From assembly GCF_038806765.1 (NCBI RefSeq), contig NZ_CP152389.1:124001-188000 (forward strand): a DNA stretch of 64,000 nt, in the 5' to 3' direction. Positions within the stretch are counted from its first letter, which is position 1, and every line of letters begins with the position of its first letter. Below the pieces are notes generated by a model, which saw nothing but the letters and a program-made list of their open reading frames with translations, was not told where the DNA came from and ran no database searches. The stretch is from Mucilaginibacter sp. CSA2-8R. GTDB taxonomy: Bacteria; Bacteroidota; Bacteroidia; Sphingobacteriales; Sphingobacteriaceae. Position numbers and translations under genes: made by a program. Shown here piece after piece: positions 1 through 64,000 of this stretch.

Positions 1-865
1 AGGTTACCTCCAGGTGTTTCTGCAATTCTACCTCATAAATACGCGAACGTAATACCTGTAAAGCCTTGTCGTAGTTTTTGAGCTGCGATTTCTGGTCCTG
101 GCACTGGGCCACAATACCGGTAGGGATGTGCGTTAAACGCACGGCCGAATACGTGGTGTTTACCGACTGTCCGCCCGGGCCCGAAGCACAGAACAAATCC
201 TTACGGATATCGCTCACTTTTAAATCAATATCAAACTCATCAGCCTCGGGCAATACCACTACCGATGCGGCCGAGGTATGTACACGGCCCTGGGTTTCGG
301 TATCGGGCACGCGCTGCACCCGGTGTACGCCCGATTCGTATTTCAAGGTACCGTAAGCATCTTCGGCGTTTACGTTAAACACAATCTCTTTATAACCGCC
401 CGAGGTACCCTCGGTGTAATCCACCAGTTCAGTACGCCAGCCCATACGCTCGCAATAACGCATATACATGCGGTACAAGTCGCCGGCAAAAAGGGCGGCC
501 TCGTCGCCACCGGTACCACCGCGAATCTCCACAATAGCAGGGCGCGCATCTTCCGGATCTTTCGGAATCAGCATCAAACGGATTTCTTCTTCTTTCTCTT
601 CGCGCTGGGCAATCAGTTCGTCTAGTTCCATTTTAGCCATCTCACGAAAGTCTTCGTCTTTTTCGGTAGCTAAAATTTCTTTGTTGGCGTCTATATTGCT
701 CATGATGTTGGCGTAAATCTTATACTGATCTACAATAACACCCAAATCTTTATACTCTTTATTGAGCTGGGCAAAACGTTTCATGTCAGCCATGGCATCC
801 GGGCTGCTTAATTCGTTTTCAACGGTTTGCCAGCGGTCTCTGATCGCTTCTAATTTATCTAACAT
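1..865 (-). CDS. prfA: Peptide chain release factor 1 (C-terminus cut by window edge)
   Basis: Class I release factor that reads UAA/UAG stop codons on the ribosome and triggers hydrolysis of peptidyl-tRNA. Translating the minus strand from the ATG at 863-865 gives about 288 residues starting [12 protein letters not shown] and running off the left edge. RF1 proteins are usually near 358 residues, so roughly the last 70 are missing. The catalytic GGQ loop is visible as [11 protein letters not shown]. The decoding segment reads [14 protein letters not shown], giving a PxT tripeptide as in RF1 rather than the SPF of RF2. A purine-rich GAGGAG lies upstream of the start (complement of 876-881), which supports this ATG. 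Confidence 0.95.
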
Positions 866-1273
866 GGTATATCTATCTCCTCGGCGTGGTTGCAGCGCTG
901 TTTCGGGCAAAATAAAAATATGTCCCGGAGCAACTCTCTGCAAAAAATTTCACAAAAATACGCAAACTCATGCAAAATTTTGCATATAAGTGAATACAGT
1001 AAGTAAGCCTGAAGTAAAATGATATACTGAGTTTCAGTAGGTAACCTTATAAAACACAAAATTGCTTATACGCTCTGCAATTTCGTTTTAGCAGGTCCAT
1101 CTAAAGCCAAAACAGGCTCACCAACTTCTGACATCTGGGCTCCGTTCTTACTCCTATTTAGATTACTCGTATAAGTTGTTGATAATAAGTAGTTTTTGTC
1201 AATCCAGCGTCACACGGTATTCGTTATGTTATAATAAACCAACTTACTGAGGATCTAATTAATAACATTTATT
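866..1273. other. Divergent intergenic region with a 16-bp palindrome
   Basis: These 408 bases separate prfA (leftward) from the ferritin-like pair (rightward). I found no convincing gene in them. They hold a perfect 16-bp palindrome at 970-985 (ATGCAAAATTTTGCAT) in an AT-rich stretch with further TGCAAA half-sites nearby, at about 949-954. A weak promoter candidate for the rightward genes is TTTG at 1195-1198 followed after 20 bases by TATTCGTT at 1219-1226, a poor match to TAnnTTTG. Confidence 0.5.
970..985. promoter_or_regulatory. Perfect 16-bp palindrome, possible operator
   Basis: ATGCAAAATTTTGCAT reads identically on both strands and lies about 105 bases upstream of prfA and 290 upstream of the ferritin-like pair. 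Its symmetry and position suggest a dimeric regulator site, but no regulator is encoded beside it and I do not recognise the motif. Confidence 0.35.
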
Positions 1274-1963
1274 ATGGAAACATTACCACAAGAAGAAACC
1301 CTTCGTGAAAATATGGCCCGCCGGTCTTTTTTACGCTATGCCGGTATTGGGGTTGCCGCTGGTACCATCGCCATGGCCAGTGCATGTAAAAAAGACAAAA
1401 ACAACAATTCATCAAACGTTATCGATATCGGTTCGGGCGATGTAGGCATCCTGAACTATGCCTATGCGCTGGAGCAGTTAGAAGCTGCGTTTTATGTACG
1501 TGTAGCTGCTTCTCCTTATGCTAACATCACCGCTACCGAGACTGCGCTGTTAACCGACATCCGCGACCACGAAGTAGCCCACCGCGAGTTTTTTAAAGCT
1601 GCCTTAGGTGGTAATGCCATCATGGGTTTAACCGTAGATTTTACCGCCATCAACTTTGCCGATCGTACCAGCGTATTAAACACTGCTAAAGCTTTCGAAG
1701 ATTTAGGTGTTGCTGCTTACAACGGTGCAGGTTATTTAATTAAAGATGCTGGTTACTTAACATTGGCCGGTAAAATTGTATCGGTAGAGGCCCGTCACGC
1801 GGCTTACATCCGTAACCTGATCAGCCCTGGTAGCTATGCAGATAATACTGTGGTAGACAATAACGGTTTGGATAAAGTAATGCCGATTGCCCAGGTTTTG
1901 CCAACAGCTAACATGTTCTTGAGTACCAAGGTGAGTGCTAACAATTATGGTTACAACATTTAA
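1274..1963 (+). CDS. Tat-exported ferritin-like domain lipoprotein
   Basis: 229-residue protein of the exported ferritin-like class common in Bacteroidota. The N-terminus carries a twin-arginine motif (RRSFLRYAG, about residues 17-25), a hydrophobic stretch, and a lipobox-like ASAC before a Lys/Asn-rich linker. This suggests folded export and lipid anchoring. The body shows repeated helices with carboxylate/histidine ligands: EQLEAAFY, DHEVAHREFF, AFEDLGVAAY and VSVEARHAAYI, the pattern of a four-helix di-metal bundle. It is followed after 12 bases by a second protein of the same class. Iron storage or oxidation in the periplasm is inferred from the fold; substrate and activity are unknown. 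Confidence 0.85.
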   Translation: METLPQEETLRENMARRSFLRYAGIGVAAGTIAMASACKKDKNNNSSNVIDIGSGDVGILNYAYALEQLEAAFYVRVAASPYANITATETALLTDIRDHEVAHREFFKAALGGNAIMGLTVDFTAINFADRTSVLNTAKAFEDLGVAAYNGAGYLIKDAGYLTLAGKIVSVEARHAAYIRNLISPGSYADNTVVDNNGLDKVMPIAQVLPTANMFLSTKVSANNYGYNI

Positions 1964-1975
1964 TCTGTCTTTATC

Positions 1976-2812
1976 ATGAATTTTTTCAATATCATATCAG
2001 AAATAGAAAAAGTAGATCCGGAATTTCAGGACAGAGTAAGTCCGCGCCGTGCTGCTATTAAAAATATTACCAGCTTTGGTTCGAAAGTAGCCGTAGCCGC
2101 TTTACCATTCGCTGTTAGCGTGTTGTTTAAAAAAGCGTATGGCCAAACTGCAACTGTAGGTGTTAACGATGTATTAAACTACGCGTTAAAACTGGAGTAC
2201 CTGGAAGCTGCCTTTTACAACCAGGGCGTTGCCGCAACTGCTTTAAACATCCCTGCGGCCGATAAAGCATACCTGACTACAGCACAGGGCCACGAAAACC
2301 AACACGTTGCATTTTTACAAGGGATTTTGGGTTCGGCTGCGGTAAAACCCGCTGCATCTTACGATTTTACTGCTAAAGGTACTTTTCCGACGGTATTTAC
2401 CAATTACGATACCTTCCTGGCGGTTGCTCAGGCTTTAGAAGATACCGGTGTGCGTGCTTACAAAGGACAGGCGCCTAACCTGTTAGGTAATCAAACCGTA
2501 TTATCTGCTGCATTGGCTATCCACTCGGTTGAGGCCCGTCATGCTTCGGCCGTTCGCCAAATCCGCAGATCAAGAGGTGTTAATATTAAACCTTGGATTT
2601 CGGGTAGCGCTTCAATGGCTAATGATACCGGTATTTCTGCCGTAGACGGTAACTACGCCGGCGAAAATAACGTGATGCAAGGTGGCCTGGATGTTACCAA
2701 ACTGCCAGCAGTAAGTGGTACTACATCTATCACTGCCGCTATTGAAAGCTTTGACGAGCCGTTAACTATGGCTCAGGTAGTAGCGCTGGTTGCACCTTTT
2801 GGTGTATCATAG
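1976..2812 (+). CDS. Exported ferritin-like domain protein (second of pair)
   Basis: 278 residues, paralogous to the gene before it. The helices LKLEYLEAAFYNQG, QGHENQHVAFLQG, QALEDTGVRAYKGQ and HSVEARHASAVRQ line up one for one with those of its neighbour, so both probably form a di-metal four-helix bundle. The N-terminus has PRRAAIKN followed by a hydrophobic run ending AYGQT. This resembles a twin-arginine signal cleaved by signal peptidase I, not a lipobox, so this partner may be soluble while the first is anchored. About 60 residues after the last ligand helix have no counterpart in the first protein. The short spacing implies one transcript, ended by the palindromic terminator at 2833-2880. 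Confidence 0.85.
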   Translation: MNFFNIISEIEKVDPEFQDRVSPRRAAIKNITSFGSKVAVAALPFAVSVLFKKAYGQTATVGVNDVLNYALKLEYLEAAFYNQGVAATALNIPAADKAYLTTAQGHENQHVAFLQGILGSAAVKPAASYDFTAKGTFPTVFTNYDTFLAVAQALEDTGVRAYKGQAPNLLGNQTVLSAALAIHSVEARHASAVRQIRRSRGVNIKPWISGSASMANDTGISAVDGNYAGENNVMQGGLDVTKLPAVSGTTSITAAIESFDEPLTMAQVVALVAPFGVS

Positions 2813-2832
2813 TATTTACTAACCGCCCCTCA

Positions 2833-2880
2833 TATAAAAAACAACGCCATTCCTGTACAGGAATGGCGTTGTTTTTTATA
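2833..2880. terminator. Bidirectional terminator, perfect palindrome
   Basis: A 48-bp perfect inverted repeat centred on TGTACA, with A-rich left and T-rich right flanks that are part of the symmetry. It lies between the converging ferritin-like pair and lpxH and can end both transcripts. Confidence 0.9.
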
Positions 2881-2893
2881 ACCTATTTTGAAT

Positions 2894-3673
2894 TTATGCA
2901 ACGGTGTTTTGAACAACCGGCGCCTCTTGTTCAAAATAGCAAAGCTGCACGGTGCCATTTTGCATTACGGCGTAAGAGTTACTAAAAATCCACTCGCCCA
3001 GGTTTACATATTTACTACCGGCCGATAGGTCAATCACCATCGGGATGTGGCGGTGGCCAAAAATAAAGTAGTCGTAATGTGCGGTTTTAAGTACATCGCG
3101 GGCAAAGCTTACCAGCCATTCATTTTCAAACAGCTTTTGCTCTTGCCCGTCGGCATTAGCCAAACGGCTATGCTGCGACCACCGGTTGGCAATACCTACG
3201 CCCAAATTAGGGTGCAGGCGCTCAAACATCCACTGGCACAAAGGGCTGCGGAATATTTTTTTGAGCATTTTGTATTTATTATCGCCGGGCCCAAGGCCGT
3301 CGCCATGGTGCAGGTATAATTTTTTACCCTGCCGCTCTAAAATCAATTCATCACTGATGATGGTAGCGTTGAGTTCTTTCACAAAGTAGTCAAACATCCA
3401 CATGTCGTGGTTGCCTTTAAACAGGTACAGCTTTATACCGCTATCTACCAGTTCGGCCAGTTTACCCAAAAAACGGATGTAGCCGCGCGGAACTACCGTT
3501 TTATACTCAAACCAAAAATCAAATACATCACCTACCAAAAACAGCTCGTGTGCATCGTGCTTAATGCTGTCTAGCCAGCGCACTATACGGGCTTCGCGGT
3601 CGCGGCTGCTTTGGTAGCCCAACGCACCCAAGTGAATATCAGAGGCAAAGTATATTTTATTTCGGGCTGTCAT
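2894..3673 (-). CDS. lpxH: UDP-2,3-diacylglucosamine diphosphatase, LpxH-type
   Basis: Calcineurin-like metallophosphoesterase that removes UMP from UDP-2,3-diacylglucosamine to give lipid X in lipid A synthesis. The family's metal motifs are present in order: DIH at residues 12-14, GDVFDFW near 47-53, GNHD near 87-90, HHGDG near 122 and GHRH near 206. About 259 residues, normal for the family. I chose the ATG at 3671-3673; a TTG one codon upstream is less likely. A TACTTTTG promoter element (complement of 3681-3688) sits only 7 bases before this start. The gene stands alone, divergent from an SGNH-type lipoprotein gene. Confidence 0.88.
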   Translation of the reverse strand: MTARNKIYFASDIHLGALGYQSSRDREARIVRWLDSIKHDAHELFLVGDVFDFWFEYKTVVPRGYIRFLGKLAELVDSGIKLYLFKGNHDMWMFDYFVKELNATIISDELILERQGKKLYLHHGDGLGPGDNKYKMLKKIFRSPLCQWMFERLHPNLGVGIANRWSQHSRLANADGQEQKLFENEWLVSFARDVLKTAHYDYFIFGHRHIPMVIDLSAGSKYVNLGEWIFSNSYAVMQNGTVQLCYFEQEAPVVQNTVA

Positions 3674-3680
3674 CAATCCT

Positions 3681-3688
3681 CAAAAGTA
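3681..3688 (-). promoter_or_regulatory. -7 promoter element for lpxH
   Basis: The complement reads TACTTTTG, an exact match to the Bacteroidota -7 consensus TAnnTTTG. It lies 7 bases upstream of the lpxH ATG, so the transcript would have almost no leader. No clear -33 TTTG at standard spacing was seen. Confidence 0.5.
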
Positions 3689-3744
3689 GGGTTTTAAGGC
3701 CAAACCTTAAAGTGCAGGCTATTAAAGGCAGCCGGTAATTTTAG

Positions 3745-3752
3745 TAAGTTTG
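3745..3752 (+). promoter_or_regulatory. -7 promoter element for SGNH lipoprotein gene
   Basis: TAAGTTTG matches TAnnTTTG exactly and lies 29 bases before the ATG at 3782. Confidence 0.45.
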
Positions 3753-3781
3753 CCGCAGCCTGGCGCTAAGCAAACTCATAA

Positions 3782-4462
3782 ATGATTAAATACCTATACC
3801 TGCTTTTATTAACACTGGTTGTTGGGTCGTGTAAAAAAAGCGGCATACGCCCGGCTACCGCACCTAAGGCGTTTACCAACGTTGTTATTTTGGGTAACAG
3901 CATTACTTACTCAGAGCGCAATACGGCTATTGGCTGGAACGATAGCTGGGGCATGGCAGCCAGCAGCCGCGAAAATGATTATGTGCATTTGCTAAGCGAA
4001 AAATTCGGGCAGGCAGATTCATTAGCCCGGGTGCGTGCGCTTAATATTGCGGCATTTGAGCTAAATTATAAGCAGTATGATTTCAACAACTACCTCCGCG
4101 CCTACCGCACATTGAAGCCCGATTTGTTGATATTGCGCATTGGTGAAAACGTACAGCAGGCAGGTTTTGATGCCGCAATGTTTCAGCAACGCTATAGCGA
4201 TTTAATTAGTTATTTTAAAAATGGTAACCCTAATTTAACGGTATTGTCGGTAAGCTCATTTTGGCCCGACAGGCGGTATGCCAGCGCCGAGATGCAAAAG
4301 CACGAGCCATATTTATCGCTCGAACCGCTGGGGTTCGACGTTACCAATTATGCTTTTGACCGGCTTAATGTTGACCAGTCTGTTAAAGGGCACCCCGGCG
4401 ATAAGGGGATGCAGGCCATTGCCGATATGATTTGGCAGAAGCTGCAAGAAATAAAAAGGTAA
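3782..4462 (+). CDS. SGNH/GDSL-like hydrolase, lipoprotein
   Basis: 226-residue protein with a lipoprotein signal (hydrophobic LYLLLLTLVV then GSC, Cys17). The mature part begins with VILGNSIT, block I of the SGNH fold with the candidate nucleophile Ser40. Later come LILRIGENVQ, where GEN replaces the usual GxND, and HPGDKG near the C-terminus, carrying the Asp/His of the last block in altered order. This fits an envelope esterase or lipase acting on an acylated carbohydrate or lipid, but the substrate cannot be read from the sequence. The ATG at 3782 directly precedes the signal peptide. Confidence 0.72.
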   Translation: MIKYLYLLLLTLVVGSCKKSGIRPATAPKAFTNVVILGNSITYSERNTAIGWNDSWGMAASSRENDYVHLLSEKFGQADSLARVRALNIAAFELNYKQYDFNNYLRAYRTLKPDLLILRIGENVQQAGFDAAMFQQRYSDLISYFKNGNPNLTVLSVSSFWPDRRYASAEMQKHEPYLSLEPLGFDVTNYAFDRLNVDQSVKGHPGDKGMQAIADMIWQKLQEIKR

Positions 4463-4536
4463 TCAGTTTAGCATCTATCTAAAAGCATCGTTGTTTTTAA
4501 GATTTCGGCTTGTATACTTTAAATGCCGTTTTTTTA

Positions 4537-4544
4537 TATTTTTG
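4537..4544 (+). promoter_or_regulatory. -7 element, nearly leaderless promoter of CsbD-like gene
   Basis: TATTTTTG matches TAnnTTTG and ends 5 bases before the ATG at 4550, so transcription should begin at or next to the start codon. A CTTG at 4509-4512 is 24 bases upstream, longer than usual for a -33 element. Confidence 0.45.
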
Positions 4545-4549
4545 TTTTT

Positions 4550-4765
4550 ATGGCAGCAATCAGTATCAGTAATAAAGACTGGCCCCGTGTTAAAATCAAA
4601 TTAAAGCGTAAATACCGGGAGCTTACCGATGAGCAATTGCAATATACCGAAGGGCAGGAAGACAGCTTGATTAGTAAGCTGGCTACCCTGGTAAACCGCG
4701 ATCAGGATTACGTGGTATTTACCCTTAAAAAGGCGCTGGTAAATATTGACAACAACCGCTTGTAA
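4550..4765 (+). CDS. CsbD-like small protein
   Basis: 71 residues, basic and hydrophilic: DWPRVKIKLKRKYRELTDEQL followed by EGQEDSLISKLATLV. This is the pattern of CsbD-family stress proteins (W-x2-K-x-K-LK-x-K, LTD-x2-L, G-x-E-x2-L). The family is induced by general stress in several phyla but has no assigned biochemical role. I chose the ATG at 4550 because the homology starts there; an upstream ATG at 4523 would add a hydrophobic run encoded by the promoter region. A strong hairpin terminator follows. Confidence 0.7.
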   Translation: MAAISISNKDWPRVKIKLKRKYRELTDEQLQYTEGQEDSLISKLATLVNRDQDYVVFTLKKALVNIDNNRL

Positions 4766-4775
4766 AATTTTAGTG

Positions 4776-4802
4776 CCCTTCTGCTAAAACAGGAGGGTTT
4801 TT
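4776..4802 (+). terminator. Rho-independent terminator
   Basis: Stem CCCTTCTG/CAGGAGGG (one G-T pair), 6-base loop and a run of five T. It ends the CsbD-like transcript before the S41 protease gene. Confidence 0.75.
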
Positions 4803-4848
4803 CATATATTTATATATCTGTCTAATTTACAGCTATATTAAAAGCCAA

Positions 4849-6576
4849 ATGAGTGTAAAGCAAATTTACCGTAGAGCGGGTGTGATAGTTGGTGGCGCAT
4901 TACTGGCTACCGGTGTGTGGAGCTTTAGCGACGATCTTTTTCAGATATCAAAAAACCTGGATGTTTTTGCGTCGGTATATAAAGAGGTTAATTTAAATTA
5001 TGTAGATGACATTAACTCGGCCCAAATGGTTAAAACCGGGGTTGATGCCATGCTGAACGGTTTAGACCCTTATACCGAGTTTGTACCCGAATCGGAAATT
5101 GAAGATTATAAACTGCATTATGTAAGCACGCAGTATGGCGGTATTGGTACCGGCATATTTTCGCGCAATGGCAAAGTGTATGTTTCTGAGGTGTTTGAGG
5201 GTTTCCCGGCACAAAAGGCCGACATCCGCGCCGGCGACCAGGTTATTAAAATTAACGATATTGAGCTTACCAGCCGTAACGGCGACCAGGTGAGCCAACT
5301 GCTTAAAGGCAGTAAGGGCGCTGGTGTTAAGCTAACTGTTAAACGCGGCGACGAGCAGATTGAAAAAAGCCTGGTGCGCGAAGAAATAAAGCAGCCTAAC
5401 GTATCTTATTTTGGTATGGTAGAAGGCAACATGGGCTATATTAAGCTGGATAAGTTTTTAGAAAACTCGGCCGATGAAGTTACTGCAGCTTTAACCAGCA
5501 TCAAAAAAAATAACCCTAACGGTATCATCCTTGACTTACGCTCAAACGGCGGCGGTATTTTGCAGGAGGCGGTAAAAATTGTGAACCTGTTTGTACAGCG
5601 TGATGTAGAAGTGGTATCGCAAAAAGGAAAGATTAAAGAAAAGAATTTTACTTACCGTACCGTAAATGCACCATTAGAGCCTAACCTGCCTTTGGTAGTA
5701 TTAGTCAACGGCCGTTCGGCTTCGGCTTCCGAAATTGTGGCCGGTTCGCTGCAGGATCTGGATCGTGCTATTGTTATTGGCCAGCGCAGTTATGGTAAGG
5801 GGTTGGTGCAGCAAACGTTTAGCTTGCCCTACAGCAGTTTGGTTAAGATAACTATTGCTAAATACTTTATCCCATCGGGCCGTTGCGTGCAAGCGCTTGA
5901 TTATGCCCACCGTAAAGATGATGGCAGCGTTTTAAAAATGGCTGATTCATCATTGCACGAATATAAAACCCGTGCAGGCCGTTCGGTTTATGATGGCAGC
6001 GGTGTTTATCCGGATATTGCTATTAAACAAGAGCGCTTTGCCGACATCACCCAAACGCTGGTAGGCAAATACCTTATTTTTGATTATGCCAGTTTGTACC
6101 GCAATACTCATCCTAAAATAAACCCGGCTAAAAATTTTAATTTAAGTGATGAAGATTATGCCGACTTTGTAAAATACTTATCGGGTAAAAATTACAGCTA
6201 CAGCACTGCCAGCGAAAAAATACTGTCGGCCTTAAAAACCGAAGCCTCTAAAGACAAGCAATTTTCTGAATTGCAGCCCGAATTAGAGGCACTCAGAAAT
6301 AAACTCTCCAGTACTAAAAAGAATGATCTGCAGGTGCACAAGGCCGAAATTAAACAAGTACTCGAAAACGAAATAGCTTCGCGCTATTATTTTGAAAAGG
6401 GACGTTACGAGGCCAATTTTAAGTATGATAATGAGTTGGCGCAAGCCGTAAAAACCATGCAGGATAAAATTCAGATTGCCGCTATTTTAAAAGGAGAAGG
6501 GGTATACAAAGTTATTGGCAAACCGCAACTTACGCTGGCTGCTGCCAAGCCTGCTGATGATAGCGATAAGCATTAA
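4849..6576 (+). CDS. S41 family C-terminal processing protease
   Basis: 575-residue envelope serine protease of the Prc/CtpA family, which cleaves periplasmic proteins near their C-termini. One N-terminal hydrophobic segment (VIVGGALLATGVW) serves as signal or anchor. A PDZ domain follows at about 95-175 (YGGIGTGI to VKRGDEQ). The protease core has NGRSASASEI with nucleophile Ser292 and SYGKGLVQ with the general base Lys317, at the family's 25-residue spacing. The C-terminal 200 residues are helical and charged, as in longer Bacteroidota members. It is not clearly linked to a neighbouring gene. Confidence 0.9.
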   Translation: MSVKQIYRRAGVIVGGALLATGVWSFSDDLFQISKNLDVFASVYKEVNLNYVDDINSAQMVKTGVDAMLNGLDPYTEFVPESEIEDYKLHYVSTQYGGIGTGIFSRNGKVYVSEVFEGFPAQKADIRAGDQVIKINDIELTSRNGDQVSQLLKGSKGAGVKLTVKRGDEQIEKSLVREEIKQPNVSYFGMVEGNMGYIKLDKFLENSADEVTAALTSIKKNNPNGIILDLRSNGGGILQEAVKIVNLFVQRDVEVVSQKGKIKEKNFTYRTVNAPLEPNLPLVVLVNGRSASASEIVAGSLQDLDRAIVIGQRSYGKGLVQQTFSLPYSSLVKITIAKYFIPSGRCVQALDYAHRKDDGSVLKMADSSLHEYKTRAGRSVYDGSGVYPDIAIKQERFADITQTLVGKYLIFDYASLYRNTHPKINPAKNFNLSDEDYADFVKYLSGKNYSYSTASEKILSALKTEASKDKQFSELQPELEALRNKLSSTKKNDLQVHKAEIKQVLENEIASRYYFEKGRYEANFKYDNELAQAVKTMQDKIQIAAILKGEGVYKVIGKPQLTLAAAKPADDSDKH

Positions 6577-6669
6577 TCGCTAAAATTGAAATTGTAACCA
6601 AACAGATACAAATCATTTTTTAAACTTTGGGGCAGTAATGATTGTCATATTATCAAATTATTAGATACT

Positions 6670-7164
6670 ATGAAAAAGATCATCATTGCAGCAGCTATTT
6701 TAGTAAGTGGCTTTGCATTTAATAACACAGCAGAAGCACAAGTAAGAGTAAATGTAAACATTGGCAGCCAGCCAGACTGGGGCCCTACAGGGTATGATTA
6801 TGTAAACTATTACTACATGCCTGATATTGATGCTTATTACTCAGTACCCGACCGTGAGTATATCTACTATAATAACAATCGTTGGGTACATGCACGTAAT
6901 CTGCCATCACGTTTCGGCAACTTTGACCCTTATAACAGCTACAAAGTAGTAATTAACGACCGTAACCCTTGGGAGCGCAACAATGTATACCGCACCCGTT
7001 ATGCGCAATACCGCGGTCGCCATGACCAGGTAATTATAAAAAATGCCAAAATCAAATATAAAGGCGATAACGGCCGTCACAACGGCTGGGATAAAGGCCC
7101 TGGTCGTGGTAACGGACGCGGTAACGATCATGATCGCGGCCGTGGCCACGGAAAATGGAACTAA
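6670..7164 (+). CDS. Secreted Tyr-rich protein with Gly/Arg-rich tail, unknown
   Basis: 164 residues with a clear signal peptide (MKKIIIAAAILVSGFAF, cut after AEA). The mature part is rich in Tyr and Asn (YDYVNYYYMPDIDAYYSV, EYIYYNNNRWVHA) and ends in a low-complexity Gly/Arg/His/Asp tail (GPGRGNGRGNDHDRGRGHG). The pattern recalls small periplasmic proteins widespread in Bacteroidota, but I recognise no characterised family. It is flanked by a 93-base gap upstream and a strong terminator downstream, so it is probably a single-gene transcript. Confidence 0.65.
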   Translation: MKKIIIAAAILVSGFAFNNTAEAQVRVNVNIGSQPDWGPTGYDYVNYYYMPDIDAYYSVPDREYIYYNNNRWVHARNLPSRFGNFDPYNSYKVVINDRNPWERNNVYRTRYAQYRGRHDQVIIKNAKIKYKGDNGRHNGWDKGPGRGNGRGNDHDRGRGHGKWN

Positions 7165-7180
7165 TGCAATTAAAATATAT

Positions 7181-7221
7181 AAAAAGAGAAAGCCGCTTAT
7201 TGTAAGCGGCTTTCTCTTTTT
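7181..7221. terminator. Bidirectional terminator
   Basis: A 19-bp perfect stem starting AAAAAGAGAAAGCCGC, with a TTG loop and A/T-rich ends. It lies between the secreted-protein gene and the converging prolyl oligopeptidase gene. Confidence 0.9.
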
Positions 7222-7258
7222 ATGCTATTATGTAAAGTGTATTAGCCGTGTAAAGCAA

Positions 7259-9388
7259 TTACTTAACAGGGTTATAGTCAACACCCATGTTGGCAAACAT
7301 AAAGGCCCATTTATCAGTTTCCTGCCCAATGATTTGTGCAGTAGAACGGCCGGCGCCATGCCCGGCATTGGTTTCTATGCGGATTAGTGCAGGTGCAGGG
7401 CCTTGCTGATATTCTTGCAAACGCGCAGCAAACTTAAACGAGTGAGCTGGTACTACACGGTCGTCATGGTCGGCAGTGGTTACCAGGGTAGCCGGATAGC
7501 TCGCCGTTTTTAATGCATGATAAGGCGAGTAATGATATAGGTAATTAAACATTTCCTCACTTTCTTCAGCCGTGCCATAATCATAAGCCCAGCCGGCGCC
7601 TGCAGTAAATTTGTTATAACGTAGCATATCTAATACTCCCACCGCCGGGAAGGCTACTTTGCACAAATCGGGGCGTTGGGTAATGGTGGCGCCCACCAGC
7701 AGTCCGCCGTTAGAGCCGCCGGCAATGGCCAGGTAATCTTTAGACGTATATTTATTTTTAATCAGATATTCTGCAGCTGCAATAAAATCGTCAAACACGT
7801 TTTGCTTGCGGAGTTTAATACCTGCCTTATGCCAGGTTTCGCCGTACTCGCCGCCGCCCCGCAGGTTAGGCACGGCATAAATACCGCCTTGTTCGAGCAA
7901 CACAATGTTACTGGTGCTAAAGGCAGGGGTAAGGCTTACGCCGAAACCGCCATAAGCATATAGCAAGGTCGGGTTGTGTCCGTTAAGCACTGTGCCTTTT
8001 TTGTAAGTAATAATCATCGGGATGGTGGTGCCATCCGCCGATTTATAAAATACCTGTTTAGATTCGTACAGCTCAGGATTAAACTGTACCCCGGACTTTT
8101 TATAAACCTCAGATTGCCCTGTTGCGATGTTGTATTTAAAGATTGTAGGCGGGTAGGTATACGAGGTAAAGGTGTAAAAAATCTCTTTTTCTTCTTTTTT
8201 AGCTCCAAAGCCCGATGCTGTACCTACCGAGGGTAAAGTAACGGCATGTTCCAGTTTACCATTCATATCATATTGTTGTATAAATGTGGTGGCATCTTTT
8301 AAATAATGAGCAAACAGCTTTCCGCCCGCGGTTGATACCTCGAGCACGTCTTTACTTTTCGGAATCAAATTTTTCCAGTTACCTGAGTGCGGATTGGCCG
8401 CATCAACCGTTACCAGCCGGTAGGTTGGTGCATATAGGTTGGTATAAATATATAGCTTACTGCCTATGTTGTCTATCACGGCGTGTACATTGTCCATATT
8501 ATCTACAATGTTTACAATAGCACTGTTGGGCTGGCTTAAATCCTGAATGTATAATTCATTACCGGTAGTAGAGTTGGCAGCAGTAATTACCAGATAGCGC
8601 TCGTCTTCGGTTAAGTAAGCGCCTATGTAGCGACGGGGTGTCTGTTCGCCTCCAAAAATTAATTGATCCTGGCTTTGTGGTGTACCTAATTTATGATAGT
8701 ACAGCTTGTGGTGCTGTGTCATGCCCGATAGTTGACTGGCATCTTTAGGTTTGTCGTAGCTGCTGTAATAGAACCCATCATTTCCTTTCCAGGCAATACC
8801 CGAAAACTTGATATCTTTTAAAGTATCGCCAATCTGGGTTTTATCAGCTGCTTTAATCACCACAGCATTGGTCCAGTCAGATCCACCTGCCGAGAGCTGG
8901 TATGCCGCCAAACTACCATCGTTGCTAAAACCGATATTAGCCAATGAGGTAGTCCCGTCTTTCGAGAATTTGTTAGGATCTAAAAATACCTCGGGCTGGC
9001 CACCGGCCGTTTGGCGGTACAATACGGCCTGGCTCTGCAAACCGTCGTTTTTATAAAAATAAGTGTAAGCGCCTTCTTTAAAAGGGGCACTGTATTTTTC
9101 ATAGTTCCATAAAGTTTCCAGCCGCTTGCGGATGGTTTCGCGGTAGGGTATCTGGCTCAGGTAACTTTGGGTTACCTTGTTTTGAGCAGTCACCCAAGCC
9201 TTGGTATTTTCGGCGCGGTCGTCTTCCAGCCAGCGGTAAGGGTCAGCAACGGTATTATTAAAGTAGGTGTCGTTAACCGTTTCTTTTTGAGTTTGAGGGT
9301 ATGATGGTGTTTTAATATTCATAGTTTGCGCAGAACATAGGCTGCAAGTTAAATAAGCAGTCCAGAATAAACAGCTTGTTTTTTTCAT
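7259..9388 (-). CDS. Prolyl oligopeptidase (S9A), exported
   Basis: 709-residue serine peptidase that cleaves after proline in short peptides. A signal peptide (CLFWTAYLTCSLCSAQ) suggests a periplasmic location. The N-terminal half is the seven-bladed propeller, beginning with ADPYRWLEDD, a hallmark of the family. The catalytic alpha/beta-hydrolase domain holds the triad in GGSNGGLL (Ser559), DHDDRVVP and NAGHGAG. The length is typical. The start at 9386-9388 gives MKK and then the signal. No operon partner; it ends at the shared terminator. Confidence 0.92.
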   Translation of the reverse strand: MKKTSCLFWTAYLTCSLCSAQTMNIKTPSYPQTQKETVNDTYFNNTVADPYRWLEDDRAENTKAWVTAQNKVTQSYLSQIPYRETIRKRLETLWNYEKYSAPFKEGAYTYFYKNDGLQSQAVLYRQTAGGQPEVFLDPNKFSKDGTTSLANIGFSNDGSLAAYQLSAGGSDWTNAVVIKAADKTQIGDTLKDIKFSGIAWKGNDGFYYSSYDKPKDASQLSGMTQHHKLYYHKLGTPQSQDQLIFGGEQTPRRYIGAYLTEDERYLVITAANSTTGNELYIQDLSQPNSAIVNIVDNMDNVHAVIDNIGSKLYIYTNLYAPTYRLVTVDAANPHSGNWKNLIPKSKDVLEVSTAGGKLFAHYLKDATTFIQQYDMNGKLEHAVTLPSVGTASGFGAKKEEKEIFYTFTSYTYPPTIFKYNIATGQSEVYKKSGVQFNPELYESKQVFYKSADGTTIPMIITYKKGTVLNGHNPTLLYAYGGFGVSLTPAFSTSNIVLLEQGGIYAVPNLRGGGEYGETWHKAGIKLRKQNVFDDFIAAAEYLIKNKYTSKDYLAIAGGSNGGLLVGATITQRPDLCKVAFPAVGVLDMLRYNKFTAGAGWAYDYGTAEESEEMFNYLYHYSPYHALKTASYPATLVTTADHDDRVVPAHSFKFAARLQEYQQGPAPALIRIETNAGHGAGRSTAQIIGQETDKWAFMFANMGVDYNPVK

Positions 9389-9503
9389 TGGTACAGCAAT
9401 TTGACTAAAAATTGATAAGCTATAATAGGTAAAACGCTAATTAAGCAAATTTCAATACAACCGCAAACAACACGTAGCTATTGCTTTAAGGAAAGGAGCA
9501 TAG

Positions 9504-10022
9504 CTATGCCTTAAACGCAGCGTACACATGCTCATCCATCACCTCGCCGTGTTTGATGATGCATTTTTGCAACACCCCCTGCTTTCGATAACCGGCTTTT
9601 TCAAGCACCCGCATTGATTTTGGGTTAGCACTTAGTACGCCGGCTTGTATGCAAATCAAATCCAGGTTGGCAAAGGCGTAGGCAGTCATGAGTTTTATAG
9701 CTTCGGGCATAATGCCAAGCCCCCAGTAGGCTTCGCTCAGCCAATAACCAATCAGTGCTGTTTTGCGGTAAACGTCATGCCTAAACTCTAAGCCTATACC
9801 GCCAACAGCTTTACCGTTTATAGTGATGGCAAAATTACTTAGCGGACCTGGTTTTTTTGGCTGACTGTTGAGCCAGCTAACGGCATCGGGCAGGGTATAC
9901 GGGAATGGAAAGCGGTCTAACAAATAGGCACTTACGTTAAAATTATTGGCATGCTGCTGTAATGATAAGGCATCATCAATTTGCCATGGCCGCATTACAA
10001 AGCCGGTTCCTGTTAATTTCAT
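9504..10022 (-). CDS. GNAT family N-acetyltransferase, RimJ/RimL-like
   Basis: Acetyl-CoA-dependent N-acetyltransferase of about 172 residues. It starts MKLTGTGFVMRPWQIDDA, the usual first strand and helix of RimJ/L-type enzymes. It contains IGYWLSEAYWGLGIMPEAI, the acetyl-CoA pyrophosphate-binding turn with a variant R/Q-x2-G-x-G, and the late AGVLSANPKSMRVLEKAGYRKQG helix. I chose the ATG at 10020-10022 for homology; an in-frame start at 10070 would add 16 Tyr/Phe/Pro-rich residues with no counterpart. Substrate unknown; ribosomal proteins or small amines are possible. Confidence 0.8.
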   Translation of the reverse strand: MKLTGTGFVMRPWQIDDALSLQQHANNFNVSAYLLDRFPFPYTLPDAVSWLNSQPKKPGPLSNFAITINGKAVGGIGLEFRHDVYRKTALIGYWLSEAYWGLGIMPEAIKLMTAYAFANLDLICIQAGVLSANPKSMRVLEKAGYRKQGVLQKCIIKHGEVMDEHVYAAFKA

Positions 10023-10109
10023 TAAGTAAAAATAATATGGTAAGGGTTTAAAAGCTTTATAATAATACAATTGACCTTATATTTAGCCTGCTATTGATTA
10101 CTCCGATAT

Positions 10110-12542
10110 ATGAAAAAAGTCTTTACATTATACCTTATTCTGTGTGCCGGCAGCCTGTATGCACAAAAACTGGAAAAGCTAACCGTCGAAAAAATAATGA
10201 GCGACCCTAAGTGGATGGGCACCTCGCCCGAAAATATACGGTGGAGCGACGACAGTAAAAAGGTTTATTTTAAATGGAATCCAGAAAATGCCGACCGCAG
10301 TGTGATGTACGCCATCACCACCGGTAACTACACGCCGCAGAAGGTAAGTTTAAACGAGCGTAAGGCATTAAGCGGAAATGGCGTTTGGAACAAAAGGCAC
10401 ACCATAAAGCTTTTTGAACGCAACGGCGATATTTTTTTGTCGGATGTTAAATCGGGCATGATAAAGCCCCTGGCCACTACTGTTGACCGTGAAAGTAACC
10501 CTGCTTTTAGTGCCAACGAAACACAAGTGCTGTTTATGCGGAATGATAACCTGTACAGCATAAAGCTTAACACTGGCGAGCTTAACCAGCTAACTAATTT
10601 TACCCGTACCGGCGTTGCTGCAAGTAATGCTAGTGCTGTCGGCTCGGGTACACGTAGCGGAGCAGGGCGCATGGGGGGCGGCAATCAGCAAAATAGTGCC
10701 GCAACGGGCAATGCACAGGAGCGTTGGTTGCGTAACGAGCAAACAGAGTTATTTGAAGTTATCAGGGAAAAGGAAAAAGATGACCGGCTAGATGCCATAG
10801 AGCGTAAGACGATGCAAACTAAAGCCCTTAAAGCTATTACCATCGGCGACCAATCGCTGAGCTTTGTGCAATTGAGCCCCGATAACCGTTATATTACTTA
10901 CCGGCTGATTAAGCTGGCCGATGGCGCTAAAATAACCCAGGTACCATCATATGTAACAGCTTCGGGTTTTACGGAGGATATCCCCAACCGCACTAAAGTG
11001 GGCAGCCCGCAGCCCACGTCGCAATCATTTATTTTCGACAGACAACGCGACACCGTGTATGCTATATCTACCAAAGAAATACCCGGCATTAAAGATTTGC
11101 CTGATTATGTAAAAGACTACCCTAAACAACTGGAAGAGCGTACCAAGCAAAACGAAGACCGTAAAGTAGTAGTGCAAGGGCCTATCTGGAATGGTAACGG
11201 TAAGTATGCAGTTGCTATAGTTACCTCGCAGGATAATAAAGACCGCTGGGTTATGAAACTCGACCCCGCAACTGGTCAGCTGAGTTTGTTAGACCGTCAG
11301 CGCGATGAAGCCTGGATTGGCGGGCCTGGAATTAACGGCGGTTTCTCGTCGGGCAGTACCGGTTGGGTGGATGATACTCATTTCTTTTTCCAGAGCGAGG
11401 CCAGCGGGTATTCGCATATTTATGTGGTAGACGTTACCACAGGGGCTAAAAAGCAGCTTACCAGCGGTAAATGGGAAGTGTCGGATTTGCATCTGTCTAA
11501 TGATAACAAGTATTTCTATTTCACCGGTAATATGGAGCATCCGGGTATAGCGCATTATTACCGTTTGTTGGTAACTGGGGGTGCGCCCGTAAGATTAACC
11601 GGCATGAAGGGCGGCAACGAAGTAACGCTATCACCTGATGAAAAATGGTTGGCAATCCACTATTCTTATGCCAACAAACCTTGGGAGCTATATCTGCAAT
11701 CTAATAAGCCGGGCGCTAAAGCAGTTAAGATTACCCGATCTACTTCTGCAGAATTTAACTCCTATGCCTGGCGAGATCCGGAAATGGTGGCTTTTAAAAA
11801 CCGTTATGGCAGTGATGTTTACGCGCGGGTATATACGCCTAAAGTACCGAACCCGGCTAAGCCTGCCGTGGTATTTGTGCATGGTGCAGGCTACCTGCAA
11901 AACGTACACTACTGGTGGAGCTCGTATTTTAGAGAGTATATGTTTAATAATTTGCTGGCCGACAATGGGTACACCGTCATTGATATTGATTACACCGGCA
12001 GTGCAGGCTACGGGCGCAACTGGCGCACTGGAATATACCGCCATATGGGCGGCAAAGACCTGGACGATCAGGTTGACGGCATTAAATACCTGGTAGAAAA
12101 ATATGGTGTAAACCCCAAGCATGTGGGCATGTATGGCGGCTCATACGGTGGCTTTATGACTTTAATGGCATTGTTTACTCAACCCAATGTATTTGCTACT
12201 GGTGCAGCGCTACGGTCTGTTACTGATTGGGCTCATTATAATCATGGTTATACATCTAACATTTTAAATGAACCGTTTAACGACGAAAAGGCCTATAAGC
12301 AGAGTTCGCCTATCTATTTTGCTAATGGCTTAAAAGGGAAATTATTAATGTGCCACGGTATGGTAGATGTGAATGTAAATTATCAGGATATTATCCGCCT
12401 GTCGCAGAAGCTGATTGAGTTGCACAAAGACAACTGGGAACTGGCCTCGTACCCGGTAGAAGACCACGGCTTTGTACAGCCCAGCAGCTGGACAGACGAG
12501 TATAAGCGTATTTACAAGCTTTTTGAGGAAACATTGAAGTAG
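10110..12542 (+). CDS. S9 family peptidase, dipeptidyl peptidase IV-like, exported
   Basis: 810-residue exported serine exopeptidase-like protein. It has a signal peptide (FTLYLILCAGSLYAQ), a long beta-propeller with WD-like strands (DDRLDAIERK, LSPDNRYITYRL, SNDNKYFYF), and a C-terminal alpha/beta-hydrolase domain. The nucleophile lies in YGGSYGGF (Ser678), the acid in GMVDVNVN (near 752) and the histidine in EDHGFVQ (near 786). A Gly/Ala/Ser-rich insertion at about 175-195 interrupts the propeller. It probably removes N-terminal dipeptides from peptides in the periplasm. It diverges from the acetyltransferase gene across 87 bases; a partial promoter match TATATTTA lies about 20 bases upstream. 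Confidence 0.88.
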   Translation: MKKVFTLYLILCAGSLYAQKLEKLTVEKIMSDPKWMGTSPENIRWSDDSKKVYFKWNPENADRSVMYAITTGNYTPQKVSLNERKALSGNGVWNKRHTIKLFERNGDIFLSDVKSGMIKPLATTVDRESNPAFSANETQVLFMRNDNLYSIKLNTGELNQLTNFTRTGVAASNASAVGSGTRSGAGRMGGGNQQNSAATGNAQERWLRNEQTELFEVIREKEKDDRLDAIERKTMQTKALKAITIGDQSLSFVQLSPDNRYITYRLIKLADGAKITQVPSYVTASGFTEDIPNRTKVGSPQPTSQSFIFDRQRDTVYAISTKEIPGIKDLPDYVKDYPKQLEERTKQNEDRKVVVQGPIWNGNGKYAVAIVTSQDNKDRWVMKLDPATGQLSLLDRQRDEAWIGGPGINGGFSSGSTGWVDDTHFFFQSEASGYSHIYVVDVTTGAKKQLTSGKWEVSDLHLSNDNKYFYFTGNMEHPGIAHYYRLLVTGGAPVRLTGMKGGNEVTLSPDEKWLAIHYSYANKPWELYLQSNKPGAKAVKITRSTSAEFNSYAWRDPEMVAFKNRYGSDVYARVYTPKVPNPAKPAVVFVHGAGYLQNVHYWWSSYFREYMFNNLLADNGYTVIDIDYTGSAGYGRNWRTGIYRHMGGKDLDDQVDGIKYLVEKYGVNPKHVGMYGGSYGGFMTLMALFTQPNVFATGAALRSVTDWAHYNHGYTSNILNEPFNDEKAYKQSSPIYFANGLKGKLLMCHGMVDVNVNYQDIIRLSQKLIELHKDNWELASYPVEDHGFVQPSSWTDEYKRIYKLFEETLK

Positions 12543-12561
12543 TAAGTAATTAATATCTGAA

Positions 12562-12604
12562 AAAAACGCCGTTCGCAGTTATTCAGCAAGCGGCGCTTTT
12601 TTAT
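12562..12604. terminator. Terminator between convergent genes
   Basis: Imperfect stem pairing ACGCCGTTCGC with GCAAGCGGCGCT, flanked by an A run on the left and a T run on the right. It sits between the DPP4-like gene and the leftward hypothetical gene. Confidence 0.7.
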
Positions 12605-12608
12605 AATA

Positions 12609-13118
12609 TTATATTTCCCAATCAACCGACTTTAGGGCACTTACAATGCCATTGATACAGTTGTTTACATTGGTCATGCTTTTAACTGGAAAGGGTGTAA
12701 CTGCTATATGCTCAACTGATGCCAGGTTGGCTAGTTTGATGGCTTCCCGGGCATATGGTTCAATAGCCTTTAAGGATATAATGATGATCCGGGGATGCAT
12801 CTCGGACAATCGCTCAGCTAACGACTGCACGCCTTCCTGCCGCGCTTTACGCTGCTCGGGCGGCGGGAGTGTTTTAATAGGCACTTTGCTCAAATTTTCA
12901 AAATAAGCGCCCATTTCTTTAAAAAAAGCTAAAAACTCGTCATCACTTTTAAAATTACCAAACACCCTTGTAAAAGCCTCTTTTACTGCTTTGTACATGT
13001 TAGAGTTTTTCAAATAAAAATATTTGTCTTTTACAGGTAGGCCATCTGCAATAAATAAAATCTTAATATCATTGGGTTTGTATTGTGCTTTTAGCGCTTG
13101 TAGTTCAGCAAATTCCAT
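12609..13118 (-). CDS. Uncharacterised protein, weak uracil-DNA-glycosylase-fold resemblance
   Basis: 169-residue cytosolic protein without signal or membrane segment. The start IKILFIADGLPVKDKYFYL then SNMYKAVKEAF resembles a pattern I associate with uracil-DNA-glycosylase-like proteins (hydrophobic strand, G-x-x-P, FFY, LY-x2-EAF). The usual catalytic residues cannot be identified, and a later strand PRIIIISLKAI could be the second fold element. This assignment is a guess from motif shape. It is monocistronic and ends at the shared terminator. Confidence 0.55.
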   Translation of the reverse strand: MEFAELQALKAQYKPNDIKILFIADGLPVKDKYFYLKNSNMYKAVKEAFTRVFGNFKSDDEFLAFFKEMGAYFENLSKVPIKTLPPPEQRKARQEGVQSLAERLSEMHPRIIIISLKAIEPYAREAIKLANLASVEHIAVTPFPVKSMTNVNNCINGIVSALKSVDWEI

Positions 13119-13241
13119 GTACCTGAACTAGCAAAATACAAGCCACGGTGCAATTAGAACGATTGATATTGTAAGATGCAACTTATAGATAAAATCTATG
13201 TGCTATTGATTAATAGAATGACCTTGAAAACTTAAGTTAGT

Positions 13242-13249
13242 TATATTTG
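13242..13249 (+). promoter_or_regulatory. -7 promoter element for peroxiredoxin
   Basis: TATATTTG matches TAnnTTTG exactly, 25 bases before the ATG at 13275. A CTTG at 13223-13226 could act as the -33 element, but the 15-base spacing is short. Confidence 0.6.
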
Positions 13250-13274
13250 TGAAAATTATAACAAATAACATACT

Positions 13275-13820
13275 ATGATAACAGTTGGTGAAAAATTCCC
13301 GTCATTTAATAAAAAAGCTGTAGTAAGCCTCGAAAAAGGTAAAGAGTTTGAAGATATCACTTCAGATTTTTTAGCTAATGACGATAACGTTTGGACGGTA
13401 ATGTTCTGGTGGCCAAAAGATTTCACTTTTGTTTGTCCTACAGAGATTGCTGAGTTCAACAAAAACTATAGTGAGTTCCGCGACCGCGAAACCCGTTTAA
13501 TTGGTGCATCAACAGATTCTGAATTTGTGCATGCTGCCTGGAGAAAACACCACGATGATCTGCGCGACCTGAAATTCCCTATGCTTGCTGACACTTCAAA
13601 ATCGTTAGCCGAAGAGTTAGGCATTTTAGAGCCAACCGAAAAAATTGCGTATCGTGCTACTTTCATCATCGACCCTACCAGTGTGGTACGTTGGGTATGT
13701 GTTAATGACCTGAATGTAGGCCGTAACGTTAAAGAAGTTTTACGTGTATTAGACGGTTTACAAACCGACGAGCTTTGCCCTTGTAACTGGGAAAAAGGTC
13801 AGGAAACGTTAACTGCATAA
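13275..13820 (+). CDS. Peroxiredoxin, AhpC/Prx family
   Basis: 181-residue thiol peroxidase that reduces hydrogen peroxide and alkyl hydroperoxides. The peroxidatic cysteine is Cys54 in FTFVCPTEI, and ELCPCNW near the end holds Cys168 and Cys170, either of which may resolve it. A Trp-rich MFWWPKDF segment precedes the active site. The gene after it encodes an AhpD-like CxxC protein, a plausible reducing partner, although a terminator between them implies at least partly separate transcripts. Codon use looks highly expressed. The start fits both homology and the promoter position. Confidence 0.92.
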   Translation: MITVGEKFPSFNKKAVVSLEKGKEFEDITSDFLANDDNVWTVMFWWPKDFTFVCPTEIAEFNKNYSEFRDRETRLIGASTDSEFVHAAWRKHHDDLRDLKFPMLADTSKSLAEELGILEPTEKIAYRATFIIDPTSVVRWVCVNDLNVGRNVKEVLRVLDGLQTDELCPCNWEKGQETLTA

Positions 13821-13828
13821 GTATTTAT

Positions 13829-13862
13829 AAAAATCCCCGTATCAAACACTACGGGGATTTTT
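13829..13862 (+). terminator. Rho-independent terminator after peroxiredoxin
   Basis: Perfect 12-bp stem AAAAATCCCCGT/ACGGGGATTTTT with a 10-base loop, followed by TTG and TTT. Confidence 0.85.
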
Positions 13863-13954
13863 GTTTCTAAACCACACTGTATTATTCACTGGCTTGTAAA
13901 GGGGCAACACTTGTGTAAGTGAGCCTGTTTGTTAGCTATCCAATTAAAATTAAG

Positions 13955-14539
13955 ATGAGCGAAAGCACTGAAACCATAGAAGAATTGCTGCAAAGCGTAG
14001 GCGTTGATAAAAATTACCGTACCGATAGTTTAACCCTTCTTGAAAAAGGCGAATCACGCTATCTGCGCGATTTAAAACTTAACTTAACCAGTACGCTTAC
14101 CTCAGAGCATCTAAGCGCTAAAGAATGCGCTTTGCTGGCTTTGAGCACCGCAATTAATAATAACAATAAGCCGTTAACACAATACTTTACAAAATACGCC
14201 GAAGAGCAGGGTGCTACCGCAGCCGAAACCGGCGAGGCAGCAGGTTGTGCGTCATTACTGGCATCTAACAATGTTTTTTACCGTTTCCGTCATTTTACGC
14301 AGAAGGAGAAATACACGCAAATTCCGGCACGTATACGTATGCAGTTGATGATGAAACCTGTAACGGGCAAAGAGTTTTTTGAATTAATGAGCCTGGCTAT
14401 TTCTGCTGTAAACGGTTGCGAAATGTGTGTAAATGCACACGAAGACTCGCTAATCAAATTAGGCACTACCGAAGAGCGCATTTTTGATGCCGTACGTATA
14501 GCCTCCTTAGTTACAGCTACCGGCAAAATTGTATATTAA
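13955..14539 (+). CDS. AhpD-like carboxymuconolactone decarboxylase family protein
   Basis: 194-residue all-helical protein of the AhpD/CMD family. The redox motif is CEMCVNAH (Cys155, Cys158, His162), matching the CxxCxxxH pattern used by AhpD to pass electrons to AhpC. Its place directly behind a peroxiredoxin supports the role of reductase for that enzyme; the electron donor is not encoded here. I chose the ATG at 13955 (MSESTETIEELL); a GTG at 13919 would add 12 residues with no homology. A strong terminator follows. Confidence 0.85.
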   Translation: MSESTETIEELLQSVGVDKNYRTDSLTLLEKGESRYLRDLKLNLTSTLTSEHLSAKECALLALSTAINNNNKPLTQYFTKYAEEQGATAAETGEAAGCASLLASNNVFYRFRHFTQKEKYTQIPARIRMQLMMKPVTGKEFFELMSLAISAVNGCEMCVNAHEDSLIKLGTTEERIFDAVRIASLVTATGKIVY

Positions 14540-14560
14540 CTAATAACCAAGGTTTTAAAT

Positions 14561-14600
14561 AAAAAATGGAGCTGATTTTCTAATCAGCTCCATTTTTTTT
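14561..14600 (+). terminator. Rho-independent terminator after AhpD-like gene
   Basis: Perfect 17-bp stem starting AAAAAATGGAGCTGATT with a TTCT loop and an eight-T run. Confidence 0.9.
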
Positions 14601-14617
14601 AAGGTTATTTGAAATTA

Positions 14618-14649
14618 CTTGCTTTTTAATATAAAAAAAGCTACATTTA
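14618..14649 (+). promoter_or_regulatory. Candidate promoter for an intergenic small RNA
   Basis: CTTG at 14618-14621, a 20-base spacer, then TACATTTA at 14642-14649 (7 of 8 to TAnnTTTG). The same CTTG plus 19-20 base arrangement precedes rplM and the HYC_CC_PP gene in this window. Transcription would start near 14656. Confidence 0.35.
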
Positions 14650-14655
14650 AAACCA

Positions 14656-14787
14656 AGATTAAACACACTTAAGGCCGGGTAATTTTATGCTCAACCCTTA
14701 AAATTACGGTCTTAGGCGTTAAACAAAACAAATTGATTCTACTTAGTATTTAAAGCCGTTCTGCTGACTCCAGAACGGCTTTTTTAT
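14656..14787 (+). ncRNA. Candidate small RNA with two hairpins
   Basis: About 130 bases without an open frame between two genes that both end here. A long hairpin occupies 14670-14714: arms TAAGGCCG and CGGTCTTA, then TAATTTTA and TAAAATTA, with a 2-base bulge and an 11-base loop. After a 37-base linker comes a terminator hairpin at 14752-14787 with a plus-strand T run. The preceding gene already has its own terminator at 14561-14600, so the second terminator lacks an obvious protein-coding client on the plus strand. The alternative is a structured 3' end of the leftward efflux operon. I do not recognise the family. Confidence 0.4.
14752..14787 (+). terminator. Terminator hairpin with plus-strand T run
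   Basis: Stem AAAGCCGTTCTG/CAGAACGGCTTT (12 bp), 7-base loop, then more T. On the minus strand only three T follow before AAA, so plus-strand termination is favoured, although the efflux operon could also use it. Confidence 0.75.
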
Positions 14788-14788
14788 T

Positions 14789-16336
14789 TTAGTGTGCATC
14801 AGCCGCCGCTTTTAAATTTCTGCGGAAAGGCTGCAGATATAGTAACGGTATTGAAAACAGCATAACCAGGCCGGTAAGCCAGTAGGCATCGTCGTAAGTA
14901 AGCAGCATCGCCTGGCGGGTAATAGTGCCTTCTATGGAGCCGTAGGCCATTCGTGTGGCATCTGCAATGCCATGCCCATGCGCCATAAAATTATGGATGG
15001 CCGCCTGCAAGCGCTGGGTAAACGCCGGGTTATACTCATTAATATTAACCAGCAAGTTATTGCGGTGTACACCCTGACGGATGTGGATGATGGTAGTTAA
15101 GGCAGCAATACCGAACGAGCCGCCTAACTGGCGCATCATGTTATTTAAACCTGCACCCTGGCCAATCTCCGCACCTTTCAAATCGGCAATGGCCAGCGTA
15201 GTTAACGGTACAAATAACAGCGCCATACCAATACCACGTATAGCTAAAGGCCAAAAGAAGTCTCCGCGACCAGTTGCTAATGTTGAACTGGATAGCATAT
15301 GAGTAAATACAAAGAACAGGAACATACCAATAGTAGCCATAAACTGGGCCGGTATACCTTTGTTAAGCATCTTACCAATAAATGGCATCATAGCTATGGT
15401 AAACAAGCCGCCCGGAAAGAGTAACTCACCTGTTTGCTGCGCCGAAAAGCCCAGTAAAGCCTGGCAAAATATTGGAAATACAAACACTGAACCATACAGA
15501 CCAAACCCCAGGATGAAGGAAGTAAACATGCCTATCGAGAAGCTGCGGTGCCTCATGATACCAAAGTTTACGATAGGATGGTCAGTACTCAGCTCGCGCC
15601 ATAAAAACAGTAACACGCCAACTACTGCGGTAACAGTAAGCACGGTAATGTATGGGGTAGCAAACCAGTCTTCAGACTCGCCTTTTTCCAAAATGGTCTG
15701 CAAGCTGCCTACGGCAATAGCCAGCAGTGCAATGCCCCACCAGTCAATCGGTCGGTCGCGTCCATCTCTGGGTGTTTCCCGTACAAACGTGTAAGTAAAA
15801 AACGCAGCCAGTGCACCTACCGGGATGTTTACATAAAATATCCATGGCCATGAGGCGTGGTCGGTAATGTAGCCACCAATGGTTGGTCCAACAGTTGGGC
15901 CTACAACGGCACCTAAGCCAAATAAGGCGGTAGCTGTACCTACCTGTTCGCGGGGCCAGGTTTCCAGCAGGATAGCTTGCGAGGTAGATATTAACCCGCC
16001 CCCGGCCATACCCTGTACAATACGGAATATAACCAGCTCTGATAAGCTTGTAGCATTACCGCATAAAAACGAGGCAATGGTAAATATAATAATAGAGGCT
16101 AAAAAGTAATTTTTTCGCCCAAAAAAGCTACCCAGCCAACCCGACATAGGTAAAATAATTACGTTGGCTACTGCGTAACCGGTTGTAATCCAGGCCACGT
16201 CTTCGAGCGTGGCCCCCAGATTACCTTGTATGGTTGGCAAGGATACGTTTACAATGGTGGTATCAATCAGCTCCAGCAGCGAAGCTGTAATTACCGTAAT
16301 GGTAATGATCCACTTTTTAAATCCTACTTCAGCCAT
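14789..16336 (-). CDS. DHA2 family multidrug efflux permease (EmrB/QacA-like)
   Basis: 515-residue inner-membrane proton/drug antiporter of the 14-helix DHA2 class. The first helix region has ELIDTTIVNVSLPTIQGNL, the D1 motif of the class. GWLGSFFGRKNYF is the loop 2-3 signature, and GLGAVVGPTVGPTIGGYI is motif C of antiporters. As the last gene of a tetR-tolC-emrA-emrB order (6 bases after the adaptor), it should work with the adaptor and outer-membrane channel as a tripartite exporter. Substrate unknown; hydrophobic toxins or uncouplers are typical. Confidence 0.92.
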   Translation of the reverse strand: MAEVGFKKWIITITVITASLLELIDTTIVNVSLPTIQGNLGATLEDVAWITTGYAVANVIILPMSGWLGSFFGRKNYFLASIIIFTIASFLCGNATSLSELVIFRIVQGMAGGGLISTSQAILLETWPREQVGTATALFGLGAVVGPTVGPTIGGYITDHASWPWIFYVNIPVGALAAFFTYTFVRETPRDGRDRPIDWWGIALLAIAVGSLQTILEKGESEDWFATPYITVLTVTAVVGVLLFLWRELSTDHPIVNFGIMRHRSFSIGMFTSFILGFGLYGSVFVFPIFCQALLGFSAQQTGELLFPGGLFTIAMMPFIGKMLNKGIPAQFMATIGMFLFFVFTHMLSSSTLATGRGDFFWPLAIRGIGMALLFVPLTTLAIADLKGAEIGQGAGLNNMMRQLGGSFGIAALTTIIHIRQGVHRNNLLVNINEYNPAFTQRLQAAIHNFMAHGHGIADATRMAYGSIEGTITRQAMLLTYDDAYWLTGLVMLFSIPLLYLQPFRRNLKAAADAH

Positions 16337-16342
16337 TTAAAT

Positions 16343-17404
16343 TTAGTCTTTGATAGAAACCGAAACATTTACGCTCATACCGGCGCGCAATTTGTCTAAG
16401 GTTTCTTTATTGGCGTTTATTTTAATTTTAACAGGTACGCGTTGTACTACCTTTACAAAGTTACCGGTAGCATTATCCGGAGGCAGTAAAGAAAAACGAG
16501 CGCCGGTAGCTGGCGAAAAGTTATAAACCGAGCCTTCAATATCCAGGTCAGGAAAAGCGTCAACTTCAATTTTTACTTTCTGGCCGTTGCGCAAGTGCTC
16601 TAACTGAGTTTCTTTAAAGTTGGCGGTAACATATAAGCTGTTATCGTTAACTACCGAAAACAAAGTTTGCCCGGCTTGTACCAATTGGCCTAACTGTACG
16701 CTCTTTTTAGAGGTGATACCACTGGCCGGTGCTTTAATGGTAGTATAGGTTAACTGTAGTTTAGCAAAGTCAACATCAGCCTGGCGAGCGTTAACACCGG
16801 TGTTGGTAACCTTTAATTGATTGCGGGTAGTACCTACTTGTTGTTGTGCAGCTTTATACTGATCTATAGCCGCCTGGTAATTAGCCCTAGCTACCTGCAA
16901 GTCAGATTTAGACTGGTCAAACTGTTGCTGGGTAATCGAGCCGTCTTTAACCAGATTAGCGTAACGTGCATAATCTTTTTGCATTTTTTCCAGTTTAGCA
17001 GCAGCAGAAGTAACTTGTGCTTTAGCGCTGGCTGCGTTAGCTGCTGTGCTGTAAATCTGCGATTCGCCTACACCTATGCTAGCGCCTGCACCTTGCTGTG
17101 CAGCTTGTGCCTGCTCTAACTTAACGCGGTAATCGCGGTCGTCAATTCTAACCAGTACCTGGCCTTTGTCAACGTGTTGGTTATCTTCAAAAAAGATGCT
17201 GTCCACATAGCCGCCTACGCGGGCAACCACCGGACTAATGTCAGCATCAACTTGCGCATCGTCAGTGTCTTCGTGCTTACTTGAATAAATGTATTCTTTT
17301 ATACCGAAAATTAAACCTGCAATAATGATGATACCTAATATGATAGGTATAACCCGGTTAGGTTTTTTCTTCTCTTCGTGTTGAATTTCTTGTTCTTGTG
17401 CCAT
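16343..17404 (-). CDS. HlyD/EmrA-type membrane fusion protein
   Basis: 353-residue periplasmic adaptor of the efflux complex. A short cytosolic, charged N-terminus precedes one transmembrane helix (VIPIILGIIIIAGLIFGI). The lipoyl half-motif ARVGGYVDSIFFEDNQHVDKGQVL follows, then a long Ala/Gln-rich coiled-coil hairpin (about 85-200). The second lipoyl half is IKAPASGITSKKSVQLGQLV, and a beta-barrel carries the VTANFKETQL signature. It lies 29 bases downstream of the TolC-like gene and 6 upstream of the permease, consistent with one operon. Confidence 0.92.
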   Translation of the reverse strand: MAQEQEIQHEEKKKPNRVIPIILGIIIIAGLIFGIKEYIYSSKHEDTDDAQVDADISPVVARVGGYVDSIFFEDNQHVDKGQVLVRIDDRDYRVKLEQAQAAQQGAGASIGVGESQIYSTAANAASAKAQVTSAAAKLEKMQKDYARYANLVKDGSITQQQFDQSKSDLQVARANYQAAIDQYKAAQQQVGTTRNQLKVTNTGVNARQADVDFAKLQLTYTTIKAPASGITSKKSVQLGQLVQAGQTLFSVVNDNSLYVTANFKETQLEHLRNGQKVKIEVDAFPDLDIEGSVYNFSPATGARFSLLPPDNATGNFVKVVQRVPVKIKINANKETLDKLRAGMSVNVSVSIKD

Positions 17405-17433
17405 TGTATTAATAGTAGAGTTGTGTTGTTTTA

Positions 17434-18807
17434 TTATTTAGTAAGTTTTCCGGTTGCTTTTAACAGGTTGTAATAAGCTAGTACAGCGTCAGCTTTGGCT
17501 AATTCTAAGTTAATCTGGGCTTGGTACAGTAAAGTTTCAGCATCAGCACGGTCTGTGGCCGAGGCGGTTGAGTTTGCATACTTTGATGTCAGGATGCGGT
17601 TATTCTCGGTAGCCTGTTCAATCGAGGTTTCGAGCAGTTTAATCTTATTAACAGATGTTAGGTAGTTTTGATAATTCTGGTTAACCTCTGTCTTTACGTT
17701 ATCAACCGTTATGCCTTTTTCAATCACGGTTTGTTCGCGCTGAACGCGAGCTTCGGCTACTTTATTTTTATTGCTCCAAAGTGAACCAAAGTTCCAGTTT
17801 AAAGCCAAACCTGCTGTTAAAGGCGTAATAAATTTACCACTGTTAGGAAACGGATTAGCCGAGGCGTTAACGTAGTATAAGCCAGCAGTTGCCGCTACAG
17901 TAGGTAGCTTGTTGGCCTGTACGTTTTTGATGTTGGTTTCGGCTACGCGAGTACGCAAATCAATAGTGCGCAGTTCCTGGCGGTCGGTTAAGGCTGTATC
18001 CAGGTAACTGGCTAATGGTGCTACCTGCAAACTATTATTGGTTATCTGGTCTATGTTAATTTGGGTACTTTCAGGCAATCCCAATAAAATGTCAAGACTG
18101 TAGTTAATTACTTTGCGGTTGCTTTCCAGTTCAATGCCGTTCAGTTCAACATTTGAACGCTGCAGCTGGAAACGCAATACGTCGTTACGGGTTACAATGC
18201 CCTGATCAAAAAAGCGTTGTGCCTGGTGTATCTGCTGGTCAATCGCTTTTAAGTTTTGCTCCACAACGCGTTTGCTTTGTAAAACCTTATACAGATTATA
18301 GTAAGCGTTAACTACGTTCAGGGCAATTTGCTCTTTATCCTTATCGGCATCCAGTTTAGCTACCTGGATCAGTAAATCAGTAGATTCTTTAGCATAGCGT
18401 AAGCGGCCACCGCCATATATTACTTCTTCAACCGATACAATACCTAAATTAGCGTTAGCACTTTTAGGCAGACTAAAAGAGGCATCGGGGCCTAAATCTA
18501 ACCGGTTAGCCGGTATTTGAGCGCGGCTGTACATAAAACTGGCGCTTCCGGTTGGCAATGCCTGGTCTTTAGCCTGGTTATACTGCGTTACGGCGCGGTC
18601 AATTTTTGATTGTGAGTACTTTAAGGTTTTGCTGTTTTCTACCCCTAACTTAATGGCTTCATCCAGGGTAAGGGTACGGTCTTGGGCAGCAGCCGGATTG
18701 CCTAACACCATTGCCGTAACAACGGCAGCAATGCCCGCACGCCATGGCTTTGCCAGGAGCTTTTTTAAAATGTAGTGATTGTCGGTTGTATTAGTGTTCG
18801 TTGTCAT
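17434..18807 (-). CDS. TolC-like outer membrane efflux protein
   Basis: About 457 residues with an Ala-rich signal (GIAAVVTAMVLGNPAAAQ). Two outer-membrane-efflux repeats follow, each beginning with a helix such as LDEAIKLGVENSKTLKYSQSK and containing long coiled-coil segments. It forms the trimeric exit duct for the EmrAB-type pump encoded after it. I chose the ATG at 18805-18807, which overlaps the end of tetR by 17 bases and suggests translational coupling; a TTG at 18816 adds three residues. Similar in type to, but distinct from, the TolC-like protein of the RND operon at 23.5 kb. Confidence 0.88.
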   Translation of the reverse strand: MTTNTNTTDNHYILKKLLAKPWRAGIAAVVTAMVLGNPAAAQDRTLTLDEAIKLGVENSKTLKYSQSKIDRAVTQYNQAKDQALPTGSASFMYSRAQIPANRLDLGPDASFSLPKSANANLGIVSVEEVIYGGGRLRYAKESTDLLIQVAKLDADKDKEQIALNVVNAYYNLYKVLQSKRVVEQNLKAIDQQIHQAQRFFDQGIVTRNDVLRFQLQRSNVELNGIELESNRKVINYSLDILLGLPESTQINIDQITNNSLQVAPLASYLDTALTDRQELRTIDLRTRVAETNIKNVQANKLPTVAATAGLYYVNASANPFPNSGKFITPLTAGLALNWNFGSLWSNKNKVAEARVQREQTVIEKGITVDNVKTEVNQNYQNYLTSVNKIKLLETSIEQATENNRILTSKYANSTASATDRADAETLLYQAQINLELAKADAVLAYYNLLKATGKLTK

Positions 18808-19438
18808 TTTCAACAAGTAAATATGCTTTGAGTAATTTTTTTAGGTAGTTATTTACCCGGGGTTTTAATTTTTCGTCGATGTTTTGCGTATCTTGGGTAT
18901 CATAACCTAACATAATGCTGGCAATCTGCGGCGCATTAACCAACTGGTTTTTAATTCCAAACAGGGTTGCTATAACCATATCAGTATCGGTGTCTTTGCC
19001 AAACTCACCTTTCTCAATGCCCTCATGTAATATTTTTCTGAATTCCAGAACGTTTTGCATCATCATCTGAATAACCTTGTCTGCCAACTCGCCGGTACGC
19101 TTCACTGCCATTTCCTGGTGAATTACCTTCTGAAAACAGTTATTGGTAAAAACCCGATCCAGATAAGCATTTACATATTCTTCAACCTTTTGCCACGAGG
19201 TAGTATTTTCGTTTTTACCAATATCTCTGATTAAGCTATGAAAGGTAGAAGTCCGGCGCTCAAAAATGGCTATCAGCAAGCCTTCTTTAGAGCCGAAATA
19301 ATAGTTAAGCATGGCCATATTTACACCTGCCTCTCCCGAAATTAATCGGGTAGAAGCTCCATCAAAACCATACTCGGCAAATATCCTTTCGGCTACGTCC
19401 AAAATGTGGTCTCTTTTATCAATCTTTTCTTTTTCCAT
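18791..19438 (-). CDS. TetR family repressor of the efflux operon
   Basis: 215-residue dimeric repressor. Its N-terminal helix-turn-helix reads ILDVAERIFAEYGFDGASTRLISGEAGVNMAMLNYYFGSKEGLL, the classic TetR pattern with the AxLNYYF recognition helix. The C-terminal part is the ligand and dimer domain. I chose the ATG at 19436-19438 because the promoter element lies at 19453-19460, so a start at 19465 would be upstream of the transcript. It is first in the operon with tolC, emrA and emrB, and the palindrome at 19457-19478 over its own promoter implies autoregulation relieved by a pump substrate. Confidence 0.9.
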   Translation of the reverse strand: MEKEKIDKRDHILDVAERIFAEYGFDGASTRLISGEAGVNMAMLNYYFGSKEGLLIAIFERRTSTFHSLIRDIGKNENTTSWQKVEEYVNAYLDRVFTNNCFQKVIHQEMAVKRTGELADKVIQMMMQNVLEFRKILHEGIEKGEFGKDTDTDMVIATLFGIKNQLVNAPQIASIMLGYDTQDTQNIDEKLKPRVNNYLKKLLKAYLLVENDNEH

Positions 19439-19452
19439 CACTTTTCGATGTG

Positions 19453-19460
19453 CAAAGTTA
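19453..19460 (-). promoter_or_regulatory. -7 promoter element of the tetR-efflux operon
   Basis: The complement reads TAACTTTG, an exact TAnnTTTG, 14 bases upstream of the tetR ATG. It overlaps the palindromic operator. Confidence 0.65.
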
Positions 19461-19478
19461 ATCAAACGATTGATTAAC
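19457..19478. promoter_or_regulatory. TetR operator, 22-bp inverted repeat
   Basis: Arms GTTAATCAA and TTGATTAAC are perfect inverted repeats separated by ACGA. The site covers the -7 element and the spacer of the tetR promoter, where a bound TetR dimer would block RNA polymerase. Length and symmetry are typical for this family. Confidence 0.75.
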
Positions 19479-19627
19479 CGTTAGTGAATCTTGTAATGTT
19501 TATGTAAAATGCTTGAAATCAAAACTAAAAAAGGCTTTATTCATTGACATATTTAAAGCCTAATACCTTAGCTTTCTTATTTGTTTTCAATATTTGCACA
19601 AACGATACAAGTGTAATTTACTTGCTT

Positions 19628-22084
19628 ATGAAAATATCTAAACTACTACCTTTACTGCTATTGCTGGTGCATGTGAGTTTCGCACAAACAGCGCCGCCGG
19701 CTGATATAGCTACTATAAAACAGGATTTTAAAAAGCTAAGCGTATTAGGTAGCGTACTATATGTTGCCGCCCACCCGGATGATGAGAATACACGTTTGCT
19801 GGCTTATTTAGCACAGGAGAAAGGTTACCGAACCGGCTACCTGGCTTTAACCCGTGGCGATGGCGGGCAAAACCTGATTGGCAACGAACAGGCCGAACTG
19901 TTAGGGCTAATTCGTACCCAGGAGCTGTTAGCTGCCCGGCGTGTGGACGGTGCAGAACAGTTTTTTACCCGGGCTAATGATTTTGGCTTTTCTAAAGGGC
20001 CGGAAGAAACTTTAAAAATATGGGATCGCGATAAAATTTTGGGCGATATGGTTTGGGTGATACGCCAGTTTAAACCCGATGTAATGATTTGCCGCTTCCC
20101 AACTACCGGCGAGGGTGGACATGGGCACCACACTTCATCAGCCATATTGGCGCAGGAGGCATTTGCTGCTGCTGCCGATCCGAAACGATACCCTGAACAG
20201 CTAAAATATGTGCAGCCATGGCAAGCCAAACGTTTGTTATGGAATACCTTTAATTTCGGTAGCGCTAATACTACCAGCGATAGCCAGTTTAAGATTGATG
20301 TGGGCGTATACAACCCGATATTAGGAAAAGGCTATGGCGAAATTGCTGCCGAGAGCCGTTCTAACCATAAATCGCAGGGCTTCGGGTCGGCGCGCCAGCG
20401 CGGCCGGGCTTTAGAATATTTTAAAACCCTGTTGGGCGATGCTCCGCAAAACGAATTGCTGGATGGTGTAACTACTAACTGGCGCCGGGTTAAAGGCGGC
20501 GAAGATATTGCTGCAAACTTAACTGCAGTTACCAGGGATTTTGATGCCAATAGTCCCGAAAAATCAGTACAGGCGCTGGTACAGTTACGCAGTAAGATAG
20601 AAAAGGTACCGGATGCTTACTGGCGTACACAAAAAATAAAGCAATTGGATGATTTGATAGCTGCATGTGCAGGTTTGTGGTTTGAAAGCTACGCTACCGA
20701 AGCCAGCTATGCTCTGGGCGATAGCATTTCTATCCGCGCACATGTGCTCGACCGCTACAACGACCAGGTAAAACTGAAAGGTATCAGCATACAAAAGCAG
20801 GCATTAATCTTTGGTAATGCAGGTATAACTATACCGGCTAATCAATTACAAGAAAAATTAATTAAAGCTTATGCAGCCACAGTAACACAGCCTTACTGGC
20901 TTAGTCAACCGCACGGCATTGGTACATATACGTTAAATGACGACCGGCTGGCAGGGAATCCCGAAAATCCGGATGTGCTGAAAGTAACGTACGAATTTAT
21001 TATTGACGGCAAACCTATCAGTTTTGAGCGCCGCCTGGCCTACAAGTACGTTGACCCGGTTAGGGGAGAGGTTTACCAACCTATTGAAATTGCTCCACCG
21101 TTTACCGCCACAATCGAGAACAAAGTTTATGTGTATAGTAACACACAGCCGCAGCATTTACAGGTAAAACTTAAAAGCTTTACCAACGGTGGCGGCAGTA
21201 TCAGCATTAAACCGGTAGCCGGTTGGCAGGTAAGCCCGGCTGTAATTAATTTCAGTAATAAGCACAAAGGTGACGAGTGGACAGAAAATTTTACTATTAC
21301 GTCTACTGCATCTGCTAAAAATGGTATTGCGCAGGCGTTAGTAACTGCTAATGGCCAAGCATTCAGCATGGGTTTGCAACGCATTAGGTATGAGCATATT
21401 CCTAACATTACGTTATTCCCGCCGGCTCAAGCTAAGCTGGTTAACCTGGATTTGAAAACAGCCGGTAAACGGATTGGCTACATAGCCGGCGCGGGCGACT
21501 TTATACCTGAAGCGCTGAGACAGGTGGGTTACGATGTACATTTCCTGACCGAAGGCGAAATTATGAATACTGACTTGTCTTACTATGATGCTATAGTAAC
21601 CGGTGTTAGAGCTTACAATGTTGATACGCGGTTGGCGTTTGAGCAGCCTAAGTTAATGGAGTATGTAAAAAATGGTGGCAACCTGGTGGTGCAGTATAAT
21701 AATTTTGCCGGTTTAGTGGTGCCGCAAATTGGCCCGTATCCGTTTAATGTAGTTAACCAGCGGGTAACCGACGAGTTTGCTAAAGTAACTGTTACTGACC
21801 CGCAAAGCGCTTTGTTAAACTATCCTAATAAAATTACCCAAGCCGATTTTGATGGATGGGTACAAGAACGGGGCTTGTATTTTGTAAGCAATATTGCTCC
21901 CGAATACAAAACCTTATTTGAAATGAATGATGTGGGCGAAAACCCCAACAAAGGGTCATTAATTACCGCTGATTATGGCAAGGGCAGGTTTGTCTACACA
22001 TCGCTAGCGTTTTTCAGGCAATTGCCTGCAGGCGTACCAGGCGCTTACCGCTTGTTTGTAAATCTATTAAGTAAGCCTAAATAA
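19628..22084 (+). CDS. PIG-L family deacetylase with C-terminal ThuA-like region
   Basis: 818-residue exported protein. A signal peptide (LLPLLLLLVHVSFAQ) precedes an LmbE/PIG-L domain with AAHPDDE (zinc ligands H, D, D), LTRGDGGQN and GEGGHGHHTSS. Enzymes of this fold deacetylate GlcNAc-type amino sugars or related amides. The middle is beta-rich. The last 200 residues (IGYIAGAGDFIPEALRQVGY, YDAIVTGVRAYN, VKNGGNLVVQYN) resemble a ThuA or class I glutamine-amidotransferase fold, possibly for sugar binding. I chose the ATG at 19628 for the signal peptide; the frame is open to 19544 but the extra residues look unnatural. Substrate unknown. Confidence 0.82.
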   Translation: MKISKLLPLLLLLVHVSFAQTAPPADIATIKQDFKKLSVLGSVLYVAAHPDDENTRLLAYLAQEKGYRTGYLALTRGDGGQNLIGNEQAELLGLIRTQELLAARRVDGAEQFFTRANDFGFSKGPEETLKIWDRDKILGDMVWVIRQFKPDVMICRFPTTGEGGHGHHTSSAILAQEAFAAAADPKRYPEQLKYVQPWQAKRLLWNTFNFGSANTTSDSQFKIDVGVYNPILGKGYGEIAAESRSNHKSQGFGSARQRGRALEYFKTLLGDAPQNELLDGVTTNWRRVKGGEDIAANLTAVTRDFDANSPEKSVQALVQLRSKIEKVPDAYWRTQKIKQLDDLIAACAGLWFESYATEASYALGDSISIRAHVLDRYNDQVKLKGISIQKQALIFGNAGITIPANQLQEKLIKAYAATVTQPYWLSQPHGIGTYTLNDDRLAGNPENPDVLKVTYEFIIDGKPISFERRLAYKYVDPVRGEVYQPIEIAPPFTATIENKVYVYSNTQPQHLQVKLKSFTNGGGSISIKPVAGWQVSPAVINFSNKHKGDEWTENFTITSTASAKNGIAQALVTANGQAFSMGLQRIRYEHIPNITLFPPAQAKLVNLDLKTAGKRIGYIAGAGDFIPEALRQVGYDVHFLTEGEIMNTDLSYYDAIVTGVRAYNVDTRLAFEQPKLMEYVKNGGNLVVQYNNFAGLVVPQIGPYPFNVVNQRVTDEFAKVTVTDPQSALLNYPNKITQADFDGWVQERGLYFVSNIAPEYKTLFEMNDVGENPNKGSLITADYGKGRFVYTSLAFFRQLPAGVPGAYRLFVNLLSKPK

Positions 22085-22106
22085 AAATTTGCGGATGATT
22101 ATAGAT

Positions 22107-22154
22107 AGCTTGTGCTTAGCCGACTCTGTTTCGGTCAAGCACAAGCTGTTTTTT
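22107..22154. terminator. Terminator after PIG-L gene
   Basis: Perfect 11-bp stem AGCTTGTGCTT/AAGCACAAGCT with an inner GCCGA/TCGGT pairing, followed by GTTTTTT. It also lies just past the end of the converging kinase gene. Confidence 0.85.
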
Positions 22155-22165
22155 AAACAGAAACT

Positions 22166-23032
22166 TTATTCCTGAACCTGTATATGATTGCGGCTAATAA
22201 TAAAGTGAAGTAAATCATCAATAGGGTGGCGGATAATTTTACCAACGGCAATGCCGTTTTCTTGGCATAAAGCTTTAAGCTCTTCGCGGAAAAAGTAAGC
22301 GATAGAGCCTACAAAGTGACAAACGTGCTGTTGATATTCGGGGTAGGATTTAATATTAATTTCGATGAAATCGGTTAAGCCTTTTTTGAGCAGGTTTTTA
22401 CCATACTCTGTATCTTTAATCACCGACATAAAGCTGGCGAACGAAGCCAAGTAGGAGTTAGCCCTACGCTCAAAATACACATGAGTAATCACCTCGTTTT
22501 TAGTTAAGTGATAGGCTTCTTTAAATTGCGCCTGTACCTCGGCAGGCATTACGCCATATAGGTACTGTGTAATTAAAGCCTTACCAAACCAAGTGCCCGA
22601 GCCTTCGTCGCCTAAAATATAGCCCAGGCCATGTTTGCCTGCCGACACTTCTTCGCCATTAAAAAACGAAATATTAGAGCCGGTACCCATTACGCATACC
22701 AAACCTTTATGGCTGCCACAAGTAGCGTACGCAGAACCTAATAAATCACTGTCCACACTAACAAACGCACGAGGAAATAATTGTGTAAGGGCGTTAGAAA
22801 TTACCTCACGCTTGTCGGGGCTGGAGCAGCCCGCGCCAAAAAAGTAAATTTCTTCAATCAGCGGAAAATGGTTAACCATTACCGGTGCATCATCCTGAAT
22901 AATTTTAACGATTTCTTTTTCGGATAAAAAATACGGATTTAAGCCGCCTGTACTAAATTTTACCGGCTTTTGCTTATCTGATGCCAGCACCCAGTCGGTT
23001 TTTGTAGATCCGCTATCGGCTACTAATATCAT
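22166..23032 (-). CDS. BadF/BcrA-type ATPase, N-acetylglucosamine kinase-like
   Basis: 288-residue sugar-kinase fold protein. It starts LVADSGSTKTDWVLA, the phosphate-1 loop of the ASKHA superfamily, and continues with VSVDSDLLGSAYA and CVMGTGSNISFF (phosphate-2) then LGYILGDEGSGTWFG (adenosine motif). This order matches eukaryotic-type GlcNAc kinase homologues, which phosphorylate free GlcNAc recovered from cell-wall turnover. The family also includes benzoyl-CoA reductase activators, but these carry cysteine ligands that are absent here. Its ATG overlaps the stop of the upstream response regulator by 4 bases, suggesting translational coupling. nagA, the next enzyme in GlcNAc use, is in the same window but 37 kb away. 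Confidence 0.82.
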   Translation of the reverse strand: MILVADSGSTKTDWVLASDKQKPVKFSTGGLNPYFLSEKEIVKIIQDDAPVMVNHFPLIEEIYFFGAGCSSPDKREVISNALTQLFPRAFVSVDSDLLGSAYATCGSHKGLVCVMGTGSNISFFNGEEVSAGKHGLGYILGDEGSGTWFGKALITQYLYGVMPAEVQAQFKEAYHLTKNEVITHVYFERRANSYLASFASFMSVIKDTEYGKNLLKKGLTDFIEINIKSYPEYQQHVCHFVGSIAYFFREELKALCQENGIAVGKIIRHPIDDLLHFIISRNHIQVQE

Positions 23033-23418
23033 GCGCTCAGTTCTTCCAGTATTTTTTGGGTAATGGGTTTATGAATAAACTGCGTAATGTATTTATTCTG
23101 ACCAGAGCGTTTTACATCAACCGGGTCAAGAGACGAAGAAAGCATAAATATTTTGCTGGCGCTTTTATTTTGCTCCGGAAGCTTATCATACTCCTGCAAA
23201 AATTCAAAACCATTCATCATTGGCATCCGCAAATCCAGAAAAATTACATCCGGCTTTACCTGGCCGGTCTTAATGGCTTCGATAGCATCGAAAGCAGACT
23301 GCTGTACCACGATGTTTTCGGCAAAGTTGCTGTTTTCTAATATACGTCTGGTGACAAAATTATCAATGTAATTGTCATCAATCAGCAAACAGGTTTTATA
23401 GCCTTTATACATGGTCAT
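23029..23418 (-). CDS. Single-domain response regulator
   Basis: 129-residue CheY-like receiver with no output domain. The acidic pair is at LLIDDN (residues 14-15), the phospho-acceptor is Asp62 in IFLDLRMP, the switch Ser lies in FMLSSS and the conserved Lys in FIHKP. I chose the ATG at 23416-23418; another ATG at 23412 would remove two residues. It overlaps the GlcNAc-kinase-like gene by 4 bases. No sensor kinase lies next to it, so its phosphate source is unknown. It resembles, but is not the same as, the response regulator at 56141. Confidence 0.88.
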   Translation of the reverse strand: MTMYKGYKTCLLIDDNYIDNFVTRRILENSNFAENIVVQQSAFDAIEAIKTGQVKPDVIFLDLRMPMMNGFEFLQEYDKLPEQNKSASKIFMLSSSLDPVDVKRSGQNKYITQFIHKPITQKILEELSA

Positions 23419-23462
23419 CAAATTTATGCTTTTGCAGCAATAAAAAAAATAAAGTATATGTT

Positions 23463-24797
23463 TTACTGTATGTTAATATTGCCTGTAATTTGTTTTAATG
23501 TAGTTTCGGCTACCTTAGATTGATACTGAGCATTAAAAAATATAGATTGGGCATTCAGGTAGTTACGTTGTGCCTCGCGTATCTCAAGTGGGGTGATAGT
23601 TCCGAGCCGGTATTTGGCTAAAGAAATATCCAGGCTTTTGCGGGCCAGCTCTACATTTAACTGGCCAAGCTTAATTAAATCCAATCCTGATAAGTAGCTG
23701 CTGTAAAGCGTATTAATTTGGGCCTCAACTTCTACATGGGTACGCGCTACGTTAATCTTCGAATTTTCAATCTGTAATTTAGCATTACGTTCGCGGCGCC
23801 ACTGGTTAAAGCCGTCAAATATATTTATGGTGGCCGCCAGTCCGTAGTTAAGTCCGTTAGAGTTTTGCACCCTGGCAAAGCCTGCCGGGTTGCGGCTGGT
23901 ATTCCAGTTATAACCAGTATTTACCGTAAGCTGAGGGTAACGGGTGGACCGTACCTGCTTTAAGTTAATTTCGGAAATGCGCTGACTGATGGCGGCAGAT
24001 AATACAGCCGGGTTTTGCGTTTGTGCTTGGTTAATAATATCGGCCAGTACAAGTTTTTCATCTACAATAATGGTATCAGACACATTAAATTCGGTAGCCG
24101 GATCGCGCGAAATGATGCGGTTAAGCTCAATTTTGCTCGCTTTAAAATTTTGCAGCTGGCTAATCAAAGTCGATGTATCGGTGTTTAAAGCTACTTCAGC
24201 GTTGTACACATCCAAACGTGCCACACGCCCAACCTGAAAGCGATCGTTAGCATAACGTAGTTGAGTACGCGATATGGCAATAACGCTTTGCAGCGCCTCA
24301 ATTTGTTTTTGCTGATTAATGAGGTCGTAATAACCGTTTAATACTGCGGCTACAGTTTGTTGTACAGTATCGCGCAACCTTACCTGTCCCAGCTTGTCGC
24401 GCTGCTTTAAGGCGTCGTACGTAGCAAACATATTAAAGCCATCAAATACGGTCCAGTTTAAGGTAGCGCCGTAATTATTGCCGGTATTATTAGCTCCGAT
24501 AATACGGTTCACCGTATTATCGGACCGCGTTTGGGTAGTATTTAAAATACTGTTAGCAATGGTATAAGTACCACTTACTGTTGGGAGTATACCTGCATTA
24601 CCAAGAGTGACGTTATTGCTTGCTATTTTAGAGGTATTGCGTGATAAACGTATATTATAATTATTTTGCAATGCAATTTCCATTGCATCTTTTAAGGTTA
24701 GTGTAGGGGCGCCGGGTACCTTGCCGGGTTGTGCCTTTACGGAGGTAAAAACCGTAAAGCATACTATGGCAAGGCAAAACAGATTTCTTAAACTCAT
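23463..24797 (-). CDS. TolC-like outer membrane channel of RND pump
   Basis: About 444 residues with signal FCLAIVCFTVFTSVKAQ and two efflux-channel repeats beginning TLKDAMEIALQNNYNIRL. C-terminal RLGTITPLEIREAQRNYLNAQ is the usual last coiled coil. It is the third gene of the MFP-RND-TolC operon and should form the trimeric outer-membrane duct. I chose the ATG at 24795-24797, 7 bases after the RND stop; an in-frame TTG at 24818 would overlap it. Confidence 0.88.
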   Translation of the reverse strand: MSLRNLFCLAIVCFTVFTSVKAQPGKVPGAPTLTLKDAMEIALQNNYNIRLSRNTSKIASNNVTLGNAGILPTVSGTYTIANSILNTTQTRSDNTVNRIIGANNTGNNYGATLNWTVFDGFNMFATYDALKQRDKLGQVRLRDTVQQTVAAVLNGYYDLINQQKQIEALQSVIAISRTQLRYANDRFQVGRVARLDVYNAEVALNTDTSTLISQLQNFKASKIELNRIISRDPATEFNVSDTIIVDEKLVLADIINQAQTQNPAVLSAAISQRISEINLKQVRSTRYPQLTVNTGYNWNTSRNPAGFARVQNSNGLNYGLAATINIFDGFNQWRRERNAKLQIENSKINVARTHVEVEAQINTLYSSYLSGLDLIKLGQLNVELARKSLDISLAKYRLGTITPLEIREAQRNYLNAQSIFFNAQYQSKVAETTLKQITGNINIQ

Positions 24798-24804
24798 AGA
24801 ATAC

Positions 24805-27800
24805 TTACAGGTTTTCAATTAATAATGGCTCTTTTTTAGGGGCATCTTCCGGTGGTTCCTGGTCTGGGTCGCGGCGGGTTTTGGCAGCCAGCAATACATA
24901 CATCATGGGTATTACATACAGCGTCAAAATCAGCGAAAACATCATCCCTCCCATAATTACAATACCTAATGATACACGGCTTTTAGCACCCGCACCTAAA
25001 GCAAATGCAATAGGTACTGCGCCAAGCACTACGGCTAAACTAGTCATCAAGATTGGGCGCAGGCGTGCGGTTGCAGCTTCAACAACGGCTTCGTATTTGG
25101 CCAGGCCGTGCTCCATACGCTGGTTGGCAAACTCTACTATCAGGATACCGTTTTTGGTTACTAAGCCTACCAAAGTAATCATCCCGATTTCGCTGAATAT
25201 ATTAAGGGTTTGGTCAAATAGCCATAACGACACAAAGGCACCAGCAATAGCCAGCGGTACAGTAAGCATCACAATAACCGGGTCCATAAAGCTTTCAAAC
25301 TGTGCTGCCAGTACCAAATAAATCAGCAACAAGGCAAAACCAAAGGCAAACAAAATGTTAGACGAGCTTTCAGAATAATCCCGTGACGGACCGCTTAGTG
25401 CCGTACTAAACGATGGGTCGAGCATTTTATTGGCAATGCGTTGCATCTCGGCAATACCATCGCCAATGGTGTAACCTGGTGACAGTCCAGCCTGCACAGT
25501 GGCTGATTTATAACGGTTAAAGTGATATATGGCCGGTGGCGAGGCGCTTTCTTCTACCTTCACTACATTGTCCAGTTGTACCAATGTGCCTTTGGTGCTA
25601 CGCACGTAAACTGATTTTAGGTCCAGTGGTTGGTCGCGGTTGGCACGGTCAACCTGGGCAATAACCTGGTACTGTTTTCCACTCATCAAAAAGTAATCTA
25701 AACGGCCTGCGCTATAATAAAGCTGCAGTGTTTGCGAAATAGATTCTACTGATACACCAAGATCACGCGCCCGGTCGCGGTCGGTAGTAACCCGCAGCTC
25801 GGGTTTAGTAAATTTCAGGTTAACATCAGATGTAGAAAATACAGGGCTTTTACTTACCTCAGAAAAAAAAGTAGGTAACACTTTACGTATTTTTTCAAAG
25901 TCCTGATTTTGTATTACAAACTGTACGGGTAACGACGTACGTGCGCCGCTGCCGCCGCCGCTTATGGTTTGTTCTTGTATTACCAGTGCCCGGGCATCCG
26001 GAAAGCGTTTAAGTTTAGCGTTCAGCCAGTCAGCAATCTGCGCCTGGGTCCGCGTTCGTTTATCCGGGTCAACCAAACCCACACGGCCAAATCCCGAGTT
26101 GGCCGAACTGTTACCACCAAAACCAGGCGATACGATCTCCAGGTTCACTTTAGCTTCCGGAATGGAGTCTTCAACCAGTTGCGAAACCTTGTCCATGTAT
26201 TTAGTCATGAACTCGTACGTTGCACCCTCAGACCCGGTAACGGTATAACGCAACAAACTGCGGTCATCAAGCGGGGCTAGCTCCGACGGGATTGCTTTAA
26301 TTAATACCCCAATCAATCCGATTGAAACCACCAAGATGGCAATAGCTACCCATTTATACCGCATAAACGACACCAGCGTTTGGGTGTAAGCATTGTTCAT
26401 GCGCTGAAAAAACGGTTCCGTTTTTTCGTAAAATGCCGACTTTTTGTGGTTTTTGCGTACCAGTTTTACGTTAAGCATCGGCGTTAATGACAGCGATACG
26501 AATGCCGATATTAATACCGCACCTGCTACTACCACCGCAAACTCCCGGAATAACCTGCCTGTAAAGCCCTGCAAAAATACAATGGGTAAAAACACCGCAG
26601 CCAACGTAACCGAAGTAGATATTACCGCAAAAAATATCTCGGCCGATCCTTCAAAGGCTGCCTGGCGTACCGGCATACCGTCTTCTATCTTTTTATAGAT
26701 GTTTTCGGTTACCACAATACCATCATCCACCACCAGGCCTGTAGCCAGTACAATGCCCAGCAAGGTTAGGATGTTGATAGAAAACCCAAACACGTACATG
26801 ATAAAGAAAGCCCCGATTAGAGATACCGGAATATCTATCAGTGGCCGGAAAGCGATGAGCCAGTCGCGGAAGAAAAGATAAATTATAATTACTACCAGCA
26901 CAAAGGAAATAATCAGCGTTTCTTCCACCTCTTCAATCGACTGGTTGATGAACCGGGTATTATCCAGCGCTACCTGTAATTTAATGTCTGGCGGCAGGTC
27001 TTTTTTGATTTGGTCAAGGCGTTTGTAAAAGTCTTTAGCTATTTGTACATAGTTAGCCCCCGGTTGTGGTACAACGGCCAAGCCTACCTGCAACACGCCC
27101 GACTCTTTAAAAGCCGTTTCTTCATTAGCCGAGCCTAAAACGGCATAGCCAACATCGCGGAAACGAATTACCCGGTTACTATCTGAGCGGATAATCAGGT
27201 TGTTAAAATCCTGTTCGGTCACCAGTTTGCCCAATGCCCTTACGGTTACCTCAGTATTATTACCCGAAATTTTACCGGCAGGCAGTTCTATGTTTTCTTG
27301 AGACAGCGCGGCGCTGATATCCGAAGCGGTAAGGCTCAGGGCCGACAGTTTCATGGGGTCTATCCATAAGCGCATAGCATATTGCCGCTGTCCTTGTACG
27401 TTGATAGCACTTACGCCCGGTATGGTTTGTAAACCCTCTTGTAGAACGTTTTCGGCATAATCGTTAATCTGGGTAATATTGCGGGTGTTGCTGCTTACCG
27501 TGAGTGTAATAATGTTATCCGAGTTGGCATCTGCCTTACTAACTACCGGCGGTGCATTAATGTCTTGCGGTAACTGGCGCTGCGCCTGCGAAACCTTATC
27601 GCGTACGTCGTTGGCTGCAGTCTCGAGGTCGGCATCCAGATCAAACTCTACGGTAATATTGCTGGATCCTACCGAACTGGTTGAGGATATGTTACGGATG
27701 CCCTGCACGCCGTTGATGGCCTTTTCGAGCGGTTCGGTAATCTGCGATTCAATAACATCGGCATTGGCACCAGAGTAACTGGTACTTACGCTAATGATAG

Positions 27801-27927
27801 GCGGATCTACCGACGGGAAATCGCGGATACCCAAAAACTTGTAACCAATAACTCCAAACACCACAATAACAACCGACATTACTGTGGCCAGTACCGGCCT
27901 CTTTATACTAATTGAGGATAAACTCAT
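24805..27927 (-). CDS. RND multidrug efflux transporter, HAE-1 type
   Basis: 1040-residue inner-membrane proton/drug antiporter of the AcrB/MexB class. N-terminal SISIKRPVLATVMSVVIVVFG is the first helix. The proton-relay residues are visible: tandem Asp in GLVVDDGIVVTENI (TM4) and Lys in LVTKNGILIVEFANQ (TM10). Two large periplasmic loops lie between TM1-2 and TM7-8 as expected. It is encoded between the adaptor and the TolC-like channel, so a complete tripartite pump is present. No local repressor lies beside it, unlike the EmrAB-type operon. Substrates cannot be predicted. Confidence 0.95.
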   Translation of the reverse strand: MSLSSISIKRPVLATVMSVVIVVFGVIGYKFLGIRDFPSVDPPIISVSTSYSGANADVIESQITEPLEKAINGVQGIRNISSTSSVGSSNITVEFDLDADLETAANDVRDKVSQAQRQLPQDINAPPVVSKADANSDNIITLTVSSNTRNITQINDYAENVLQEGLQTIPGVSAINVQGQRQYAMRLWIDPMKLSALSLTASDISAALSQENIELPAGKISGNNTEVTVRALGKLVTEQDFNNLIIRSDSNRVIRFRDVGYAVLGSANEETAFKESGVLQVGLAVVPQPGANYVQIAKDFYKRLDQIKKDLPPDIKLQVALDNTRFINQSIEEVEETLIISFVLVVIIIYLFFRDWLIAFRPLIDIPVSLIGAFFIMYVFGFSINILTLLGIVLATGLVVDDGIVVTENIYKKIEDGMPVRQAAFEGSAEIFFAVISTSVTLAAVFLPIVFLQGFTGRLFREFAVVVAGAVLISAFVSLSLTPMLNVKLVRKNHKKSAFYEKTEPFFQRMNNAYTQTLVSFMRYKWVAIAILVVSIGLIGVLIKAIPSELAPLDDRSLLRYTVTGSEGATYEFMTKYMDKVSQLVEDSIPEAKVNLEIVSPGFGGNSSANSGFGRVGLVDPDKRTRTQAQIADWLNAKLKRFPDARALVIQEQTISGGGSGARTSLPVQFVIQNQDFEKIRKVLPTFFSEVSKSPVFSTSDVNLKFTKPELRVTTDRDRARDLGVSVESISQTLQLYYSAGRLDYFLMSGKQYQVIAQVDRANRDQPLDLKSVYVRSTKGTLVQLDNVVKVEESASPPAIYHFNRYKSATVQAGLSPGYTIGDGIAEMQRIANKMLDPSFSTALSGPSRDYSESSSNILFAFGFALLLIYLVLAAQFESFMDPVIVMLTVPLAIAGAFVSLWLFDQTLNIFSEIGMITLVGLVTKNGILIVEFANQRMEHGLAKYEAVVEAATARLRPILMTSLAVVLGAVPIAFALGAGAKSRVSLGIVIMGGMMFSLILTLYVIPMMYVLLAAKTRRDPDQEPPEDAPKKEPLLIENL

Positions 27928-27979
27928 GCTTAACAGCTTATATAAGCGGATGCCGGCAATGGCACCCGGAAAACTTTAC

Positions 27980-29071
27980 TTAATGAACTACTTTGGTAAT
28001 TTTTAAAGGAACTTTAGGGCGCAATTGTATAATGCCCGAAATAATTAAACTATCGCCGGGTTTTAAACCGTCAGTAATCTCAATAGCTACATCTGTACGG
28101 GTATCTGTTTTAACAGGTACGGCAACAGCGCTGTCATTACGGGCAATAAATACCTTGCTCGATTTTAAATCGGGTATTACGCATTGTGTAGGGACCAGTA
28201 TAGTGCGTGGTATTTGTTCTAATATCAAATTAATTTTAGCAAAACCGCCGGCACTTATTTCATTACGCGGGTTAGCTGCCCTTGCACGTACCGTTAGTGT
28301 TCGTGATACCGGGTCAATAGCCGGATCAATGACATAAACCGTTGCCGAAAACGTTTTGCGCGAACTGGCAACGGTAAAGTTTACCTTGCTGCCTACTTTA
28401 ATTAACGGGCGATAGCGCTCGGGTACCGAAAAAGTCACTTTCATAGGGTCGGTATTCACCAGCGTAGCGATGGGCGTGGTTGGTGATAAATAACCGCCCG
28501 GGCTTACGCTACGCAAACCAATAGTGCCACTAAACGGTGCCCGGATAACGGTACGGGCAATCTGGGCCTTCACCACATCGGCCTGTGCTTTTAAAGTATT
28601 AAAGCTTGACAAGGAGGTATCGTATTCCTGGCGGCTTACAGCCTCTTTATCCAGTAATATGCGGTTGCGGTATTCGTTTTCTTTAGCTAAGGTTAGTTGA
28701 AATTGCGTTTGCTTTAATGAAGCCTGCAAATCCTGGTCATATACCTTTACCAAAACCTGGCCTTTGGTTACATGGCTGCCCTCGTTAAAATAAATATTGG
28801 TAATGTTACCCGCAGTTTGGCTCACCAGGCTTACCCGTTCGTTAGGGTCAACCGTGCCGGTGAGTTCAATATCATTGTTCATTACGGTGTCTTTAACAAT
28901 TTGCACGGTTACAGGTACCGGGCCGCCCTTTTTCTTACCGTCTTTGCCACCGCCGGCACCACCACCACCCTGTGCCTGGCCATCTTTCTCTTTACTACCA
29001 TGAAGTTTATTGTAAATCAGGTATCCCACTATTAAAGCTATGGCAATATAAACGATGTATCTAATATTCAT
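27980..29071 (-). CDS. RND efflux periplasmic adaptor subunit
   Basis: 363-residue membrane fusion protein, first gene of the RND operon. One N-terminal membrane segment (YIVYIAIALIVGYLIY) is followed by a Gly/Lys-rich linker. The split lipoyl motif shows as VSLVSQTAGNITNIYFNEGSHVTKGQVL and VIRAPFSGTIGLRSVSPGGYL, with a short coiled coil between, then a beta-barrel and membrane-proximal domain ending PLKITKV. The long low-complexity linker near residues 28-50 (GGGGAGGGKDGKKKGG) is unusual in its Gly/Lys content but probably only a spacer. Confidence 0.92.
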   Translation of the reverse strand: MNIRYIVYIAIALIVGYLIYNKLHGSKEKDGQAQGGGGAGGGKDGKKKGGPVPVTVQIVKDTVMNNDIELTGTVDPNERVSLVSQTAGNITNIYFNEGSHVTKGQVLVKVYDQDLQASLKQTQFQLTLAKENEYRNRILLDKEAVSRQEYDTSLSSFNTLKAQADVVKAQIARTVIRAPFSGTIGLRSVSPGGYLSPTTPIATLVNTDPMKVTFSVPERYRPLIKVGSKVNFTVASSRKTFSATVYVIDPAIDPVSRTLTVRARAANPRNEISAGGFAKINLILEQIPRTILVPTQCVIPDLKSSKVFIARNDSAVAVPVKTDTRTDVAIEITDGLKPGDSLIISGIIQLRPKVPLKITKVVH

Positions 29072-29334
29072 GGACAGTCTTTCCTCTGTAATTGGTGTTA
29101 ATTTAAAGTTTTGCAGCTATTTTATGCAATTGATAACCGCCTGCTTTGTTTGGTCAAATTAAATGTAAGCTGCGCCCAGTTGGCTTGTAATAACCATATC
29201 TGTGCATAGCTGTTGTACTAACCTGCAAAATAAGGTCTTATTGCAGCGTCATCAGGTATGTATCAACCATTTTACAACAGGTATAATCGCTGTTAACCAA
29301 CTGTTAAGCTGTAATAAATGTTTAAATTGGGCGC

Positions 29335-31131
29335 ATGAAAAAATGGGGTTTTAATGTTGTTGTAATTTTTTGTTTTTTTCTGATGAGTTTATCTGTTGAG
29401 GCAGCCGGGGCGCTGCAAATTTCTTATACCGTTAGTTTTCCGGAAGCACAGGCTCATTACGCCGATATTGAGATGGATATCAAAGGCCTGTCGCAAAGCA
29501 AGCTTAATTTGCATATGCCGGTATGGACACCTGGATCGTATCTGGTGCGCGAGTTTTCAAAAAACGTAGAATCTTTTAACCCCGAAAGCAACGGTAAGGC
29601 CCTGGCTTTTACCAAAACCCGCAAAAACGTTTGGCAAATCAATACGCAGGGTTTAAGTTCGGTTAAGGTAAAGTATCGTTTTTATTCTTTCGAAATTTCG
29701 GTGCGTACGGCATTCATCGATGTTACGCATGCTTTTTTGGCTACATCTAATATGTTCTTTTATCCCGAAGGCGGACTGAATTTGCCTTCAACTATTCATA
29801 TAAAACCGTATAAAAATTGGGATAAGGTATCAACCAGTTTGGATATGGTGGGTAATGATCCATTTATGGTAAAAGCCCCTAACTATGATATTTTATATGA
29901 TTCGCCTATTGAGGTGGGTAACCAGGATGTGTTTGGTTTTAAAGCAGCCGGCGTAAATTATGAAGTAGCGATGTATGGCGGCGGTAATTATGACAAAGAG
30001 CGCTTAAAAAAAGACATGGCCAAAATTGTTGAAGTAGAAACAGCCATTTTTGGCGAAAACCCCAACAAGCGTTATGTATTCATTGTACATAATTATTCAA
30101 AAGGCGGCGGTGGCTTGGAGCATTTAAGCTCGACCGTACTAGGTGCCGCTCGTGATGGCTATGCCAAAGAATCTACTTACGAAGGCTTTTTAGGCTTGGT
30201 AGCGCATGAGCATTTTCACCTGTGGAATGTAAAGCGTTTACGCCCTATAGCGTTAGGCCCTTTTGATTATGATAATGAAAATTATACCACCAATTTATGG
30301 ATTGCCGAAGGTTTTACAGCTTATTACGATAACCTGGCGGTAAGACGTACACAACTATTCCCGGTGGAGCATTACTTAGGTGCCTTAGCTGCCGATTTTA
30401 ATACGATTGATAATACACCGGGTTCTAAGTTGCAGCCTTTAGCCATGGCCAGTTTTGATGCTTGGATTAAAAGCTATCGCCCGGACGAAAATACGGTTAA
30501 CACCAGCATCTCTTATTATAATAAAGGTGCGGTAGTAGGCATGCTGATGGATTTGGAAATTATTAACGCTACGCAAGGGCGCCAATCGTTAGATGATGTG
30601 ATGCACTATATGTACAATGAGTATTACAAAACTAAAAAGCGCGGTTATACAGATGCTGAGTTTAAACAGGCCGTTGAGAAATTTGCCGGTAAAAACATGG
30701 ATGAGTTTTACCGTAAGTACGTTAACGGGGTTGATGATATGGATTATAACCAGTATTTAGGTTACGCAGGTTATAAAGCAGTAGACGAATACGCCGGTCT
30801 GGAAGGTCCTGATCTGGGTATCAGAATGGTTTTGGTTAATGGCAAGCTCAAAATCAGCGGTGTTTTGCGCGGTACATCGGCTTGGGTAGATGGCTTAAAT
30901 GTGAACGACGAATTGGTGTCTATTGATGGTGTGCCAGCTACTGATCCTAAAACGCTTATGTTGAACAAGCGCGTAGGTGATAAAATAGCGATAGTTGTAA
31001 TGCGCGACGGGCAGATGCTGACCATACCGGTTACCTTACTTCAAAATAAACAGGTAAAATATCATATTGAAAGTTTGCCATCGCCTACGCCGCAGCAAAT
31101 TACAGTACGTAAAAAGTGGCTTAAAATATAA
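29335..31131 (+). CDS. M61 family metallopeptidase with PDZ domain, exported
   Basis: 598-residue glycyl-aminopeptidase-like protein. It has a signal peptide (FFLMSLSVEAAG) and an N-terminal beta domain. The zinc motif is HEHFHLWN (residues 291-296 onward), the M61 form of HExxH, with the third ligand expected in WIAEGFTAYYDN. A PDZ domain occupies about 500-575 (GLEGPDLGIRM to VVMRDGQML). The family removes N-terminal Gly/Ala from peptides; a periplasmic role in peptide turnover is inferred. It diverges from the RND operon across a 263-base gap. Confidence 0.88.
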   Translation: MKKWGFNVVVIFCFFLMSLSVEAAGALQISYTVSFPEAQAHYADIEMDIKGLSQSKLNLHMPVWTPGSYLVREFSKNVESFNPESNGKALAFTKTRKNVWQINTQGLSSVKVKYRFYSFEISVRTAFIDVTHAFLATSNMFFYPEGGLNLPSTIHIKPYKNWDKVSTSLDMVGNDPFMVKAPNYDILYDSPIEVGNQDVFGFKAAGVNYEVAMYGGGNYDKERLKKDMAKIVEVETAIFGENPNKRYVFIVHNYSKGGGGLEHLSSTVLGAARDGYAKESTYEGFLGLVAHEHFHLWNVKRLRPIALGPFDYDNENYTTNLWIAEGFTAYYDNLAVRRTQLFPVEHYLGALAADFNTIDNTPGSKLQPLAMASFDAWIKSYRPDENTVNTSISYYNKGAVVGMLMDLEIINATQGRQSLDDVMHYMYNEYYKTKKRGYTDAEFKQAVEKFAGKNMDEFYRKYVNGVDDMDYNQYLGYAGYKAVDEYAGLEGPDLGIRMVLVNGKLKISGVLRGTSAWVDGLNVNDELVSIDGVPATDPKTLMLNKRVGDKIAIVVMRDGQMLTIPVTLLQNKQVKYHIESLPSPTPQQITVRKKWLKI

Positions 31132-31195
31132 TTGCAAAACAAGCAACTTTCGGCAAACCAGCTGCGTATAACGTTTATACCCAACAACAAAGATC

Positions 31196-31345
31196 ATGAT
31201 GACAGCATTGTTTTTTTATATCGTAGCGTTTATGCTGATCTTTTCGGCAGTAATGATATATAACAATTACAAACTCCGTAAAAAGGAAATGGTACCTGTC
31301 AGGGTAGTTGCCCGTAAAGCATCGCAGCATAGCACAATGCGTTAA
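31196..31345 (+). CDS. Small single-pass membrane protein, unknown
   Basis: 49 residues: MMTALFFYIVAFMLIFSAVM followed by a Lys/Arg-rich cytosolic tail (YNNYKLRKKEMVPVRVVAR). One clear transmembrane helix with positive residues after it gives an N-out, C-in orientation. It lies 64 bases after the M61 peptidase gene on the same strand and just before a strong terminator, so it is probably the last gene of that transcript. Either ATG (31196 or 31199) is possible. Support is hydropathy and context only. Confidence 0.5.
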   Translation: MMTALFFYIVAFMLIFSAVMIYNNYKLRKKEMVPVRVVARKASQHSTMR

Positions 31346-31389
31346 GGGATTTGTTAGAAAGGAAAGTTATAGGTTAAGATTAAATAAGC

Positions 31390-31420
31390 AGGCCTGGCAT
31401 CATGATGTCAGGCCTTTTTT
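31390..31420 (+). terminator. Rho-independent terminator
   Basis: Stem AGGCCTG/CAGGCCT with a self-complementary CATCATGATG interior and six T. It ends the M61 transcript opposite the esterase pseudogene. Confidence 0.85.
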
Positions 31421-31457
31421 ATGTAAATAAAGGGTAGAAGAACATTGCTGTTAAGAT

Positions 31458-32663
31458 TTACTTTTTGCCCTTCATGAGTTTTTGAAGTGTTTCTTTTCCC
31501 GCTTCATTGTGAGGGTTTAACTCAATTGATTTATTATAGTTATATATAGCTAGTGAAGTATTGCCCGATTTTAGGTATGCCTCTCCAAGGCTGTCATAAG
31601 CGTTATAAGAATTGGGGTAGGCTTTCACATTTTCACCAAACAGGCTGATGGCATTTTTTATATGTCCTGAATTTAGCTGATTATAACCGCAATTATTAAC
31701 GAAGTCTTCTGTAGCGGTTATGCTATATCCAAATTCATCAGACAATACTTTAAAGTGCCGAAGAATATCCTGGTAAGTAATGTTTGTATTGCCATAATAG
31801 TCGATAAACCAGTCTTTATAAACAAACTTAAGGCCATCAAAAAGAGCTTTGTAAGGAGCAGAAAAATGGTTTTCATCGTTGTATTTTTTGTATGCCCAGC
31901 TTAACCATGTTGGGGCAAATTGCTTCAATTCCGACGTTAATGCATCAACCTGCTGCGTATTTTCGTTACCTATCGCTATAAACAGTTTGCCATTATGTGG
32001 GTGCGATGTTTTTATAAAAGACTGGAGATTAACAAGCATCCTGTCGTTAATTCCGTTAATCGCAGGACTCGTTAAAATCATGGCCGGAAACAGGTTTGGC
32101 ATCTGCTCTTTAGCGTACAAGGCAAACAAGCCACCCAAAGAGTGTCCGGCAAGTATCCGGTAGGGCTGTACCCGGTAATGTGTATCAATATATGGGATCA
32201 CCTCATCTGCTATATATTTCAAAAATCTCCCGGCTCCGGCATTAGTTGTTGCTTTAAAGCTATCAATGGCCCCACTGGCTTTTTTAACATAGGCAGGGGT
32301 AAAGTCCCTGCCACGATCAACGTTCACTATTCCAACAACAATCATTTCAGGCATTCTGTTGCGGTCATATCCTGCAAGAAAACTTACTGCTTCGGCGGCA
32401 TGACTAAAATGATTATCTGCATCAAGTACCTATAATACAGGATAGGAATCTTTTGTAGTAGAGTAGCTGGTTGGAAGATGTATCCAAATCGTCCTGTCTT
32501 CAGGCATGACCTTCGAATGCAATAATATTGCATTTTCGTTATGAATAGGTAAAGAGTCAATTTGCGCAACAACTATTCGGGGAAATGAAATAAATATCAA
32601 TAACGGTATAAAAGACAAATTGAGATGGTAAAAATATCTACTGAGTTTTGTGCTGTTATTCAT
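31458..32663 (-). pseudogene. Exported alpha/beta esterase with C-terminal TPR, interrupted by in-frame TAG
   Basis: Without its stop codon this frame would encode about 401 residues: a signal peptide (SFIPLLIFISFPRIVVAQ), an esterase D/IroE-like domain with nucleophile elbow GHSLGG, and C-terminal TPR-like helices (NAYDSLGEAYLKSGNTSLAIYNY). A single TAG at 32430-32432 cuts it after residue 77 in YPVL(stop)VLDADNHF. Family members have Tyr there, so one base change from TAT or TAC explains it. The frame is intact on both sides. A restart at the ATG at 32354 would give 298 residues lacking the signal and the first strands. Recent pseudogenisation, readthrough and base-call error are all possible. 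Confidence 0.8.
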
Positions 32664-32762
32664 TGCATAAAGTTAATCATGCAGTGTTCTTGTTAGGCAA
32701 GTGACATCTCAATTTAATTAAGGCAAAATAAATTTTTTCACGCCAAAGTGTCGTAAAACAGA

Positions 32763-32790
32763 AAGCCCGGAACCAATCAGTTCCGGGCTT
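32763..32790 (-). terminator. Terminator of the DegP/HtrA gene
   Basis: Perfect 11-bp stem AAGCCCGGAAC/GTTCCGGGCTT, loop of 6. On the minus strand it is followed by TTCTGTTTTACG, placing it correctly after the protease gene. Confidence 0.8.
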
Positions 32791-32820
32791 CTGCTTTTAT
32801 CTGTTTACTACCTTAAATGC

Positions 32821-34386
32821 TTATCTCACATCAAAGCTGTTGCGGAAACGTGCACCATCTGAGGTATAACCTTCAATGGTCATTTGTCCGTTTTTAAGAT
32901 TAGTAATCGCCTTGTCAATGTCGTTAGTGCTATTGATAGGCTGCTGATTGATGCTGGTAATAATGGTGCCTTCCGGAATTTCATAGTTCTCGAAGAAACC
33001 ACCGCGGCGAACCTGGGTTACCACCACACCAGAGTTTAAGCGGAACTTAGACTTCTGAGCCGGGGTTAACGGCTGGAAACTTGCACCTAACTTATTGTAC
33101 AGCTCTTCGGCCGATTTTGAAACGGCAGCTGTACGGTTAGTGGCTGTTGCATCGCTTTTTAAGGTTACGGTAACGTTTTTCTCATTACCGGCACGCAACA
33201 CAGTTAAATGTATCTTATCACCTGGCTGTAAGCGGCCCACGCGCTCTTGCAAGTCTGACGACTCATAAACCGGGGTGCCTTCAACTTTAGTAATAACGTC
33301 GCCTTTTTGTATACCTGCTGCCTCAGCACCGCCGCCGGCAACCAATTCGCTTACATATAAACCGTTAGTGGTGTTAATTTTAAGCTCTTGCGCAACATCA
33401 GGGTTCAGTTCAGTAAAGCTAACGCCAATATAACCGCGTTTAACCGAACCAAATTTTTCCAGGTCATTCAACACCTTTTTAGCTAGGTTTACCGGTACGG
33501 CAAAGCCATAGCCTTCGTATGAGCCGGTGTGTGATGCAATAGCCGAATTAATACCAATCAACTCGCCTTTAGTATTTACTAAGGCACCGCCGCTATTGCC
33601 AGGGTTAATGGCAGCATCAGTTTGGATAAATGACTCGATAGCTTTGTTTAAGCGAGGCTGTTGCTGCTGCTGATAGCGGCTTGGACCAAACGGGCTGCTT
33701 TCTTCCTCTTCGTTATCGCGGCCTAAAATACCGATGTTGCGGCCTTTAGCACTTACAATACCTGCAGTTACCGTAGAGTTAAGGTTAAAAGGGTTACCTA
33801 CGGCTAATACCCATTCGCCTACACGCACGTCATCAGAGTTACCTAATTTTACAATAGGTAAATTAGTGGCACTCACTTTAATTAAAGCCAAATCGGTATT
33901 AGGATCGGTACCAATTACTTTAGCTTGCAGAGTACGGTGATCGTTAGTAGTAACTTCTACTTTGCTGGCGTTGGCTACTACGTGGTTGTTGGTTACAATG
34001 TAACCATCAGGCGAAATAATCACACCGGAGCCCGAAGCACGTTGCGGTGCACTGCGCTGCGGTGCACTGCGCTGACCAAACATATCACCAAACATTTCCT
34101 CCAAAGGGTCGCGGCCACTGCTGCGGCCTGATGACGGCTGATTGGCATACGTAGTACGGATATAAACTACGGCCGGGGTAACGGAAGCAGCGGCTTGCGT
34201 AAAATCAAGCTCGCCCGCCGATGACATAACACGGTTTGTTGATACCGGATTGTTTGTAAAATAAACTTTCTGACGCTCCTCAAAGGTCATTCCTTCCAGT
34301 GGATCTTTCTCAAATACCTTGTAGGTACCGAGCGCCATTGCACCGCCTACAAAGGCGGTCAATAAGGTTAAACCAATTTTTCTCAT
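32821..34386 (-). CDS. Do/HtrA family periplasmic serine protease
   Basis: 521-residue DegP-like protease and chaperone for misfolded envelope proteins. An N-terminal hydrophobic segment (LTLLTAFVGGAMALG) acts as signal or anchor. The trypsin-like domain holds His135 (TNNHVV), Asp165 (TDLAL) and Ser265 (NPGNSGGAL). Two PDZ domains follow: one around 330-410 with GYIGVSF and a second near 450-515 carrying SGVVVTQVRRGGFFENYEI. A Gln-rich loop (about 238-243) and a duplicated RSAPQ pair (about 106-115) sit in surface loops. An exact -7 element lies at 34436-34443. Confidence 0.93.
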   Translation of the reverse strand: MRKIGLTLLTAFVGGAMALGTYKVFEKDPLEGMTFEERQKVYFTNNPVSTNRVMSSAGELDFTQAAASVTPAVVYIRTTYANQPSSGRSSGRDPLEEMFGDMFGQRSAPQRSAPQRASGSGVIISPDGYIVTNNHVVANASKVEVTTNDHRTLQAKVIGTDPNTDLALIKVSATNLPIVKLGNSDDVRVGEWVLAVGNPFNLNSTVTAGIVSAKGRNIGILGRDNEEEESSPFGPSRYQQQQQPRLNKAIESFIQTDAAINPGNSGGALVNTKGELIGINSAIASHTGSYEGYGFAVPVNLAKKVLNDLEKFGSVKRGYIGVSFTELNPDVAQELKINTTNGLYVSELVAGGGAEAAGIQKGDVITKVEGTPVYESSDLQERVGRLQPGDKIHLTVLRAGNEKNVTVTLKSDATATNRTAAVSKSAEELYNKLGASFQPLTPAQKSKFRLNSGVVVTQVRRGGFFENYEIPEGTIITSINQQPINSTNDIDKAITNLKNGQMTIEGYTSDGARFRNSFDVR

Positions 34387-34435
34387 ATTATCTTTCTTTT
34401 CTTTGCTGTTATTTATCAGGTTACAATCAACCTTT

Positions 34436-34443
34436 CAAATTTA
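34436..34443 (-). promoter_or_regulatory. -7 promoter element of the HtrA gene
   Basis: The complement reads TAAATTTG, matching TAnnTTTG, and gives a leader of about 45 bases. Confidence 0.5.
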
Positions 34444-34565
34444 ATACCATTAAGACGATAGGAACAACAATAAGTTATTCCGATTATTGTTAAAAAATGT
34501 TAAATGCAAGATGATAACTTTTAACAGTTGTTATAGCGTGTTTGGCTTTAATGAATACGTATAAA

Positions 34566-35366
34566 ATGAAGCTTAATTTTTATAAATATCAAGGTGCCGG
34601 TAACGATTTTATTTTAGTTGATAATCGGGATTTAAGTATTGATCATCATAACCCAAAGTTAATCAGTGCGTTGTGTGACAGGCGCTTTGGCATTGGCGGT
34701 GATGGAATGATGTTTTTGCAAAGCCGCGAAGGTTATGATTTTGAAATGGTTTATTATAACGCCGACGGGCAGCCGAGCAGTATGTGCGGTAACGGCGGGC
34801 GATGTATAGTAGCCTTTGCCAAGCATCTGAACATTATAAATACGGAGACTGACTTTTTGGCTGTTGATGGTCCGCATTATGCCAAGGTTTCCGAATCTGG
34901 CGATTGGGTGAGCTTGCAAATGATAGATGTTGACATGGTACAGCGTGACGCTGAGGCTTATGTGCTAAACACCGGGTCGCCGCATTATGTGCAGTTGACC
35001 AATGATTTAGCACACAAAGATGTATTTGCCGAAGGACGCACCATTCGTAATAATGCCACCTACCTGGCAAAAGGAATTAATGTAAATTTTGTAGAGCCGC
35101 TTGACGAAGGATACTTTGTACGTACTTACGAGCGCGGGGTAGAGGACGAAACCTATGCCTGTGGAACCGGGGTAACGGCCGTGGCCTTGGCCATGGCTCA
35201 GGCTAACGGGCAAACCGGTACTATCAATACGCCTATCAAAGTATTGGGTGGTAACCTGAACATCAGGTTTGATTACGATGGACAAAAGTATAACGACATA
35301 TTTTTAGAAGGGCCGGCGGTAAAAGTTTTTAGTGGAGAGATAGAGATAAACCCGGTTGCTGTATGA
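34566..35366 (+). CDS. dapF: Diaminopimelate epimerase
   Basis: 266-residue cofactor-independent racemase converting LL- to meso-diaminopimelate for lysine and peptidoglycan synthesis. Both catalytic cysteines are present: Cys74 in MCGNGGRC and Cys199 in YACGTGVTA. FYKYQGAGNDFILVDN at the N-terminus and RFGIGGDGMM are family signatures. I chose the ATG at 34566; the longer start at 34542 adds eight residues outside the homology. The stop overlaps the start of the following small gene by 4 bases. Confidence 0.95.
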   Translation: MKLNFYKYQGAGNDFILVDNRDLSIDHHNPKLISALCDRRFGIGGDGMMFLQSREGYDFEMVYYNADGQPSSMCGNGGRCIVAFAKHLNIINTETDFLAVDGPHYAKVSESGDWVSLQMIDVDMVQRDAEAYVLNTGSPHYVQLTNDLAHKDVFAEGRTIRNNATYLAKGINVNFVEPLDEGYFVRTYERGVEDETYACGTGVTAVALAMAQANGQTGTINTPIKVLGGNLNIRFDYDGQKYNDIFLEGPAVKVFSGEIEINPVAV

Positions 35367-35746
35367 AATTTATAGGCCAGAATTCTGACATTATTAATTA
35401 CCTCACCGGCGATTTAACACTGCTCAATGCTGTGGTTAAAAACTTTAAAAAGCATTTGGTAGAAGGTGAACCCGCCATCAGTATTATGTTTGAGCTGGGA
35501 TATGCGGAGGCTGATGTGATGCTCACGTTTACTGATATTTTTAAAAGTAGTTTTGAAAGTATTCCGGTGGCCGGAGAGTATGAGGTAGACTCGTGTAAGT
35601 TTTACCACATTGGCAGTAAGGTATACTTCTCGCTCGATCCGGACGAAACTCCCGAAGGTGTTAATGGTATATCAGAAGATGATAATGATTACATACTGAG
35701 TGGACGGGTTGATGGGTATATTTTCGAACAAAATTCGGATGAGTAG
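35363..35746 (+). CDS. Small acidic protein coupled to dapF, unknown
   Basis: 127-residue acidic, soluble protein without signal peptide. It starts inside the last codons of dapF (ATGA overlap), so it is almost certainly co-translated. The middle VMLTFTDIFKSSFESIPV and the acidic tail (DPDETPEGVNGISEDDND) give no family I recognise. The close coupling suggests co-regulation with lysine or cell-wall synthesis, but many such couplings are incidental. Confidence 0.65.
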   Translation: MKFIGQNSDIINYLTGDLTLLNAVVKNFKKHLVEGEPAISIMFELGYAEADVMLTFTDIFKSSFESIPVAGEYEVDSCKFYHIGSKVYFSLDPDETPEGVNGISEDDNDYILSGRVDGYIFEQNSDE

Positions 35747-35799
35747 CCTTTGGCTTTCAATTTAATTAGAGTTTTAGATTATATCATTGCAATAAAGTA

Positions 35800-35831
35800 C
35801 TTGCAAGTCATCAGGTTGTAGCTTAACTTTG
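35800..35831 (+). promoter_or_regulatory. Promoter of the HYC_CC_PP gene, nearly leaderless
   Basis: CTTG at 35800-35803, a 20-base spacer and TAACTTTG at 35824-35831, an exact -7 match. The box ends 4 bases before the ATG at 35836, so the mRNA should start at or beside the start codon. Confidence 0.6.
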
Positions 35832-35835
35832 CAGC

Positions 35836-36231
35836 ATGTTTAAAAAGTCGGGAGCTTTAGGTTTGGCTTTACTCTACACTATTACGGTGTTAGGGTTTGC
35901 GCTTAATCTGCATTACTGCGGCACTAAGGTGGCGTCGGTAAAAATCTCGGCATCTGCTAAACAACATCAATCTGATACTACCTGCGGCATGAAAATGAAT
36001 TGCTGCAAAAACCATAAGGTTGAGGTAAAGGTAAAAGACGACCACCAGGCAGGCGAGTCCTCGTTCCTGGCCAAGATTTTTGCCTTCGAAATTCCAAAGC
36101 TTCCGTTCGAAGATTTTGTGTTTTCAGCCCAGAAAGCGCTGTTGGAAAAATTCTTTGACCGTGGTCCGCCCAAAAGTGAGCCGGTCAGTAAAGTCGCTAC
36201 TTTTATTCGTAACTGCACCTTCCGTCTTTGA
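35836..36231 (+). CDS. HYC_CC_PP family protein
   Basis: 131-residue membrane-associated protein named for its three motifs: HYC (residues 26-28, just after one hydrophobic segment GLALLYTITVLGFALNL), CC (56-57, within DTTCGMKMNCCKNH) and PP near residue 113 (RGPPKSE). Cys, His and Met are placed as metal ligands on the outer side of the membrane. The family is confined to Bacteroidota as far as I know, and its function is unassigned. Here it leads a cluster with an HMA-domain protein and two outer-membrane barrels, one His/Met-rich, which points to copper handling. Confidence 0.8.
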   Translation: MFKKSGALGLALLYTITVLGFALNLHYCGTKVASVKISASAKQHQSDTTCGMKMNCCKNHKVEVKVKDDHQAGESSFLAKIFAFEIPKLPFEDFVFSAQKALLEKFFDRGPPKSEPVSKVATFIRNCTFRL

Positions 36232-36323
36232 TCAAGTTTTAATTGTACTGCGTTAATGCATGGCTGTGTAGCATAGCCTATGCCTTACTGTTTTATTCTG
36301 CAATTATTTATTTGATCAATTTC

Positions 36324-36818
36324 ATGAAAACTATAAAAATCTTTATAGTCTTGTTGGCTATCTCTGTAAGCGCAGCTAAAGCGCAATTTGTTAAAGCCGA
36401 ATTACAAGTGAGCGGACTAACCTGCTCTATGTGCTCAAAGGCTACCGAAAAATCATTACGTACCCTTCCTTTCATCAGTGATATCAAGCCAGACCTTAAC
36501 CGTAATTTATTTATGATTACGTTTAATTCGGCCGCACCTGTTAACCTGGACTTGATAGGAAAAAAGGTGCAAAGCGCCGGTTTTGCAGTTAATCAACTAA
36601 AAACCACCATTAACTTTGATAAGCTTAAATTAAGCGACAACAAGTTTAATTACAGTGGCGACACTTACCAGGTGGTAAACGCAGGCGCAAAAAGCCCTGA
36701 AGGTATTTTGCCTGTTACCATTGTAAGTAAAGGTTTGGCGCCGGCGGCTACTCTGAAAAAATATAATAACGTAACTGCTGCACAAAGCAACGGTAAGGTT
36801 TACCAAGTAGTACTGTAA
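36324..36818 (+). CDS. Exported heavy-metal-associated (HMA) domain protein
   Basis: 164 residues with a signal peptide (IKIFIVLLAISVSAAKAQ). An HMA-type fold carries the metal-binding pair Cys34 and Cys37 in SGLTCSMCSKA, a variant of GMTCxxC. The second half (about 95-164) is a small beta region without a recognised family. It probably binds Cu(I) in the periplasm and passes it to a partner. I chose the ATG at 36324 because it gives the signal peptide; the upstream extension is not credible. It follows the HYC_CC_PP gene and precedes an outer-membrane barrel gene by 12 bases. Confidence 0.82.
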   Translation: MKTIKIFIVLLAISVSAAKAQFVKAELQVSGLTCSMCSKATEKSLRTLPFISDIKPDLNRNLFMITFNSAAPVNLDLIGKKVQSAGFAVNQLKTTINFDKLKLSDNKFNYSGDTYQVVNAGAKSPEGILPVTIVSKGLAPAATLKKYNNVTAAQSNGKVYQVVL

Positions 36819-36830
36819 GCAATTATAGCA

Positions 36831-37634
36831 ATGTATAAAAAGCTATGGCTTACCTTTTGGGGTATACTGGTATGGGTATGCCCCCTTATGGCGCAAGAGT
36901 TATACGTAAACACCGAGCCCGCAAGTAACATGGCAGCAAAATCATTAGGTATACGGCTGGAAAATCAGGGTTATTTTAAGCCCGATTTTAAAAACCGTAC
37001 TACGTTTGAGCTGATGTATGGCGTAAATAAAAATCTGATGGTGCATGGCACACTCTACGCATCAGACTACTATCAAAAGAGTCAGCATTTTGAGGGGATA
37101 AGCGCTTATGCCAAATATCGTTTTTACTCGGTAGATAGTGTGCAGCGGCATTTTCGAATGGCGGCCTTTGCCAAGGCGGCCAGCATTAAAAACCGTACGC
37201 CCAATCAGGAAATTGCTTTTGAAGGTGATAACTCCGGAGTGCAAGGCGGACTGGTGGCTACGCAACTGCTGCACAAGCTGGCATTATCGGGTAATTTGAG
37301 CTACCTGCGGGCGTTTGAAAACCGTGGAGGGTATGAGCCGGTAAATTATAATAGTATTGCTTACGCTTTTTCGGCAGGGTACTTGTTGTTTCCAAAAAAT
37401 TACACCAGCTACGAGCAAACCAACATAAACCTGTATGCCGAACTTTTAGGTAAAACCAACCCTGGCAAAGGGCAGTATTACCTGGATATTGCACCGGCGG
37501 TGCAGTTTATATTTAACAGTAATCTGCGGGTTGATTTATCTTACCGTACACCATTAACTAACCGCATGGTGCGCAATACCCAAAACATGTACCTGGTGCG
37601 GGTAGAGTATAACTTGTTTAACATCTTTAATTGA
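36831..37634 (+). CDS. Outer membrane beta-barrel protein, unknown
   Basis: 267 residues with signal WLTFWGILVWVCPLMAQ and repeated amphipathic beta strands with aromatic ends (GIRLENQGYF, FELMYGVNKNLMVHG, YAKYRFYS, YLRAF). The C-terminus YLVRVEYNLFNIFN looks like an outer-membrane insertion signal. About 12-14 strands are possible. It could form a pore for metal or substrate export, or only a receptor. It sits 12 bases after the HMA gene and 4 before the His/Met-rich protein gene, so all are probably one operon. Confidence 0.72.
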   Translation: MYKKLWLTFWGILVWVCPLMAQELYVNTEPASNMAAKSLGIRLENQGYFKPDFKNRTTFELMYGVNKNLMVHGTLYASDYYQKSQHFEGISAYAKYRFYSVDSVQRHFRMAAFAKAASIKNRTPNQEIAFEGDNSGVQGGLVATQLLHKLALSGNLSYLRAFENRGGYEPVNYNSIAYAFSAGYLLFPKNYTSYEQTNINLYAELLGKTNPGKGQYYLDIAPAVQFIFNSNLRVDLSYRTPLTNRMVRNTQNMYLVRVEYNLFNIFN

Positions 37635-37638
37635 GGTA

Positions 37639-39072
37639 ATGATGAAGACGTTATTTTTAATGGTTACCGGCTTGTTAGCGTGGCAGGCAGGCTTTGCCCA
37701 GCATGAGCACCATAACCAAACGGATAGTATTGCTCATAGCGAGCACCGTAAGCAAATGAACCCGCCGGAGGCTCGCCATCGTTTTGAAAAGGTGTTAGCA
37801 GTTGATACTGGCAGTTCGATGATGATGAGCAGTCAGTTATCTCGCGATTTGCCCATGAACCGTAACGGTTCTGGTTCGTCGTGGGTGCCTGACGAAACGC
37901 CGGTTTATGGTTACATGGTGCATGGCAAAAAGTGGATGAGCATGGTGCATGGCAATTTTTTTGCCCGTTATACCCACCAAGACATTTTTAAATCGGGCAG
38001 TCGCGGCGGGCACGAGTTTGATGCGCCTAACTGGTTGATGGGCATGACCCAGCGTAAAGTAGGCCGCAACGGTTTGTTTTCGGCCAATGCCATGATCTCG
38101 CTCGACCCGTTTTTGGTGGGATTGAACGGTTACCCTTTGCTTTATCAAACAGGCGAATCATATCAAGGGCAAAAGCTGGTTGACCGCCAGCACCCACACG
38201 ATTTATTTTCTGAGTTGAACATAGCCTATTCGCAACGCATTGCCCCGCAAACGGATGTATATGCTTCTATCGGCTATCCGGGCGAACCTGCTCTGGGGCC
38301 GCCGGTATTTATGCACCGCCTGTCGGGCATGAACAATCCTGATGCGCCATTGCAGCACCATTATGCTGATGCTACCCATATTACTTTTGGTGTCGCTACG
38401 TTAGGTTTCAGGTACAAAAATGTAAAATTGGAAGGCTCGACTTTTAAAGGGCGCGAACCGGACGAGGAGCGGTATGGTTTTGATGCTCCAAAATTTGACT
38501 CTTACGCAATGCGTTTATCTTACAACCCCAGCCGGAACTGGGCCTTGCAGGTGTCGCACGGATGGATTAAAAGCCCAGAGGCCTTAGATCCCGATCATGA
38601 TGTGAAGCTTTTTACCGCGTCGGCTATGTATGCCAAACAGCTTAACGAGGATAGCCATTTCACGGCTTCGCTGGTATACGGGCAAAACCATTACAACCAT
38701 GGTGGCGAAACGTTACCTTCGGCTATGCTGGAGAGCAATTTGCAACTGCACAAAACGGCCTTATATGGCAACTACATTTTTGTGCGTAAAAATGCGGAAG
38801 AGTTGGCTTTGGATAATAGCTTTCCGGCTAATCCTGCTTTCAATATCAATGCGATAACATTGGGTGCCAACCAAATAATCACCCAAATCAAAAATACTGA
38901 CTTACGGTTGGGAGCCCAGGCATCTTTCAACTTTTCGCCAACTGCATTGCAGCCCTTGTATGGCAAAACCCCAATAGGGTTTGAAATTTATATCCGGGTT
39001 AACCCATCACTCATGAAGATGATGAAAAACCATCAGCATCAAAAAATGAATATGCCAGGTATGATGATGTAG
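37639..39072 (+). CDS. Outer membrane protein with His- and Met-rich termini
   Basis: 477 residues. A signal peptide (FLMVTGLLAWQAGFAQ) leads into a His-rich segment (HEHHNQTDSIAHSEHRKQM). The body has many short amphipathic beta strands, and the C-terminus is Met/His-rich (MKMMKNHQHQKMNMPGMMM). Both ends look like Cu(I)/Ag(I) ligands. An MSMVHGNFFARYTHQ stretch and HRLSGMNNPDAPLQHHY add internal ligands. Either ATG (37639 or 37642) is possible; GAGG lies just upstream. I do not know a characterised homologue. Copper storage or secretion is inferred from composition and context. Confidence 0.7.
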   Translation: MMKTLFLMVTGLLAWQAGFAQHEHHNQTDSIAHSEHRKQMNPPEARHRFEKVLAVDTGSSMMMSSQLSRDLPMNRNGSGSSWVPDETPVYGYMVHGKKWMSMVHGNFFARYTHQDIFKSGSRGGHEFDAPNWLMGMTQRKVGRNGLFSANAMISLDPFLVGLNGYPLLYQTGESYQGQKLVDRQHPHDLFSELNIAYSQRIAPQTDVYASIGYPGEPALGPPVFMHRLSGMNNPDAPLQHHYADATHITFGVATLGFRYKNVKLEGSTFKGREPDEERYGFDAPKFDSYAMRLSYNPSRNWALQVSHGWIKSPEALDPDHDVKLFTASAMYAKQLNEDSHFTASLVYGQNHYNHGGETLPSAMLESNLQLHKTALYGNYIFVRKNAEELALDNSFPANPAFNINAITLGANQIITQIKNTDLRLGAQASFNFSPTALQPLYGKTPIGFEIYIRVNPSLMKMMKNHQHQKMNMPGMMM

Positions 39073-39106
39073 CTACGCAGGTATTAATTGCCATGCTTAA
39101 TTAAAA

Positions 39107-39138
39107 ATAAAAGCTTGCCGAATTTGGCAAGCTTTTAT
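39107..39138. terminator. Terminator between copper cluster and amidohydrolase genes
   Basis: Perfect 13-bp stem ATAAAAGCTTGCC/GGCAAGCTTTTAT with a 6-base loop. Its A/T-symmetric flanks allow use from both directions. Confidence 0.85.
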
Positions 39139-39161
39139 CTTGTAGCTGAGATTACTGCTTG

Positions 39162-40490
39162 TTATTTATCACTCAACTGGGGTTTCAAACCATATTTTTC
39201 GGCATAGCGGCGGTAAAGTTGCTTGTGCAAATTATCCAGGCTAATGCCTTTTCCCTGTATGTAAGCGTTCTCTACATTCAGGGTCAGCATATCCAATGCA
39301 TCGCCGGTAGAGATAAATAGGTTGGCGTCTTTACCGGTTTCGAGTGTGCCAGTAGTTTTATCCAAGCCTAAAATTTTGGCATTGTTTAGTGTAATCATGG
39401 ATACCGCCTGCTCTTTGCTCAAGCCATAGCCTACAGCCTGGCCTGCCTCAAAAGGTAAATTGCGCTGGCGCCAAAAACCAGTACCAGTTAAGCCATATAA
39501 TACACCGGCATCTTGTAATAAGTGCGGCAGTTTATAGGGTAGGTATACATCGTCTTCATCCTTATCGGGCAGGGCTTGGGTTTCTTTAATTATTACTGGT
39601 ACGTTATTGTCTTTTAAAACATCAGTAACTAAGTAAGACTCACGACCGCCAACAATAACGGCTTGTACTCCAAATTGCTTGGCAAAGTTTACTGCCTGGG
39701 TAATCTCTTTGGCGCCATCAGCATTAATAAATAGTTTTTTCGTGCCATTAAATAACCCAGCCATAGCTGCTAAACGCGTATTAATCACGGCAGGCTTACT
39801 TTCGTTATAGCTTTTTGCTTGCGAAAACAGACTGGCAATATCATCAATGGCTTTTTGTGCACGTTCAGCCGGCGACTCTTGCGGGATGCCTGCCGGTACC
39901 CCAAAACCTCCGCGACGGCCGCGTGCCGTGCGGGCTACAGGCCAGTTAAGATGTATGCCGATGTCTTTTTTATAAGCGGCATCTTCCCAGTTCCATCCGT
40001 CTAGCATCATTACTGACGACTGGCCCGGCATAGTGCCGCCCTGAGGGGTAGGCTGCGCCAGCAAAACACCGTTTGAGCGAACAGTAGGAATTACCTTTGA
40101 ATCGGTATTATAAGCAATAAGCGAACGCACATGTGGATTTAATTCGCCGGTTTCAGTTTCGTCATCAGTAGCCTTCACCGATTCAAACTCTACCAAGCCT
40201 AACGAGGTAATAGGACAGATAAAGCCTGGATAAACCTGTTTGCCGTTGGCATTAACTACGGTTGCACCAGAAGTGTTAGGGGCAGTGCCGGTACCAACAG
40301 CGGTAATTTTACCTTTGTCAAAGGCGATGTAGCCGTTATTTATAACCTGGCCGTTGCCCACGTGTATGGTGGCTCCGGTAATTACCACGGGGCCGGCTTG
40401 TGGCTTGGCCGGCATAATAGTAGCCTGGCCAAACGCGAGGACCGTGCTGAGCATTAATCCTCCAAAACTTAAAACTAATTTCTTTTTCAT
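39162..40490 (-). CDS. Amidohydrolase-family protein lacking the HxH metal motif
   Basis: 442-residue exported protein of the amidohydrolase superfamily fold. Signal LVLSFGGLMLSTVLAFGQ leads into GATIHVGNGQVINNGYIAFDKGKITAVG, the usual beta-sandwich start, and ENAYIQGKGISL closes the sandwich. Where family enzymes have GxDxHxH, it reads YPGFICPITSLGL, with no histidine pair. Later motifs are also degenerate, though EQAVSMITLNNAKILGLDKTTGTLETGKDANL is typical. It may be a binding subunit for the larger protein encoded 22 bases upstream in the same operon. I chose the ATG at 40488-40490. Confidence 0.78.
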   Translation of the reverse strand: MKKKLVLSFGGLMLSTVLAFGQATIMPAKPQAGPVVITGATIHVGNGQVINNGYIAFDKGKITAVGTGTAPNTSGATVVNANGKQVYPGFICPITSLGLVEFESVKATDDETETGELNPHVRSLIAYNTDSKVIPTVRSNGVLLAQPTPQGGTMPGQSSVMMLDGWNWEDAAYKKDIGIHLNWPVARTARGRRGGFGVPAGIPQESPAERAQKAIDDIASLFSQAKSYNESKPAVINTRLAAMAGLFNGTKKLFINADGAKEITQAVNFAKQFGVQAVIVGGRESYLVTDVLKDNNVPVIIKETQALPDKDEDDVYLPYKLPHLLQDAGVLYGLTGTGFWRQRNLPFEAGQAVGYGLSKEQAVSMITLNNAKILGLDKTTGTLETGKDANLFISTGDALDMLTLNVENAYIQGKGISLDNLHKQLYRRYAEKYGLKPQLSDK

Positions 40491-40512
40491 AACTGTATCA
40501 GGGATGAGAGGA

Positions 40513-43500
40513 TTAATGTTGTGCTTTTTCAATAGCTGTTTGATTTTGCTTCATGCCGTTATACTCATCAGCAATAACGTAAGCCGCATCTTCAATGTCG
40601 GTACACTCGTACAAACGCGGACGCTGAAATGCCGGGCGTTGCGTAGCATTGCCGCGACTTTTAGACTCAATCATTTTTTGGATGATACGGCCTTCATCAG
40701 CTTTTAACGCTTTTTGCTGTTCGGCGTCTTTGGCATAATCCCAGTAAGGCACACCGTCAACATAAGTTTTTTCGGCTACTGCATAAATAGACAGCGGGTT
40801 AGCCGACCATAATACCAAGTCAGCATCCTTGCCTGGTTTTAAACTACCCACACGGTTTTCGATGTGCATCATTTTAGCCGGGTTAAGGGTAACCAGTTTA
40901 AGCGCATCTTCCTGGCTCATTGTACCATAGGTTACTGCTTTAGCAGCTTCCTGGTTAAGGCGGCGGGCCATTTCGGCATCATCAGAGTTAAAGCCGGTTA
41001 ATACACCTACTTCGTGCATTAATTTGCCATTGTAAGGAATAGCTTCGGCTACCTCCATTTTGTAAGCCCACCAGTCAGAAAAGGTAGAGCCGGCAATTCT
41101 ACGTGCTTTCATTTTGTCGGCCACTTTATAACCTTCCAGGATGTGTGTAAACGTGTTAATTTTAAAGCCCATGGAGTCGGCTACGTGCATCAGCATATTG
41201 ATTTCTGATTGTACGTAAGAGTGGCAGGTAATAAAGCGTTTGCCATCTAATATCTCTACCAGGGCATCCAGTTCCAGGTCGCGGCGTGTGGTACTGTTTT
41301 TAGCAGCACGCGCAGCTTTATACTCTTTAGCCCGGGTAAAGGCATCAATATATACCTGCTCCACACCCATGCGGGTTTGCGGGAAACGGACGTTAGCATC
41401 GCCAAAGCTGGCCGAGCGGTTGCTCTGTTTTACGTTTTCGCCCAATGCAAATTTGATAAAGCCATCGCTGCCTTCAAATTTTAACTGCTCGGGCAATAAT
41501 CCCCAGCGGTGTTTCATCAATTGGGTTTGGCCGCCAATAGCATTAGCCGAACCATGCAAAATGTGCGAGGTAGTAACACCACCGGCTAACTGGCGGTAAA
41601 TATTAATGTCTTCGGCATCAATTACATCGGCTATGCGCACTTCAGAAGTTACGGATTGTGTGCCTTCGTTAATACCGTTTGATGCAGCGATGTGTGAGTG
41701 CTCGTCAATAATACCTGCCGAAATGTGCTTGCCGGTGGCATCAATAACTTTAGCGCCTGCGGCCGAAAGGTTTTTACCAACAGCTTTAATTTTACCGCCC
41801 TCTATCAGTACATCTGCATTTTGCAGAATACCTTCTTTTTCGTTAGTCCAAACGGTTGCGTTTTTAAATAAGGTAGTTTCTGTTTTAGGGATGCTGGTAT
41901 TGCCAAAAGCCACAAACGGATAAACTACCGGGCCTACCACTGGTGTTTTAGCCGTTTGATCGGCTCCTGCACCGCGGCCGCCTCTGCCGCTAAAACCACC
42001 TGTGGGGGCAGCGCCTGTGTAGGTAGCTGTCCATCTTACTGCACCACCATCAGGCAGCGCACCCTCGCCACGCAATGTAACAGGCGATAAAGAAGTGATG
42101 TAGCCGTTTAAGCGGATGTTGCCCGATGGCTTATTTTTTAGATCAAAATATAGGTTTACCAAATCGCCTGTACGTACAATGGTGCCTTGTGCGCGGGCAC
42201 TGTCAGCACCGGTACGGCTAATGTTGGCGGTGTATGCGCCTGGTGTGCCACCAATAACCAAGGTAGTGTTAGCCAGGCCGCTGCCGCTTAATGAATACGT
42301 TCCGCGCAAATCGCTCACGTCCATTTTGCTTACTACAAATTTTTGGCCTTGTACCCAATTTTCGTAAATGATATTGTCTGATTTAAACAGGTTAGACGAG
42401 GTAATAATAAAGTTAGCCACTTTGCCTTTCGCCAGGCTTCCTACTTTATCGCTAACACCTAACATAGATGCCGGTACCTCGGTTAATGACATTAATGCCT
42501 GCTTTTCGCTTAACCCATTGGTAATGGCTGTGCGCAGGTTTGTCCAAAAATCACGTGCATTATTTAAGCCCGCGCTGGTTATTGCAAAGCGGATGCCTGC
42601 TTTCTCGAGCGCTGCAGGGTTGGTTGGTGCAAGTTCCCAGTTTTTCATTTGGGCGTATGATATATTGCGGGCTTCTAAAGCATCTTCCACATCAAACGCT
42701 GCCGGAAAGTTTAGCGGAACAATAAAGCTCGCATTTAATGCTTTAATAACATCAATGCGCTGGTACTCTTGTCCGTCGGTTTTGTAGATATACTGTTTGG
42801 CAAACTCTTTAGCTATTTTGTCTGCACGTAAAATGCTTTGCACGTCGCTCACTTCAAAAATTTGCGGCAGAGCCTGGGTGCGGTTAAACTCGGCCAAAGA
42901 GATGTTGTATTCTTTGTTCTGACCTTTGTACCATTGGGCATCGTAATAAGTTTGACGCAGCAGCGCAATGCTGCCCATTAATGATGACGGATAATTAGTA
43001 GCTGCTGTACCCTTGCTAAACGAGTAATGTGCGGCAACTTCATCCTTAATCATCACCTCGTTGTCGCTGGCGTTGGCCAGTGTTAATACCGATGACGTGC
43101 CCCGTGCAATACCATCCTGAACCAGGGTTTGCACCGCACCAAAGCCATTACGTTTTAATTCGTCGGCACGAATTGTATTTACGTGGAATAGTTTACGGGC
43201 CTGCACATCCGGACGGATGGCGTCATTCCAGCCATAAGGGCCTGGCTTGGTAGATACGGGTACTGATACCCGGTTAAAACCGCCAAAGCCGCCTGCCTGG
43301 CGAGGCACTTCGGGTATGCCATAAGTAGTAAAGGCATCTACCAATCCGGGATAGATAAATTTGCCCTTTAAATCAACAGTTACATAGCCTTTAGGTGCGG
43401 AGCCGCCGGCACCTACCGACTCAATGTAACCGTCTTTAATAATCAATGTACCATTACTAATGGTTTGGTTGGCGTTCACAACAATAGTAGCGTTAGTGAA

Positions 43501-43611
43501 GGCGTACTGCCCAGATCGGATATCCCACGAGCCGTTAACCGGGAAAGTTTCCTGGGCGTAGCTTAAATGGGTAATCAGGAGGGCAAAACAAGCAAGTAAA
43601 ATTTTCTTCAT
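40513..43611 (-). CDS. Large amidohydrolase with one degenerate and one intact domain
   Basis: 1032-residue exported protein (signal LACFALLITHLSYAQ) that looks like two amidohydrolase domains in tandem. The N-terminal one has YPGLVDAFTTYGIPE where HxH is expected, so its metal site is missing. The C-terminal one has AGIIDEHSHIAAS (HxH), a helix with FITCHSY, FTHILEGY and NSDDAEMARR (the final Asp), so it may bind metal and act. A Gly/Arg-rich linker (about residues 545-555, GGFSGRGGRGAG) joins them. It probably hydrolyses a cyclic amide or peptide in the periplasm; the substrate is unknown. The downstream gene encodes a related degenerate protein. Confidence 0.82.
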   Translation of the reverse strand: MKKILLACFALLITHLSYAQETFPVNGSWDIRSGQYAFTNATIVVNANQTISNGTLIIKDGYIESVGAGGSAPKGYVTVDLKGKFIYPGLVDAFTTYGIPEVPRQAGGFGGFNRVSVPVSTKPGPYGWNDAIRPDVQARKLFHVNTIRADELKRNGFGAVQTLVQDGIARGTSSVLTLANASDNEVMIKDEVAAHYSFSKGTAATNYPSSLMGSIALLRQTYYDAQWYKGQNKEYNISLAEFNRTQALPQIFEVSDVQSILRADKIAKEFAKQYIYKTDGQEYQRIDVIKALNASFIVPLNFPAAFDVEDALEARNISYAQMKNWELAPTNPAALEKAGIRFAITSAGLNNARDFWTNLRTAITNGLSEKQALMSLTEVPASMLGVSDKVGSLAKGKVANFIITSSNLFKSDNIIYENWVQGQKFVVSKMDVSDLRGTYSLSGSGLANTTLVIGGTPGAYTANISRTGADSARAQGTIVRTGDLVNLYFDLKNKPSGNIRLNGYITSLSPVTLRGEGALPDGGAVRWTATYTGAAPTGGFSGRGGRGAGADQTAKTPVVGPVVYPFVAFGNTSIPKTETTLFKNATVWTNEKEGILQNADVLIEGGKIKAVGKNLSAAGAKVIDATGKHISAGIIDEHSHIAASNGINEGTQSVTSEVRIADVIDAEDINIYRQLAGGVTTSHILHGSANAIGGQTQLMKHRWGLLPEQLKFEGSDGFIKFALGENVKQSNRSASFGDANVRFPQTRMGVEQVYIDAFTRAKEYKAARAAKNSTTRRDLELDALVEILDGKRFITCHSYVQSEINMLMHVADSMGFKINTFTHILEGYKVADKMKARRIAGSTFSDWWAYKMEVAEAIPYNGKLMHEVGVLTGFNSDDAEMARRLNQEAAKAVTYGTMSQEDALKLVTLNPAKMMHIENRVGSLKPGKDADLVLWSANPLSIYAVAEKTYVDGVPYWDYAKDAEQQKALKADEGRIIQKMIESKSRGNATQRPAFQRPRLYECTDIEDAAYVIADEYNGMKQNQTAIEKAQH

Positions 43612-43736
43612 TTTGCAGTATTTGGGTTAATCGCTTTAAATATATCTATTTAAGAGGCTTATTTTTGCGATTTTTTAATATTGTCTTGATTGTTACATCA
43701 ATTTTTTCAAAAAGAATAGGGTGGGGTATTTTCTTT

Positions 43737-43744
43737 TATATTTG
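43737..43744 (+). promoter_or_regulatory. -7 promoter element
   Basis: TATATTTG, an exact TAnnTTTG, 16 bases before the ATG at 43761. Confidence 0.55.
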
Positions 43745-43760
43745 TCGAAAAATTAATACT

Positions 43761-44210
43761 ATGTCTGCGTACGAAATTTTAAGATACCTGCACTCTTTTG
43801 TAAGATTTATTGTGCTGGCTCTTGTTTTAGTGGCTATTATCCAATCTTTGGTGGGTTGGTTAGGGCACAAAACCTATTCGAAGGGAAACCGTAAGCTCAA
43901 CTTATTTGCCATGATCTCGGCGCACACACAATTGCTGATTGGCTTGGCATTGTATTTTTTGAGCCCCTTTGTACAGTTTGGCGGTAATACCATGAAAGAT
44001 GCTACCACCCGCTACTGGACTGTTGAGCACATTGCCATGATGATATTTGCATTGATTTTAATTACCATTGGCCACAGCCGATCTAAAAAAGCAGTTGTTC
44101 CGGAGGATAAACACCGCGCTATTGCCATATTTTATTTGCTGGCCGTGGTAGTAATTGTAGTAGCTATCCTGCAAAGTCACCGTCCGTTTTTAGGCGTAAC
44201 CGGATTGTAA
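43761..44210 (+). CDS. Four-helix inner membrane protein, unknown
   Basis: 149 residues with four transmembrane helices: FVRFIVLALVLVAIIQSLVGWL, LFAMISAHTQLLIGLALYFL, VEHIAMMIFALILITIGHS and IAIFYLLAVVVIVVAIL. Conserved-looking His residues (LHSFVRF, SAHTQ, VEHIA, IGHSR) at helix ends resemble heme-binding b561-type proteins, but that is only a suggestion. I chose the ATG at 43761, which fits the promoter; the frame is open further upstream without sense. Monocistronic, just upstream of the trp attenuator. Confidence 0.65.
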   Translation: MSAYEILRYLHSFVRFIVLALVLVAIIQSLVGWLGHKTYSKGNRKLNLFAMISAHTQLLIGLALYFLSPFVQFGGNTMKDATTRYWTVEHIAMMIFALILITIGHSRSKKAVVPEDKHRAIAIFYLLAVVVIVVAILQSHRPFLGVTGL

Positions 44211-44286
44211 AAGCGCATTTTGTTTCGGCTAACAGGTTTTAGCAAAAATTATTGCCCTGCATAACGAAAAAAAGTTTCATAAAAAG

Positions 44287-44316
44287 TTTGCAGCGCCATA
44301 TTTCTTTCTATATTTG
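44287..44316 (+). promoter_or_regulatory. Promoter of the trp operon
   Basis: TTTG at 44287-44290, 18-base spacer, TATATTTG at 44309-44316. Both elements match the Bacteroidota consensus exactly. Transcription should start just before the leader-peptide ATG at 44328. Confidence 0.75.
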
Positions 44317-44327
44317 CCTTTGTATAT

Positions 44328-44372
44328 ATGACAAAACAATTGCATAATCTTGGCTGGTGGCACCTTAATTAA
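44328..44372 (+). CDS. trpL: trp operon leader peptide
   Basis: 14-codon frame MTKQLHNLGWWHLN with two adjacent Trp codons (44355-44360), starting about 12 bases after the -7 element and ending 108 bases before trpE. It is the classic sensor of an attenuator: scarce charged tRNA-Trp stalls the ribosome at the TGG pair and changes folding of the RNA downstream. It matches no protein and has no other evident role. Confidence 0.85.
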   Translation: MTKQLHNLGWWHLN

Positions 44373-44457
44373 AGGAGCCCGGTAAGTTTATGAATTAAAA
44401 AATTAAGCAATTATAAACCTGATTTGAGACCCGGCGCTAACCACGCCGGGTTTTTTT
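44373..44457 (+). promoter_or_regulatory. trp attenuator region with terminator
   Basis: After the leader peptide comes a segment with GTTTAT (about 44386) complementary to ATAAAC (about 44414). CCGG at 44379-44382 can pair with CCGG at 44431-44434 inside the terminator's 5' arm. These are candidate antiterminator pairings. The terminator itself is ACCCGGCG/CGCCGGGT (44429-44436 and 44444-44451) with a 7-base loop and seven T. Exact alternative pairing was not computed. Confidence 0.7.
44429..44457 (+). terminator. trp attenuator terminator
   Basis: Perfect 8-bp GC-rich stem ACCCGGCG/CGCCGGGT, loop CTAACCA, run of seven T, 22 bases before trpE. Confidence 0.88.
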
Positions 44458-44479
44458 ATGGATATTTGTTAACCCATTT

Positions 44480-45892
44480 ATGCAAAAGTTTAAACTACAT
44501 ACTAACTATAAAAAACTGCTTGCCGATACCACTACCCCGGTAAGTATTTATCTGCGATTGCGCGATATATTTCCTAATTCGTTGCTGTTAGAGAGTTCTG
44601 ATTACCATAGCCGAGATAACAGCTTAAGCTATATATGCTGTGAGCCTATTGCCGGTTTAGTTTTAAACCAGGGCGAATTGCGTGAGCAGTACCCAGATGG
44701 CAGTGAGGAAACTTTTGCTGCAGGGCAATTTAATCTGGTAAACCAGATAGATGCCTTTTTAAAACGTTTTGATGCAAACACCCTGCCGCTCAAAGTGATC
44801 AGCAGTGGTATGTTTGGTTATTTTACGCACGAGGCGGTAGAGCATTTTGAAACCATCACCTTAAAAAAAATAGCTGATGATCCTCGCAAGGTGCCCGAAA
44901 TGCAGTATCATATTTACCGATACATCATCGCTATAGATCATTTTAAGAACGAGCTTTATATATTCGAGAATCGTTTTGGTGAAACGCCGGATAACAACGA
45001 GGGTATTGAAAAAATGCAATACCTATTGAAGAGTAAAGATTTTCCGGAATATTATTTTCAAAGTAAAGACGCTGAGCAGTCGAACCTGACCGACGACGGT
45101 TTTATGGCCATTGTTGAGAAAATGAAGCAGCACATTTATCGTGGCGACGTTTTCCAGATTGTGCCATCACGTGCTTTTTCGCAAGCCTTTGCCGGCGATG
45201 AGTTTAACGTGTACCGAGCCCTGCGCTCCATTAACCCGTCGCCTTATTTGTTTTATTTTGACTACGGTGATTTCCGCATTTTTGGTTCATCGCCTGAGGC
45301 GCAGATTACCATCAAAAACCGGGTAGCCAGCATTTACCCTATAGCAGGTACATTTAAACGCACCGGTAACGACGAGAATGATGCCGAGGCTGCAAAAGCG
45401 CTTGAAAATGATCCTAAAGAATCTGCCGAGCACGTAATGCTGGTAGATTTGGCCCGTAACGATTTAAGTCGCCATTGCGAGCAGGTTGCCGTTAAGGCAT
45501 TTAAACAGGTGCAGTATTATTCGCATTTAATTCACCTGGTTTCGCATGTAAGCGGTAAGTTAAAGCCTAATGTTTCGTCGTTTAAAATAGTAGCCGATAC
45601 CTTCCCGGCCGGTACACTGAGCGGTGCGCCAAAATTTAGGGCGATGGAAATTATTGACGAGAACGAAAACGTTAAACGTAGTTTTTACAGCGGCGCGATA
45701 GGTTACCTGGGTTTTAATGGCGATTTTAACCATGCCATTATGATACGCTCGCTGCTAAGCAAAAATAGTGTATTACATTACCAGGCAGGTGCCGGTATTG
45801 TAGCTGATTCGGTTGCCCAAAGTGAACTTAACGAGGTCAATAATAAAGTAGCTGCCTTGCGTAAAGCTATTGAGATGGCGCAGGAATTGTAG
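44480..45892 (+). CDS. trpE: Anthranilate synthase component I
   Basis: 470-residue chorismate-using subunit of anthranilate synthase. LLLESSD at residues 35-41 contains the LLES motif of the Trp feedback-inhibition site. The catalytic half includes GDVFQIVPSRAFSQ, PSPYLFYFDYGDFRIFGSSPEAQ, YPIAGTFKRTG and the late AGAGIVADSV. It would form a complex with TrpG encoded 48 bases downstream. It is the first structural gene behind the leader-peptide attenuator, so both feedback inhibition and attenuation are implied. Confidence 0.96.
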   Translation: MQKFKLHTNYKKLLADTTTPVSIYLRLRDIFPNSLLLESSDYHSRDNSLSYICCEPIAGLVLNQGELREQYPDGSEETFAAGQFNLVNQIDAFLKRFDANTLPLKVISSGMFGYFTHEAVEHFETITLKKIADDPRKVPEMQYHIYRYIIAIDHFKNELYIFENRFGETPDNNEGIEKMQYLLKSKDFPEYYFQSKDAEQSNLTDDGFMAIVEKMKQHIYRGDVFQIVPSRAFSQAFAGDEFNVYRALRSINPSPYLFYFDYGDFRIFGSSPEAQITIKNRVASIYPIAGTFKRTGNDENDAEAAKALENDPKESAEHVMLVDLARNDLSRHCEQVAVKAFKQVQYYSHLIHLVSHVSGKLKPNVSSFKIVADTFPAGTLSGAPKFRAMEIIDENENVKRSFYSGAIGYLGFNGDFNHAIMIRSLLSKNSVLHYQAGAGIVADSVAQSELNEVNNKVAALRKAIEMAQEL

Positions 45893-45940
45893 ATTAAAGA
45901 ATTAACACAAGTTTAGCAGGCTGTAAAAGCTTAAGTAACT

Positions 45941-46612
45941 ATGAATAATACAGACGGTAAAGTGGCCACAGAAAATAAAGGTGCAGGCAGAATTTTAATT
46001 GTAGATAATTACGACTCGTTTACTTACAACCTGGTGCATTTGATAAATGAATTAGGCTTGGAATGCGAGGTGTGGCGTAACGACCAGTTTAAGCTGGAAG
46101 ATATAGAACAGTTTGATAAAATTATTTTATCGCCGGGGCCGGGTATCCCATCTGAGGCGGGTTTGCTGCTGGATGTAATTAAGACGTATGCGCCTACCAA
46201 AAGTATATTTGGCGTTTGTTTAGGTCAGCAGGCTATTGCCGAAGCGTTTGGTGGCAGTTTGTATAATTTAAGCCGGCCAATGCACGGCATCGCAACGCCT
46301 GTTAAAGTAACTGATGCCACTGAGGCCCTGTTTACCGGTTTGCCCGAGCAAATTAATGTAGGCCGTTACCACTCATGGGTGGTTTCGAAAGAGGGTTTGC
46401 CTGATGATTTAGTAGTTACCGCCATCGACGAAAAAGATAACTCGATTATGGCACTGCGTCACAAAACATTAGATGTACGCGGTGTACAGTTTCATCCCGA
46501 ATCGGTACTTACCGAGTACGGTAAAGAAATGATGCGTAACTGGCTTAGCATACCATCGGTAGGCGGTTTTATAGAAAAGCAGGCAGCATCTTCAGAAGAG
46601 AATTTATATTAA
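45941..46612 (+). CDS. trpG: Anthranilate synthase component II (glutamine amidotransferase)
   Basis: 223-residue class I glutamine amidotransferase supplying ammonia to TrpE. It has LIVDNYDSFTYNLVH, LSPGPGIPSEAG, the nucleophile Cys93 in FGVCLGQQA and the His-Glu pair in VQFHPESVLTEYG. The first 17 residues (MNNTDGKVATENKGAGR) are a polar extension relative to most homologues; no better start is visible. p-Aminobenzoate synthases share this fold, but the context supports trp. Confidence 0.93.
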   Translation: MNNTDGKVATENKGAGRILIVDNYDSFTYNLVHLINELGLECEVWRNDQFKLEDIEQFDKIILSPGPGIPSEAGLLLDVIKTYAPTKSIFGVCLGQQAIAEAFGGSLYNLSRPMHGIATPVKVTDATEALFTGLPEQINVGRYHSWVVSKEGLPDDLVVTAIDEKDNSIMALRHKTLDVRGVQFHPESVLTEYGKEMMRNWLSIPSVGGFIEKQAASSEENLY

Positions 46613-46665
46613 ATATATTAGTTGGCCTCCTGCTTTACGTTTACTATAAGTGGGGGAGATGATTT

Positions 46666-47451
46666 ATGACAATATTAGATAAAATAGTACAGCGTAAAAA
46701 GAAAGAGGTAATGGCATCTAAAATGGTTACCTCTTATACACAATTAGAAGAGCGCGAATTATTTTCGCGGGAACCATTATCCTTCCGCGATTTTTTGCTG
46801 GATCCGGACCGTACCGGAATTATTGCCGAATTTAAGCGCAAATCGCCATCAAAAGGTATTATTAACGATGACGTTAAAGTTCGTGAGGTAACCAAGGCCT
46901 ATGAGCAGGCCGGTGCTTCGGCTTTATCGGTACTAACCGACCGCAACTTTTTTGGCGGTAGCAAAACCGATTTGCTCACCGCTGCCCGGTTTTGTTATGT
47001 GCCTATTTTGCGTAAGGATTTCATGATTGATGAGTACCAGATTGTGGAAGCCAAAACCCTGGGTGCCGATATTGTTTTACTGATTGCAGCTATACTTACG
47101 CCAGCCGAAATTAAACAGTTTGCGGCTCTGGCCAAAAGCATAGGCCTTAATGTACTGCTTGAGGTGCACAACCTGGAAGAGCTGGAGCGTAGCCTGGATG
47201 ATAACATAGATGCCGTAGGCGTTAACAACCGTAACCTGGCCGATTTTACCGTATCGGTCGAAAACTCGTTCCGGCTGGTAGAGCATATTCCTGATAGCTT
47301 CTTAAAAATATCTGAAAGCGCTATCAGTAACCCGGAAACCATAAAGCAATTAAAAGCGGTAGGCTTTAACGGCTTTTTAATTGGCGAAAATTTTATGCGC
47401 CAGGCCAATCCGGGTGCGGCAATGGAAGCCTTTGTGGCTGAATTGAAATAG
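46666..47451 (+). CDS. trpC: Indole-3-glycerol phosphate synthase
   Basis: 261-residue TIM-barrel enzyme that closes the indole ring from carboxyphenylamino-deoxyribulose phosphate. Catalytic and phosphate motifs appear in order: IIAEFKRKSPSKGII, LSVLTDRNFFGGS, LRKDFMIDEYQI, LLEVHNLEEL, GVNNRNLADF, ISESAIS and GFLIGENFMR. It follows trpG by 53 bases. trpD, trpF, trpB and trpA, which usually accompany it in this phylum, are not found next to it in this window. Confidence 0.95.
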   Translation: MTILDKIVQRKKKEVMASKMVTSYTQLEERELFSREPLSFRDFLLDPDRTGIIAEFKRKSPSKGIINDDVKVREVTKAYEQAGASALSVLTDRNFFGGSKTDLLTAARFCYVPILRKDFMIDEYQIVEAKTLGADIVLLIAAILTPAEIKQFAALAKSIGLNVLLEVHNLEELERSLDDNIDAVGVNNRNLADFTVSVENSFRLVEHIPDSFLKISESAISNPETIKQLKAVGFNGFLIGENFMRQANPGAAMEAFVAELK

Positions 47452-47512
47452 GTAGTTGTTAGGTAAAGAAATACTGTTTAATTGATGGAACGACTTCTCT
47501 TTACTAAAATCT

Positions 47513-47520
47513 TATCTTTA
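47513..47520 (+). promoter_or_regulatory. -7 promoter element (7 of 8)
   Basis: TATCTTTA differs from TAnnTTTG at the last base and ends 5 bases before the GTG at 47526. Confidence 0.3.
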
Positions 47521-47525
47521 CAGCT

Positions 47526-48125
47526 GTGAGCGAAAGAACCATTTTAAAACTGCAATTACCCACCGATCCGCGTTGGGTAACCAACGTGGTGGAAAGTAAT
47601 ATTGAGGAAATATTAACCGATCATGCTTTTTGTGAGCAAAAGGCGGCCAGTAATGCCATTACGCTCATTGTGCAAAATCCTAACCTGAGCGATTTGGTGC
47701 AGGAGATGGCTTTGCTGGTGCAGGAAGAAATGGATCACTTTAAGCGTGTACACGACATTATTTTGGCCCGCGGCTATACATTGGGCCGCGAGCGTAAAGA
47801 TGATTACGTAGGCGAGCTGCTCAAATTTATGAAAAAGGGTGGCAGCCGCGAAGAGCAACTGATAGACCGCCTGCTTTTTGCTGCTATGATTGAGGCACGC
47901 AGTTGTGAACGCTTTAAGGTGCTATCCGAAAATATCAATGATGCCGAGCTGGCCGCTTTTTATCATGAGCTGATGATTAGTGAGGCTACCCATTACACCA
48001 CCTTTATACGCCTGGCAAAAAAGTATGCCGGCAAAATTGATGTAGACAGCCGCTGGAATGCCTTTTTGGCCTATGAGGCCGATGTGATTAAAAATTACGG
48101 TAAAAAGGAAACTATACACGGTTAA
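47526..48125 (+). CDS. miaE: tRNA-(ms2io6A)-hydroxylase, MiaE-like
   Basis: 199-residue di-iron monooxygenase-like protein that hydroxylates the isopentenyl group of modified A37 in tRNA. The ferritin-like ligands are visible in VQEEMDHFKRVHD (E-x2-H), IEARSCERF and MISEATHYTTF (E-x2-H). The start is GTG at 47526 (MSERTILKLQLP), preceded by a partial -7 element only 5 bases before it. It follows trpC but has its own likely promoter. Other ferritin-like hydroxylases are possible, but the whole-length pattern fits MiaE well. Confidence 0.85.
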   Translation: MSERTILKLQLPTDPRWVTNVVESNIEEILTDHAFCEQKAASNAITLIVQNPNLSDLVQEMALLVQEEMDHFKRVHDIILARGYTLGRERKDDYVGELLKFMKKGGSREEQLIDRLLFAAMIEARSCERFKVLSENINDAELAAFYHELMISEATHYTTFIRLAKKYAGKIDVDSRWNAFLAYEADVIKNYGKKETIHG

Positions 48126-48134
48126 GCCTTGGAG

Positions 48135-48162
48135 AGTCCGGCAATTTAAGCTAAGCCGGACT
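48135..48162. terminator. Hairpin between miaE and the FAD monooxygenase, no T run
   Basis: Perfect 8-bp stem AGTCCGGC/GCCGGACT with a 12-base loop containing TTAAGCTAA. It overlaps the last codons and stop of the leftward gene. It lacks a T run on either strand, so it may be a processing or stability element instead of a terminator. Confidence 0.45.
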
Positions 48163-49764
48163 GGTAGGGTAGGGAATACATCCTGCTACATTTTCGAGGT
48201 AATTTTTCATCATTTCCAGATCTACCACGTCGTTAATAAAGCCAATATGCATATCGGGCCGCACAATAAGCGCTTTGCTTTGCCCGGCGTTAATCCCAAA
48301 TGTATCAAAAACCCGCTGGTTTTTTACCGATGGCGGCAGGTGATAAAAGTTAAGCCATCCATTATAATTCTGCGTAATCCATTTGGCTAGGCTAAATACG
48401 TATAATTCCTGCAATAAACCCATGGTAATTAAAGTAAAACCGGGTTTGCCGCACCAGGCGTGTAAGTCGGTTTGTTGCTGTTTTTTCTCGTCGTATATTT
48501 TTAAATAAGGTAGCCTGTCGCCTGCTTTAATAGTAGTTAATTGACTCAAATGCAAATTTAAGCTGCTATGGGTGTAGCTAATACCGGTTTGCGATACGCG
48601 TTTAAAAAGCTTAAACCTTAAGGCTTCGTTTTGCCATGCCTTGCGTAACAGTACTGGTAAAAGCCACTTTTTAGCCGGCCTGGCCCATAAGCTATCTGAT
48701 ATAATTATTTTAAATGCCCGGTCAGTACTTTGAAGTAAGTCTTTAGCTACCGGCATGCGCTCGGCAGCATAGCTGTTTAATATCTCCGGTTTTAATTTAT
48801 TTTGTATTACACCTGCAAGTTTCCAGGCTAGGTTGTAAGCGTCCTGCAGTCCGGTATTCATGCCCTGCCCGCCAATAGGAGAGTGAATGTGGGCCGCATC
48901 GCCAATTAAAAAGCAACGCCCTAGGCTAAACCTGACCGCCATGCGGTGATGCAACTGGTAGGTAGTAAACCAGGTACAATCTAAAACGGGCAGATTACTG
49001 CCGGTAATCTTTTTTAAAGCAGGCAGCACGTCGGCTAACGTAAATTCTGGCTTGTTGACTAACTCTGGCGGAATATTGCCTACAATGCGATAAGCACCCT
49101 GCCCAGGCATCGGGAAAAATGCGGCAAAGTCTCTCGGCGCTAAATAAATGTTAATTAGTTTCTCATTACCCGGCATAATTACATCCGCCAGGTAAAACCG
49201 GCTGTGATAGGTATCTCCATTAAACCGAATTTGCAGCTGTTTCCTTACCTGGCTATGTGCACCATCGGCCCCAATGAGCCACTGGCAGGTTAAAGTATAG
49301 TGTTGTTCGCCATTGCTCAGGGTTGCTTTAACTTCGCCCGGTTGCTGTTGCAAATCTGTTAATGAAGTATTCCAGTATACCGGGCAGCTTCTATCTGTCA
49401 AATAATTGAGCAGCGTTCGTTCGTTCTTATTTTGTGGATAGATATGTACAAAGGGGAAAGGCGTTTCGTCCTGCCCAGTGTTTTGTATAGCAAAACTGGC
49501 TTTTTGTTCGCCCTCATCATAAAAGTTGACGCCTGCGGCTGCAAAGCCTTCTGCAATAACGGTATCGACAATGCCTAACTGACGGTAAATCTCTAAGGAG
49601 CGTGCTTGTACGGCCAGCGCTCTTGACTGGCGGGTTGGCCCCTGACGGTTATCAATAATAACAGGTTGCAGGCCGTAGCGCAGTAATTGTGCTGCCATCA
49701 TTAAGCCTGATGGTCCGGCGCCTACAATTAATACCTGGGTTGGGCTTTGAGCAACAGGTGTCAT
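48151..49764 (-). CDS. FAD-dependent aromatic hydroxylase-like monooxygenase
   Basis: 537-residue class A flavoprotein monooxygenase (PheA/TfdB/MhpA group). FAD motifs are clear: LIVGAGPSGLMMAAQLL at the N-terminus, LIGADGAHSQVR (DG motif) and CFLIGDAAHIHSPIGGQGMNTGLQD (GD motif). A thioredoxin-like C-terminal domain, usual in phenol hydroxylases, seems present from about residue 395. I chose the ATG at 49762-49764; TTG at 49770 is possible. The substrate, probably a phenolic compound or antibiotic, is unknown. Monocistronic. Confidence 0.88.
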   Translation of the reverse strand: MTPVAQSPTQVLIVGAGPSGLMMAAQLLRYGLQPVIIDNRQGPTRQSRALAVQARSLEIYRQLGIVDTVIAEGFAAAGVNFYDEGEQKASFAIQNTGQDETPFPFVHIYPQNKNERTLLNYLTDRSCPVYWNTSLTDLQQQPGEVKATLSNGEQHYTLTCQWLIGADGAHSQVRKQLQIRFNGDTYHSRFYLADVIMPGNEKLINIYLAPRDFAAFFPMPGQGAYRIVGNIPPELVNKPEFTLADVLPALKKITGSNLPVLDCTWFTTYQLHHRMAVRFSLGRCFLIGDAAHIHSPIGGQGMNTGLQDAYNLAWKLAGVIQNKLKPEILNSYAAERMPVAKDLLQSTDRAFKIIISDSLWARPAKKWLLPVLLRKAWQNEALRFKLFKRVSQTGISYTHSSLNLHLSQLTTIKAGDRLPYLKIYDEKKQQQTDLHAWCGKPGFTLITMGLLQELYVFSLAKWITQNYNGWLNFYHLPPSVKNQRVFDTFGINAGQSKALIVRPDMHIGFINDVVDLEMMKNYLENVAGCIPYPTSPA

Positions 49765-49842
49765 ATCCAAATATGCTCAAAAATATTGGGCTGATGAATT
49801 AAGTCAATCAGTAAATAATAGCTGCGAATATATCAGACCGAA

Positions 49843-50553
49843 TCATGCTTTATACAGCAGAAAAATAACCGGACGTTTGTGCAAATCAGGTTGCTGCTTT
49901 TTCCATTGGTCAACGGTTTGGGTTTGTACCATCTCGTCGAGCGCGGTAAGATTACAGGCAATGCATAGCCGGGTTGCTGGTTTGCAAACTTTTAACACTT
50001 CATCCAGCAATTGGTTATTACGGAATGGGGTTTCGATAAACAACTGTGTCTGACCAAAGCGTTCGGCCTGGCTTTCTAACTCTTTAATGCGCTTGCTGCG
50101 CTGGCCTTTATCAATAGGCAAATAACCATGAAAAGTAAAGCTCTGCCCGTTAAACCCCGAGGCCATCAGCGATAATAAAATAGAGCTTGGTCCAACCAAA
50201 GGCACTACCTTAATGCCCCGGCGATGCGCTTCGGCTACGATGTCTGCTCCAGGGTCGGCTACGCCCGGGCAACCGGCCTCGCTCATTAAACCGGCATCGC
50301 GACCGGCAGTTAAACCGCTAAAAAAGGTGGCAATATCTGCACTGCGCTGGTGCTTGCCATAATCGTGTATGATGAGTTGGTTTTGCGGGGTAGTCAGGCC
50401 GGCTTGTTTAAGAAACTTGCGGGCAGTCTTTTCGTTCTCTACAATATACTCGGTAATCTGGTTAATGGTATGTACCAGGTAGGGCGTAAATGATTGGGCC
50501 GCGGCATCATCAGCAAGCGGAACCGGTATTAAAAAAAGTGTTCCGGCGGGCAT
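49843..50553 (-). CDS. RsmI-like SAM-dependent methyltransferase
   Basis: 236-residue tetrapyrrole-methylase-fold protein like 16S rRNA 2'-O-methyltransferase RsmI. It has GTLFLIPVPLAD at the start, GLMSEAGCPGVADPGADIVAEA (the RsmI signature) and VPLVGPSSILLSLMASGFNGQSF. E. coli RsmI is near 286 residues, so this is a shorter form lacking part of the C-terminal region. Bacteroidota often carry a second, short RsmI-like gene besides the full one, so its target may not be C1402 of 16S rRNA. Confidence 0.82.
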   Translation of the reverse strand: MPAGTLFLIPVPLADDAAAQSFTPYLVHTINQITEYIVENEKTARKFLKQAGLTTPQNQLIIHDYGKHQRSADIATFFSGLTAGRDAGLMSEAGCPGVADPGADIVAEAHRRGIKVVPLVGPSSILLSLMASGFNGQSFTFHGYLPIDKGQRSKRIKELESQAERFGQTQLFIETPFRNNQLLDEVLKVCKPATRLCIACNLTALDEMVQTQTVDQWKKQQPDLHKRPVIFLLYKA

Positions 50554-50609
50554 GTTGCAAATTTGGCTTTTTTATTTTTAAATTAGGTTAAACAATAACA
50601 TAGTTGCGT

Positions 50610-51326
50610 ATGAAATCACTGAGTAAAGATTGGTTTATAGAGGGAGTTTTTGATTTTGAACACAAAAAGTATGTTTTACTGGCTTATTTGCAGGAAATTA
50701 ACCGGCACTTCGATAAAAGTCATTTATACCCTAACTTGGCCGACCTGATGTTTCATTACCGTAACCTGCTTAATTTTAAAGATAATAAAACGGTACTGCA
50801 ACAAACCTTTCCGCAGCGGATAAGCAAAGCCGACTTTGAAGCAGTAAAGCTTACTTATAAAAAGATGGTGCAGGATGATTACACCATGCAGGAAATAGAG
50901 CGCATTATAACCTACGCCTTAAAAAAGATGGACCCCGCCCTGCAAACGGGGCAGGAGATTTACGATTTTGTAGAAAGCTGCCTGGATATTGACCCCATAG
51001 GTTTAGTACCGCTGATGCCTTACAATGGCTATTTTACGCTAAGCAACGGCACCCACAGAACTAATTGGGTGTATGAATATCAGATTGCCTTGTTCGAAAA
51101 CCAAAGCGATAAGTACCGGGGCATCCACATTAACCTGATTGATATTTTTGAGCAAAGTTTGGTAAACACACCACAAGCTATCAAACAGCAACTCATCAAA
51201 AACCGCAGGCATTTGCCTAACCCGGCCATGTACCATGTGCAAAGCAATGTGACTTTCCCCTTAGAGCAAACGCTGTTGCCGGTAGCCAAACGGCGGTTGG
51301 TGAGGTTTATATCTGATGCGGCTTAG
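50610..51326 (+). CDS. Uncharacterised conserved-looking protein
   Basis: 238-residue soluble protein, no signal or membrane segment. The first half is helical and basic (DWFIEGVFDFEHKKYVLLAYLQEINRHF, FPQRISKADFEAVKLTYKKM). A central CLDIDPIGLVPLMPYNGYF and NWVYEYQIALF segment looks beta-rich. No motif I recognise. I chose the ATG at 50610; a TTG two codons upstream is also in frame. It diverges from the RsmI-like gene across 56 bases. Confidence 0.65.
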   Translation: MKSLSKDWFIEGVFDFEHKKYVLLAYLQEINRHFDKSHLYPNLADLMFHYRNLLNFKDNKTVLQQTFPQRISKADFEAVKLTYKKMVQDDYTMQEIERIITYALKKMDPALQTGQEIYDFVESCLDIDPIGLVPLMPYNGYFTLSNGTHRTNWVYEYQIALFENQSDKYRGIHINLIDIFEQSLVNTPQAIKQQLIKNRRHLPNPAMYHVQSNVTFPLEQTLLPVAKRRLVRFISDAA

Positions 51327-51353
51327 CTAACATAAAATGTACGTGCCTATAAA

Positions 51354-51408
51354 AAAATAAGCCGTACTGTTGGTCATGTTTAGCAAAACCAGCAGCACGG
51401 CTTATTTT
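51354..51408. terminator. Extended bidirectional terminator hairpin
   Basis: Outer stem AAAATAAGCCGT/ACGGCTTATTTT and an inner stem CTGTTGGT/ACCAGCAG with one G-T pair. It sits between converging genes. Confidence 0.8.
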
Positions 51409-51430
51409 TATAAACGTTTACTACTGATGG

Positions 51431-52684
51431 CTATTTCAGTGCGCTTAAGGCTTCGCGAATTCGCGGTATCATGTTCTGGATGTCTTCGAGTGTTGAGGTG
51501 CCTACCGATGCACGGAACCAGGTTACATCCTCGCCGGTGCCAAATGCCGAGAACGGCACTAAAGCTACTTTGGCCGCTTTTATCAGATAAAAATTAATAT
51601 CGGCTGATGTTTGCAATACCTGGCCATCAGGTGTGGTTTTGCCAATGTAATCAACTTTTACCGTCAAGTAAATAGCGCCCATAGGCTCAATAGCATCCAC
51701 AGCTAAACCTTCGTCCTTCAGTTGCTTAAAGCCGTTGTACAGTGTGCTCAGGCTTTCCTGTACGCGGCCGCTAAAATTATTGAGGTATTGGTGCAAAGCA
51801 TCAGTTTGCTGCAGATACTTGGCGGTAGCTACTTGTTCTGCCTTTGGTGCCCAGGCACCCATGTGGCCAACAATAGATTTCATTTGGGCAATAACCTTTT
51901 CTGGTCCAAAGCCCCAACCCACACGTACACCAGTGGCAGCCAAACATTTCGAAATGCCGTCAATGTATAAGGTATAATCTTTTAATTCGGGGCGCAGGGT
52001 AACCGGGTCATAATGCTTTTTGCCAAAAGTGAGCATGGCATAAATTTGGTCGTACATAATGTACAGTGGTTTTTCGCCGGGCTGGCGCGACGCGTTTTCG
52101 GCAATCACCAGGTCGCAAATCTCTTCCAGGTCGGCTTTCTCAAACATGGTACCGGTAGGGTTTTGCGGCGAACATAAGCACAGCAATGTAGCTCCTTTAA
52201 TGTGCGGGGCAATATCACCTGCTTTAGGTAAAAAGTTATTTTCGGGCGTGGTGCTGATTTGTATTTCCTGCGCGCCGGTAATATGAGCGTAGTGGTTATT
52301 ATTCCATGATGGTAATGGATAGATTACCTTATCTCCCGGATCAATCAGAGCTAAAAAAGTAGAGTAAATTAAAGGACGCGATCCGCTGGCAATTAAAACC
52401 TCATTAGGGGTTACTTCAATGTGGTGCTGTTCGGCTAAAAATGTAGCCACCTGTTTGCGCAGGTCCAGTAATCCGTCAGCCGGCGGATAATTGGTTTGAT
52501 GGTCCTGATAGGCCTCAATAATACCCTGCTGCAATTCGGCAGGGATAGGGTAGATATGCGGGTCAAAATCGCCGATGGTTAAGTTGGCAATTTGCTGGCC
52601 CTGGCGTTTAAGTTCGTTTATCTCGTTTCCTATTTTAATAATCTCAGAACCTTTTAAGGTTTGAGCCAAAACCGATACACTCAT
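51431..52684 (-). CDS. PLP-dependent class I/II aminotransferase
   Basis: 417-residue fold-type I aminotransferase, aspartate-aminotransferase-like. Its N-terminus is SVLAQTLKGSEIIKIGNEINELK. NLTIGDFDPHIYPIP and CSPQNPTGTMFEKADL are substrate and cofactor motifs. The PLP lysine lies in DGISKCLAATGVRVGWGF. I chose the ATG at 52682-52684; the longer frame to 52771 includes upstream noncoding sequence. Preferred amino donor is unknown; aspartate or an aromatic amino acid is likely. Confidence 0.88.
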   Translation of the reverse strand: MSVSVLAQTLKGSEIIKIGNEINELKRQGQQIANLTIGDFDPHIYPIPAELQQGIIEAYQDHQTNYPPADGLLDLRKQVATFLAEQHHIEVTPNEVLIASGSRPLIYSTFLALIDPGDKVIYPLPSWNNNHYAHITGAQEIQISTTPENNFLPKAGDIAPHIKGATLLCLCSPQNPTGTMFEKADLEEICDLVIAENASRQPGEKPLYIMYDQIYAMLTFGKKHYDPVTLRPELKDYTLYIDGISKCLAATGVRVGWGFGPEKVIAQMKSIVGHMGAWAPKAEQVATAKYLQQTDALHQYLNNFSGRVQESLSTLYNGFKQLKDEGLAVDAIEPMGAIYLTVKVDYIGKTTPDGQVLQTSADINFYLIKAAKVALVPFSAFGTGEDVTWFRASVGTSTLEDIQNMIPRIREALSALK

Positions 52685-52771
52685 AGTTGTTTGTTTATGA
52701 GGGGCAAAGATAGGGGTTTGGCAGTAAGATTTTAGCTTATTAAACGATGTGTTACAATTAGCAAGAGGCAA

Positions 52772-52801
52772 TAAAAAAGGTCGCTAATTAGTTAACGACC
52801 T
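52772..52801 (-). terminator. Terminator of the desaturase gene
   Basis: On the minus strand stem AGGTCGTTAA/TTAGCGACCT is followed by a run of six T. It lies 25 bases past the desaturase stop. Confidence 0.8.
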
Positions 52802-52825
52802 GCAAATATCATGAATGCTGTAATG

Positions 52826-53563
52826 TTAAACAGCCGACGGCTTGCGTAAGCGGATAATGCGCATCCAGTGCATTACTTTCATCACCGGGTAAACCGGGTC
52901 AATTTCAAACCAGCGGGCACCAAAGTTAGGGCTGTTAGGGCGTTTGTGGTGATTGTTCTGGAAAAGCTCACCCAGCATTAAAAAGTCGAAAGGGGTGGTG
53001 TTTTTAGATTTATCACCATTGTCAAAGTTTGAGTAGCCGTATTTGTGTCCGCACCAGTTTACAATAGCGCCATGTAAAGGGCCCATGATAAACTGGATAG
53101 GTAACAACAACCACTGCCACCAGGCATCAGCAAAAGCGGCGTAAAAGGCTACATATAACAAGCCGAACCCAATACGGGTAACAGTATGCGAACCATAATA
53201 GTCAAGCAAACGCCACTCCGGATAGTTGCCTCTGAATTGGGCTTCGGGCTCGCGTATACGCTTTTCATAAATTCTGAAACTGATTGCAGTTTTATACATC
53301 ATCTGAAACACATCCGTAAAAAAGTGCGGCGAATGCGGGTCTTTTTCGGTATCGCTGTAAGCGTGATGTTCGCGGTGCATAATTGCATACGCACGCGGAT
53401 TTAGAAACGATGATCCCTGGCAAATAAAGGTAAGCGTGTGAAAAATACGTTCAGTTACTTTTGGCGTGCTGAACATTTTATGAGCCGCATACCGGTGCAG
53501 GTAAAACGTTTGAAAAAACAAGGATAAAAACCAGTGGCAGAAGAAAAAAATAATAATAATCAC
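52826..53563 (-). CDS. Acyl-CoA/acyl-lipid desaturase, membrane di-iron
   Basis: 245-residue integral membrane desaturase of the delta-9 type that introduces a double bond into membrane fatty acids. The three histidine boxes are visible: HRYAAH (23-28), HREHH (63-67) and NNHHKRPN near 213-220, with WCGHKYGY contributing another ligand. Hydrophobic pairs lie between them. It is shorter than many homologues (about 300), with a reduced N-terminus. The start is GTG at 53561-53563; no ATG lies before the first box. A palindrome in the leader 12 bases upstream suggests regulation. Confidence 0.85.
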   Translation of the reverse strand: MIIIIFFFCHWFLSLFFQTFYLHRYAAHKMFSTPKVTERIFHTLTFICQGSSFLNPRAYAIMHREHHAYSDTEKDPHSPHFFTDVFQMMYKTAISFRIYEKRIREPEAQFRGNYPEWRLLDYYGSHTVTRIGFGLLYVAFYAAFADAWWQWLLLPIQFIMGPLHGAIVNWCGHKYGYSNFDNGDKSKNTTPFDFLMLGELFQNNHHKRPNSPNFGARWFEIDPVYPVMKVMHWMRIIRLRKPSAV

Positions 53564-53575
53564 GTTGTAAGTATA

Positions 53576-53594
53576 TTATAGTACAGTACTATAA
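53576..53594. promoter_or_regulatory. Palindrome in the desaturase leader, possible operator
   Basis: A 19-bp inverted repeat with 9-bp arms TTATAGTAC and GTACTATAA around a central A, between the promoter element at 53624-53631 and the GTG start. It could be a repressor site or an RNA hairpin over the start region. No regulator is encoded beside it. Confidence 0.5.
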
Positions 53595-53623
53595 ATGATT
53601 TTAAAGAGTGTTGTTAATTTGCG

Positions 53624-53631
53624 CAAAGGTA
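53624..53631 (-). promoter_or_regulatory. -7 promoter element of the desaturase gene
   Basis: The complement reads TACCTTTG, an exact TAnnTTTG, giving a leader of about 50 bases that contains the palindrome. Confidence 0.55.
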
Positions 53632-53736
53632 GCACTTAATAAGCTAAATGTTAATAGTTTTCCACAATAAAACAGTCTCTTTTTGTGCTTACCTTTGGTT
53701 AGTATACGTATTATAATTAACTCCCGGTTTTACGTT

Positions 53737-54786
53737 TTATTGCAAAAAATGTTCATGGGCACTTTGTCTGCTCATGTCCAGTTCAAACTGACGGGCCAGT
53801 AATCGGTATGATTCCAGGCGGTCTTCAAAGTGTTCAGTAATGGTCACCAGCATTACCTCGTCAACCTGGTAAGTGTTAGCCAATTTAGTAATGATAGTTT
53901 TCATTTGTTGGGGCGTACCGCTGATGACGCGGCGTCGGTTAATTTGGATACGTTCCTGCTCCTGCAGGGTATAAGTAGCATTTTTAACGTCATCATAGCC
54001 TAACGGATTAATTCCACCACCTTTTTCAAACTGTATAAAGCGATAATCCATTATAGCCTGGTGCTGCCTTAATTTTTCTTCATCTTCTGAGCAAAAGGCA
54101 AAGATCGCCACGTTGGCTTCGGGCAGTGCTAAATCTTCAGACGGTTCGAACCGTGCCCGGTAAAGGTCGATAGCATTGGCTCCACCTATAGGGTTAATAA
54201 AGTGTGCGAACGAAAAGCCCATACCAAAATGAGCCGCATACAAACTACTTTGCCCGCTCGAGCTAAGCAGCCATTGCGCCGGCACAGTATCAATCATGGG
54301 TATAGCTCTGATGCGGGCAGCTACCGGCCCATCTTCGGCCGTGTCATGAAAATAGTTTTGCAAGTCCATCAATTGTTCGGCAAAGTCCTGCTCGTTAAAC
54401 TGGTTAGAAGGATTGAGCACGGAGGCTGTCAGCCGGTCGGTACCCGGTGCACGGCCCATACCTAAATCAATACGGCCCGGAAACAGGGCTTCCAGCATCC
54501 TGAAATTTTCGGCAACTTTTAAAGCACTATGGTTAGGCAGCATAACGCCCCCCGACCCTATGCGCAGGTATTTGGTTTGCCCAGCCAGGTGAGCAATCAA
54601 AACCTCGGGGGTTGAACCTGCCAGGCTACCGGTATTATGATGTTCTGATACCCAATAACGGGTGTAGCCTAACGCGTCGGCCAGTTTAGCCAGCTCCACC
54701 GTTTCATGTACGGCCTGCGCTGCCGTTACCCCTTTTCGTACCGGCGACTGGTCGAGCACACTTAGTTTAATAGCATTCATCATCAT
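53737..54786 (-). CDS. LLM class flavin-dependent oxidoreductase
   Basis: 349-residue bacterial-luciferase-like TIM-barrel protein using reduced FMN. It shows LSVLDQSPVRKGVTAAQAV, YTRYWVSEHHNT, LRIGSGGVMLPNHSALKVAENFRMLEALFPGRIDLGMGRAPG and QWLLSSSGQSSLYAAHFG, all typical of the MsnO8/YhbW group of this family. Three ATG codons in a row (54786, 54783, 54780) make the exact start uncertain. Natural substrate unknown. A short inverted repeat (GCTATC/GATAGC, 54804-54819) lies upstream. Confidence 0.88.
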   Translation of the reverse strand: MMMNAIKLSVLDQSPVRKGVTAAQAVHETVELAKLADALGYTRYWVSEHHNTGSLAGSTPEVLIAHLAGQTKYLRIGSGGVMLPNHSALKVAENFRMLEALFPGRIDLGMGRAPGTDRLTASVLNPSNQFNEQDFAEQLMDLQNYFHDTAEDGPVAARIRAIPMIDTVPAQWLLSSSGQSSLYAAHFGMGFSFAHFINPIGGANAIDLYRARFEPSEDLALPEANVAIFAFCSEDEEKLRQHQAIMDYRFIQFEKGGGINPLGYDDVKNATYTLQEQERIQINRRRVISGTPQQMKTIITKLANTYQVDEVMLVTITEHFEDRLESYRLLARQFELDMSRQSAHEHFLQ

Positions 54787-55034
54787 CTTTGTACAATTAT
54801 CGGGCTATCGGCAGATAGCTGTACCGAACGTTTTCATTTATGGCTTTGAGCTTACATAATTGTGAAAATAACTGAGTTGCTTTTTAGTAAGGGTGGAGAT
54901 TTCCATTAAGTTAATTTGTTGACCTATCAGCTAATTTTTAGTCTTTTCTTTTTAACGCGTGCTTATCTTTTATTAGTTTTCAGGTACTAAATTATTGTAA
55001 CCTTTTAATATCTCTCCATTAGCTTTATTAAAGT

Positions 55035-56123
55035 ATGAACAACGCAGTGAAGCAGTTTCGGCTGTCAAAGATGGTTGAAGAAATTGAAGACTACGCGATA
55101 CTGCTGTTAGATGAGAACGGGAATATTGAAAACTGGAACAAAGGCGCTGAAAAGATAAAAGGGTACAAAGCGAGCGAAATTATCGGAAAGAATTTCAGGC
55201 TGTTTTACACGGATGAAGACCGCGAAAACCTCAAACCAGAATCACTTATAGAAACTGCTAAAACAAAAGGCAAGGCCATAAGCGAAGGTTGGCGGGTGCG
55301 TAAAGACGGCAGCCAATTTTGGGGAAGCATTGTTATTACTGCTATACACGATGAACAGGGTAGTATTGTAGGATTTACTAAAGTAACGCGCGATTTAACC
55401 GACAAAATGCTGGCGGCCGAAGCCATACAGCAACACCTGAAAGAGCTACAGCTAAAAAATAAGGAACTGGAACAGTTCGTTTACATTGCCTCTCACGATT
55501 TACAGGAGCCTTTACTTACCGTAAGCAGCTTTGTAGAATTGTTTAAAGAAGAGTACGGGCATTTATTTGACGGTGACGGGCAGCTTTATATGGAGTACAT
55601 TAATCAAGCAACCAGCCGGATGCGCAACCTCATCAAAGATTTGCTCGACTACTCGCATATTGGTAGAGAAAATGGCATAAGGAAAGTTGATGTTAATGGG
55701 TTGCTGGCCAATATTGTAAGTGATTTAGACCAGCGTATTGCTGTAACAGGAGCGCAAATTATTTATGGCCAGATGCCATCTGTAACCGCGTATGCTACTG
55801 AGTTAAGGCAGCTTTTTCAAAACCTGATTATTAATGCGCTTAAATTTTACCGTAAAGATGTGCCGCCTGTAATTGAAATAAGTGCAGAGCCTTTTAAAAA
55901 AGGGTGGCGATTTAATGTAAGCGATAATGGAATAGGTATTGAGCCGCAGCACGAAGAAAAGATTTTTTTAATATTTCAGCGTTTACATAACCGTGAAGAG
56001 TTTTCGGGCAATGGGATTGGGTTAGCAAATTGCAAAAAGATAGCTGTGATGCACAACGGAGATATTAGTGTAAAGTCGGTGCCGGGTAAAGGCAGCGTAT
56101 TTAGTTTTACTATTGCATTATAA
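55035..56123 (+). CDS. PAS domain sensor histidine kinase
   Basis: 362-residue soluble two-component kinase. A PAS domain covers about 10-125 (YAILLLDENGNIENWNKGAEKIKGY, VRKDGSQFWGS). A short coiled coil (LKELQLKNKELEQ) leads to the HisKA helix with phospho-acceptor His154 in IASHDLQEP. The ATPase has N-box NLIINALKFY, G1 DNGIGIEPQ and G2 GNGIGLANCKK. No membrane segment, so it senses a cytosolic signal such as redox or light through PAS. The response regulator gene follows by 17 bases. Confidence 0.9.
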   Translation: MNNAVKQFRLSKMVEEIEDYAILLLDENGNIENWNKGAEKIKGYKASEIIGKNFRLFYTDEDRENLKPESLIETAKTKGKAISEGWRVRKDGSQFWGSIVITAIHDEQGSIVGFTKVTRDLTDKMLAAEAIQQHLKELQLKNKELEQFVYIASHDLQEPLLTVSSFVELFKEEYGHLFDGDGQLYMEYINQATSRMRNLIKDLLDYSHIGRENGIRKVDVNGLLANIVSDLDQRIAVTGAQIIYGQMPSVTAYATELRQLFQNLIINALKFYRKDVPPVIEISAEPFKKGWRFNVSDNGIGIEPQHEEKIFLIFQRLHNREEFSGNGIGLANCKKIAVMHNGDISVKSVPGKGSVFSFTIAL

Positions 56124-56140
56124 ATATAATTAACCACTCA

Positions 56141-56575
56141 ATGCCAAAAATTAAAGACCTGGAGTGTGTGCTGTTGATTGACGATGATAAGCCCACCAAC
56201 CTGATTCATAAAAAGGTAATTGAAAAAACAGGATTGGAAGTAGAAGTACAGGCCCTATCCTCAGCTAGCGAAGCACTCGATTTTTTAACCAGCACCGGTA
56301 AATATGAGCAGACCGATCAAATGAGCAAGCCGGGCATTATTTTTTTAGACATCAATATGCCGGGAATGAACGGGTGGGAATTTATGGAAGCTTACCAGCA
56401 ATTGAGCGACAGCCAGAAAGCGCGCATTGTGGTTATTATGCTTACTACCTCGCTCAACAACTCTGACCGCGAACGTGCCCTGCGTGATAAAAACATTACC
56501 ACTTTTTATCATAAACCATTACGTGCTAATATGGTGATGGATTTGGTGAATCAGCATTTTGATGCCAATTTATAA
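56141..56575 (+). CDS. Single-domain response regulator, partner of the PAS kinase
   Basis: 144-residue CheY-like receiver. Acidic residues lie at LLIDDDK (14-16), the phospho-acceptor is Asp70 in IFLDINMPGMNG, the Thr switch is in MLTTSLNN and the Lys in FYHKPL. No output domain, so it acts by protein contact. A phosphorelay from the adjacent kinase is the natural reading. The gene lies 17 bases after the kinase and 10 before a small hypothetical gene. Confidence 0.88.
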   Translation: MPKIKDLECVLLIDDDKPTNLIHKKVIEKTGLEVEVQALSSASEALDFLTSTGKYEQTDQMSKPGIIFLDINMPGMNGWEFMEAYQQLSDSQKARIVVIMLTTSLNNSDRERALRDKNITTFYHKPLRANMVMDLVNQHFDANL

Positions 56576-56585
56576 CAAACTATAA

Positions 56586-57134
56586 GTGTTACGCTCAATA
56601 ATACTGCTTTGGTTATCTGCTTTAACACTAATAAAGCAGCCGGTATTATGTATGCTCGGGCCTGATTTAAAACGGGCGAGGGATATTTTGCATCATACTC
56701 ATGGAATAAACCTTGCCCATGAAGATCGTAACTTTAATTTTAAGGCGTTTAATTTTTTTACAAAGCTTAATTTAAACGGATACAAATTTACCGAAGAGCG
56801 CATCAAAAACTACTATATTAAATCGTGGAAAAGTTCGGGTGTTGAACAAATCAGGATGTATGAAGTGCACAGCTCTGTGCACGTTGATACGGCTGTTATG
56901 ATATCTATATACTCTATTAATAAAAAAACAAAGTACCCTGTACAGCAAACTTTCAATTACCGAAGTTACTTTTTGTTTAGAGCCGAACAGCCCAATTTGC
57001 ATTTTACCATCAACGTTAAAGGCGATGTCATGGCGTTTGACGTTGGAAAGCATGCAATAGGAATTATGTATGAAGACGTTGCAATAGGGGAAGAATTACC
57101 TGACGCAAAAGCGTTAAGAAAAATACTACATTAA
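56586..57134 (+). CDS. Exported small protein after the two-component pair, unknown
   Basis: 182 residues if the GTG at 56586 is used; that start gives a signal-like segment (SIILLWLSALTLIKQPVLC). Without it, an ATG at 56652 gives a 160-residue cytosolic form. The rest is mixed alpha/beta with many aromatic residues (FKAFNFFTKLNLNGYKF, YFLFRAEQPNLHFTINV) and no family I recognise. Close spacing to the response regulator suggests the same operon and perhaps the kinase's output. Confidence 0.55.
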   Translation: MLRSIILLWLSALTLIKQPVLCMLGPDLKRARDILHHTHGINLAHEDRNFNFKAFNFFTKLNLNGYKFTEERIKNYYIKSWKSSGVEQIRMYEVHSSVHVDTAVMISIYSINKKTKYPVQQTFNYRSYFLFRAEQPNLHFTINVKGDVMAFDVGKHAIGIMYEDVAIGEELPDAKALRKILH

Positions 57135-57171
57135 TTACCCGACTTCTTCTTCATGAATTTTTTGCAAACCA

Positions 57172-57202
57172 CTTGTAAATTAATTGGATACTCGTATCTT
57201 TG
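57172..57202 (+). promoter_or_regulatory. Promoter of the ribosomal protein block
   Basis: CTTG at 57172-57175, 19-base spacer, TATCTTTG at 57195-57202, an exact -7 match. It drives rplM and probably rpsI and rpsB. Confidence 0.75.
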
Positions 57203-57233
57203 CAGTCCCGAAATTACGGGGTATAGTAAACTG
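57203..57233 (+). promoter_or_regulatory. rplM leader hairpin, possible autoregulatory site
   Basis: At the 5' end of the predicted leader, CCCG (57207-57210) pairs with CGGG (57217-57220) and CAGT (57203-57206) with ACTG (57230-57233). The stem is short, so structure is uncertain. Ribosomal protein leaders often hold such elements bound by the encoded protein. Confidence 0.35.
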
Positions 57234-57258
57234 TTTCATATAAATTAATTTAAAGCAA

Positions 57259-57702
57259 GTGAATACGTTAAGTTACAAAACTGTCTCAGCCAACAAAAAA
57301 ACCGTTAACAAACAATGGGTTGTTGTTGACGCGGAAGGCGAGATTTTGGGGCGCTTGACCTCTAAGATTGCTGCAATCATCAGAGGTAAACACAAACCAG
57401 GCTTCACTCCAAACGTAGACTGCGGTGATAACGTTATTGTTATCAATGCAGACAAGGTAAAACTGACCGGAAACAAATTTGCCGACAAGCAATACGTTTC
57501 TTACACTGGTTATCCAGGTGGTCAGCGTTTCATTTCTCCTAAGGAGTTAATGGCTAAATTCCCTGAGCGCGTTATTGAGAAAGCCGTTCGTGGTATGTTA
57601 CCTAAAAATCGTTTGGGCCGTGCCATTTATGGCAACCTGCACGTTTATGCCGGTGCTCAGCATCCGCATGCTGCGCAAAACCCTACAACCATTAACTTTT
57701 AA
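57259..57702 (+). CDS. rplM: 50S ribosomal protein L13
   Basis: 147-residue early-assembly protein of the large subunit. It contains NKQWVVVDAEGEILGRLTSKIAAIIRGKHKPGFTPNVDCGD and the C-terminal PKNRLGRAIYGNLHVYAGAQHPHAAQNP, both diagnostic. The start is GTG at 57259 and has no Shine-Dalgarno, whereas the next two genes do. It heads the rplM-rpsI-rpsB block found throughout bacteria. Confidence 0.97.
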   Translation: MNTLSYKTVSANKKTVNKQWVVVDAEGEILGRLTSKIAAIIRGKHKPGFTPNVDCGDNVIVINADKVKLTGNKFADKQYVSYTGYPGGQRFISPKELMAKFPERVIEKAVRGMLPKNRLGRAIYGNLHVYAGAQHPHAAQNPTTINF

Positions 57703-57706
57703 TTTT

Positions 57707-57713
57707 AAAGGAG
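57707..57713 (+). promoter_or_regulatory. Shine-Dalgarno of rpsI
   Basis: AAAGGAG, 10 bases before the ATG. Strong sites of this kind are uncommon in Bacteroidota and decide the rpsI start here. Confidence 0.7.
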
Positions 57714-57723
57714 AAAAGAAAAA

Positions 57724-58110
57724 ATGCCAACAACTAACACTTCAGGTAGAAGAAAAACAGCTGTTGCCCGCGTTTACTTAAACGAAGGTAACGGTGCCCT
57801 TACCGTTAACGGTAAAGATTACAAAGAGTATTTCCCAACCTTGCCATTACAATACGTTGCTACCCAATCTTTACTGGTTTCCGGTTCAGAAGGTAAATTC
57901 GATATTATGGTAAATGTTGCCGGTGGTGGTGTAAAAGGACAGGCAGAAGCCGTTCGTTTAGCTATCGCTAAGGCTATTGTTGAACTTGATGCTGAGAAAA
58001 AACCTGCATTACGTGCCAAAGGCTTAATGACTCGTGATGACCGTATGGTTGAGCGTAAAAAACCAGGACGTCGTAAAGCACGCAGGAAATTCCAATTCAG
58101 TAAACGTTAA
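57724..58110 (+). CDS. rpsI: 30S ribosomal protein S9
   Basis: 128 residues. N-terminal TSGRRKTAVARVYLNEGNGALTVNGKDYKEYF, central GGGVKGQAEAVRLAIAKAIVELD, and the basic C-terminal tail ERKKPGRRKARRKFQFSKR that reaches the ribosomal P site. Complete and typical. It lies 21 bases after rplM. Confidence 0.97.
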   Translation: MPTTNTSGRRKTAVARVYLNEGNGALTVNGKDYKEYFPTLPLQYVATQSLLVSGSEGKFDIMVNVAGGGVKGQAEAVRLAIAKAIVELDAEKKPALRAKGLMTRDDRMVERKKPGRRKARRKFQFSKR

Positions 58111-58116
58111 TATTTT

Positions 58117-58123
58117 AAGGAGG
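58117..58123 (+). promoter_or_regulatory. Shine-Dalgarno of rpsB
   Basis: AAGGAGG, full complementarity to the anti-Shine-Dalgarno core, 8 bases before the ATG at 58132. Confidence 0.75.
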
Positions 58124-58131
58124 ACACAACA

Positions 58132-58992
58132 ATGGCAAGAACAACATATCAGGATTTACTGGATGCAGGTGTACACTTTGGCCACCTTACCCGTAAATGG
58201 GATCCGAAAATGGCGCAGTACATTTTCATGGAGCGTAATGGTATCCACATTATCGATTTAAATAAAACCTTAACCAAGGTTGAAGAAGCTGCTTCAGCTA
58301 TAAAACAAATTGTAAAATCAGGCCGTAAAGTTTTGTTTGTAGCTACCAAGAAACAAGCAAAAGATATCGTTGCCGATTATGCAAAAACAGTAAACATGCC
58401 TTTCGTAACCGAGCGTTGGTTAGGTGGTATGTTAACTAACTTTGCTACCGTGCGCAAGTCAATCAAAAAGATGTCAAACATCGACAAATTGACTAAAGAT
58501 GGTACTTACAGCAATCTTTCTAAAAAAGAGCGTCTGATGATTCAGCGTGAGCGTATTAAATTGGAAACTTTGTTAGGTGGTATTTCTGATTTAAACCGTT
58601 TACCGGCTGCATTGTTCCTGATCGACGTTAAGAAAGAGCATATCGCTGTATCTGAAGCTTTGAAGTTAAACATTCCTACCTTTGCAATGGTAGATACTAA
58701 CTCTGACCCTTCAAACATCGATTTCCCTATTCCGGCTAACGATGACGCTACCAAATCAATTTCATTGGTTACCGGTATCATTATCCAGGCTATTCAGGAA
58801 GGTTTAGATGAGCGTAAACGCGAAAAAGAAGACGAAACTGAAAAAGAAGGTGCTGCTGCAAAAGCAAAAGTTGATGGCGGCAGTGATGCTGCTGCTAACG
58901 AAGGCACCCGTCGTCGTCGTGTAGCTGCTGAAACTGAAGCACCATCAGACGCTGTTGATACTACAGCCACTGAAGGTAACGGCGCTGCTTAA
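58132..58992 (+). CDS. rpsB: 30S ribosomal protein S2 with C-terminal extension
   Basis: 286 residues; S2 is usually 230-260. The conserved part has YQDLLDAGVHFGHLTRKWDPKM, VLFVATKKQAKDIV, RWLGGMLTNFATVRKSIKKM and FAMVDTNSDPSNIDFPIPANDDATKSI. The last 55 or so residues are a low-complexity Ala/Glu-rich tail with an RRRR patch (about 262-265), absent from most phyla. It lies 21 bases after rpsI. Confidence 0.96.
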   Translation: MARTTYQDLLDAGVHFGHLTRKWDPKMAQYIFMERNGIHIIDLNKTLTKVEEAASAIKQIVKSGRKVLFVATKKQAKDIVADYAKTVNMPFVTERWLGGMLTNFATVRKSIKKMSNIDKLTKDGTYSNLSKKERLMIQRERIKLETLLGGISDLNRLPAALFLIDVKKEHIAVSEALKLNIPTFAMVDTNSDPSNIDFPIPANDDATKSISLVTGIIIQAIQEGLDERKREKEDETEKEGAAAKAKVDGGSDAAANEGTRRRRVAAETEAPSDAVDTTATEGNGAA

Positions 58993-59081
58993 TAAGCATA
59001 TATAAAGTTGCCGGTTGCGGGTTGTTAGTATTTAAATGCTGCAATTTGCAATTGGCAACTTTCTTTTTATAAACAGATCAC

Positions 59082-59089
59082 TAATTTTG
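59082..59089 (+). promoter_or_regulatory. -7 promoter element of tsf
   Basis: TAATTTTG, an exact TAnnTTTG, inside the 145-base gap after rpsB. It indicates that tsf has its own promoter besides readthrough. Confidence 0.5.
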
Positions 59090-59119
59090 CTATGAATTGC
59101 CATACAGGCAAAACATAGC
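59089..59119 (+). promoter_or_regulatory. Structured leader hairpin of tsf
   Basis: Two perfect stems, GCTATG/CATAGC and TTGCC/GGCAA, separated by a symmetric AA/AA internal loop and closed by ATACA. It begins at the last base of the -7 element and ends 18 bases before the tsf ATG. No T run follows, so it is not a terminator. It looks like a protein-binding or mRNA-stability element. Confidence 0.6.
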
Positions 59120-59137
59120 ATACAATCCATAAAAACA

Positions 59138-59989
59138 ATGTCTACAGTACAAATTTCTGCATCAGACGTAAACAAACTGCGCCAGCAAACCGGTGCAGGT
59201 ATGATGGACTGCAAAAAAGCCCTTACCGAAACCAACGGCGACTTTGAAGCAGCTATTGACTATTTAAGAAAAAAAGGCGCTAAAGTAGCAGCTAGCCGTC
59301 AAGACAGAGAATCTAACGAAGGTGTGGTTATTGCCCGTACTTCTGAGGATGGCAAACGTGGCGTAATTATATCTTTAAACTGCGAAACCGACTTTGTGGC
59401 TAAAAATGCTGAGTTTATTGCGTTTGCTAACGCTATTGCAAACGGGGCAGTACAACACCTACCGGCTACTATTGACGATTTAAACAACCTGGAAATCGAT
59501 ACCGAAACTTCACGTGTTAAAATTGGTGAAGCTATTACTGACATGACCGGTAAAATCGGCGAGAAAATCGGTGTATCTAAATACGAAGTATTAGAAGGCG
59601 AGAAAGTAGTTGCTTACATCCACGGTAACTTCCGTTTAGGTGTATTGGTTGGCTTAAGCGCTAATGTTGCAGGTGCAGAAGAAGCCGGTAAAGACGTGGC
59701 GATGCAAATTGCGGCCATGAACCCTGTTGCTTTAGATAAAGGTGATGTTGACGCTACTACTATTGAGCGTGAATTAGCTATTGCTAAAGAGCAAATCCGC
59801 GCTGAAGGCAAGCCCGAAGAAATGGTAGAAAAAATTGCTCAGGGTAAACTGAACAAATTTTATAAAGATTCTACATTGTTAAATCAGGAGTTTGTAAAAG
59901 ACCCGTCTAAAACTATTGTTCAGTTTTTAAACGGTGTTGAAAAAGGTTTAACGGTAACCGCATTTAAGCGAGTTGCTTTAGGAGCTTAA
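59138..59989 (+). CDS. tsf: Translation elongation factor Ts
   Basis: 283-residue guanine-nucleotide exchange factor for EF-Tu. N-terminal ISASDVNKLRQQTGAGMMDCKKALTETNGDFEAAIDYLRKKG is the ubiquitin-associated-like domain plus core signature. SLNCETDFVAKNAEFIAFA and the C-terminal EFVKDPSKTIVQFLN complete the family. Length is normal for the group. It follows rpsB after a gap with its own promoter and leader hairpin, and ends at a strong terminator. Confidence 0.97.
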   Translation: MSTVQISASDVNKLRQQTGAGMMDCKKALTETNGDFEAAIDYLRKKGAKVAASRQDRESNEGVVIARTSEDGKRGVIISLNCETDFVAKNAEFIAFANAIANGAVQHLPATIDDLNNLEIDTETSRVKIGEAITDMTGKIGEKIGVSKYEVLEGEKVVAYIHGNFRLGVLVGLSANVAGAEEAGKDVAMQIAAMNPVALDKGDVDATTIERELAIAKEQIRAEGKPEEMVEKIAQGKLNKFYKDSTLLNQEFVKDPSKTIVQFLNGVEKGLTVTAFKRVALGA

Positions 59990-59994
59990 TTATT

Positions 59995-60029
59995 AAATCC
60001 CCGCCTTTCAAAAGGCGGGGATTTTTTTT
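59995..60029 (+). terminator. Terminator after tsf
   Basis: 13-bp stem AAATCCCCGCCTT/AAGGCGGGGATTT with a TCAA loop, then a T run. It ends 22 bases before nagA. Confidence 0.9.
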
Positions 60030-60051
60030 GAACTTTATTTTAATAACCAGA

Positions 60052-61164
60052 ATGTTAACAGCGTTATACAACACTCAAATTGTAACCGGTGGTGCCATCA
60101 CCTCAGGTAAAGCTGTTATTATTGATCAGGATAAGATATTAGCTGTTGTTAACGAACAGGACATACCGGCCGGTGCACAGCTGATTGACCTGAAAGGCGA
60201 CTACATAGCGCCTGGACTACTCGACTTACAAATTTACGGTGCAGGCGGTGCCTTATTCGGCGGGTTACCCAGTGAGGCGGCCTTGCGGCAAATGGAAGTT
60301 GCACTGCTGCAACAAGGGTGTACAGGGTTTTTTGCCACTGTGGCAACTAATAGTGAAGAGGTTGTTTTAAAGGCAATTGATGCTGCCAAGTTGTATAGTA
60401 AGCAGGCTGTAGGTAACTTTTTGGGTTTGCACTTAGAAGGCCCGTATCTTAATGCCGCACGAAAAGGCGCTCATCCCGAAAAGTATATCAAGAAAGCTAC
60501 ATTAACAGAGGTTAAAAGCTGGATTGAACTGGCTAACGGCGAAATTAAAATGATGACTGTGGCGCCTGAATTGCAGGATGAAGAAGTTATTGACTATCTG
60601 CGTAGCCAAAATATCATCCTGTCATCCGGCCATAGCAATGCAACTTATGAGCAGGGTAAACAGTTTTTAAATCAAAGCATCCCGGCAGTAACACACCTGT
60701 ATAATGCCATGCCGCCCATTCATCATCGCGAACCGGGCATTATCCCGGCTATTTTTGAAGAACAGCCTTATACGAGTATAGTGGCCGACGGTATCCATGT
60801 TTCGTACCCCATGATTAAACTGGCTAAGCGTAATTTAGGTAACAAATTGTTTTTAATTACTGATGCCGTTACTGAGGCAACTGAAGGTACTTACCAGCAC
60901 CAGTATAAAGACAATCGGTACGTAATGCCCGATGGTACGCTATCCGGTTCGGCACTAAGCATGTTACAAGCCGTAGCTAATTGCGTAAATTTTGCGGGTA
61001 TCGAATTGAGCGAGGCTATCAATATGGCTTCATTGTATCCGGCGCAATTAGCTAATTTATCAACTAAAGGAAAAGTAGAAGCCGGATTTGAGGCAGATTT
61101 GATTATTTTTGATGCCGGGCTTAATCATAAATTTACCGTATTTAAAGGTAAAGTACACAACTAA
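60052..61164 (+). CDS. nagA: N-acetylglucosamine-6-phosphate deacetylase
   Basis: 370-residue amidohydrolase-fold enzyme that deacetylates GlcNAc-6-P during amino-sugar recycling. It has PGLLDLQIYGAGG, LHLEGPYLNAARKGAHPE, SSGHSNATYEQG, THLYNAMPPIHHREPG, ADGIHVS and LFLITDAV, in the order expected of NagA. I chose the ATG at 60052; a TTG at 60028 lies inside the terminator tail. pyrH follows by 33 bases. Confidence 0.93.
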   Translation: MLTALYNTQIVTGGAITSGKAVIIDQDKILAVVNEQDIPAGAQLIDLKGDYIAPGLLDLQIYGAGGALFGGLPSEAALRQMEVALLQQGCTGFFATVATNSEEVVLKAIDAAKLYSKQAVGNFLGLHLEGPYLNAARKGAHPEKYIKKATLTEVKSWIELANGEIKMMTVAPELQDEEVIDYLRSQNIILSSGHSNATYEQGKQFLNQSIPAVTHLYNAMPPIHHREPGIIPAIFEEQPYTSIVADGIHVSYPMIKLAKRNLGNKLFLITDAVTEATEGTYQHQYKDNRYVMPDGTLSGSALSMLQAVANCVNFAGIELSEAINMASLYPAQLANLSTKGKVEAGFEADLIIFDAGLNHKFTVFKGKVHN

Positions 61165-61197
61165 TATTTCACTAAATACTATAAAATCATTATCTGC

Positions 61198-61902
61198 ATG
61201 AAGTACAACAGAATTTTACTGAAGCTAAGCGGCGAATCGTTAATGGGCGCAAGGCAATACGGTATTGATAATGCACGTGTGCTGCAATACGCACATGATA
61301 TTAAAACTGTTTGTGATGCCGGCATTGAAGTAGCCATTGTTGTGGGCGGAGGTAACATTTTTAGGGGATTAAGCGCCGAAAAATCGGGTATGGAGCGTGC
61401 GCAAGCTGATTATATGGGTATGCTGGCCACCGTAATTAATTGTATGGCTTTGCAAAGTGCCTTAGAAGGTATTGGCGTAGATACCCGTTTGCAATCGGCC
61501 ATTAAAATGGAGCAGATTTGTGAGCCTTATATCCGTCGCCGCGCCATGACTCATTTAGAAACCGGCAAAGTAGTCATCTTTGGTGCAGGTACAGGTAACC
61601 CTTACTTTACTACCGATACTGCTGCTTCGCTACGTGCTATCGAAATTAAGGCAGATGTTGTGTTAAAAGGTACACGTGTAGACGGTATTTACACCGCCGA
61701 CCCGGAAAAGGACCCTACCGCTACCCGTTATGATGAGGTAAGCTTTGATGAGGTTTACAGCAAAGGGTTGAATGTAATGGATATGACTGCGTTTACGTTA
61801 TGCCAGGAAAACAAATTGCCCATCATCGTATTTGATATGAACAAAGAGGGTAATTTCTTAAAGATTGCCCAAGGTGAGAAAGTAGGCACTTTAGTAAAAT
61901 AA
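61198..61902 (+). CDS. pyrH: UMP kinase
   Basis: 234-residue bacterial UMP kinase of the amino acid kinase fold. It contains [61 protein letters not shown] and [18 protein letters not shown], all typical. pyrH next to frr is a conserved arrangement in bacteria. Confidence 0.97.
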
Positions 61903-62014
61903 TCATTAATATATCCCAGATACAGTTTTAATGATGGAGCATTTATTAAATCAAAAACTGGAGTTTTTGTTATCTTAATTACTTACTCGCGTTACCGACT
62001 ATATCAGGATTTAC

Positions 62015-62022
62015 TATTTTTG
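62015..62022 (+). promoter_or_regulatory. -7 promoter element of frr
   Basis: TATTTTTG, an exact TAnnTTTG, 22 bases before the ATG at 62045. Confidence 0.5.
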
Positions 62023-62044
62023 CAATTACAAAAAATAAAATACA

Positions 62045-62608
62045 ATGAGCGAACTCATTAAGAAACAACTGAATGATGCCAAGTCTTTGATGGACAAAGC
62101 TATAAGTCATACAGATAACGAGTTATCAAAGATACGTGCTGGCAAAGCCAGTCCGGCTATGCTGGATGGTTTAGTGGTAGATTACTATGGTACCCCTACG
62201 CCATTAAGCCAGATAGGTAACGTAAATACCCCGGATGCACGTACTATCGTAATCCAGCCGTGGGAAAAATCGTTACTGGTGCCTATCGAAAAAGCAATTA
62301 AAGAATCATCGTTAGGTTTTAACCCTCAAAACGATGGCAGTATTATCCGTATTAATGTACCGCCACTAACCGAAGAGCGTCGTCGTGAGTTGGTTAAACG
62401 TTTAAAAAGTGAGGCCGAAAACGGTAAAGTAGCCATCCGTAATATCCGTAAAGATATTAATGATAAAATTAAGAAATTAAAAACCGAAGGCGTTTCTGAA
62501 GACGAAATTAAAGTAGGAGAGGCCGACGTGCAGAAACTGGTTGATACTTACATTGTAAAGGTAGATCAACTGTCCGACGCAAAAGAGAAAGACATTATGA
62601 CGGTTTAA
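62045..62608 (+). CDS. frr: Ribosome recycling factor
   Basis: 187-residue tRNA-mimic protein that splits post-termination ribosomes with EF-G. Family motifs ELSKIRAGKASPAMLDGLVVDYYGTPTPLSQIGNV, VIQPWEKSLLVPIEKAI, GFNPQNDGSIIRINVPPLTEERRRELVK and the coiled-coil C-terminus are complete. It lies 142 bases after pyrH with its own -7 element. Confidence 0.97.
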   Translation: MSELIKKQLNDAKSLMDKAISHTDNELSKIRAGKASPAMLDGLVVDYYGTPTPLSQIGNVNTPDARTIVIQPWEKSLLVPIEKAIKESSLGFNPQNDGSIIRINVPPLTEERRRELVKRLKSEAENGKVAIRNIRKDINDKIKKLKTEGVSEDEIKVGEADVQKLVDTYIVKVDQLSDAKEKDIMTV

Positions 62609-62629
62609 ATCTTAAATCAACGTCAAATT

Positions 62630-62664
62630 AAAGGGAATGAGCATATTGCATCATTCCCTTTTTT
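62630..62664 (+). terminator. Terminator after frr, overlapping the next promoter
   Basis: 11-bp stem AAAGGGAATGA/TCATTCCCTTT, 10-base loop, T run. The T run merges with the TATTTTTG element of the ABC exporter gene. Confidence 0.85.
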
Positions 62665-62671
62665 ATTTTTG
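62664..62671 (+). promoter_or_regulatory. -7 promoter element of ABC exporter
   Basis: TATTTTTG, an exact TAnnTTTG, 11 bases before the ATG at 62683 and partly made of the frr terminator's T run. Confidence 0.5.
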
Positions 62672-62682
62672 CGCCATAATCT

Positions 62683-64000
62683 ATGAAGTTACTTTTAACC
62701 TATTTATCCAAACATCGTTGGGTAGTGTTGCTGGCTTTGGCCTTAGCGGCTGTTAACATTAGTTTTTCCCTGCTCGATCCATATATTACTGGTCGTGTTG
62801 TCGACCGTTTTATTGAAAAACGTAAGCTATTAAATCATCATGAGTTTGTTTGGGGTGTGCTTACCTGGGTGGGTTTAGCTGTTGGAGCGGCCATGGTATC
62901 GCGTATAGCCAAAAACTTTCAAGATTACTTTACCAACATCATTACTCAAAAGGTTGGTGCCAATATGTACGCTGATGGTTTAAAACACTCGCTTGAGTTA
63001 CCATACCAGGTTTTTGAAGACCAGCGCAGCGGCGAAACCTTGGGTATTTTGCAAAAAGTACGCCTAGACTGCGAAAAGTTTATCACATCATTCATCAGTG
63101 TGCTGTTTGTGAGCCTGGTAGGTATGGTGTTCGTTATTTTTTATTCGTTTAGCGTGAGTTATAAAGTAACGCTGGTGTACTTCGCAGCTATCCCGGTTAT
63201 CGGTTTTGTGAGTACCGCCTTAAGCAAGCGCATTAAGAACATACAACGCACCATCGTAGCCGAAACTACAGCTTTGGCTGGATCAACCACTGAGTCTTTA
63301 CGTAATATTGAATTAGTAAAAAGTTTAGGCTTGGTAAATCAGGAGATTAACCGCCTCAACAAAACCACGTACAAGATACTCGACCTGGAGTTAAAAAAAG
63401 TTAAGTACGTGCGCAGTATGAGCTTTGTACAAGGTACTACTGTTAACCTGGTACGCAGTATTATGGTGATAATTTTGCTGTTGTTGATATTTGAAGAAAC
63501 TATATCACCGGGGCAGTATTTTACCTTTCTGTTTTACTCATTCTTTTTGTTTAACCCGTTGCAGGAGTTAGGGAACGTTATCCTGGCCTGGCGTGAGTCG
63601 CAGGTCTCTTTAGCAAACTTTGAGCAAATCATTAACACGCCTGTTGAGGTTAAGCCCGAAAAGCCGGTACTGTTAGAAAAAGTGAAAGACCTGATTTTTG
63701 CTAACGTAAGCTTTAAGCATTTAACCGCTAACCGCAATGCTCTTAACCATATTAGTTTTGGGGTAAAAACGGGTACCACCATTGCCTTTGTTGGGCCATC
63801 GGGTTCAGGTAAAACCACCTTGGTGAAGCTTTTGGTGGGTTTATATCAGCCTTTGCAAGGCGATATTTTATATAATGGTGTGCTGAGTAAGGAAATTGAT
63901 TTAGATCGCCTGCGCGAGCGGATAGGCTTTGTAACACAGGATACGCAACTGTTTTCGGGTACTATTCGCGAAAACCTGCAATTTGTTCGCCCCAACGCTA
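62683..64000 (+). CDS. ABC exporter, fused permease and ATPase (C-terminus cut)
   Basis: The first 439 residues of a half-transporter of the MsbA/ABCB type, which exports lipids or drugs. Six transmembrane helices occupy about 12-330 (WVVLLALALAAVNISFSLL, FVSLVGMVFVIFYSF, LVRSIMVIILLLLIF). The Walker A motif is GPSGSGKTT near residues 371-379 and the Q-loop is in GFVTQDTQLFSGTIREN. The signature motif, Walker B and His switch lie beyond the window edge. Promoter and ATG fit well. Substrate unknown. Confidence 0.93.
   Translation, partial: MKLLLTYLSKHRWVVLLALALAAVNISFSLLDPYITGRVVDRFIEKRKLLNHHEFVWGVLTWVGLAVGAAMVSRIAKNFQDYFTNIITQKVGANMYADGLKHSLELPYQVFEDQRSGETLGILQKVRLDCEKFITSFISVLFVSLVGMVFVIFYSFSVSYKVTLVYFAAIPVIGFVSTALSKRIKNIQRTIVAETTALAGSTTESLRNIELVKSLGLVNQEINRLNKTTYKILDLELKKVKYVRSMSFVQGTTVNLVRSIMVIILLLLIFEETISPGQYFTFLFYSFFLFNPLQELGNVILAWRESQVSLANFEQIINTPVEVKPEKPVLLEKVKDLIFANVSFKHLTANRNALNHISFGVKTGTTIAFVGPSGSGKTTLVKLLVGLYQPLQGDILYNGVLSKEIDLDRLRERIGFVTQDTQLFSGTIRENLQFVRPNA

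Follow-up and report, generated by a model that had tools for sequence, protein, structure and literature searches.

The region upstream of trpE-trpG-trpC in the window (the whole stretch of 64,000 nucleotides analysed here) is very probably a ribosome-mediated transcription attenuator of these three genes. This reading draws on the sequence elements, their conservation, the covariation of their stems and calculated fold energies. A short ORF with tandem Trp codons is located between a promoter and the first structural gene, an intrinsic terminator lies 5' of that gene, and there are three mutually exclusive pairings (1:2, 2:3 and 3:4), of which 1:2 and 3:4 covary and 2:3 is nearly invariant. 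The operon contributes to synthesis of the amino acid that would be sensed. From promoter to U-tract, the elements are as follows.

44287–44290, plus strand: –33 element TTTG of a Bacteroidota sigma-A promoter (strict promoter match in the sequence; equivalent motif in the genus alignment)
44309–44316, plus strand: –7 element TATATTTG (TAnnTTTG), 18-base spacer to TTTG
44321, plus strand: predicted transcription start, placed according to TAnnTTTG in Flavobacterium psychrophilum
44328–44372, plus strand: trpL leader ORF MTKQLHNLGWWHLN and its stop codon, seen in the sequence and conserved among relatives
44355–44360, plus strand: tandem Trp codons 10 and 11 (TGGTGG), the putative sensing site, invariant in the genus
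44359–44379, plus strand: post-Trp hairpin (segments 1:2), with GGC 44359–44361 paired to GCC 44377–44379 and CCTT 44363–44366 to AAGG 44372–44375
44377–44382, plus strand: segment 2, GCCCGG, the antiterminator strand, alternatively paired with segment 1 (from the alignment and stalled-ribosome folds)
44430–44450, plus strand: intrinsic terminator hairpin (segments 3:4), CCCGGCG-CTAACCA-CGCCGGG, a 7-bp G+C-rich stem (from the alignment and folds)
44451–44457, plus strand: terminator U-tract of seven T, seen in the sequence

An earlier note on this DNA had claimed a consensus promoter consisting of TTTG, 18 bases and TATATTTG, and this is indeed present. The 64-kb window contains five strict matches to TTTG-N16-21-TAnnTTTG, of which this is one, and 66 of the 71 genus loci have a TAnnTTTG consensus box 5' of the leader. 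In F. psychrophilum, TAnnTTTG has been placed at –12 to –5 (PMC9723704); transcription would thus start near 44321, so that the predicted 5' UTR of the leader comprises about 7 nt. The same rule predicts a still shorter 5' UTR for the genus (median 4 nt over 66 loci) and for other Sphingobacteriaceae (median 2 nt, 37 loci), and a longer one for Flavobacteriaceae (median 12 nt, 40 loci). In published work on the phylum, the median 5' UTR is 24–32 nt and leaderless or very short 5' UTRs amount to about 4–6%, so the trp leader would be one of a small class. The trpL ORF is therefore predicted to be nearly leaderless, in a layout that is conserved. Initiation close to the predicted transcript start, which had been remarked upon before, is consistent with this and has a precedent in Sinorhizobium meliloti trpL (PMC7298713).

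The leader itself was also correctly described as 14 codons with two adjacent TGG: the ATG is at 44328–44330, the codons run to 44369, and the stop codon, TAA, occupies 44370–44372. The leader RNA is more stable than dinucleotide shuffles (z –2.3). Such an ORF might nevertheless be fortuitous, with the hairpin and T-run being merely a terminator (e.g., of upstream transcription) or the site of a protein regulator. Short ORFs are common, and on both strands of the whole window there are 1016 ATG sORFs of 6–35 aa; WW, however, occurs in only 4 of these, and here the WW frame is positioned between promoter and terminator. The same frame, with WW at codons 10–11 or 11–12, is kept in 66/66 genomes of the genus (Mucilaginibacter-like), and a tandem-Trp ATG ORF is found 5' of trpE in 77 of 80 named Bacteroidia, compared with 1/80 when these regions are read on the opposite strand. 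Conservation refutes the fortuitous reading in practice, and it is regarded as extremely unlikely.

These counts come from trpE-upstream regions at 90 loci of the family, plus further family and class genomes, and from two wider sets made up of 20 more-distant phylum members and the 80 named genomes. Two of the three named genomes that have no tandem-Trp ORF are represented by 159 bases or less of upstream sequence. A tandem-Trp leader precedes trpE in 28/28 further class members and in 15 of the 20 distant ones; in one other genus of the family (g3) the leader has a single Trp at the WW position, or none was detected. Two of the distant phylum members (L125, L126) have a leader reading TWAWFWF before trpE, in which Trp is mixed with Phe, and joint aromatic sensing is possible there. 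The nearest named relatives of TrpE are from Mucilaginibacter species (76–78% identity). Aligning relatives upstream of trpE, a check suggested in the earlier note, revealed the Trp-rich leader frame, the alternative stems and the terminator in nearly all; a lack of such a frame and stems, which the note had named as refuting its proposal, was therefore not observed. The conserved frame with its WW in every genus genome is the strongest evidence that the feature is real, and suggests that the leader ORF is translated.

Within the genus, the first Trp is codon 10 in 64/71 loci and codon 11 in the other 7, and indels 5' of WW in the alignment are multiples of three, i.e. whole codons. Residues 2–9 of the leader vary freely while the Trp position is nearly fixed. 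This pattern bears on a second possibility, that the leader acts as a TnaC-type nascent-peptide sensor of free tryptophan, or that the ribosome controls access to trpE translation. Trp-containing leader peptides do occur in TnaC systems, but arrest peptides need fixed residues, whereas those around WW vary freely in the genus. The tandem UGG codons, the antiterminator and the intrinsic terminator with its U-tract are consistent with codon starvation, and since the genes are biosynthetic, induction by starvation would be expected. A nascent-peptide sensor or control of trpE translation is thus very unlikely, and transcription attenuation by a ribosome starved for charged tRNA-Trp is the preferred reading.

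Support for each helix was scored on a genus alignment of 63 rows, using register-slid pairings as controls. A covarying hairpin directly follows the Trp codons; it is the competitor of the antiterminator and had been missed in the earlier note. Its base, GGC:GCC, is almost invariant (98.9% of cells paired), and its apical helix shows double changes at 5/5 pairs with 86% of cells paired, compared with 13–53% for the slid controls (four-pair core). Variants of the apical helix include CCAA:TTGG, CTTAC:GTAAG and GGTA:TACC. The terminator is paired in 96.2% of cells, and 3 of its 8 pairs have changed on both sides; as previously claimed, it is GC-rich, is followed by seven T and lies just before trpE, whose ATG is at 44480.

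Of the alternative pairings proposed earlier, that of CCGG (44379–44382) with the terminator arm has stood up. The antiterminator core, GCCGG:CCGGC, is paired in 97.5% of cells; it is nearly invariant in the genus alignment, so that covariation lends it no support. In the window, segment 2 carries an extra C, which allows 4 contiguous bp, or 5–6 bp around a bulge. Compared with dinucleotide shuffles, the complete antiterminator segment is of ordinary stability (mean z –1.1), and its conserved part is the GC core. The post-Trp hairpin excludes the antiterminator because both use the same GCC, and the antiterminator excludes the terminator because CCGGC is the terminator 5' arm. The decisive alternative is that between the post-Trp hairpin and the GC core.

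The second proposed pairing, an A/U extension of the antiterminator, has not fared as well.

44386–44418, plus strand: A/U extension of the earlier note, GTTTAT (44386–44391) with ATAAAC (44413–44418), no better than slid or shuffled controls

The window and the genomes nearest to it can form this pairing, which is unsupported across the genus. The pairing is possible in 59% of cells, a value equalled by one slid register; the fold was no weaker when the interior was shuffled and the GC arms were kept, and RNAalifold dropped the extension, keeping only GCC:GGC. Between segment 2 and the terminator, the genus shows strong sequence conservation at 44403–44419 (consensus CTAATCAATTGTAAACC). For this stretch, including its conserved TAAACC, a pairing partner is without support in the genus alignment.

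Folding of the leader RNA, free or with the leader region blocked by a ribosome, is a further check that had been suggested and is in good agreement with these alternatives. For the stalled state, a ribosome footprint was placed at the first Trp codon, the transcript was ended at the terminator 5' arm and the minimum-energy fold was calculated. The stalled nascent RNA folds into the antiterminator in 64/66 genus genomes. In all 66, free RNA adopts both the post-Trp hairpin and the terminator, and RNA with a ribosome at the stop codon forms the terminator. Segment 2 is covered by the ribosome at the stop codon in 47 of 66 genomes, including that of the window; in the remaining 19 the stop codon is too far 3' for a parked ribosome to cover segment 2 fully. 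The extra C makes the antiterminator core of the window weaker than in most relatives, with a stalled fold of about –9.7 kcal/mol. Once the terminator 3' arm has been made, the terminator is the minimum-energy state in all genomes, even with the ribosome stalled. Antitermination must therefore be kinetic, depending on the order of synthesis as in E. coli.

We suggest that attenuation would operate as follows. RNA polymerase would start near 44321, and a ribosome would load on the leader ORF almost at the 5' end of the transcript. With charged tRNA-Trp plentiful, the ribosome would pass both Trp codons, reach the stop codon and cover segment 2 (GCCCGG), which could then not pair with segment 3; the CCCGGCG/CGCCGGG terminator would form and transcription would stop before trpE. 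With charged tRNA-Trp scarce, the ribosome would stall at the Trp codons and mask the start of the post-Trp hairpin, leaving segment 2 to pair with the terminator 5' arm, so that termination would be prevented and trpEGC made. Without translation, the post-Trp hairpin and the terminator would form, giving termination by default. The conserved WW frame, the covarying stems, the terminator and the folds all support ribosome stalling of the E. coli type, as the earlier note had proposed.

The genes downstream were assigned using NCBIfam models, and are arranged as follows.

44480–45892, plus strand: trpE, anthranilate synthase component I (top hit TIGR00564 trpE_most, E 1e-128, 430 bits, under the cut-off of 517.7)
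45941–46612, plus strand: trpG, anthranilate synthase component II (TIGR00566 trpG_papA, over cut-off)
46666–47451, plus strand: trpC, indole-3-glycerol phosphate synthase (NF001377, over cut-off)

A gene for a miaE-like tRNA hydroxylase is found 3' of trpC, at 47526–48125. The genome is a single contig of 5.3 Mb, in which trpD and trpF are split off and located at 4.07 Mb. These two genes are preceded by a second Trp leader, MNIQNNNWWWLNE, outside the window (L227:2619-2660, minus strand; genome about 4075510–4075551). It has its own terminator, GGGTTGCCCGCAAGGCAGCCC-T7, and an antiterminator match GGCAATC:GGTTGCC, and its sequence is unlike that of the trpE leader. A Trp leader is present before trpD in 18/18 genus genomes having trpD in the search. 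That the two parts of the split pathway would be attenuated in parallel lends further support to the attenuator reading for trpE. Also outside the window, the region upstream of pheA contains a terminator and a leader rich in Phe and Tyr, MKLNNAFGFGFYYFYFSSKSRD (L145:1335-1459; genome about 1035607–1035731). MKLNNAFGFGFYYFYFSSKSRD is followed by AGCCGGGACT, a copy of the terminator 3' arm, and this is probably a Phe attenuator. No leader stood out in a simple scan upstream of hisG, ilvD and homoserine dehydrogenase, and the terminator ahead of ilvD lies directly 3' of the preceding gene.

The target of the antiterminator strand is not the same in all lineages. In Sphingobacteriaceae and Chitinophagaceae, the post-Trp leader segment matches the terminator 5' arm. 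In Flavobacteriaceae it matches the terminator loop and the first three bases of the 3' arm at 45/46 loci, and the 5' arm at 0/46; the match is between GTCGTGA, which includes the TGA stop codon, and TCACGAC. For Cytophagales the corresponding figures are 10/17 and 0/17. Examples of loop matching from these two groups are loci L097, L190, L175 and L224. Leader segments fit their own loops better than those of other genera (one-sided Wilcoxon p 0.001 over ten genera; mean score 14.9 vs 9.7). Folds of the stalled nascent RNA show the loop captured at 45 of 46 Flavobacteriaceae loci. Covariation of the base next to the loop-capture helix is weak in Flavobacteriaceae (14/44 paired vs 12.1 expected; Fisher p 0.03, one contrast). 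This helix lies outside the window and is put forward as a lead, drawn from the matching of own loops across lineages; no description of a loop-capture antiterminator was found in the open literature. There is perhaps an even chance that near-leaderless tandem-Trp attenuation is an old form of trpE control in Bacteroidota, whose lineages have since diverged in antiterminator target (5' arm, or loop plus 3'-arm start).

In a permissive Rfam scan, the best match of all families was RF00513 Trp_leader, matched over its full length (24.5 bits, E 0.0041) at a score below the gathering score of 41. The leader would work like this family, yet is not a member by the Rfam rule. The same scan bears on control of the operon by a T-box, a TRAP-type element or a riboswitch, all of which are alternative means of trp-gene control in other phyla. 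No Rfam family reaches its gathering score anywhere in the window, and the permissive scan contained no T-box while its top match was a Trp leader; the chance that such an element controls the operon is practically negligible.

The E. coli trp leader peptide has 14 codons, with GWW at positions 9–11. The leader in the window also has 14 codons with GWW at 9–11, but since relatives differ in leader length and in residue 9, this exact match is probably a coincidence. The order of elements is shared with the E. coli and other enterobacterial attenuators: promoter, leader ORF with Trp codons 10–11, post-Trp hairpin, antiterminator using the 5' arm, terminator and trpE. In contrast to E. coli, a 5' UTR of only about 7 nt is predicted, the promoter is of the Bacteroidota type, and the operon consists of trpEGC only, with trpD-trpF elsewhere. 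The arrangement also resembles that of S. meliloti trpL/rnTrpL, with its (near-)leaderless trpL, tandem Trp codons, attenuation of trpE(G) and split trp operons (PMC7298713). The S. meliloti transcript starts exactly at the ATG, whereas here the predicted start is a few nt upstream; S. meliloti belongs to a different phylum, and attenuation there is confined to one of three trp operons.

Within the phylum, a report on F. psychrophilum describes strong clues that amino-acid operons are preceded by leader-peptide attenuators (PMC9723704), and one on Bacteroides thetaiotaomicron describes sORFs in long 5' UTRs, reminiscent of leader-peptide attenuation (PMC7366714). In its accessible part, neither report names a trp leader or presents a comparative structure. 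Attenuation is taught from Proteobacteria, and the open literature was found to hold only hints for Bacteroidota. Lopatovskaya et al. (2010), as cited in PMC4833913, carried out a comparative study of attenuation across bacteria, and some Bacteroidota trp leaders may have been predicted there. As seen here, almost all of the class, together with further lineages of the phylum, has a trp leader before trpE. Bacteroidota ribosomes rarely use Shine-Dalgarno sites, and the timing of transcription and translation has hardly been studied in this phylum. With its start codon predicted to lie a few bases from the transcript start and its nearly fixed distance to the Trp codons, the leader would be a ready reporter of the way in which near-leaderless initiation is coupled to RNA polymerase in this phylum. 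The mechanism is known and of the textbook type; what is new, as judged from the open literature, is a documented, phylum-wide member in Bacteroidota.
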